Of a DNA stretch of 25,989 bases, positions 1 to 25,989 are shown piece after piece. The notes under the pieces were generated by a model. That model searched no databases and was not told the DNA's origin. It was given only the letters and a program-made list of their open reading frames with translations. The number at the start of each line of letters is the position of its first letter. The first letter of the stretch is position 1. The position numbers and the translations under genes were made by a program. This DNA comes from a virus: positions 1 to 25,989 of the IMG/VR virus record IMGVR_UViG_3300021519_000061; one strand, written 5' to 3'.

Positions 1-1
1 G

Positions 2-736
2 TCAAATGATGAGCAGGACATGGGAAACTGCGGAGGCGTTGAGGAGTTCATGGAGCAGTTCAAATTCCTGGTTGATGAGCTTTACCGAGTGACCATGCCG
101 GGGCGTGAAAGCGCTGTACATTGCCTTGATTTGCTATCCACTAAATGGAAGCACGGAGCGATTGAACTGCAAAACTTCAGCGGCGTGATTGTTGATGCAT
201 TCCGCGCTCGTGGTTGGCTGTTCCATTCCCGCATTACAATCTGGAAAGATCCTGTAACCGAGATGCAACGGACTAAGGCGCACGGCTTGCTTTACAAGAC
301 GCTTAAAAGCGACTCCAGCAAGTCCCGTGTCGGTTGCCCTGAGTATCTTCTAATCTTCAAGAAACCCGGCGAGAATCCAGAGCCTATCACGCATACCGAG
401 CAGGATTTCCCGCTTGATTTATGGCAGGAAATCGCCTCGCCAGTTTGGATGACAATTGATCAGGGTAACGTCCTGAATAAAGACGGGGCGCGTGATGAGA
501 AGGATGAACGCCACATTTGCCCCTTGCAGTTAGATGTTATTGACCGTGCTTTGCTTATGTGGAGCAATCCCGGCGACTTGGTTTTCTCGCCATTCACTGG
601 CATAGGTTCAGAGGGCGTTCGTTCGCTCGTTAAGGGTCGCAAGTTCATTGGCTCCGAACTCAAAGAGTCATATTTCAAACAGGCAGTCCAGAACCTCAAG
701 AACGCAACCGTTCAACCTGAATTCTCTCTCATCTAA
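2..736 (+). CDS. DNA methyltransferase (N-4/N-6 amino class), 5' truncated by window edge
   Basis: The reading frame is open to the first base, so the true start and the DPPF/DPPY catalytic motif lie to the left. What remains is the C-terminal part of an amino-methyltransferase, which moves a methyl group from S-adenosylmethionine (SAM) to adenine or cytosine in DNA. The visible start, SNDEQDMGNC, matches the stretch that follows the catalytic motif in phage methylases. Near the C-terminus, HICPLQLDVIDRAL leads into GDLVFSPFTGIGSEG (about 572-616), the SAM-binding FxGxG-type motif, and then FIGSELKESYFKQAVQNL. With the SAM motif after the catalytic region, the order is that of the beta class. 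No restriction endonuclease is next to it, so it is probably an orphan enzyme protecting phage DNA or acting in regulation. The Met at 20 is internal, not a start. The family call is firm; target base and site are unknown. Confidence 0.88.
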   Translation, partial: SNDEQDMGNCGGVEEFMEQFKFLVDELYRVTMPGRESAVHCLDLLSTKWKHGAIELQNFSGVIVDAFRARGWLFHSRITIWKDPVTEMQRTKAHGLLYKTLKSDSSKSRVGCPEYLLIFKKPGENPEPITHTEQDFPLDLWQEIASPVWMTIDQGNVLNKDGARDEKDERHICPLQLDVIDRALLMWSNPGDLVFSPFTGIGSEGVRSLVKGRKFIGSELKESYFKQAVQNLKNATVQPEFSLI

Positions 737-757
737 TTTGAGGCACTAATGCCCAAA

Positions 758-812
758 AAGCGGGAGGCAATGGGTAAATGGAAATCGACACTTCATTTTT
801 CACCTCCCGCTT
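758..812. repeat. 10-bp perfect inverted repeat between methyltransferase and ERF genes
   Basis: AAGCGGGAGG (758-767) is repeated in inverted form as CCTCCCGCTT (803-812), with a 35-base loop. It fills much of the 106-base gap between the methyltransferase stop and the ERF start. No T-tract follows directly, so it is not a clear intrinsic terminator. The left arm contains a GGGAGG ribosome-binding-like sequence that the hairpin would hide. It could be an operator or an RNA structure controlling the recombination genes. Confidence 0.5.
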
Positions 813-846
813 CATTTTCAGAACAAATAACACAAAGACAAAATGA
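778..846 (+). CDS. Possible 22-aa leader peptide upstream of ERF
   Basis: A 22-codon frame (MEIDTSF... to ...TNNTKTK) starts ten bases after GGGAGG. It ends with TGA inside the ATGA that starts the ERF gene, an arrangement typical of translational coupling. The ERF gene has no purine-rich ribosome-binding sequence of its own, so coupling could explain its initiation. The peptide has no recognisable motif, and its coding region carries the right arm of the 758-812 inverted repeat. Chance is a real possibility in a frame this short. Confidence 0.3.
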   Translation: MEIDTSFFTSRFIFRTNNTKTK

Positions 847-1562
847 GCGAACAAACACAACTAGCGGAAGTCAAACCGCAGGCCGTAGCAATCGGGCCAG
901 TCATTCAGAGTATCATGACGATTGGAGTCAGGCCGGAAGATGTCCAGTCCTTGGCCATGATGATGCAGCTCCAAAAGGAGCAGACGGACAAGCAAGAGGA
1001 GCGTGATTTCGCAGCGGCATTTCATGCGCTTCAAAAGGAGTCTGTCAACGTGCGAGCGAATAAGCCAGTCCCCGGCAAGGATGGAATCAAGTTCGTTTAT
1101 GCAAACTTCCAAGAGATCATGGATCAAGTCTCACCGCTACTCGGCGAGCATGGTTTCTCCCTGTCATTCGAGCCACAGCGTGGGGAGAAGACTGTGACCA
1201 TGACCTGCGTTCTCCAACACGTTTCAGGGCACTCTAAAAAGTACTCAATGGAAGTCAGGATCGGCACTGGTCCTCCCGGCTCCAGTGAGTGCCAAGCTGA
1301 TGGCGCGGCTTACGAATACGCCAAGCGGCTTGCCCTCTGCTCTGCTCTAAACATCGTTGTGGACAAGTCAGATGTGAAGATTGAAGGCGATGCAATCACG
1401 CCAGAGCAGGCCGCGCATCTTGAGTCACGGCTACGCGCTGTGAATGGCGACGTTCAAGCCTTCTTGAAACTCGCCAAGGCCGCAAGCTTTGCCGACATCC
1501 GAAGCGCTCGCTACGGGATGCTAGATCGTGCGCTAACTACCAAGGAGAAGGGTTCAAAGTGA
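843..1562 (+). CDS. erf: ERF-family single-strand DNA annealing protein
   Basis: The 239-aa protein matches the ERF superfamily (phage P22 Erf), ring-forming recombinases that anneal complementary single strands during phage recombination and genome circularisation. The first 50 residues are variable. The core runs from about residue 55 (DFAAAFHALQKE) through FVYANFQEIMDQVSPLLGEHG to GAAYEYAKRLALCSALNIVV near residues 154-173, the family's Y/A/RYAL-like signature. The C-terminus, with basic residues, is likely a protein or DNA contact region. It overlaps by four bases (ATGA-type) the YqaJ exonuclease gene downstream, its expected partner that makes the single strands. The start at 843 lacks a Shine-Dalgarno sequence. 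Confidence 0.9.
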   Translation: MSEQTQLAEVKPQAVAIGPVIQSIMTIGVRPEDVQSLAMMMQLQKEQTDKQEERDFAAAFHALQKESVNVRANKPVPGKDGIKFVYANFQEIMDQVSPLLGEHGFSLSFEPQRGEKTVTMTCVLQHVSGHSKKYSMEVRIGTGPPGSSECQADGAAYEYAKRLALCSALNIVVDKSDVKIEGDAITPEQAAHLESRLRAVNGDVQAFLKLAKAASFADIRSARYGMLDRALTTKEKGSK

Positions 1563-2167
1563 AGATTCACGATGTAATCCAAGGGACTGACGAATGGCTC
1601 AAATTGCGCCTTGGCAAGCCTACCGCTTCGGAGTTCTCCAAGCTGTTCACAGAGTCGATGGAGCCGCGCAAAGGTGAGATGCCAAAAACGCTGCTAGCTC
1701 AAAAGGTGGCAGAGCTTTGGTGCGGACCGTTGCCAACGTTTGGAACGAAGCAAATGGAGGATGGGAACCTAATGGAGGATGAAGCCCGCCCATGGTATGA
1801 ATTCACCTATGGCGTGTCCGTTTCCACTCCCGGCTTTGTAGTGTCGGACTGCGGGCGGTATGGTTGTTCTCCAGATGGCCTTGTACAGAACGCCAGTGGT
1901 CTTGAAATCAAATGCCCTGCTCCGACTACTCATGTCGGCTACGCGCTCGCCGAAAAGCTGCCAGGAGACTACGCCGCGCAGGTTCATGGTTCGCTAATGG
2001 TGACAGGGCTACCCTATTGGGATTTTGTCAGTTACTCGCGTTTCATGCCTCCGCTAGTTGTGCGCGTTGAACGTGATGAGTCAATCTGCGCAAGAATGGC
2101 GGAAGTAGTCGCAGCGTTCTGCGATCAAATCGAGCAAGCAAACGAGAAACTGAAAGGGATGAAATGA
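1559..2167 (+). CDS. YqaJ/lambda-exonuclease-type viral recombinase nuclease
   Basis: This 202-aa protein belongs to the YqaJ-like family (lambda Exo, PD-(D/E)XK fold), which chews 5' ends of double-stranded DNA to give 3' tails for the annealing protein. Visible motifs are QGTDEWLKLRLGKPTAS (residues 8-24), the acidic EDEARPWYE near 73-81, CSPDGL (D106), LEIKCP (E116, K118) and the YAAQVHGSLMVTG helix (Q141). Length is normal for the family. The gene overlaps the ERF gene upstream and the next small gene downstream by four bases each, so the three are surely co-transcribed. Confidence 0.92.
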   Translation: MKIHDVIQGTDEWLKLRLGKPTASEFSKLFTESMEPRKGEMPKTLLAQKVAELWCGPLPTFGTKQMEDGNLMEDEARPWYEFTYGVSVSTPGFVVSDCGRYGCSPDGLVQNASGLEIKCPAPTTHVGYALAEKLPGDYAAQVHGSLMVTGLPYWDFVSYSRFMPPLVVRVERDESICARMAEVVAAFCDQIEQANEKLKGMK

Positions 2168-2376
2168 AACTCGAACTATCAAAACTCCAATCCGCTGCAA
2201 TGTCGCACGAAAGCGCGTGGGCAGCATTTCAAGACGCGCTAAAAGTCTGCCGTGAAACAGGCGTGCCAGTGCCGAAGGCCATCATGGATAACCACCGCAA
2301 AGCAAAGCACAGACTCGACCAAGCGCAGGCCGATGAACTAACTCAAGCAATGCAGGACTCTATCTACAACCGATGA
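2164..2376 (+). CDS. Hypothetical protein, 70 aa, helical
   Basis: Not recognised. It is a small, soluble, probably all-helical protein rich in Ala, Lys and Gln, with no cysteine pair, membrane segment or catalytic motif. It begins with MKLELSKLQSAAMSHESAW and ends in a charged Gln-rich helix. AAAGGG upstream gives a reasonable ribosome-binding sequence. It overlaps the exonuclease gene before it and the VRR-NUC gene after it by four bases each, so it is made with the recombination proteins and could be an accessory to one of the nucleases. That role is inference from position only. Confidence 0.75.
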   Translation: MKLELSKLQSAAMSHESAWAAFQDALKVCRETGVPVPKAIMDNHRKAKHRLDQAQADELTQAMQDSIYNR

Positions 2377-2756
2377 CCGCCAAACAATTCCAGAAGCGAA
2401 ACGAAGGATTCCGAACAGAGTACGAATTCCAAAAGGCCCTTGTGTCATGGCTCCGAACAACTCAGAAGCAGGTTGTGAAGGATCGTTTCTTTGCCGTTCC
2501 CAACGCTGCCAGACGTTCTCCAAAGACGGCTGGAATGATGCAAGCGCAGGGGATGAAAGCGGGAGTTCCTGACCTCGTTTTCTACGCTCCTTTAGGCCGT
2601 GTATTATGGCTCGAATTGAAGAACGGCAAGGCGGGAAAGCCAAGTGAATCACAAGTCGAAATGCAAGCCGACCTCTACCACTGCGGGCATATCGTCTGCA
2701 TGGCGCATACAATCGAAGAAGCAAAAGCAACAATCCTCAATTTTTACACAGAATAA
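2373..2756 (+). CDS. VRR-NUC domain nuclease
   Basis: The 127-aa protein is a stand-alone VRR-NUC domain, a PD-(D/E)XK-type fold related to Holliday-junction and flap nucleases (FAN1 carries the same domain). Motifs in order are EFQKALVSWL (E18), VPNAARR, GMKAGVPDLVFYAP (D67), LWLELKNGKAGKP (E81, K83) and SQVEMQADL (Q94), the full catalytic set. Length is typical of phage versions. It sits in the recombination operon, so branch or junction processing of replicating phage DNA is likely. The exact substrate cannot be read from the sequence. Confidence 0.9.
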   Translation: MTAKQFQKRNEGFRTEYEFQKALVSWLRTTQKQVVKDRFFAVPNAARRSPKTAGMMQAQGMKAGVPDLVFYAPLGRVLWLELKNGKAGKPSESQVEMQADLYHCGHIVCMAHTIEEAKATILNFYTE

Positions 2757-2759
2757 TTT

Positions 2760-3170
2760 ATGTCAGACCTCATCAACGCACAAATCGACCTTGCTAAGTT
2801 GCAAGGCGCAGAAATTCGCGAGAAAAACGGAAAGCACTTCGTTATCATCGACCTGTCACAAAGCCGCGTGAAGCATTGGAAGCGCAACGGCGGAACAGAC
2901 TCCGCTTATTGCTCCATCGAAATCAAAGCAAACGACAAGCTCAAGGATGAAAAGACGCACCTCGTAAAGGAGTCGCGAACGAAGGATGAGCGCCAGCAAC
3001 GGCTAGAGCTTCCAATTATTGGCGATGGCCGCGAGTTCAATTTCCAGAAGTCCGACCCTGTGCCAGAGCGTAAGCCAGTGCGCCCTAACGCTCCTAGCGT
3101 ACAGCGTGGGTACGTCGCGCCAGTGGAAGAACTTGGTAACGGAGAAGACGACTCAGAAATCCCTTTTTAG
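2760..3170 (+). CDS. Putative single-stranded DNA-binding protein with SSB-like acidic tip
   Basis: The 136-aa protein ends in GNGEDDSEIPF, very like the C-terminal tip of bacterial SSB (DDDIPF in E. coli), which recruits repair and replication enzymes. The N-terminal 95 residues alternate beta-like segments (KHFVIIDLSQSRV, AYCSIEIKAND, THLVKESRTKDER, LELPIIGDGREFNF), compatible with a compact OB-like domain. A Pro/Arg-rich linker of about 30 residues then leads to the acidic tip. Domain order (fold, flexible linker, acidic tip) copies SSB. It lies right after ERF, YqaJ and VRR-NUC genes, where phages often keep an SSB. I do not see the classical bacterial SSB signature, so the fold assignment is inference. 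Confidence 0.65.
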   Translation: MSDLINAQIDLAKLQGAEIREKNGKHFVIIDLSQSRVKHWKRNGGTDSAYCSIEIKANDKLKDEKTHLVKESRTKDERQQRLELPIIGDGREFNFQKSDPVPERKPVRPNAPSVQRGYVAPVEELGNGEDDSEIPF

Positions 3171-3171
3171 C

Positions 3172-3465
3172 ATGAACCTACCAAAGCTATTACAGCACCT
3201 GTCATTACTCAGTGATAAGTCTATCTCACTTTGCGACCTGAGAGCAATGACCCTAATGGAGAAGGGCCCGATCCACAAAGCGCAGACTCTTTGCGAGACT
3301 TACAAATGGTCAGGCACTAAGTCTTCGCAAATCCTGCGCAGACTTCGCGCTACTGGCTGCATTAAATCGGGCACAGAGCGAATGAGTGAAGGCCGAACCT
3401 ACAGCCTAACCGACGACGGGAAAAAGATTCTTGAAGTCCTACGGAAGACGGGAGGGAAGTCATGA
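3172..3465 (+). CDS. Small winged-helix-like protein, 97 aa
   Basis: The ATG at 3172 is chosen because the frame upstream of it lies inside the previous gene and reads as a shadow. From there the protein is MNLPKLLQHLSLLSDK..., with helices followed by QTLCETYKWSGTKSSQILRRLRATGCIKSGT, then SEGRTYSLTDDGKKILEVL. The pattern of helix, recognition helix, beta wing ending in YSLTDDGKKIL is that of MarR/PadR-like winged helices. It could be a transcription regulator or a replication accessory. It overlaps the next gene by four bases. There is no ribosome-binding sequence before its start, only one base after the SSB-like gene's stop, so re-initiation is likely. Confidence 0.7.
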   Translation: MNLPKLLQHLSLLSDKSISLCDLRAMTLMEKGPIHKAQTLCETYKWSGTKSSQILRRLRATGCIKSGTERMSEGRTYSLTDDGKKILEVLRKTGGKS

Positions 3466-3683
3466 ACGATCTTTTCACCATCGAAGAATCGCCACGTCCT
3501 GCGCTTGAACTGGCGCGGGAGAGGCTGGCGGAGGCTACGGCCAAAATGAACGATTGGCGTCCGCATATCACCGGATTCGAGCGGGCAGACGGAATGCCGA
3601 AGCGCCTTCTCAAAGAGCATTGCGATGCACTGTGGGAAGTGGTGAGAATGGAGCGCGAAGAACTGGAGAAGCGGAAATCGTAG
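3462..3683 (+). CDS. Hypothetical protein, 73 aa
   Basis: Not recognised. The protein is short, charged and mostly helical: an N-terminal MNDLFTIEESPRPALELARERL segment, a central WRPHITGFERADGMPKRLLKEH segment in two turns, and a C-terminal Glu/Arg helix ending in EELEKRKS. There are no cysteines arranged for metal and no membrane segment. A strong GGAGGGAAG sequence precedes the start, one of the better ribosome-binding sites in the window. It is the last gene before the non-coding control region at 3684-3942, so it closes the recombination operon. Confidence 0.7.
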   Translation: MNDLFTIEESPRPALELARERLAEATAKMNDWRPHITGFERADGMPKRLLKEHCDALWEVVRMEREELEKRKS

Positions 3684-3684
3684 T

Positions 3685-3741
3685 TTTGTCAACTTTGTCA
3701 AATCGTACACTTTCCCCAGGGACGAAGTACAAATTTGTCAA
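3685..3741 (+). repeat. TTTGTCAA direct repeats (operator or iteron candidate)
   Basis: TTTGTCAA occurs at 3685-3692, 3694-3701 and 3734-3741; the last two extend to TTTGTCAAAT and are 40 bp apart, near four helical turns. A 10-bp palindrome ACAAATTTGT (3729-3738) overlaps the third copy. The stretch is AT-rich and lies just upstream of a promoter and of the replication genes. It fits a regulator-binding array or an origin-associated array. No regulator can be assigned. Confidence 0.5.
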
Positions 3742-3775
3742 ATAAACTTCAAATATGTCGTATTACACAATGAGC

Positions 3776-3803
3776 TTGCATAGCTCAACAAAACGGCTAT
3801 GAT
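3776..3803 (+). promoter_or_regulatory. Promoter, sigma-70 type, for the replication region
   Basis: TTGCAT (3776-3781) and TATGAT (3798-3803) are separated by 16 bases. Each matches the consensus at four or five of six positions. The -35 element sits inside a small palindrome, TGAGCT-5-AGCTCA (3771-3787), which could bind a repressor. Transcription would begin near 3810, ahead of the structured leader at 3816-3939. Confidence 0.5.
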
Positions 3804-3853
3804 ATGGCCGTGCTGAGCAGTTTGAAGCCTGCTTTTCACCTTACTGAGAAACC

Positions 3854-3922
3854 ATGAAAACTTTCCCGCACTTCACAAGTGACCTCCGCCGTTGTTTCTC
3901 CGGCTGCTTCAAACTCTTGTGA
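3854..3922 (+). CDS. Possible 22-aa leader peptide inside the structured leader
   Basis: An ATG frame of 22 codons (MKTFPHFTSDLRR... to ...GCFKLL) lies between promoter and terminator and overlaps both arms of the terminator stem, ending at 3922. Ribosomes translating it would melt the terminator, as in classical attenuation. It has no good ribosome-binding sequence upstream and no run of one regulatory amino acid, so it may be chance. Confidence 0.2.
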   Translation: MKTFPHFTSDLRRCFSGCFKLL

Positions 3923-3939
3923 AGATGCGGGCTTTTTTT
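3865..3939 (+). terminator. Strong intrinsic terminator with long stem
   Basis: CCCGCA-CTTCACAAG (3865-3879) pairs with CTTGTGAAG-A-TGCGGG (3916-3931): 15 base pairs with a single bulged A, followed by C and seven Ts (3933-3939). A small inner stem GCCG/CGGC (3888-3891, 3901-3904) lies in the loop. It ends four bases before the ATG of the next gene, so read-through or anti-termination would be needed for that gene unless it has another source of transcript. Confidence 0.85.
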
Positions 3940-3942
3940 GCC

Positions 3943-4254
3943 ATGAGAACACCGCTGCTATTCCCGAAAGATGAGATTCCGAAGGGTGGCCCTCGCCATC
4001 ATTCGCAGCTCATCAAAGCCCACAAGATGTGGATTCACGATCTTGGACGTAAAGACCCGTGCCGCTGGATGGGATTCAGTGAAATTCGAGTCCGTAAGGC
4101 ATTGGAAGGTATGTTAGACGGCTCTGAAACCTGTTTCGACATTTACGGGAAGTATTGCCGGTTACTCGATGACATGGGCCTTCTGGTGTCCGCAACGAGC
4201 AAGAATCAGCTTATCCAGGAAATCGCGCAAGGCATCGAACCGCAAGAAGCATAG
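3943..4254 (+). CDS. Hypothetical protein, 103 aa, before the replication initiator
   Basis: Not recognised. I place the start at the ATG at 3943, since the two earlier Mets in frame fall inside the terminator stem. The protein opens MRTPLLFPKDEIPKGGPRHH, has a basic stretch (LIKAHKMWIHDLGRKDPCRW), then IRVRKALEGMLDGSETCFDIYGKYCRLLDDMGLL, which reads as a small helical domain, perhaps winged-helix. It stands three bases before the initiator gene, in the replication operon. A DNA-binding or replication-accessory role is possible but unproven. No ribosome-binding sequence is clear, since the start is in the terminator's tail. Confidence 0.65.
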   Translation: MRTPLLFPKDEIPKGGPRHHSQLIKAHKMWIHDLGRKDPCRWMGFSEIRVRKALEGMLDGSETCFDIYGKYCRLLDDMGLLVSATSKNQLIQEIAQGIEPQEA

Positions 4255-4257
4255 ACA

Positions 4258-4980
4258 ATGGCCCTTTACGTACGCCTTCAAACTTCCTTTTACAGCCACA
4301 AGAAGACCGCCAGACTGCGCGGAAAGCTTGGCGATGATGCATTGTGGCTTGTGCCTCGCTTGTGGGCATACGCTGCCGAATGCCAGCCTGATGGAGATTT
4401 TTCCAGCTATGAGGCTGGAGAGCTTGCGATGCTTCTAGGATACAACAAGGATGCTTGTAGCATGCTTGAAGCATTGCAACAAGCAGGATTCATGGATGGA
4501 ATGGCCATTCACGATTGGAGCGAGCACAACGGCTATCATGAAGTTTTTGCTGATCGCGCCAAAAAAGCGGCGTCTGCGCGTTGGAAAAATCGCGACGAAA
4601 AGAAAGGACAAGACAAGACAAGAAAGGACAAGAAAAGAAAAGAGACAAGCATTGCTTCAAGCATGCTTGAAGCATCAAGCCTTGTTTTCCCAGGTGATTT
4701 CTCTGAATCAAGGAAAGAAACCTTCACTTTGTGGGCAGAATACAAGGCCGAAAGGAAGGAAGTTTACAAGCCTCTTGGGTGGAAAGCATTGCTTACCGAA
4801 TACCAAAAGATGAGTGATGTAGATTTAGCCGCTGCCATTCAGTTCTCAATGGCGAAGGGATATAAAGGCATCTTTGCCGACCAATCGCAACAACTCCCAC
4901 GGGGCATGAAAGCGCAGAACGCAACAACCGATGAAACAGGGGCCGTGTTCTTTACCGGCTTCACCTCCAAACCAGTCTGA
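4258..4980 (+). CDS. Replication initiator / helicase-loader-like protein (lambda O or DnaD/DnaT type)
   Basis: The 240-aa protein has three parts. Residues 1-95 (FYSHKKTARLRGKLGDDALW, WAYAAECQPDGDFSSYEAGEL, LEALQQAGFMDG) look like the winged-helix DNA-binding domain of phage initiators. Residues 98-145 form a very basic low-complexity linker starting DRAKKAASARW. Residues 150-212 (FTLWAEYKAERKE, KALLTEYQKMSDVDLAAAI, MAKGYKGIF) match the C-terminal domain of phage replication proteins thought to contact helicase. It overlaps the DnaB-type helicase start by one base. The linker DNA carries the origin-like repeats described separately. SMLEA occurs twice (residues 68-72 and 135-139) because of a 16-bp DNA repeat. 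Confidence 0.7.
   Translation: MALYVRLQTSFYSHKKTARLRGKLGDDALWLVPRLWAYAAECQPDGDFSSYEAGELAMLLGYNKDACSMLEALQQAGFMDGMAIHDWSEHNGYHEVFADRAKKAASARWKNRDEKKGQDKTRKDKKRKETSIASSMLEASSLVFPGDFSESRKETFTLWAEYKAERKEVYKPLGWKALLTEYQKMSDVDLAAAIQFSMAKGYKGIFADQSQQLPRGMKAQNATTDETGAVFFTGFTSKPV
4459..4675 (+). other. Candidate replication origin inside the initiator gene
   Basis: AGCATGCTTGAAGCAT occurs exactly at 4459-4474 and 4660-4675. The second copy is part of a perfect 22-bp palindrome (4653-4674), whose half is TGCTTCAAGCA. The first copy lies in a near-palindrome (4452-4473) with two changes. Just left of the palindrome is a 61-base tract without T on the + strand (4591-4651), containing AGAAAGGACAAGA twice with a 20-bp period (4601, 4621). 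Binding repeats next to an asymmetric A-rich tract in the linker of the initiator gene is the layout of the lambda origin in gene O. Function is inferred. Confidence 0.5.
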
Positions 4981-6371
4981 TGAGTGATCCCGACGACATC
5001 CCGAACGAATTCGAAGCTATTGCAACGAGCCTCAACCAATCACTTCCAACTGCTGAGGATGCGGAAGTGGGGCTCCTGGAGATTGTAGCATTGCACCCGC
5101 AACGGCTACAACAGGCACGCTCAAGAATCACGCCAGAGGCTTTCTACCACCATCCGCGCCGAATGATGTATGAGCTTTTGCTGGAAATGGCAGATGCAGA
5201 GGAAACAGCGGACACGGTGACAGTGTTTGCCAAGCTTCGCAGTCGCGGAACTCTGGAGAAGGTAAGCCAAAGTCTTGTGGTGGACATCATGACATCCTAC
5301 CCCATCGAAAAGCAGTTTCCCGTTTACCTGGAGATGGTCACTACCGCTTGGACGCTCCGTAAAGCCGTCACAGGCCACGCTAGAGCGATGCTGGCAATAT
5401 TCCGGCATGGGATGATAGGCGGAGGCAAACAAAGCGACGCACGGGCCGTTTTAGCGCAAGCGCAAGAAATCGTGACAAGCTCCATTGAAGGGAATCAGGC
5501 AACCGATGATAGAACGCGATCAATGGACGACTGCGTTTTGGAGCACCTGGACTACATGGAATCGCTTGGAAACGGCTCCATGATCCTTTTCCCGATTGGC
5601 ATCCCGTCTTTCGACAAGCGGGCGCGGGGCGTGGCATGTGATGAGTATTGCCTCATTACCGGACCCACGAAGTCAGGAAAAACCACGCTAGCACAGAAGA
5701 TTTTCAAACTGGCTTCTATCGCGGCAAAGGAGAACCCAAACCTTGGCAAAGGGGCCTACTATTCCGGCGAAGTCTCTCCGCGAACGATCGGAGGCCGCGC
5801 AATTTTCAACACGGGTTATGTGTCGGCGGCAATCGAAAGAACTGGCCTAGCGCTCAGGGAGGATCAAGAGCAGTATCTACACGCCACGGCCCGCGTTCAG
5901 CGTGAGATGGGCGACACGGCAACCGTGATTAATGCCTGCGGGATGGCGATTGAAGAGGTGCTAGCCGACATGCGCCAGAAGTGGGAGACGGGACACAGGC
6001 TCTTTGTGATTGACTACATCGGCAAGTTTTACAGTTCGCGCACCTTCAACAATCGTGAGCGTGAAATCGCTTACATGTCGGGGCGGTTATTTGATTTTTC
6101 CAAGCGACCAGGGAAGCCCGCCGCCGTGATTTGCTTGGCGCAACTCAATGATGATGGGCAAGTGAGAGATTGTCGAGGACTTGAGCATGATTGCGACATG
6201 CATCTGAAAATTGCCCGTGTGTTCAAGCAGGAAAAAGGAAAGGAGCCTGTAGAGATGCCGTCACAACGAAGTCTCATCGTTGAGCGCGGGCGGTCTATCG
6301 AGGCCGGATACGTCATCCCGATCTATTTCGAGGGGTGCCATTACAAATTCGAGGAAGCAACACCCCAATGA
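4980..6371 (+). CDS. Replicative DNA helicase, DnaB family
   Basis: The 463-aa protein is a hexameric RecA-fold helicase of the DnaB type, which unwinds the fork ahead of the polymerase. Residues 25-130 match the helical N-terminal domain (AEVGLLEIVALHPQRL, TPEAFYHHPRRMMYELL). The motor domain starts near 185: Walker A GPTKSGKTT (228-236), H1a SGEVS (E264), Walker B LFVIDYIG (D345), H3 AVICLAQLN (Q388), H4 DCRGLEHDCDMHLKI (397-411) and a C-terminal IVERGRS (433-439) where DnaB has its arginine-finger KxRxG motif. Length is near that of bacterial DnaB. The preceding initiator gene probably loads it. No primase gene is visible nearby, so host primase may be used. Confidence 0.92.
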   Translation: MSDPDDIPNEFEAIATSLNQSLPTAEDAEVGLLEIVALHPQRLQQARSRITPEAFYHHPRRMMYELLLEMADAEETADTVTVFAKLRSRGTLEKVSQSLVVDIMTSYPIEKQFPVYLEMVTTAWTLRKAVTGHARAMLAIFRHGMIGGGKQSDARAVLAQAQEIVTSSIEGNQATDDRTRSMDDCVLEHLDYMESLGNGSMILFPIGIPSFDKRARGVACDEYCLITGPTKSGKTTLAQKIFKLASIAAKENPNLGKGAYYSGEVSPRTIGGRAIFNTGYVSAAIERTGLALREDQEQYLHATARVQREMGDTATVINACGMAIEEVLADMRQKWETGHRLFVIDYIGKFYSSRTFNNREREIAYMSGRLFDFSKRPGKPAAVICLAQLNDDGQVRDCRGLEHDCDMHLKIARVFKQEKGKEPVEMPSQRSLIVERGRSIEAGYVIPIYFEGCHYKFEEATPQ

Positions 6372-6538
6372 CAACAAAAGTAACCTGCCAATTCTGCCGG
6401 AAGGAATTCGAGCCGCTGAGGATCTTCGGAAAGCGAATTTCCGCGTGTTGCTCGGACGAATGCACGGTGGAACAACAAAAGCGATATTGCCAGAAACCAA
6501 AGGAACAGAGGGAACAACCAACGAAAGGAACGAGATGA
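6368..6538 (+). CDS. Small zinc-finger-like protein, 56 aa
   Basis: The ATG at 6368 overlaps the helicase stop (ATGA) and gives MTTKVTCQFCRKEF...; the frame before it is a shadow of the helicase. Four cysteines, CQFC and CCSDEC, form a likely zinc-binding site, and the C-terminal half is basic and Gln/Lys-rich. Such short treble-clef or ribbon proteins usually bind nucleic acid or a partner protein. The gene overlaps the next one by ATGA at 6535, which with the tight packing supports it being real despite its length. Function unknown. Confidence 0.7.
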   Translation: MTTKVTCQFCRKEFEPLRIFGKRISACCSDECTVEQQKRYCQKPKEQREQPTKGTR

Positions 6539-6894
6539 AAAGAAAACCAATCAAAGGCGAGACGCTATGGCTTCTAAACGTGGGAAACATGGCCAGAAGG
6601 CAGGTACAGACGCTAACGCCGTGCATCGTGACCAAAGTCGGAAGCAAATATTTTGAGGTCGAAGGCGAAAGACTGCATGGAACAAATCAATTCTACATTG
6701 GCACATGGTGCGAAAAAACAAACTACCAAGCCGATTGGGCTATCTACGAATCAGAACAAGAATGGATGGATGAGCGAGAAAATGGAGTTTTGATCCAATT
6801 AATCCGTGACAGCTTTTCAATATTCAATCAAAAGCGATTCACTTTGCCAACTCTTCGCAAGATCGCAGAAATTATCAAAGAGGACGCAAAATGA
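6535..6894 (+). CDS. Hypothetical beta-barrel-like phage protein, 119 aa
   Basis: I choose the ATG at 6535, which overlaps the stop of the zinc-finger gene, over an upstream frame that runs through the helicase and zinc-finger genes. The protein reads MKRKPIKGETLWLLNVGN, then VQTLTPCIVTKVGSKYFEV and NQFYIGTWCEKTNYQADWAIYES. The alternating short strands are like the small SH3/beta-barrel proteins common in phage early regions. The C-terminal 35 residues are helical and basic. No enzyme motif is seen. The next gene overlaps its stop by four bases. Confidence 0.72.
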   Translation: MKRKPIKGETLWLLNVGNMARRQVQTLTPCIVTKVGSKYFEVEGERLHGTNQFYIGTWCEKTNYQADWAIYESEQEWMDERENGVLIQLIRDSFSIFNQKRFTLPTLRKIAEIIKEDAK

Positions 6895-7751
6895 AAGACC
6901 AAACGAACGAACAATGCGGCTGTGAAAAATGCCTGCGAGTCAACCACCCTGAGATGTTTGCCTTTCCGCCAACTGGGGCACACATGATTGTCTGCGCCAT
7001 CTGCGGGAACAAGCGATGCCCGCACGCAACGAGCCATGAAAATGCCTGCACTCGCAGTAATGCGCCGGGGCAAAAGGGCAGTTCTTGGGAGGACTACAAG
7101 ACGCTGGAAAAGGTAAGCCAAACGAACGAACAACCAAGACCAGACGAATGGATTAATGTTTCAACCTTGCCGCCAGAAGGCGTTGAGGTATGGGTCGCAG
7201 ATTGCGTGAATCCAATGTGTAAAGCTACGTGGAGTGGCGGCGCATGGCATCGCCAAGATGAGCACAAAAGGCCAATTTATCTTTGGACCCATATCAAACC
7301 ACTGAGGCAAACGAACGAAAGGCCGCAGGGAGTCACGCCGGGAGAGGCTGTGGCTAAAGCTTGGCTGACAACTACCTTTTGCGATCCGACGAACGCATAC
7401 TTTGACGGACTGGCACAAGCCGCAATCTCCGCCTACCTCGCAGCGCTGCCAGCCGATGGGCCGAGTGATGAGGAGATTTGGCAAAGCATCACTTGCATCA
7501 AGGCAAAAACGGCAAGCTCATTTGACAGCATGAGAGAGCTTTTCGCCAAGCACTACGCCGCGAAGATTACGACCATAGCCAATGACAACGCCACCGAACG
7601 AGCCATTTGGGAAAAGCAAGTGGGCGAGGCTCAACGGCAGGTGCAAGCGGCTGATTTGCTTTACCGTTCGATGTGCGAGGAACGTGACGCCCTGAAAGCG
7701 CGGATTGAGGAACTGGAGGCAGTAATCGAAGAGGAGGGATTGAAGGCATGA
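6891..7751 (+). CDS. Modular protein: zinc finger, DUF551-like domain, helical module, coiled coil
   Basis: The 286-aa protein is a chain of separate modules. Module 1 (residues 9-53) has cysteines C9, C11, C14, C35, C38, C43 and C53 and could bind zinc. Module 2 (86-138: DEWINVSTLPPEGVEVWVAD, ending YLWTHIKPL) resembles DUF551, a small domain frequent in phages. Module 3 (150-225) has the GEAVAKAWL...AAISAYLAAL pattern of phage helical modules. Residues 235-285 form a coiled coil (ERDALKARIEELEAVIEEE). Modules are joined by near-identical TNEQ/TNER linkers. Proteins of this kind vary greatly between related phages by domain shuffling. The molecular function is unknown. Overlapping ends on both sides place it in the early operon. 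Confidence 0.75.
   Translation: MKDQTNEQCGCEKCLRVNHPEMFAFPPTGAHMIVCAICGNKRCPHATSHENACTRSNAPGQKGSSWEDYKTLEKVSQTNEQPRPDEWINVSTLPPEGVEVWVADCVNPMCKATWSGGAWHRQDEHKRPIYLWTHIKPLRQTNERPQGVTPGEAVAKAWLTTTFCDPTNAYFDGLAQAAISAYLAALPADGPSDEEIWQSITCIKAKTASSFDSMRELFAKHYAAKITTIANDNATERAIWEKQVGEAQRQVQAADLLYRSMCEERDALKARIEELEAVIEEEGLKA
6899..7319 (+). repeat. Three copies of CAAACGAACGAA marking module joints
   Basis: CCAAACGAACGAACAA is at 6899-6914 and again at 7118-7133, and CAAACGAACGAA at 7308-7319. All lie in the same frame of the modular gene and encode QTNEQ, QTNEQ and QTNER at the joints before modules 1, 2 and 3. Identical DNA at module borders suggests recombination between short homologies as the route of shuffling. 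Confidence 0.7.
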
Positions 7752-7954
7752 GCGAACCCGACAGCTTTAGGCAGGTATTCAACAAGCTCAAATCCTGCGA
7801 TTACTGCCAGTTTTGCCGCTTTCCTGGCGCTGAATGCGGGGAGCACGGTCACTACATCGGAGCAACCGACATTATGAGCTGCGATGACCAGCAGAGATTC
7901 ACACGCCCAGAGCCTGCAACCCTTGATAAATCAACGATTCCAGCACGCCCGTAA
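7748..7954 (+). CDS. Small Cys-rich protein, 68 aa
   Basis: Residues C17, C20, C23 and C30 with H33/H35 and C45 (SCDYCQFCRF, GAECGEHGHY, MSCDD) suggest one zinc site. The pattern fits small phage zinc-finger proteins, but I cannot name a family. A GGAGGGA sequence upstream is a good ribosome-binding site, and its start overlaps the stop of the modular protein gene. It ends this operon: after its stop come 84 non-coding bases with a promoter for the next gene set. Confidence 0.72.
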   Translation: MSEPDSFRQVFNKLKSCDYCQFCRFPGAECGEHGHYIGATDIMSCDDQQRFTRPEPATLDKSTIPARP

Positions 7955-7972
7955 ATTATTTATGATTTCCTG

Positions 7973-8000
7973 TTGACGTTTCATTCGGGAGGTGTAGAGT
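7973..8000 (+). promoter_or_regulatory. Promoter for the 8039 gene set
   Basis: TTGACG (7973-7978), 16 bases, then TAGAGT (7995-8000), in the only sizeable gap of this area (7955-8038). The -35 element is one base from consensus. A CGTCA at 8006-8010 inverts the TGACG of the -35 and may mark an operator. The leader to the ATG at 8039 would be about 32 bases with no Shine-Dalgarno sequence. Confidence 0.55.
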
Positions 8001-8038
8001 AGGGGCGTCAGACAAACCAATTAATACACCGAAAAAAC

Positions 8039-8677
8039 ATGAAGACCCTTGCTGAATACGTAAAAGCCCAAAAATTGAGCGTTCGTAATGCCATGTTGGC
8101 ATCCCCTATTTTTGCGCACCACCTAAATACACCCGAAGAAAAAGATAATGAAAGACTTCTGGCGTTACTCCAGAAAGCCCCCGCCGAGACGCAGTGCTAT
8201 AAATCGGACTCATCCGAGTTTCAACCTGGCTTTCAGGAACTCGCTGTTTTTTGGCGTCTTGCGCTGCTGAACGATATATTTAAAGCCCCTTACATTCATT
8301 TGGTTCAGGAGACAGGGAAGTCAAAAAGAGAAATTGTTTCTGGCTTAGACTATACTTTTGGTCCCGCTATTGAAATTCATGACACTGCGCGGAAAACGTT
8401 CGTAACCGCAGCCACAGTCATTGAAGCCCTGGGACTGGATTTGGCAGTCGAAGCTCCAGAAGTCGCTGAAATCATCAAGGTGAGCGCCATCCATGGTGAA
8501 TCACCAGGTTCCGTCGATGTCTCGATTCGCAATCACGGAATGGTGCGCGTTGCCCTCGATTGGGAGCATGTCGACATTGAAACCAACACCCTCACGGATG
8601 CCGCTACCGCTCACATAGAATCCGAAGTCATGCGCAAAGGTGGCTTTGATAACGTGGAATGGAATACCCAAGCCTAA
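8039..8677 (+). CDS. Unknown protein, 212 aa, first gene of accessory island
   Basis: Not recognised. The gene has its own promoter (7973-8000) and no ribosome-binding sequence. The protein starts MKTLAEYVKAQKLSVRNAML, has a helical first half with KDNERLLALLQKA and FWRLALLNDIFKAPYIHLVQETGKSKREI, a middle with TFVTAATVIEALGLDLAVEAPEVAEII, and a beta-rich C-terminal part (VDVSIRNHGMVRVALDWEHVD). There is no signal peptide, membrane segment or cysteine cluster. Its separate promoter, AT-richer use of codons in the first half and place among small unknown genes suggest an accessory role such as host takeover or counter-defence. That is a guess from context. Confidence 0.78.
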   Translation: MKTLAEYVKAQKLSVRNAMLASPIFAHHLNTPEEKDNERLLALLQKAPAETQCYKSDSSEFQPGFQELAVFWRLALLNDIFKAPYIHLVQETGKSKREIVSGLDYTFGPAIEIHDTARKTFVTAATVIEALGLDLAVEAPEVAEIIKVSAIHGESPGSVDVSIRNHGMVRVALDWEHVDIETNTLTDAATAHIESEVMRKGGFDNVEWNTQA

Positions 8678-8681
8678 CGCC

Positions 8682-8810
8682 ATGCCCGCCAAAACCGAAA
8701 CCAACCCCAAAGAAGCCGGGCGCAACGCTCTGGAGTGGGTTTCGTGTCCCGCTTCTATGTATGCACGCGTCCACAACGGTAAATATGTCATTTCATCATT
8801 CGTCGCCTAA
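8682..8810 (+). CDS. Small hypothetical protein, 42 aa
   Basis: The frame gives MPAKTETNPKEAGRNALEWV followed by a compact segment with VSCPASMYARVHNGKYVISSFVA. It starts four bases after the stop of the previous gene, uses an ATG in a TAACGCC-ATG context like its neighbours, and fills a space otherwise without a good gene. An overlapping frame (8659-8901) is Pro-rich and runs across the next gene, so it is less likely. The function is unknown. The amino-acid pattern (aromatic residues spaced with charged turns) looks like a folded mini-domain. Confidence 0.5.
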   Translation: MPAKTETNPKEAGRNALEWVSCPASMYARVHNGKYVISSFVA

Positions 8811-8830
8811 GCCTCTCACCACTCCACAAA

Positions 8831-9016
8831 ATGAAAGACCGCACAATGTACAATCTTTATCTAGTGGCTTTTGCGCTCAATATCCCAAACGAGCATATTG
8901 AAATCACATCCAATCGAGATGGCGTGTTTTCTGTCAAAACGAAAGCCGGGGCGAAGTATGACGCGCTCTGCAATAAGATAGGCAAAGTCAAAATCAAAAC
9001 CATTCGACCAGCGTAA
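8831..9016 (+). CDS. Small hypothetical protein, 61 aa
   Basis: Not recognised. It reads MKDRTMYNLYLVAFALNIPN, then HIEITSNRDGVFSVKTKAGAKYDALCNKIGKVKIKTIRPA with strand-like segments and many lysines. A second Met at codon 6 (8846) is another possible start. No Shine-Dalgarno sequence precedes either. It sits four bases before the next gene and shares the accessory operon. A basic beta-rich mini-protein could bind nucleic acid, but no family signature is present. Confidence 0.65.
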   Translation: MKDRTMYNLYLVAFALNIPNEHIEITSNRDGVFSVKTKAGAKYDALCNKIGKVKIKTIRPA

Positions 9017-9019
9017 ACC

Positions 9020-9217
9020 ATGAAAAAACCAACAAGAGGCGGAAAACGCCCAGGATCAGGCAAAAAACCGAAGTATGACAAGCCGCTCAAGTCATGCTCG
9101 CTCGCTATGACTAGCGAAGCTTGGGACAAGGCTACGAACGAAGCGAAAGGGCAAGGAATTGCGCGAGGGGAGTATGTGCAAAACATGATCCTGAACCACA
9201 ACAATAAAATAGTTTGA
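9020..9217 (+). CDS. Small basic ribbon-helix-helix-like protein, 65 aa
   Basis: The N-terminus KKPTRGGKRPGSGKKPKYDKP is close to the GGxRPGAGRKP leader seen on many small phage and plasmid DNA-binding proteins. Then comes KSCSLAMTSEAWDKATNEAK and GIARGEYVQNMI, which reads as strand-helix-helix, as in Arc/MetJ-type repressors. It may regulate a phage or host promoter. A promoter for the next gene begins a few bases after its stop. The start ATG at 9020 lies three bases after the previous stop with no ribosome-binding site. Confidence 0.65.
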   Translation: MKKPTRGGKRPGSGKKPKYDKPLKSCSLAMTSEAWDKATNEAKGQGIARGEYVQNMILNHNNKIV

Positions 9218-9224
9218 TTTATTG

Positions 9225-9252
9225 TTGACGAATCAATAGAGAGGGTTATTGT
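9225..9252 (+). promoter_or_regulatory. Promoter with start site at or near the ATG (possible leaderless mRNA)
   Basis: TTGACG (9225-9230), 16 bases, TATTGT (9247-9252). Transcription would start about seven bases after the -10, at 9258-9260, which is the ATG (9259) of the next gene. The -35 hexamer and spacer equal those at 7973. The -10 is weaker, so the call is moderate. Confidence 0.45.
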
Positions 9253-9258
9253 TTACTC

Positions 9259-9459
9259 ATGGACGCAAACACACTGAACGCAGTCGCCGCTTTTCTCGCA
9301 TCACAAGGCATCACGCCAACCAAGGAACTCGTTTTCTCCGCTTGCTGCAAAGCTCTGATGGAAGCCGGAATGAGCGCCCCTGAAGCTTTAAACTTTGTAT
9401 GCGGAGATGGCAGTTTTGACCGTCTTGTAGATTCACTTTTTACCGCATTCAACGCCTAA
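9259..9459 (+). CDS. Small hypothetical protein, 66 aa
   Basis: Not recognised. The 66 residues are Ala-rich and helical (NAVAAFLASQGITPTKELVF, CCKALMEAGMSAPEALNFV, FDRLVDSLFTAFNA), with two adjacent cysteines. No membrane segment long enough is evident. A promoter immediately upstream (9225-9252) would give it an almost leaderless transcript, which may explain the lack of a ribosome-binding sequence close to the ATG. Short acidic helical proteins expressed from their own promoter are common among phage host-takeover proteins; that role is only suggestive here. Confidence 0.65.
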   Translation: MDANTLNAVAAFLASQGITPTKELVFSACCKALMEAGMSAPEALNFVCGDGSFDRLVDSLFTAFNA

Positions 9460-9478
9460 CACCTCACCAGAACAGATT

Positions 9479-9694
9479 ATGAAAAAGCAATTCACCCAAG
9501 AGCAACTCGATCAACTCCGCGCAGAATATGGCAAACTGGAGACGGTTAATCCAGATCGCCTTGAGTCTTTCCACCGCGTTTTCGATATGTGCGCAGACGA
9601 GGCTTTAAGGCAACTGGCATTAGCAAAGGTTAAATTCGTTTCGCTTTTAGCTGTTAATGCCTGTGTGAGACGAAAGATCGCGTTAAACGCATAA
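9479..9694 (+). CDS. Small hypothetical protein, 71 aa
   Basis: Not recognised. The helical protein runs MKKQFTQEQLDQLRAEYGKL, LESFHRVFDMCADEALRQLA and LAKVKFVSLLAVNACVRRKI. The last hydrophobic stretch (about 12 residues) is too short and too interrupted by charges for a sure membrane anchor. It lies 19 bases after the previous gene in the same operon and is followed by a strong terminator (9705-9728), so it is the last gene of the island. The start has no Shine-Dalgarno sequence. Confidence 0.68.
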   Translation: MKKQFTQEQLDQLRAEYGKLETVNPDRLESFHRVFDMCADEALRQLALAKVKFVSLLAVNACVRRKIALNA

Positions 9695-9704
9695 CACCAA
9701 ATCA

Positions 9705-9728
9705 GCCACTCGAAAGGGTGGCTTTTTT
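9705..9728 (+). terminator. Intrinsic terminator with GAAA tetraloop
   Basis: GCCACTC-GAAA-GGGTGGC (9705-9722) forms a 7-bp stem with one G-U pair and a stable tetraloop, followed by six Ts (9723-9728). It ends the left-hand genes and faces the convergent minus-strand gene. On the minus strand the stem lacks a proper T-tract, so it works mainly in the + direction. Confidence 0.88.
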
Positions 9729-9732
9729 GTGG

Positions 9733-10017
9733 TTATTCACTGCGATCCACACACCAGCGAGCAAGAGGAATAGTGCCTTTGCTGTCTACCATTGAAGCTT
9801 GGAAAGCCTCCACAAGCGCGATATTCAAACGTCTAGCCTCTCCACCGCTCATCACTCGCTTGGATTGAATCACGCCACCAGCAATGAGGGAATAAGACCG
9901 CTCTATGCCATCATAAGCAAGACCGCGCTTCTTTCTAGCCTCCCTCACTAGCTTCTTTTCCTTCATCGACAGCAATTTAGGCACAGGGCATCGAGTGTAT
10001 GTTAATGGACCGCTCAT
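9733..10017 (-). CDS. Hypothetical minus-strand protein, 94 aa
   Basis: It is the only convincing minus-strand gene and fills a stretch of over 400 bases without a + strand frame. I use the ATG at 10017; a GTG two codons earlier (10023) is an alternative. The protein starts MSGPLTYTRCPVPKLLSMKE, has a basic segment (EKKLVREARKKRGLAYDGIE), then SYSLIAGGVIQSKRVMSGGEARRLN, and ends in RWCVDRSE. No known motif is clear; the basic helix could bind DNA or RNA. A palindrome (10025-10040) lies just before the start, as for an autoregulated repressor. It converges on the terminator at 9705-9728. No good minus-strand promoter could be read. Confidence 0.55.
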   Translation of the reverse strand: MSGPLTYTRCPVPKLLSMKEKKLVREARKKRGLAYDGIERSYSLIAGGVIQSKRVMSGGEARRLNIALVEAFQASMVDSKGTIPLARWCVDRSE

Positions 10018-10024
10018 CAGCACA

Positions 10025-10040
10025 GTTTACCCAGGTAAAC
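10025..10040. promoter_or_regulatory. Operator-like palindrome GTTTACC-CA-GGTAAAC
   Basis: Two perfect 7-bp arms around a 2-base centre lie eight bases upstream of the ATG of the minus-strand gene and about 124 bases upstream of the late promoter at 10164. The size fits a dimeric helix-turn-helix regulator. Its binding partner is unknown. Confidence 0.5.
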
Positions 10041-10163
10041 GCAACTGAAATGCACATTCACATATCCAAAACACACCTTACCAAAGCTAGTCCTTTACAG
10101 GTGTCATTTTGGGCTCTAGGACTCCCGTGCCGCACACCACCCAGACTCCATTTTATGTTCTGG

Positions 10164-10193
10164 TTGACAGAGTAGCGCTAGGATAGGTAATGT
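10164..10193 (+). promoter_or_regulatory. Promoter of the packaging/virion operon
   Basis: A perfect TTGACA (10164-10169), then 18 bases and TAATGT (10188-10193). A start near 10200 would leave only about six bases before the ATG at 10206, giving a near-leaderless message for the small terminase. Placed at the border of the accessory island and the packaging genes, it is the natural late promoter. The -10 is weak, which would suit activation by a phage protein. Confidence 0.5.
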
Positions 10194-10205
10194 AGCCTTA
10201 ACCTT

Positions 10206-10790
10206 ATGCCCGAGCTTCCAGATTGGAAAGATGAAGAGTTTTCTCGCCTCGTTGCGTGCCACATGCCCGCATCTACAGCTTACCGACAAGTCTTCAAACC
10301 AGGCAATAGCCACATTGAGCTATCATCGCTCTATGTGGTCGCTTCCAGAAAGAGGGCTTCATGTTCGTTAAGGATTCAAGAGCTACAGGAAGCCTTGCGC
10401 GGTTTACCCGAGTCAGACTGGAAAGCCAGCAAAGAAGAGCTGATGCAATGGCTCACCCGCGCTATCAGGACTCCACTCTCCGAGATAGATGCAGATTCAG
10501 ACCTTTGTCAGGAACTGAAAGTGACCGTCTCAGAGCATGGAGAGACTACTCAAACGAAGTCAGTCAACAAGCTCAACGCCGTCCAACAACTCGCGGCTAT
10601 CGCTCAGTACACACAACCCGCCATCGGCAACGTCACAATCAACAACACACTCAATCTCGCTCGGGTAGACTCCAAATCAGCCGCAGAACAGCTAGCAGCC
10701 AAGTTCGCGCTACCTGAGAGATCTTCCAACGTGATAGAGGCCGAAATGATTGAAACGCCAAGCAAACAACGAAAGGTAAAGACACGATGA
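10206..10790 (+). CDS. terS: Terminase small subunit (probable)
   Basis: The 194-aa protein has an N-terminal helix-turn-helix-like region (EEFSRLVACHMPASTAYRQV, then ASRKRASCSLRIQELQEAL) that follows the small-terminase pattern of a helix, an Ala-rich turn and a closing RIxEL helix. It continues with SKEELMQWLTRAIRTPLSEID and NKLNAVQQLAAI, segments common in TerS proteins that bind the packaging site and form the ring. The C-terminal tail is basic. The large terminase follows, about 1.2 kb on, with four small genes between. No ribosome-binding sequence precedes its ATG. The assignment is based on pattern and position. Confidence 0.68.
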   Translation: MPELPDWKDEEFSRLVACHMPASTAYRQVFKPGNSHIELSSLYVVASRKRASCSLRIQELQEALRGLPESDWKASKEELMQWLTRAIRTPLSEIDADSDLCQELKVTVSEHGETTQTKSVNKLNAVQQLAAIAQYTQPAIGNVTINNTLNLARVDSKSAAEQLAAKFALPERSSNVIEAEMIETPSKQRKVKTR

Positions 10791-11050
10791 GCAATCCAAC
10801 AGCATCCGAGCTAATGGCTGAAATCAATAACAACCTCACCAACATCATCGCTAATCTGACGCGGATCACGAATGATCTGGCAGCTTGTAAAGACTCACCA
10901 ACGCAATCATATATGATGATGGGTGAGAGCGGAATGCATTCTCTCCCGCCAGAGAAATCCGCGCCCGAAGTTGTGGAGAATCGCATGAAGTCGGAGCCCG
11001 TAAGCCAATCCGTAGCGTTTGGCCGCACCCGGCACGCCAATCAAGGTTAG
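10787..11050 (+). CDS. Hypothetical protein, 87 aa
   Basis: Not recognised. The first half (SELMAEINNNLTNIIANLTR, then ITNDLAACKD) is an amphipathic helix with heptad-like spacing, so it may form a coiled coil. The second half is disordered-looking and rich in Ser, Pro and Met (SYMMMGESGMHSLPPEKSAP). It overlaps the small terminase by four bases, a strong sign of co-translation, and may assist packaging. The 272-base non-coding stretch with candidate packaging-site repeats follows. Confidence 0.6.
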   Translation: MSNPTASELMAEINNNLTNIIANLTRITNDLAACKDSPTQSYMMMGESGMHSLPPEKSAPEVVENRMKSEPVSQSVAFGRTRHANQG

Positions 11051-11081
11051 CAACCCTCACCAAACGGCCACTAACTGCCGG

Positions 11082-11112
11082 AATAACAGTATAACTACAT
11101 ACAATAACAGTA
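11082..11112 (+). repeat. AATAACAGTA direct repeat, 21-bp period
   Basis: The 10-mer AATAACAGTA appears at 11082-11091 and 11103-11112, two helical turns apart, in the gap between small and large terminase genes (11051-11322). Same-face repeats suggest protein binding, for example by the small terminase at a packaging site, or by a regulator. Two copies only, so moderate. Confidence 0.4.
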
Positions 11113-11253
11113 ATTCAAAGCTTTTGCTGACATCGTGCATACCGATCTTTCATTCATCATGTCATTTGTGATACATGTTGACCTATCGAGTAGAGTATGA
11201 GCTATCAGTCTCAATAACAAGCCACCTCACAGCCTCCTAGCGATACCGGACAG

Positions 11254-11288
11254 ACCGGGGGCGGGGGATCGGCGCGGCGCAGCGAGCG
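11254..11288 (+). other. GC-rich patch in the terS-terL intergenic region
   Basis: Within AT-rich surroundings lies a short stretch with two runs of five Gs split by one C, then GATC and GGCGCGGCGC. It stands out in composition from everything nearby. With the direct repeats at 11082-11112 it makes the gap 11051-11322 a candidate pac or cos region; a structured 5' leader is another option. No protein of useful length fits the gap. Confidence 0.4.
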
Positions 11289-11322
11289 AAACAGCGTAAA
11301 CCATCCAGCCCCACAGTTTTTT

Positions 11323-11673
11323 ATGACAACCAAAACAATATACAGAGCATCCATCACTCCGGCTACATGGAGGCCTAGAATCGAAATTCGGGCGTTTGTA
11401 GAGGAATCTCAGCCAGTTGGCGGGCCGATTGTCAGCTACATTAAGCCAGGGCATTCTTTGGAGCGGATAACGGCTGAGAACTCAATGCAAGAAATCCCTG
11501 CCTTCATGACGATGAGGCTAGAAGAGGCTCAAACGCTAATGGATCAGATGTACGAGGCGGGTATTAGGCCGACTGCGGGCGCGGGCAGTGTTGGACAATT
11601 GAGCGCTGTACAAGCTCACCTTGATGATATGCGCAAACTGGCGTTTCAGTTGATAGGGGGAGTGAAACCATGA
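11323..11673 (+). CDS. Conserved-type phage hypothetical protein, 116 aa
   Basis: The start is ATG after TTTTTT with no ribosome-binding sequence. The N-terminal half holds strands (KTIYRASITPATWRPRIEIR, GGPIVSYIKPG). The C-terminal half, EAQTLMDQMYEAGIRPTAGAG followed by SVGQLSAVQAHLDDMRKLAF, closely follows a motif I know from many unnamed phage proteins in which an LMD(E/Q)...G(I/L)RPxxG segment leads into an HLxDMRxL helix. Its function is unknown. It overlaps the next gene by four bases and lies in the packaging region. Confidence 0.78.
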   Translation: MTTKTIYRASITPATWRPRIEIRAFVEESQPVGGPIVSYIKPGHSLERITAENSMQEIPAFMTMRLEEAQTLMDQMYEAGIRPTAGAGSVGQLSAVQAHLDDMRKLAFQLIGGVKP

Positions 11674-11900
11674 GAACCCTCCTATACAGTGCTAAAGCAG
11701 CCGCTGAAATTTATAACGGCCCGCCAAGTAAAGCGAAATTAGCGGATGGCAGAATTGTAGATTTTACCGCCCAAGTATCTTGGCATAGCAATTGGCGAAA
11801 GGATTATCGTTGGCCCGACGCTGTAGAAGTGGGTTCTATTGATGATAGTGACCAAATCATCAGTTACGGCAAACACAAAGATGACACATGGGGCGTCTAG
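11670..11900 (+). CDS. Hypothetical protein, 76 aa
   Basis: Not recognised. A compact protein with MRTLLYSAKAAAEIYNGPPS at the front, then KLADGRIVDFTAQVSW and aromatic-rich HSNWRKDYRWPDAVEV, ending IISYGKHKDDTWGV. The strand-like middle suggests a small beta fold. It overlaps the previous gene by four bases. Ninety-three bases without a clear gene separate it from the large terminase. Confidence 0.65.
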   Translation: MRTLLYSAKAAAEIYNGPPSKAKLADGRIVDFTAQVSWHSNWRKDYRWPDAVEVGSIDDSDQIISYGKHKDDTWGV

Positions 11901-11993
11901 CGCTCAAGCCATTCAAGTCCTACCTTCCCGCTTGCATCCCAATGTAGTTGCGTTACGCTTTGTGATGCAAAGTATGCAATTCAATCGCTGTAA

Positions 11994-13844
11994 ATGACCA
12001 TTGAAGACCTACCAGCCTTCCTTGCAGAGATAGGGCTCAAGCGAGCTACGGAGCATCATCCACGCATTGCTCAATTCAGGGATACGCTTGAAGCGATCAA
12101 GCCGGGATTGCATGATAGCCTCCTATTCTCTGGAGACATGGAGAAGTGTCAGGCGTTGATTGATGGCTACCAGAAGCGCCAGGAAGAGATAGAGCAAGAA
12201 GAGTCCGACCCTTTGCGGTACGGGTTCAGGGTGCCTGGGTCATACGTTATTGACAAGGAAATTGAACGTATTCGAGAAAAGCCGAATGTAATTCCATTTA
12301 TTCTAAACCTGGGAGGCAATAGATCGGGCAAAACTGATGACGCCGCCCGTAGAATCATGGAATTGATGTGCTCAAGGCCAAATGTGAGCGTGGCTATTCT
12401 TTGCCCTTCGCAAGCACAGGCCCGCGATGTGGCTATGGCATACTTGTGGCGCTATTTCCCGCCAGAGTGGAAAGAGGAGGAAACCGGGAAGAAAAGACAT
12501 GGGGCCAAAGGCAGTTATTCATACAACGAGAAAACAGGCTTCACGGATGACAAGTTTACACTTCCAAACGGATCAAAGTGCATATTCAAATTCTATTTAG
12601 ATGGCAATGTGACGGCATGGGAGGGCACTACATACGACGCAGTATGGGCGGATGAAGAAGTAACGCAAGATTGGGTTGATGCTGCTCAGGTGCGCCTCTC
12701 TGACAGAACGGGACTATTGCTTTTAACGTTTACGCCAATCAAAGGCATGACGCCTGTAATCAGCTCTATTCAGGCCAATTGCTCAGTTGTTCAACGAAGG
12801 GACGGAGGATCAGATGTGATTCCGCGCAAAGGTCTGGAAAAATTGCCATACCTGGAGCGATCAAACTCGGCTTCTGTTGTTTACTTTTGGCCGCAAGACA
12901 ATCCTTACGGTGGATGTAAAACCAATGAAAACACTGCAATTGATAAAAAGTGGCCGTTGTCACTTATTAAATGTCGATTGTATGGAATTGCCTACATGGT
13001 CAAGGACGCGGCATTCCCAACGTTCTCACTTGAAGCCCATAGCTTAACACCGTCAAAAGAGTTCATCGAGAAGCTTCATGTGGATGCCAAGAAGGGAATT
13101 AAGCCGACCTGGTATCATGTAGTCGATCCATGCTCAGGCCGTCCGTTCTTTATGAAGTGGTACATGGTTCTTCCTGGACTTGGGCAACCTCGCGCTATTT
13201 GCATGAGGGAATGGCCACAACAGGAAGACTATATACCGGGATGGGGAGACCCCGGGGAATGGGCAGTTCCAAGCAAAGACGGAAGACTAAAGGACGGTGA
13301 ACGAGGATCAGCGCAGGAAGTGAAAGGATTCACGGTGAACTTCATGCATTCCGAAATGGATCGGATAGAACATGAATTGGCTGTTGAATTCGAGGGCGCA
13401 GAAGATCCTGAAGCGATGATTGAGCCTTATGTACGCTTGATGGACTCGCGAGGCGGAAGCGTGTCGCAAATGGCGGGAGATTCCAATGATACGCTTATTG
13501 ATGAGTTCTACAAACTTCGCGATGGAGACAAGCCAGCGCGCGATTTCGTAAAGGCCAGTGGGCAGAACCTGAATCCTTCTGGTCATCGCAGTACAGACGG
13601 AATCCACCTTATCAACGACTGGCTAGGCTACAGGCAAGATGAACCATTGAGTGCGCTGAACGAGCCGCGATTGCGCTACCACATCCGTTGCACTAATAGC
13701 CTGTGGGCTTTGAAGAACTTCACAGGCGCGGACGGAAACGAGGGCGCGTGCAAAGATCCAATCGACGTTGACCATTACTTTGTCCGAGACGATCCACAAT
13801 ACGTGGATGGCAAGGGTTTTATTATCGACAATGGAAGGAGATAG
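11994..13844 (+). CDS. terL: Terminase large subunit
   Basis: The 616-aa protein is the packaging motor: an ATPase that threads DNA through the portal and a nuclease that cuts the concatemer. Walker A is LGGNRSGKTDD (G107-T114). Walker B is TTYDAVWADEEV with D220, E221 and E222. The coupling motif is LLLLTFTPIKG (241-251). The C-terminal RNase H-like nuclease starts with WYHVVDPCSGRPFFMKW, whose Asp fits the first metal ligand, and ends near KDPIDVDHYFVRDDPQY with further acidic ligands. The 105 residues before Walker A are a longer N-terminal extension than in many TerL proteins. It is followed by a small HTH-like gene and the portal. Confidence 0.93.
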   Translation: MTIEDLPAFLAEIGLKRATEHHPRIAQFRDTLEAIKPGLHDSLLFSGDMEKCQALIDGYQKRQEEIEQEESDPLRYGFRVPGSYVIDKEIERIREKPNVIPFILNLGGNRSGKTDDAARRIMELMCSRPNVSVAILCPSQAQARDVAMAYLWRYFPPEWKEEETGKKRHGAKGSYSYNEKTGFTDDKFTLPNGSKCIFKFYLDGNVTAWEGTTYDAVWADEEVTQDWVDAAQVRLSDRTGLLLLTFTPIKGMTPVISSIQANCSVVQRRDGGSDVIPRKGLEKLPYLERSNSASVVYFWPQDNPYGGCKTNENTAIDKKWPLSLIKCRLYGIAYMVKDAAFPTFSLEAHSLTPSKEFIEKLHVDAKKGIKPTWYHVVDPCSGRPFFMKWYMVLPGLGQPRAICMREWPQQEDYIPGWGDPGEWAVPSKDGRLKDGERGSAQEVKGFTVNFMHSEMDRIEHELAVEFEGAEDPEAMIEPYVRLMDSRGGSVSQMAGDSNDTLIDEFYKLRDGDKPARDFVKASGQNLNPSGHRSTDGIHLINDWLGYRQDEPLSALNEPRLRYHIRCTNSLWALKNFTGADGNEGACKDPIDVDHYFVRDDPQYVDGKGFIIDNGRR

Positions 13845-13847
13845 ACA

Positions 13848-14081
13848 ATGATTCCACTACCAACACACCCGCCAGCAAAACGAAAGCACATTGCGCGAAC
13901 ATTTGGGCGCGGTGAAGTTTTGCGGCTTTGCAAAGAGGCCGGATATGGCAGAGATGCGGCACAAATGCTATTTTTTAACGTTGGATGCGCGGCTAGAATT
14001 CTGTTGCCTCCTTGTAAGTATGCGCGTTATAGTCGCGAAGTAGTACTATCAGTCTTGGGGCTAGACCAAAGCAATCTATGA
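13848..14081 (+). CDS. Small HTH-like protein between terminase and portal, 77 aa
   Basis: The 77-aa protein has a basic N-terminus (PPAKRKHIARTFGRGEVLRL) and then a pattern GEVLRLCKEAGYGRDAAQML, ending ARYSREVVLSVLGL, which looks like a helix-turn-helix with a closing SREVVLxVLG helix as in excisionase-like and MerR-like DNA-binding proteins. A clean AAGGAG ribosome-binding sequence precedes its ATG, one of the best in the window. Its stop overlaps the portal start. Such a gene here could be a regulator of the late operon or a packaging helper. Confidence 0.65.
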   Translation: MIPLPTHPPAKRKHIARTFGRGEVLRLCKEAGYGRDAAQMLFFNVGCAARILLPPCKYARYSREVVLSVLGLDQSNL

Positions 14082-16345
14082 CCGACAATTCTTCACGAAG
14101 CACGCGCCGCCTTTACAAGGTGAACAGCGATTCCACGCCCGACGTTAAAGCCGCAATCCAAGAATTGACGGAAAACATGTCGGACCTTCAATACTGGATT
14201 GGAGAAGCGCAACAGGATGAGCGAGTTTTACTAGCTGAATGGGATGGGCAGGACTCACGAACAGGCCGCAAATGGGACGCTATCTATAGGAAGCCTGTAG
14301 CGCCGTGGGATGGATCAAGCGATACGGTTGTGCGAGATGCCGACGCCGCAAGTGATGAGATTGTGATGTTGATGGTCAGTGCATTCATGACGGCAACGCC
14401 TAGCGCCATCCAGCAGAACGCAGGGACGGCTAATGCTGCCGGAAAGGTCGGAACGCTGCTGAAGTACGAGGTGCGCCAACGGATGCGGCGGAATCTCTGG
14501 CAAGAACTGAACTTCTTTGCCAATTGGGGCGTTGATTACGGGCATTCCGTGATGGAAATTGGATGGAAACGCGAGTTCACTACTGGAAACGGCAAGATTT
14601 CAGCGGAAGAACTGGCTGCGTGGATCGTGCAATCGGCACAACCGCAACAAGACGGGCAACAAATCGCGCCTCAAATCATTGAGAATGTAGCGGAAGAAAT
14701 TAACGCAGCGCTGGCGGATAAGGTCCGATGGAGCCAAGTCATTGCCATGATTCAGGGTAAATACCCTCTATTGAGTGATAAGAGAGCGCGTAAAATAGCT
14801 GCTCAACTAGCCAAGGATGGTGGAGAGGTAGAGTTTCGCCTACCAATCGAGAAGCCTGGACAGCCATTTGCAAGAGCGTTCTGCCCTGGGATTGACTTTT
14901 TCAGACCATGGCGAAACGATGTAATCGGCAAATCACCATTTCGAGCCGTAATTATCCCATATTCTGAGTCTGAAATATGGGCGAAAATCAACACGGACGG
15001 ATGGGATGAAGATTTTTGCGAGCGTCTAATCAGTCTAGGGCCACAGAAAGCGATCAATTCAGGCGCAATTGACCAGACTGGCGTTCCACACACCATGGGA
15101 CGCCCGATCTTTGACGCGAACGTTGCCAAAGCGAATTCACGCAGGAATCAGGAAATGCACTCCTACTATGAAGTGGTTCATATGTGGATTGAATGCGTTG
15201 ATGAAGACCATTTCCCCGCGCTGTATGAAGTAATTTTTCACCCTGCTATTGGCGATCATAACAGGGAGCAACTATTTGCTGTCAACCGCCTTGTTGATGA
15301 CTACGCAGAAGGCGGGAAATTCGTTGAATTCCGCCGTGAGTACAAATCCCGTTCACCGTGGGAATCGCGAGGCGTTCCACGCTTGCTTACGCATCCTCAA
15401 CTTGAGCGCAAGTACATGCGTGACGGGCGAATCAACCGAAACGAAATGGCGACGAATCCGCCAATTCGTACCACGCGCAGGAATTCAGCAGGCAAGCCTG
15501 AACGTCTTGGTATGCGTCCCGGCGCTGTCATGATGGAGGAAAGGGGGCAGGAATCCGGCTTTGTTGCACCTCCCGTATTCGATGAGGGTAGTGTTGCGGA
15601 AGAAGAAATGATCATGCGCGACAACGCCAACCTTTGCGGACTGTTCCACAAAGATGTGTTGCCAGCTAAAACAACCATGCACCAACAGTACATGGTTTGG
15701 AATTTCTTGGAGTCATGCCGGGAAATCTTGATCAAGGTCTTGCAGTTTGACCAACAGTACATGGATCCGATTAACGTTTCCCGCGTTATCGGCGGCGGCG
15801 ATCTTCCGTTTGCAGTGACTCGCGAGGAAATCGCAGGGCAATTCGATGTTCAACTGACAATGGATGTTCGCATGTCCAATGTTGAATACGTTCAGGCAAT
15901 CTGGCAGGTGATGATGGAGGGCATTAACGCTGATAGGGCTGGTGCAATCGACACGACAACGGCTATTCGCTGGTTGTATCAATCTGTCGATCCGGTTCTT
16001 GCTGACATGTGTATCTCCGATCCGCAGGCAGTGGCGCAGGATGAAGCAGACGATGAGCGGCGGGAAGTTGCCAACGCTGTGATTGGCATTTCCACAACTC
16101 CAAAGAAGGCAGGGAATCCACAATCCCGACTTGATGCGCTTCATCAAGAAATGACGACGAATCCAACTGTCTCGCAGGCGTATCAGTCGAATCCACGCAC
16201 TCAGGAAATTCTCACGGCCCGCGCCAAAACATGGATGCAAGCGCTACAGCAAAGACGAAATGCCAGCACGGGCGCGACTGGATACACACCGCCTGATTTC
16301 ATGGAATCTGGCCCAAAAGCTAACTTAACGCCAGCGCAACAATGA
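14078..16345 (+). CDS. Portal protein (large, 755 aa)
   Basis: Position right after the large terminase, size and composition fit the portal, the dodecameric ring at one capsid vertex through which DNA enters and leaves. N-terminal YWIGEAQQDERVLLAEWDGQ, KPVAPWDGSSDTVVRDADAA (the PWxGSSD segment is typical of large portals) and a central wing with FARAFCPGIDFFRPWRNDVI support it. Near 480-590 lie conserved-looking MIMRDNANLCGLFHKDVLPA and QYMVWNFLESCREILIKVLQ. The Gln-rich C-terminal 100 residues may form the barrel or internal tail. At 755 aa it is larger than siphovirus portals and near P22's 725 aa. No protease fusion is seen. Confidence 0.82.
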   Translation: MTDNSSRSTRRLYKVNSDSTPDVKAAIQELTENMSDLQYWIGEAQQDERVLLAEWDGQDSRTGRKWDAIYRKPVAPWDGSSDTVVRDADAASDEIVMLMVSAFMTATPSAIQQNAGTANAAGKVGTLLKYEVRQRMRRNLWQELNFFANWGVDYGHSVMEIGWKREFTTGNGKISAEELAAWIVQSAQPQQDGQQIAPQIIENVAEEINAALADKVRWSQVIAMIQGKYPLLSDKRARKIAAQLAKDGGEVEFRLPIEKPGQPFARAFCPGIDFFRPWRNDVIGKSPFRAVIIPYSESEIWAKINTDGWDEDFCERLISLGPQKAINSGAIDQTGVPHTMGRPIFDANVAKANSRRNQEMHSYYEVVHMWIECVDEDHFPALYEVIFHPAIGDHNREQLFAVNRLVDDYAEGGKFVEFRREYKSRSPWESRGVPRLLTHPQLERKYMRDGRINRNEMATNPPIRTTRRNSAGKPERLGMRPGAVMMEERGQESGFVAPPVFDEGSVAEEEMIMRDNANLCGLFHKDVLPAKTTMHQQYMVWNFLESCREILIKVLQFDQQYMDPINVSRVIGGGDLPFAVTREEIAGQFDVQLTMDVRMSNVEYVQAIWQVMMEGINADRAGAIDTTTAIRWLYQSVDPVLADMCISDPQAVAQDEADDERREVANAVIGISTTPKKAGNPQSRLDALHQEMTTNPTVSQAYQSNPRTQEILTARAKTWMQALQQRRNASTGATGYTPPDFMESGPKANLTPAQQ

Positions 16346-16641
16346 GTGAACATTCCGAAAAGTTACTTGTAGAGACAATCATGGAGGGCGGCTATATGTC
16401 GCTAGCAGATTGCCAGCGAGAATTGCAAGGTTGTGCTACTCATCCGCACATCAAGGCAGTTATCAGTTTGATTGAGCGACGTATTTCTATTGCTCGCGAG
16501 GATTCGGAAATACTAGGGGCAACGCATCAAATGCGCGATGAGAGTTGCGGTGCTGCGCGATATTTGCGCGATCTAAGGACAGAATTGAACGGCATGTTGT
16601 ATAAAGCGCCAGAACCGACTACAGAACCAAAGGTAAATTGA
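16342..16641 (+). CDS. Hypothetical protein, 99 aa, between portal and scaffold
   Basis: Not recognised. It is an all-helical, charged protein (EKLLVETIMEGGYMSLADCQ, HPHIKAVISLIERRISIARE, RYLRDLRTELNGMLYKAPEP), with three cysteines but no metal pattern. Start overlaps the portal stop by four bases (ATGA). Genes at this place in other phages encode head-completion or scaffold-assisting proteins, but no homology is visible. A 92-base gap with a weak promoter follows. Confidence 0.68.
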   Translation: MSEHSEKLLVETIMEGGYMSLADCQRELQGCATHPHIKAVISLIERRISIAREDSEILGATHQMRDESCGAARYLRDLRTELNGMLYKAPEPTTEPKVN

Positions 16642-16647
16642 GCGGAT

Positions 16648-16675
16648 TTGTACGGATTCGTACATCGTTTACATT
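16648..16675 (+). promoter_or_regulatory. Weak promoter candidate before scaffold and capsid genes
   Basis: TTGTAC (16648-16653), 16 bases, TACATT (16670-16675), overlapping a small palindrome TGTACG-GATT-CGTACA (16649-16664). The leader to the ATG at 16734 would be about 50 bases. Hexamer matches are modest. An extra promoter before the capsid genes would make sense for their high demand, but this is tentative. Confidence 0.3.
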
Positions 16676-16733
16676 GTTTCGATAGTTATTGGAAGTCTTC
16701 ATTATAGCACGGCGTGTTATCGCTGATGTTATT

Positions 16734-17852
16734 ATGGGAAGACCATCAAAAACTGCTAGTCCAACACCAACGGCCCAAACGGCACCAGCCGATAAGCCTA
16801 AGATCGTAGTTGCTTACGGTCCTGCCAAGAGTTCGGCAGACAACAGCCCTCAGCGTTCGGAATCTGAACTTCTAAAGTCGTTTGAATCTTTGCCTGGAAT
16901 TATGCCAGGTATGGAGGATGAACCGCCCGCAGAAGCAAAGAAAGAGAATCCGAGCGAACGCCCAAAAACTCAAGAAATCGAAGGCGACGACGATACGGAG
17001 AATCAGCCAAAATCCAAGAAGGAGACAAAGCCAAAGGAAACTAAGGCATTACTTCCCGACGAGGATGAGGAAGATGACTCCGAGGAATCTGAAGACGACG
17101 ATGAAGCAGAGCCAGAAGGCAAAGTTGAAGACAAGAAAATTGCCGAAAAGCTTTTCAAAGCACGCGAAAAGAAGCGGGAGTTAAAGGCAAAGGTTGCCGC
17201 CGCAGAAGCTCGCGCCGCTGAATTGGAAAGTAAGCTAAGTGGAGTCCTAACGAATACCGCGCCAATTGGCGAGTTGTTCACTGGAGTCTATGAAGGCGTG
17301 AAGACAACGGAAGACCTCGACAGGGTGCGCGATCACTTACAAAATTGGGTTGATTACCTGGAAGATAATTCCGATGGCTACATGAACGGCGAAACGGAAG
17401 TAGAAGCCAAAGAAGCCAAAGCCCAATTGCGAGCGTATCGGAATGAACTGAAACGCTCCAGTAAGATCGAAAGCTTCTTTGAAAACCGGGAGAAGTCGGC
17501 AGCGAAAGCCAAAGAACTTTATCCATGGGTTTCTAACGTTTCGAGCAAACGGCATGATCTTGTTTTGGACCTAGCTAAAGAATTTCCAGAAGTGTCACGA
17601 TCCGCTCATTCTTCCCTTCTCTTGGGAAGGCTCAGCATCGCAAAGCTTGTGGAATCTGGCGAATATACCCTTGTCAAAAAAGGCACTGTTACGGCAGCGC
17701 CAGGCAAGGAAAAAGCTTCACCGAAAGTAACGCGCCAAGAACCAATTGAGCAAGCTCAAGAACAATCGCCAATCCAACGGCAGCGGCAACGCCCGCCAAC
17801 CGCGCAGGATTTGGAAGAACGCTTTATGAGCCTTCTAGGGAGCAGTCAATAA
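16734..17852 (+). CDS. Capsid scaffolding protein (probable)
   Basis: I use the ATG at 16734 (372 aa); the longer frame needs a TTG start. The protein begins MGRPSKTASPTPTAQTAPAD, has a long disordered acidic/Lys-rich region (residues about 75-130, with DEDEEDDSEESEDDDEAEPE), then a strong coiled coil (KLFKAREKKRELKAKVAAAE, followed by ARAAELESKLSG), a helical part with two NYLED-like Asp-rich turns, and a C-terminal QDLEERFMSLLGSSQ helix. Acidic, helical, coiled-coil proteins between portal and major capsid genes are typically scaffolds that guide procapsid assembly and then leave. No catalytic triad for a protease is apparent. Confidence 0.72.
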   Translation: MGRPSKTASPTPTAQTAPADKPKIVVAYGPAKSSADNSPQRSESELLKSFESLPGIMPGMEDEPPAEAKKENPSERPKTQEIEGDDDTENQPKSKKETKPKETKALLPDEDEEDDSEESEDDDEAEPEGKVEDKKIAEKLFKAREKKRELKAKVAAAEARAAELESKLSGVLTNTAPIGELFTGVYEGVKTTEDLDRVRDHLQNWVDYLEDNSDGYMNGETEVEAKEAKAQLRAYRNELKRSSKIESFFENREKSAAKAKELYPWVSNVSSKRHDLVLDLAKEFPEVSRSAHSSLLLGRLSIAKLVESGEYTLVKKGTVTAAPGKEKASPKVTRQEPIEQAQEQSPIQRQRQRPPTAQDLEERFMSLLGSSQ

Positions 17853-17876
17853 ACAAGCAACTAACCACCCCATTTT

Positions 17877-18875
17877 ATGCCCCAGACATTTGCAAGGACT
17901 CAGGTAGGTGTACGCGAAGATCTCGCCGACCTAATCTCACTCATTGACCAGAAAACCACGCCACTTCTTACTAGCGCACCGCGAGGCAAGGAACTCGTGA
18001 ACGTTCGTTTCGATTGGCAAGCCGATAGCTACGATCCGCCCGACACTTCCGGCGTTATTGACGGTTCCGACGTTTCGCAGACGCAGGACGCCGCCAAGAA
18101 TCGCGCACGCCTTTATGGCATGTGCCAGCGTCAATGGCAGACTCCAAAGGTCTCCAACTTTACCGACATCACCGACGTTGCAGGCGTTGGGCGCGGTAAA
18201 GAGATGGCTCGCGCTATCATGAAGTGCTCCACGCAGCTTAAGCGCTCTGTGGAAGCTACGTTGTGTTCCGACAACTCCAGTCAGGAAGACAACGGCACTG
18301 TGGAATACAAGACTCGCGGTCTTGGTGAATGGATCAAGGCGACGGCTCAAAGCCATTTGCCTGTCGATTCAAACTTCCTCACGCCATCGGCTTCTATCGA
18401 CACTACGGCTACGGGTTCGCTTGCGATCTCGAATATCAATGCGGTACTTCAAAGTCAGTACAATCAGACGGGCTCGGTTAATACCTATACCCTGCTTGTT
18501 GGGCAGGCAATCAAAGCCGCATTCACTGAGTTGGTGTCTTACCAAGGCACTCGCGGCGGTAGTAGCTCCATCCTGAAAACGGAACTTGGCTCGGCTAACG
18601 CCTGGGAACACAACATTCAGTCGTTTACTGGCGACTTTGGAACCTATGATCTTGTTCTCTCCAACTGGCTTGGATGGAACAATACAACCAAGGTTCCAAA
18701 CCTGTTCCGAGGCTACGCCTTGGACATGGATATGCTGGAACTGCGCATGAACACGCCTTGGCGAGTGACTAAGCTTCCAAACCTTGGCGGCGGTGAGCGT
18801 GCTATCGTTGAAGTTGTTTATGGCCTTATGGTCAAGAATCCTCTCGGTTTGGCTAAATTCGCCGCTTCGAGCTAG
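17877..18875 (+). CDS. Major capsid protein (DUF5309 / SU10-like)
   Basis: The 332-aa protein follows the HK97-fold family seen in phages with DUF5309/SU10-type capsids. The N-terminal FARTQVGVREDLADLISLID then TTPLLTSAPRGKELVNVRFD is the arm leading to a VRFDWQADSYDPP segment; SGVIDGSDVSQTQDAAKNRA and CQRQWQTPKVSNFTDITDVA continue the pattern, and a long helix (GRGKEMARAIMKCSTQLKRS then VEATLCSD) forms the spine. The C-terminal half has the expected strands (ERAIVEVVYGLMVKNPLGLA). It follows the scaffold gene. The start ATG comes after CCCCATTTT and has no ribosome-binding sequence, strange for the most abundant virion protein. Confidence 0.85.
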   Translation: MPQTFARTQVGVREDLADLISLIDQKTTPLLTSAPRGKELVNVRFDWQADSYDPPDTSGVIDGSDVSQTQDAAKNRARLYGMCQRQWQTPKVSNFTDITDVAGVGRGKEMARAIMKCSTQLKRSVEATLCSDNSSQEDNGTVEYKTRGLGEWIKATAQSHLPVDSNFLTPSASIDTTATGSLAISNINAVLQSQYNQTGSVNTYTLLVGQAIKAAFTELVSYQGTRGGSSSILKTELGSANAWEHNIQSFTGDFGTYDLVLSNWLGWNNTTKVPNLFRGYALDMDMLELRMNTPWRVTKLPNLGGGERAIVEVVYGLMVKNPLGLAKFAASS

Positions 18876-18917
18876 TAGCCACACAACCCAATCAAGAACC
18901 TCTGACAACCTAACTAT

Positions 18918-19415
18918 ATGGCTGCATACACTGGACTTACACTCAATACGGCGGTTAAACCGCTATCCGCTGAACAATCTCGCCAAACTGGGTTCACCCA
19001 CATCGCGACGATCAAGTATACGGACTTCAACACGATCACGGGCGGCACTACTGGCGACACGCTGGATATTGCCATCGGCACTACTCCCGCGAGTTTCCTT
19101 ATTGACCACGTGACAATGAACGTCAAGACGGCGTTCAGCACATCGTCAACAGGAACGCTCACAATGGGCTTTGGCATTAGCTCTAGCGTTGCGGTTTATC
19201 TCGCAGCGCAGAGCTTGCTTACAGCAGGCCCCAAGGCCGTCACGGCTGGCGCTGTTCCTGCGGGATCAACGTCAACTACTGGCGCTAGTGCGGTAACGCT
19301 TACCTGCCGTCTCACGACTGGCACGGCGGGTGTTCTAACGGACGTTTCTGCAGGCGTGGTAGACATCTACTTCCGTATGATCGACCTGAACACCATCGAC
19401 TCGACCAACTACTAA
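18918..19415 (+). CDS. Probable capsid decoration or head protein, 165 aa
   Basis: A Ser/Thr/Gly/Ala-rich, strand-rich protein with very few charged residues (LDIAIGTTPASFLIDHVTMN, TGTLTMGFGISSSVAVYLAA, GASAVTLTCRLTTGTAGVLT, VVDIYFRMIDLNTIDS). It reads as a beta-sandwich. Proteins of this kind directly after the major capsid gene usually decorate or stabilise the capsid surface. No ribosome-binding sequence precedes the ATG. Two hairpins follow its stop. Assignment is by position and composition, not a family motif. Confidence 0.62.
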   Translation: MAAYTGLTLNTAVKPLSAEQSRQTGFTHIATIKYTDFNTITGGTTGDTLDIAIGTTPASFLIDHVTMNVKTAFSTSSTGTLTMGFGISSSVAVYLAAQSLLTAGPKAVTAGAVPAGSTSTTGASAVTLTCRLTTGTAGVLTDVSAGVVDIYFRMIDLNTIDSTNY

Positions 19416-19418
19416 CCC

Positions 19419-19475
19419 TTTGGCTGAAAGGCCAAACCCCAAGACGGCGGGCGGGCTCATTCTGGGCTCGCCCGC
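19419..19475 (+). terminator. Two hairpins after the capsid/decoration gene pair
   Basis: TTTGGC-6-GCCAAA (19419-19436) is followed by GCGGGCG (19447-19453) pairing with CGCCCGC (19469-19475). No T-tract follows either, so they are weak as factor-independent terminators but fit 3' stabilising stems or partial terminators that keep capsid message levels above those of downstream genes. Confidence 0.5.
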
Positions 19476-19490
19476 TCATAGGATTTGCAA

Positions 19491-19832
19491 ATGTCTGAAT
19501 CTTTCCAGAGCTTAGTTGATGTCTACGGTCCTCAAGTGGCTAATGCAGTCATGGAGGAATTTAGGACTGGTGTTAACTTTGAGCTTATCAAGGCTCAAAA
19601 AGCGCACCGTCAAATGAGCGCAACGCCGCACGCTCGATCTGGTAGCATTAACGGCCTCGGCTACATCGCCGCCGATATTCCAGCCGACATCTATTGGAAT
19701 TGGGAAGGTGCAAAGCCTGGGTTCTGGAAAGATCCATCTAACCGCGAATGGTTTTTGAAGCAAAATCCAGAGTATCGCCGCAAGTACCAACCAAAACCGA
19801 GGGTCGGATGGGTGCCAATTCTCACAGCTTGA
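19491..19832 (+). CDS. Hypothetical virion-region protein, 113 aa
   Basis: The ATG at 19491 is preferred over a TTG two codons earlier. The protein starts MSESFQSLVDVYGPQVANAV with a helix, then HRQMSATPHARSGSINGLGY and an aromatic, Pro-rich C-terminal part (DIPADIYWNWEGAKPGFWKD, then NREWFLKQNPEYRRKYQPKP). That last pattern recurs in small unnamed phage proteins near the capsid genes. No catalytic or membrane feature is seen. It lies just after two hairpins that may lower its transcript level. Confidence 0.72.
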   Translation: MSESFQSLVDVYGPQVANAVMEEFRTGVNFELIKAQKAHRQMSATPHARSGSINGLGYIAADIPADIYWNWEGAKPGFWKDPSNREWFLKQNPEYRRKYQPKPRVGWVPILTA

Positions 19833-19836
19833 TTTT

Positions 19837-20100
19837 ATGATTCAAAAGACAATCGTCAGTAATACGAATAATGGTTCTACCACCATTACAGGAACATCGG
19901 CAACAACGCCATCAAACGGGCGAAAGTTTTGGACTACCGTTCAAGTGCTAAATGATGCTGTTTTCACTTTGTTGACAGACTTAAAGGATGAAGGCGGAAT
20001 AGGCTCGACAAGCGTCAAGGCCGGAACTCTTTTAACTGGCAATTTTACAGCCATTACCTTGAGCTCTGGAGTTGTCCGCGCTTACTACGGCGAGCATTAA
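19837..20100 (+). CDS. Small beta-rich virion protein, 87 aa
   Basis: Thr/Ser/Gly-rich with short strands: KTIVSNTNNGSTTITGTSAT, TTVQVLNDAVFTLLTDLKDE, VKAGTLLTGNFTAITLSSGV and the end VRAYYGEH. The repeated TT-x-TG turns and low charge look like a small extracellular or virion decoration domain. Proteins with this profile occur beside capsid genes in many phages. Its start ATG follows GATTTT and has no ribosome-binding sequence; it lies four bases after the previous stop. Confidence 0.7.
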   Translation: MIQKTIVSNTNNGSTTITGTSATTPSNGRKFWTTVQVLNDAVFTLLTDLKDEGGIGSTSVKAGTLLTGNFTAITLSSGVVRAYYGEH

Positions 20101-20104
20101 TCCA

Positions 20105-20173
20105 ATGAACACGAACACTAATAGCGTCGTTACAAGCGGTGCGATTGCTATTATTATGAATTCACGCCCATAG
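20105..20173 (+). CDS. Possible 22-aa peptide
   Basis: A 22-codon ATG frame (MNTNTNSVVTSGAIAIIMNS then RP) fills the 78-base gap between its neighbours, starting four bases after a stop and ending five bases before the next ATG. The middle is hydrophobic. The neat spacing is like its neighbours, but at this length chance cannot be excluded. It may be a coupling peptide for the following large gene, which lacks a ribosome-binding sequence. Confidence 0.35.
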   Translation: MNTNTNSVVTSGAIAIIMNSRP

Positions 20174-20178
20174 TTACA

Positions 20179-21702
20179 ATGGCAGCAAACTTCAATAGCC
20201 TATGCAATGCCGCTTGTATCATAGTATTTGGCGGTAGCGGCGGAGGCGCTCCGGTCAACGTCACGGCCCCAGAAGTCACCGGGACTGCGGCTGTTGATTC
20301 TACGCTTTCCGTGAGCAATGGCACATGGGACGTAACGCCTGATAGCTTCGCCTATCGGTGGGTAAAGACCATGGATGGCGTGACGTTTACCACGATCAGC
20401 GGGGCAACCTCCAATACTTTTACCGTTACGAATAGCGAGTTCAGCTACATGGTTGCGTGCTACGTCACGGCGATCAAAAATGGCCATTCATCAGCGGAAG
20501 CACTTTCCGATTGCACGGCGGAAGTGCAGCCAAGTCGGGCAAATCTGGAGTTTGAAGTCATCGCCGATAACGCTGGTGTCGAGAACGATGTACCCGCAAC
20601 TCTGCCGGATTCGGCGGGGGCGTACTCCGCCAGCCAATCCACAGAGGCATTTCGCGCTCCGCTGAAGACGATCTCTCCAGGCAAACTGGCCATAGAGCTT
20701 GATGGATCGACGCAATTTTACACGCATAACTACCCAGGGTCAGCAGTCAAAACGATTTATGTGGTTGCTAAGGCCGCGTCATCGTCGCAAGCCGCCTATG
20801 CTCCCTTGTACGAGGACGCCTATTGCCGCATTTATGCCGGATTTTTAGGAACGAATTGGGGCGTCTATGACGGGTCAAACCTTATAGCCGGACCATTACC
20901 GACCACAACCGCGATCTTTACAGTCAGTTGGGATGGTAGCAGCCTAAAACTATACTTGAATGGCGAGTTGTTATCCACAACCACTACAGACTGCGTGGGC
21001 AATTCCGGTTCCATTGGCGGGGAGGGAGCTTACGGAAGGTTTTTCGCTGGCAAGATAGCACAAATCAAATCATTCAGTATTGCCCACGATTTCACCGAGT
21101 TATCCGCACATGTCCAATACTTGGCCGCCAAGTACGCCATCGCCCTTCTCCCCACCCCCACCAACCTAATCGCCGGAGCCAGCGGCGGCATGGTGCGGCT
21201 GTCATGGTCGGACGTTGGGGCGACGACGTACACCTACTGGCGCAACGGGGTGCAAATCACCCCCGGCATCACCGACACCTTCGTTGACCTGACGTTCGCC
21301 GAGTGGTCCGCTGGTGTGCATACCATTTCTGCTTTAGACGCCTATGGAGAAACTCCGCAGAGCGCGGGGCTTGATCCAACGGTTGACGCTGGTATACCTG
21401 TCAATGTTACTGCGCCTGTAGCCGTCACTTACGGCGATGGGGCCTCTGTTGATCCTGCTAACGGCGGCAGCCTCGGCGAATGGTTGAACCTTAACAATAT
21501 CGTTGGCAACTATATTCACTGGGCGCCCGCAGGCAGCGATGAGTTTGGATCCATTGCCGATGCAACCGGAGGCAACACCATGACCTTTACCGTTCCTTCA
21601 GGGTATTCAGGCGATGCCGAAGCCCGGGTGAATTTCACCAATTCCATTGGTTCCGCACCAGTCCCCACGAAATCAAACTCAGTTCCTTACAGCGCCGCAT
21701 AA
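20179..21702 (+). CDS. Multi-domain surface protein: Ig-like, LamG-like lectin fold, FN3-like, Ig-like
   Basis: The 507-aa protein is a string of beta domains. Residues 25-118 are Ig-like (PVNVTAPEVTGTAAVDSTLS, FAYRWVKTMDGVTFTTISGA). Residues 125-320 look like a concanavalin/LamG fold (KLAIELDGSTQFYTHNYPGS, FTVSWDGSSLKLYLNGELLS, GKIAQIKSFSIAHDFTELSA, then VQYLAAKYAI). Residues 327-402 are FN3-like (PTPTNLIAGASGGMVRLSWS, YTYWRNGVQI). Residues 406-505 are Ig-like again, and PVNVTAP repeats there. Such proteins decorate capsids or tails and bind sugars or mucus. I find no enzyme motif and no signal peptide, as expected for a virion part. Head fibre versus tail adhesin cannot be settled. Confidence 0.78.
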   Translation: MAANFNSLCNAACIIVFGGSGGGAPVNVTAPEVTGTAAVDSTLSVSNGTWDVTPDSFAYRWVKTMDGVTFTTISGATSNTFTVTNSEFSYMVACYVTAIKNGHSSAEALSDCTAEVQPSRANLEFEVIADNAGVENDVPATLPDSAGAYSASQSTEAFRAPLKTISPGKLAIELDGSTQFYTHNYPGSAVKTIYVVAKAASSSQAAYAPLYEDAYCRIYAGFLGTNWGVYDGSNLIAGPLPTTTAIFTVSWDGSSLKLYLNGELLSTTTTDCVGNSGSIGGEGAYGRFFAGKIAQIKSFSIAHDFTELSAHVQYLAAKYAIALLPTPTNLIAGASGGMVRLSWSDVGATTYTYWRNGVQITPGITDTFVDLTFAEWSAGVHTISALDAYGETPQSAGLDPTVDAGIPVNVTAPVAVTYGDGASVDPANGGSLGEWLNLNNIVGNYIHWAPAGSDEFGSIADATGGNTMTFTVPSGYSGDAEARVNFTNSIGSAPVPTKSNSVPYSAA

Positions 21703-21703
21703 T

Positions 21704-22207
21704 ATGACCACACGCCCACCCATCGCCTACACCGAAGCCGACAAGGTGAGCTTCGCCAAGTCCGAGTATCAAAAGATACTGAACCTCGGCGACATGGCCT
21801 TTCGTCGCACGCCCGAGCAAATCACCGCCGCGCATTCCGCCGCCAGCCAAAGCGAAGTGGAAGCCATGCGGCCCACGCGCACCCTCGAAGCCGAATTGCT
21901 GGAACTGCAAACGACCCGAGCAAACGCCCTGGTGCAGATGATGGTCATGCTGTGGCAACCGCGCTTTCCGACCATGCCGACAACTGCCGAAATGTTGGCA
22001 GCACGCGGCACCGATGCCAAAGGCGACTTCGACGCGCACGCCGCACATGTTAGCTTTCTCTGGGTCGATTCCACTCGCCGTGAAATACTGGTTTCTGCAA
22101 TGGCTCGCCACCACATTACCGTCAGTGCCGACAATCAGGGAAAACCCGTGTTTTCATGCCGGAAACCATTCACCGTCAATGCAGACGGAACAATCACACT
22201 TAACTGA
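21704..22207 (+). CDS. Hypothetical protein, 167 aa, GC-rich codon use
   Basis: The ATG at 21704 starts two bases past the stop of the surface protein; the frame before it is shadow. The protein begins MTTRPPIAYTEADKVSFAKS, has helices rich in Ala, Glu and Gln (TPEQITAAHSAASQSEVEAM, LEAELLELQTTRANALVQMM), and ends with short strands (HHITVSADNQGKPVFSCRKP, FTVNADGTITLN). No family is recognised; a virion or assembly role follows from its place. Its codons use C and G in the third position far more than genes on either side, so it may have been acquired recently. Confidence 0.72.
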   Translation: MTTRPPIAYTEADKVSFAKSEYQKILNLGDMAFRRTPEQITAAHSAASQSEVEAMRPTRTLEAELLELQTTRANALVQMMVMLWQPRFPTMPTTAEMLAARGTDAKGDFDAHAAHVSFLWVDSTRREILVSAMARHHITVSADNQGKPVFSCRKPFTVNADGTITLN

Positions 22208-22209
22208 TC

Positions 22210-22512
22210 ATGGTTTTCAAACGCAACAGCGACTTTCTGGCGACGGTAATTTACAATCCAGTTGGCGATGATCCATCCACGCTTTCGGGAATTACGGTCA
22301 CTAGCTCGTTTGAAGATGAAAACGGCAATAAATACGCTGGCACTGTATCAGTAGCCAATGATTACCTATCGTTCACCGTTTCGCTTTCGGACACTTACAC
22401 TGCTGTTTGGCCTTTGGGTCATGTCCTATGGGATGTGAAATTCGTAAACGGATCAACCACATTCTACAGCGCAACCGAGACGCTCGAAATCATCAAGAAC
22501 ATCACTCCATAA
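22210..22512 (+). CDS. Small beta-sandwich phage protein, 100 aa
   Basis: The protein begins MVFKRNSDFLATVIYNPVGD, followed by LSGITVTSSFEDENGNKYAG, SVANDYLSFTVSLSDTYTAV and WPLGHVLWDVKFVNGSTTFY, ending ETLEIIKNITP. The WPxGxxxWDxxF...G...Y(S/T)xTxxLEIIxxIT pattern is common to small phage proteins made next to tail or connector genes and thought to be a beta-sandwich; its exact role is not known to me. Its stop overlaps the next gene's start (TAATG). Confidence 0.76.
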   Translation: MVFKRNSDFLATVIYNPVGDDPSTLSGITVTSSFEDENGNKYAGTVSVANDYLSFTVSLSDTYTAVWPLGHVLWDVKFVNGSTTFYSATETLEIIKNITP

Positions 22513-23309
22513 TGTTCACTTACTCAATCAATGGCGGAACAACGGGAATTCTCGAAAGCACTGGATTTTCCACGCCTAGATTTAGCGGGCAGATTCGCAA
22601 GCGCCGTGGTCACATTGGACGGATGCCGTACAGCTTGAATGGCGAAATGGAGTTGTTGCCAAAAACAACAGCAATACGGAACACGCGCCAAGAATTGGTT
22701 CTGTGCCACTTTAACGGAAGTAATGGCGCTACATCATGGACCGAAGTTCACGGCGCAAATTGCGCCTCAACATCGCCATCCGCACTGTCTACAGCAAGCC
22801 CAAAATTCGGATCAGCTTCTGTTGTTTGCGGCCCGCCAGCGGTTGATGGAGATAAGGATTTTACTATAACACCGTCAATTGATTGCAATTTAGCCGATCA
22901 GGATTGGACAATCGAATTCTTCATAAAGACTTCAACGACTGGCGCTTTTGACCTTTGGTTTGTTGGCAGTATTCGCATTGAATACACAGCCGAAATGGCG
23001 GGAATTATGGTGAACCTTGAAGGGGGCGGTTCTATTAGCGGATCTGGCGCTGGCGCTTATGCTGGCGTTTGGACTCACATAGCATTAGTCCGTTTCGGTA
23101 ATAGGCTTTTGATGTTTGGCGCAGGAATTAAAATTGTTGATTCCGAGAGCTTTAGCGCAACTTCTCGCGTGGCTCATACTGATAATTTGATCACTGCCAG
23201 ATCATTATTTAGCCAACCAACATCCGTTGGAATTGATGAAATGCGAATAACTCGCGGTCATGCGTATTATACGGCAAACTTCACGCCGCCATCGGCTCCA
23301 TTTTCATGA
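22512..23309 (+). CDS. LamG-like (concanavalin fold) virion protein, 265 aa
   Basis: I use the ATG at 22512, which overlaps the previous stop, since the longer frame reads through another gene. After a basic N-terminal 55 residues (FSGQIRKRRGHIGRMPYSLN) comes a LamG-like domain: LVLCHFNGSNGATSWTEVHG, FGSASVVCG, NLADQDWTIEFFIKTSTTGA, YAGVWTHIALVRFGNRLLMF and the closing DEMRITRGHAYYTANFTPPS. These strands match the phage and bacterial laminin-G/jellyroll family used to bind glycans. It is the second lectin-fold protein in 3 kb. Virion location is inferred from position. Confidence 0.82.
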   Translation: MFTYSINGGTTGILESTGFSTPRFSGQIRKRRGHIGRMPYSLNGEMELLPKTTAIRNTRQELVLCHFNGSNGATSWTEVHGANCASTSPSALSTASPKFGSASVVCGPPAVDGDKDFTITPSIDCNLADQDWTIEFFIKTSTTGAFDLWFVGSIRIEYTAEMAGIMVNLEGGGSISGSGAGAYAGVWTHIALVRFGNRLLMFGAGIKIVDSESFSATSRVAHTDNLITARSLFSQPTSVGIDEMRITRGHAYYTANFTPPSAPFS

Positions 23310-24142
23310 ATGACGTAACTTACAAGGACTGTCTTTGGACGTTGGCAATCAACGCAGGTCTGAACCCTGATCCGGCAGCTAGCGACGACGGCAGGACTAA
23401 TATTCGTAATATTGACCGTTCTCAATGGACGCAATATCTGAATGATGCGATTGATTACGTATGGACGCTTGATCCGTTCTCTATCTTTCCATGGATAGTC
23501 AAAGAGGCGACTCCAACGGTAACAAACAATTCGTTCCAAATCTCAGATATTGAGAATGCAGAGTTTTGGACGGCTTGGAGAGTTGACCCAAGGCCGTATT
23601 TCAAGATGGATGCTTCCACCTATCCGGCTGGATTTTGCTATCGTGACTTGGAGCGGTTGCGCCTTGGTTCTGCTCTAGACGCAGACCAAGCGACTGTTAA
23701 CTATCACACGCAAGTTCCTTATGACTTTGGCGCGACTGGTGACGTAACGGTTTTCTACCGCGCTCCTACTTTGAAATGGGCATGGACGCCAGTTGATACA
23801 ACGAAGACTTACAATTCCGTTGGAACGCTCGTTTACGCAGGCGACACGGACGGTAATGTTTACAAGTCTATTGCAACAGCGGCACTTGGAAACGCGCTGA
23901 CTGACACAGCTAAATGGACCGTCCAGAAACTACCGCAGCAATTTCGCAAGCTCGTTATTGCCGAAGCTGAACGCCGCCGAATCACTGCCAAGTCTCCAGC
24001 TAAGTCAGAAGGCGATGCAGATTACCAAGCGCAAGTCGTAGCAAAAGAGGAAGATATTCTATTACAGAAGGCCGACCATACGCAGAAAGCCTGCCCATGG
24101 CTGCGCCGCAGTTACGAAGATGTTAACAGCCGATCCCACTAA
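23306..24142 (+). CDS. Probable head-tail connector (adaptor/neck) protein, 278 aa
   Basis: The start overlaps the previous stop (ATGA). The first part, MNDVTYKDCLWTLAINAGLN and SQWTQYLNDAIDYVWTLDPF, is a helical segment like that of adaptor proteins which bind below the portal. The middle has strands (GDVTVFYRAPTLKWAWTPVD, GNVYKSIATAALGNALTDTA), and the C-terminus is helical with basic/acidic helices (KLPQQFRKLVIAEAERRRIT, KEEDILLQKADHTQKACPWL). Its location after capsid genes and before other structural proteins suits a connector, but I see no definitive signature. Confidence 0.55.
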   Translation: MNDVTYKDCLWTLAINAGLNPDPAASDDGRTNIRNIDRSQWTQYLNDAIDYVWTLDPFSIFPWIVKEATPTVTNNSFQISDIENAEFWTAWRVDPRPYFKMDASTYPAGFCYRDLERLRLGSALDADQATVNYHTQVPYDFGATGDVTVFYRAPTLKWAWTPVDTTKTYNSVGTLVYAGDTDGNVYKSIATAALGNALTDTAKWTVQKLPQQFRKLVIAEAERRRITAKSPAKSEGDADYQAQVVAKEEDILLQKADHTQKACPWLRRSYEDVNSRSH

Positions 24143-24987
24143 TGTCTGAAACCTGGAAACTAGTACCGACAGCCAACCCCGAACAATGGTCCTTTGTTGT
24201 CAAGGTTAGCACGCAAGACTTGCGCCCAGAAATGCAGATGAAAATTGATACTCCTTACAAGGAGGTTCAAATCGGAGAACGTAAGCGTGTAAATGAAGGA
24301 TGGGGCGAGTATCTGTACAAGGAGACAACGCCTTCGCAGGACGATGGATTCATTGAACTGCTATTTGTTGCGCCTCCGAATAAGGATGCAAACGGCGATC
24401 TTGTACAACCAACGCCTTACCGATCCACTCCAAGCTTTGAAAGTAATGTTCCTTGGCCCCCAGTCCTTGAGGAATTACCAAACGGTAAATACATTGACTT
24501 CAATGAAGACAACCGCATCCCGTTCCAAGCCGTGGGCGGAACTGAGGATAAGTACATCCCGCGAACGAAGATCACTTATAACCTGCGTCCTGCATGGCAA
24601 GGATTGACGCTCGTTATCACGGAAGAATACCTTTCCTCTGTTCCGTGGACGGTCGATCAGTTAGCGGTAGATCAACCTTCGCCGCAAGAAGTGCGGTTTG
24701 AGCTATTCGCGCAGAACGCGCAAGACGTGCGAGTGATTCCGCCCTGCCTTCATGGCGATATTGAAATGCCAGCGCTTGGAGGTGTAACCACGTACCCTTA
24801 TGGTGGAGGCGATGAGGGATACAGGCCCGCCGTAGATAATCCAATGACATTCTTGGCAACTAATCATGAAGAATGGCAACCGTACAGAGTTCGCGCCTCG
24901 CAAGAATACTCGAATGGCGTTTATCGAATTACCATTGCCACGGCATATCCGCCAAATACTGACGACCTTGTAGAATTCACCAACTAA
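24142..24987 (+). CDS. Virion structural protein, unknown, 281 aa
   Basis: It starts on the A of the previous stop (TAATG). The strand-rich sequence has QWSFVVKVSTQDLRPEMQMK, a Pro/Gly-rich middle with many aromatic residues (NVPWPPVLEELPNGKYIDFN), ITYNLRPAWQGLTLVITEEY and a C-terminal YRVRASQEYSNGVYRITIAT. No known enzyme motif or membrane segment. Position between a probable connector and a further structural gene suggests a tail-hub or nozzle-type component. The function is not identified. Confidence 0.7.
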   Translation: MSETWKLVPTANPEQWSFVVKVSTQDLRPEMQMKIDTPYKEVQIGERKRVNEGWGEYLYKETTPSQDDGFIELLFVAPPNKDANGDLVQPTPYRSTPSFESNVPWPPVLEELPNGKYIDFNEDNRIPFQAVGGTEDKYIPRTKITYNLRPAWQGLTLVITEEYLSSVPWTVDQLAVDQPSPQEVRFELFAQNAQDVRVIPPCLHGDIEMPALGGVTTYPYGGGDEGYRPAVDNPMTFLATNHEEWQPYRVRASQEYSNGVYRITIATAYPPNTDDLVEFTN

Positions 24988-24991
24988 CGAT

Positions 24992-25399
24992 ATGGCATAC
25001 ACCTTTCCAACTGACTGCCCTTCATTGGCATCCGCAACTTTCACTGCTACCACGTACTATGTGCGAGTTCGTGGCGGGCGTGAAATCGTGCTTGAGGACA
25101 TTGTTTCAAAGGCTCAAGTCCAGCTAACCAAGACTTCCGGCACCTACCGAAACACAGGACCAGCAATTATCAACCAGACCCCCGGCTCTGCGAGTTGGGT
25201 CTATCTAAAAGGCGTTCCGTCTTCCGCTTGGGTGTATGGTACTGACGTTTGGTTTAGTGATGAAATCAAAGGCATTGAGCCGCATTTCCATAATTCCGTT
25301 GAAACTCATTGGGAATACACTAACTCTGCGGGTGCTAAGTTTCATATTCCAATGAAAGACTTCAGGGGAGACGGAACTAAACCTTCACGCATTATCTAA
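24992..25399 (+). CDS. Virion structural protein, unknown, 135 aa
   Basis: It begins MAYTFPTDCPSLASATFTAT and continues YYVRVRGGREIVLEDIVSKA with QVQLTKTSGTYRNTGPAIIN, ASWVYLKGVPSSAWVYGTDV and FHNSVETHWEYTNSAGAKFH, all strand-like with Ser/Thr/Tyr turns. A small beta-rich virion component is likely. It lies four bases after the previous gene and two bases before the next, without a ribosome-binding sequence. No family recognised. Confidence 0.72.
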   Translation: MAYTFPTDCPSLASATFTATTYYVRVRGGREIVLEDIVSKAQVQLTKTSGTYRNTGPAIINQTPGSASWVYLKGVPSSAWVYGTDVWFSDEIKGIEPHFHNSVETHWEYTNSAGAKFHIPMKDFRGDGTKPSRII

Positions 25400-25401
25400 C
25401 T

Positions 25402-25989
25402 ATGAGCGGATACGCCCCAATTCTTCCAGGTGCAATGCCTCCACCGATTGCGGGCATGACATGGGCTGGTGGCAGTCCAACACCTCCACCTATGCAGCGC
25501 GACAGGCTCAAGGGTAACGGGCCTGGGCAGTTGCAACAGATGCAGCAAATCAATAGCCAGCGAGTCGCGGCAGGGCAACCGATGCAATTTGGAATGCCTG
25601 CATTCTCGCCATTCATAGACCCTTCTGCTCAAATGGGCGGCGGTGGAGGCGGGCATGGCGGCGGCTTTGGAGGAATGCAGCATCAAGCGCATATGCAAGG
25701 CGGTCACGGTTTTGGTTCGTACCAAATGCCAGATGACGCAGTGAAGCCACCCCCACCACTGCCAGGGGCTCCAATGAATACCAACTTGCAAGGATTCAAT
25801 CGCGGTTATGCGAGCGATCCGTTGCAATCGTTGAACCATGGGCCAGCTACATCATGGAGCGGGCCGTCGCCAGGAGCTACACCTCCGTTGACTAAATTGG
25901 CGACGGGTGGAGTGTTGCGCCCTGGTCAATCTGCAATCGTTGGCGACGATCCAAACGGAGTGCCGACGGGTAATGAGGAAGTTGTTCAT
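25402..25989 (+). CDS. Gly/Pro/Gln-rich virion protein, 3' truncated by window edge
   Basis: The frame is open for 196 codons to the last base, so the C-terminus is missing. The N-terminal 160 residues are low complexity: MSGYAPILPGAMPPPIAGMT, a Gln-rich stretch, a Gly/His run (GGGGGGHGGGFGG) and Pro clusters. The last part, LATGGVLRPGQSAIVGDDPN then GVPTGNEEVVH, resembles the GGxxxxGxxAxVGExGxE motif found in tape-measure and other internal or tail proteins. It could be an ejection/internal protein, a tape-measure-like protein or a tail component. The start ATG at 25402 lies two bases after the previous stop. Confidence 0.65.
   Translation, partial: MSGYAPILPGAMPPPIAGMTWAGGSPTPPPMQRDRLKGNGPGQLQQMQQINSQRVAAGQPMQFGMPAFSPFIDPSAQMGGGGGGHGGGFGGMQHQAHMQGGHGFGSYQMPDDAVKPPPPLPGAPMNTNLQGFNRGYASDPLQSLNHGPATSWSGPSPGATPPLTKLATGGVLRPGQSAIVGDDPNGVPTGNEEVVH

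Follow-up and report, generated by a model that had tools for sequence, protein, structure and literature searches.

A probable replication origin of tandem iteron units and a short-repeat tract within the initiator gene of a phage

Results

The initiator gene and its surroundings

The window, by which we mean the whole 25,989-bp stretch of virus DNA analysed (IMG/VR record IMGVR_UViG_3300021519_000061), carries on its plus strand a replication initiator gene (4258–4980; 240 aa) adjoined by the gene for a DnaB-type replicative helicase (4980–6371, plus strand). The helicase is identified by Pfam and PHROG matches (DnaB_C, 7.4e-15; DnaB, 2.4e-13; phrog_19, 1.9e-34). The initiator matches the PHROG profile phrog_9474 (replication initiation protein; E=1.3e-13), a match found in 30 of 30 aligned members, and its C-terminal half (residues 112–213) weakly matches the O-like phrog_678 (1.2e-4). 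In the AlphaFold model, residues 1–90 form a confident N-terminal domain followed by a long helix, with the rest poorly predicted, giving a layout of N-terminal domain (1–90), long helix plus linker, and weakly O-like C-terminal half. The best fold neighbours of the N-terminal domain were RepA_N and DnaD N-terminal domains, at weak scores (Z 5 to 6.4); the RepA_N-like matches lay at Z 6.4, 6.3 and 5.6, with an unrelated one also at 5.6. No Pfam family, RepA_N included, matched the initiator at E up to 0.1, plain Foldseek of the model against the PDB gave nothing with E below 0.001, and a profile search of PDB sequences yielded only matches resembling low-complexity chance. Used as sole query, neither initiator nor helicase found a relative among viral contigs, nor did the initiator among genome contigs; Rfam and tRNA scans found nothing.

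Ahead of the two genes, a leader at 3854–3940 has a long predicted hairpin (CCCGCacTTCACAAG ... CTTGTGAAGatGCGGGC; about −30 kcal/mol) and then a T run, overlaps a 22-codon open frame (MKTFPHFTSDLRRCFSGCFKLL) and, judged from its predicted fold, looks like a terminator or attenuator preceding the replication genes. Elsewhere in the window (11994–18875), identity to Phage C75C1, the closest phage with a name, is only ~26–30% for the terminase, portal and SU10-like capsid proteins, which places the window's phage far from the named ones in the collection.

Two iteron clusters and a T-free tract in the initiator coding sequence

The preliminary description of this DNA had proposed a lambda-like origin built into the initiator gene, drawing on a palindrome, a 16-bp repeat with a near-palindrome at its first copy, and a T-free tract. 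The 22-bp palindrome (TGCTTCAAGCATGCTTGAAGCA; 4653–4674) is indeed perfect, and no other palindrome of at least 14 bp occurs in the window. Each half (TGCTTCAAGCA) forms an odd palindrome of 11 nt in its own right (TGCTT-S-AAGCA), so that the element consists of two adjacent 11-bp units in tandem; exact TGCTTSAAGCA was found nowhere else in the window, and an exact search of viral contigs for the palindrome gave no match. The 16-bp repeat (AGCATGCTTGAAGCAT) is likewise exact, its copies at 4459–4474 (plus strand) and 4660–4675 lying 201 bp apart in frame and both encoding SMLEA, and the near-palindrome at the first copy (4452–4474) is 91% identical to 4653–4675. These elements belong to two clusters. 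Cluster 1 (4430–4485), within the codons of the DNA-binding domain, comprises five units in an 11-bp register, TGCTTCTAGGA (4430), TACAACAAGGA (4441), TGCTTGTAGCA (4452), TGCTTGAAGCA (4463) and TGCAACAAGCA (4475), broken once by the extra base that shifts the last of them. Cluster 2 (4642–4685, minus strand) contains the palindrome. A reading of the palindrome as a transcription terminator was rejected because its units recur as direct repeats and only one weak stem (4665–4680) is predicted, no more than shuffles give.

The T-free tract (4591–4651; at 61 nt the window's longest) adjoins the iteron units and is a candidate unwinding element. The 20-bp repeat described for it exists but is not its base period: the basic repeat of the tract (periodic core 4597–4643) is 5 bp, with a self-match of 71% at lag 5, and lags 10 and 20 are multiples of it. 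On the minus strand the order is iterons, GCAATGC (4655–4649) and a pyrimidine 5-bp tract. That T-rich strand bears 23 TnnT motifs in the tract and the plus strand none, and DnaD reads TnnT pairs on one strand at oriC (PMC10201434); as a DnaD-like signal, however, this bias is suggestive only, since a T-free plus strand already implies it.

The elements had been placed mostly in the charged linker of the protein. This holds for the tract and cluster 2, but not for cluster 1, which falls in the conserved DNA-binding domain (residues 58–76), where its SMLEAL aligns with a conserved helix. The related proposal that SMLEA is a by-product of selection on DNA is accordingly tenable for the linker copy alone, whereas the first copy is under both constraints.

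The repeats exceed what the protein requires

As a null model, synonymous codons were shuffled inside the initiator gene with protein and codon usage kept. Self-similarity as high as that observed was reached by 0 of 300 shuffles, both at lags 11 and 22 (4428–4474) and at lags 5, 10 and 20 (4597–4643). A palindrome of at least 22 bp appeared in 16 of 5000 shuffles, an exact repeat as long as 16 bp in 56, a T-free length of 61 nt in 10 and the gene's count of TGC-N5-GCA in 2. Thus, the coding sequence contains tandem and dyad repeats beyond protein need, and peptide repeats do not account for the periods of 11 and 5. A recent tandem duplication would likewise yield an excess over such shuffles; since 11 and 5 are not multiples of three, however, gain of a single unit breaks the reading frame.

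An array and a tract recur in related initiator genes

A profile of distant homologues yielded 80 loci in IMG/VR. Of the non-redundant initiator genes, 54 of 57 contained one or more significant short-lag repeats, mostly in linker codons, whereas few of 184 neighbouring genes did. A joint test for a 5–8-bp tract and a 10–12-bp array no more than 60 bp apart, applied to the 49 initiators left by a stricter redundancy cut, was positive in 34 of them versus 2 of 184 neighbouring genes (Fisher p=1e-26), with thresholds set after inspection of the data and with no hold-out set, since the loci from another profile scan were the same. Of the controls, the iterons annotated in lambda and the origin region of P22 were recovered by the lag test; the rep gene of TP901-1, a known origin carrier, gave no signal and no 11-bp periodicity, so that lack of signal does not argue against an origin.

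Iteron sequence varies from phage to phage, and many units are dyad-symmetric (TGCGGACCGCA, TGCTAGTAGCA, GTCCCCGGGAC, GTTCATGAAC). The window's nearest homologues have TGC-N5-GCA in common as a core, its copies spaced 11 or 12 bp apart, with a density of 1.77 per kb in initiators versus 0.41 in flanks; among relatives it occurs in all three frames, with 37 of 54 occurrences in one. In these homologues the array usually closes with GCARTGC, after which come 6-bp repeats of the CCGTCT type, and the window's minus strand has a like order, TGCTTCAAGCA TGCTTGAAGCA A TGCTTGTCTC TTTTC TTTTC TTGTC. An array 3′ of the tract was seen in two initiators only, the window's being one. Because the window's minus strand matches the order on the relatives' coding strand, we lean towards an origin module inverted relative to the gene, and put it no higher because the pattern at the junction was picked out post hoc; alternatively, the tract may merely be flanked by two clusters, its polarity having no meaning. 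Cluster 1 has no general counterpart among the relatives. Tracts in many of them are GC-rich, for example (CCGTCT)n, and so the tract is not generally an A-rich element. At one locus (L121, 2989–4250), the initiator frame ends at 112 aa and the iteron-like and short repeats lie in the next open frame, as would fit a split initiator, a frameshift or a sequencing error.

Synonymous sites within the relatives' arrays are mostly frozen

Varied synonymous codons among relatives had been named beforehand as the outcome that would speak against selection on the DNA. In six groups of close relatives, which share history between groups and do not include the window's gene, array codons proved mostly frozen rather than varied: codons for conserved amino acids were unchanged in 94 of 105 cases in arrays versus 416 of 629 upstream (sums over the six groups). 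The direction was alike in 6 of 6 groups, three of them individually significant (p=6e-5, 0.001 and 0.014). Homologues close to the window's own gene did not turn up, and for the window the evidence from codon drift is therefore indirect. The repeats are thus very probably kept by selection on DNA rather than protein, as far as comparison of sequences can tell.

A related phage with a different initiator

Of the phages compared, L003 is the most like the window's (terminase 61%, portal 62% and capsid 56% identical), yet its initiator is of the DUF1376 type and differs from the window's. Initiator and helicase have been swapped there (2433–4537), the helicase being 27% identical over part of its length, and the new initiator gene has its own iterons: 11-bp units in two clusters ~200 bp apart, with a T-free tract adjoining the second. 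L003 also has, at 1090–2061, an open frame that contains a long stretch of low-complexity repeat (ADAYASASADAY...) and may encode a fast-changing repeat protein. Iteron-like units and AACCAAT-type 6–8-bp tracts occur repeatedly in linker codons of the DUF1376 phages L175–L184. Among DUF1376 genes, a 6–8-bp tract, usually AACCAAT-like, was present in all 11 tested, and 4 were positive in the joint array test. DUF1376 is listed in Pfam as of unknown function; from this layout, it is probably a replication initiator family in these phages.

Discussion

We consider it highly probable that the region 4430–4685 is a phage replication origin embedded in the initiator gene. Several lines of evidence argue for this: codon shuffles lack the periodicities, the combination of array and tract recurs in relatives, the window's nearest homologues share the TGC-N5-GCA core, and array codons of relatives are mostly frozen. 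The protein, moreover, belongs to a replication-initiation family and its gene is followed by a DnaB gene, the lag test picks up the iterons of lambda and P22's origin region, and a similar arrangement is seen in the DUF1376 initiator genes of L003 and other phages. Comparison with relatives hence lends strong support to the earlier proposal of an origin inside the gene with selection acting on its DNA. The GC-skew check suggested at the time showed no clear, informative switch at the region, although the record is a fragment.

In the mechanism that we propose, the initiator N-terminal domain would bind the 11-bp dyad units of clusters 1 and 2, with protomers aligned on one face of the helix because each unit spans about one helical turn. 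The resulting complex would bend or strain the DNA and open the strand-biased 5-bp tract between the clusters; the exposed strand would be held by the C-terminal part of the initiator, and the DnaB-type helicase that the phage itself encodes in the adjacent gene would be loaded onto it. The linker peptide would then be mostly a by-product of the DNA sequence.

Other explanations account for part of these data. Operators typically have dyad-symmetric tandem sites, and initiators often regulate their own synthesis, so that the initiator or another phage regulator might bind within the gene for transcription control, with the origin elsewhere. We regard this as unlikely, given that the sites lie 170–430 bp into the gene, where the coding strand has no promoter-like site, and that an operator needs no short-repeat tract, yet relatives have one together with the sites. 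Still less probable is a pattern without function, in which simple repeats pile up by slippage in a disordered, loosely constrained linker. Certain tracts, (CCGTCT)n among them, are dipeptide repeats that leave the frame intact, and their copy number differs among close relatives, as slippage would have it; the 11- and 5-bp units, on the other hand, cannot be gained singly in frame, the array units have diverged while keeping their dyad cores, synonymous sites in the relatives' arrays are mostly frozen, and a second cluster lies 200 bp away in both the window and L003.

A twofold function of the peptide SMLEA itself would fit the in-frame spacing of the two 16-bp copies, and the segment in the DNA-binding domain does align with a conserved helix. 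But SMLEA is not conserved in the linkers of relatives, whereas TGC-N5-GCA is, in all three frames, and the 11-bp register and palindrome are lost in shuffles that preserve the protein; a repeat kept at the protein level is, to our minds, the most improbable explanation of those weighed here.

If the region is the embedded origin that we favour, the rule that emerges, one-helical-turn iterons adjoining a 5–8-bp tract in the linker codons of an initiator, would allow probable origins to be located in many phages not yet characterised, and the layout points to a function for DUF1376. An array inside the initiator gene also offers a reason for initiator and origin to move as one cassette, as between L003 and the window. 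Tracts as GC-rich as (CCGTCT)n can hardly open by low melting temperature alone, and how such origins open becomes a direct question. One tentative and rather doubtful answer, by analogy with DnaA-trios, is that the 5–8-bp tract serves not as a low-melting element but as a strand-specific, sequence-read ruler: once the iterons have loaded the initiator, protomers or the loader would step repeat by repeat along one exposed strand. The initiator subfamily would determine the repeat length: 7 for most DUF1376 phages, 6 for the TGC class and 5 for other phages, the window's among them. If true, unwinding elements of this sort would be widespread among phages, often GC-rich, and common to otherwise dissimilar initiator families.

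Comparison with known origins

Lambda and Stx phages have their origin within the initiator gene (PMC7466680). As in lambda O, P22 gene 18 and Stx phages, dyad iterons with an adjoining tract lie in the window between the codons for the DNA-binding and C-terminal parts, and, as in P22, the next replication gene encodes a DnaB-like helicase. The claim of a lambda-like origin thus stands for its plan, iterons beside a tract inside the initiator gene with a replication gene coming next, but not for membership: annotated lambda iterons are 18 bp long at 20–24-bp steps whereas the window's units are 11 bp, outside the lambda O type, the N-terminal domain is of another family (phrog_9474), the relatives' tracts consist of 5–8-bp repeats that are often GC-rich and not simply AT-rich, and in the window a second cluster falls within the DNA-binding domain.

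In plasmid pSK41, the origin lies in the middle of rep, encodes a dispensable linker and is bound by the N-terminal domain (PMC5703833). The window resembles this RepA_N system in having its probable origin in the initiator gene, and RepA_N is among the best fold neighbours of its N-terminal domain. It differs in lacking a RepA_N Pfam match, the fold similarity being weak, in pairing the initiator with its own DnaB-type helicase, and in its 5-bp repeat tract beside 11-bp units, whereas RepA_N repeats converge on a poly-A tract. Replisome organisers also bind direct repeats in their own genes in TP901-1/Tuc2009 (rep; PMC8965321) and in SPP1 (oriL in gene 38; PMC6316719), although TP901-1 rep, unlike the window, has no 11-bp periodicity in the lag test. 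The bacterial DnaA-trios and DnaD element may offer a parallel, as short strand-specific motifs beside duplex-binding sites that are read single-stranded during opening and helicase loading (PMC10201434); their period is 3 versus 5–8 in the phage tracts, and the proteins are different.

An origin in the initiator gene is therefore of a known kind, and by analogy the window's most likely works like those of lambda, SPP1, TP901-1 and pSK41. In the open-access literature, subscription papers lying outside this coverage, we found no description of the layout seen here, and what appears to be new is an 11–12-bp dyad iteron coupled to a 5–8-bp tract, often GC-rich, recurring across dissimilar phage initiators.
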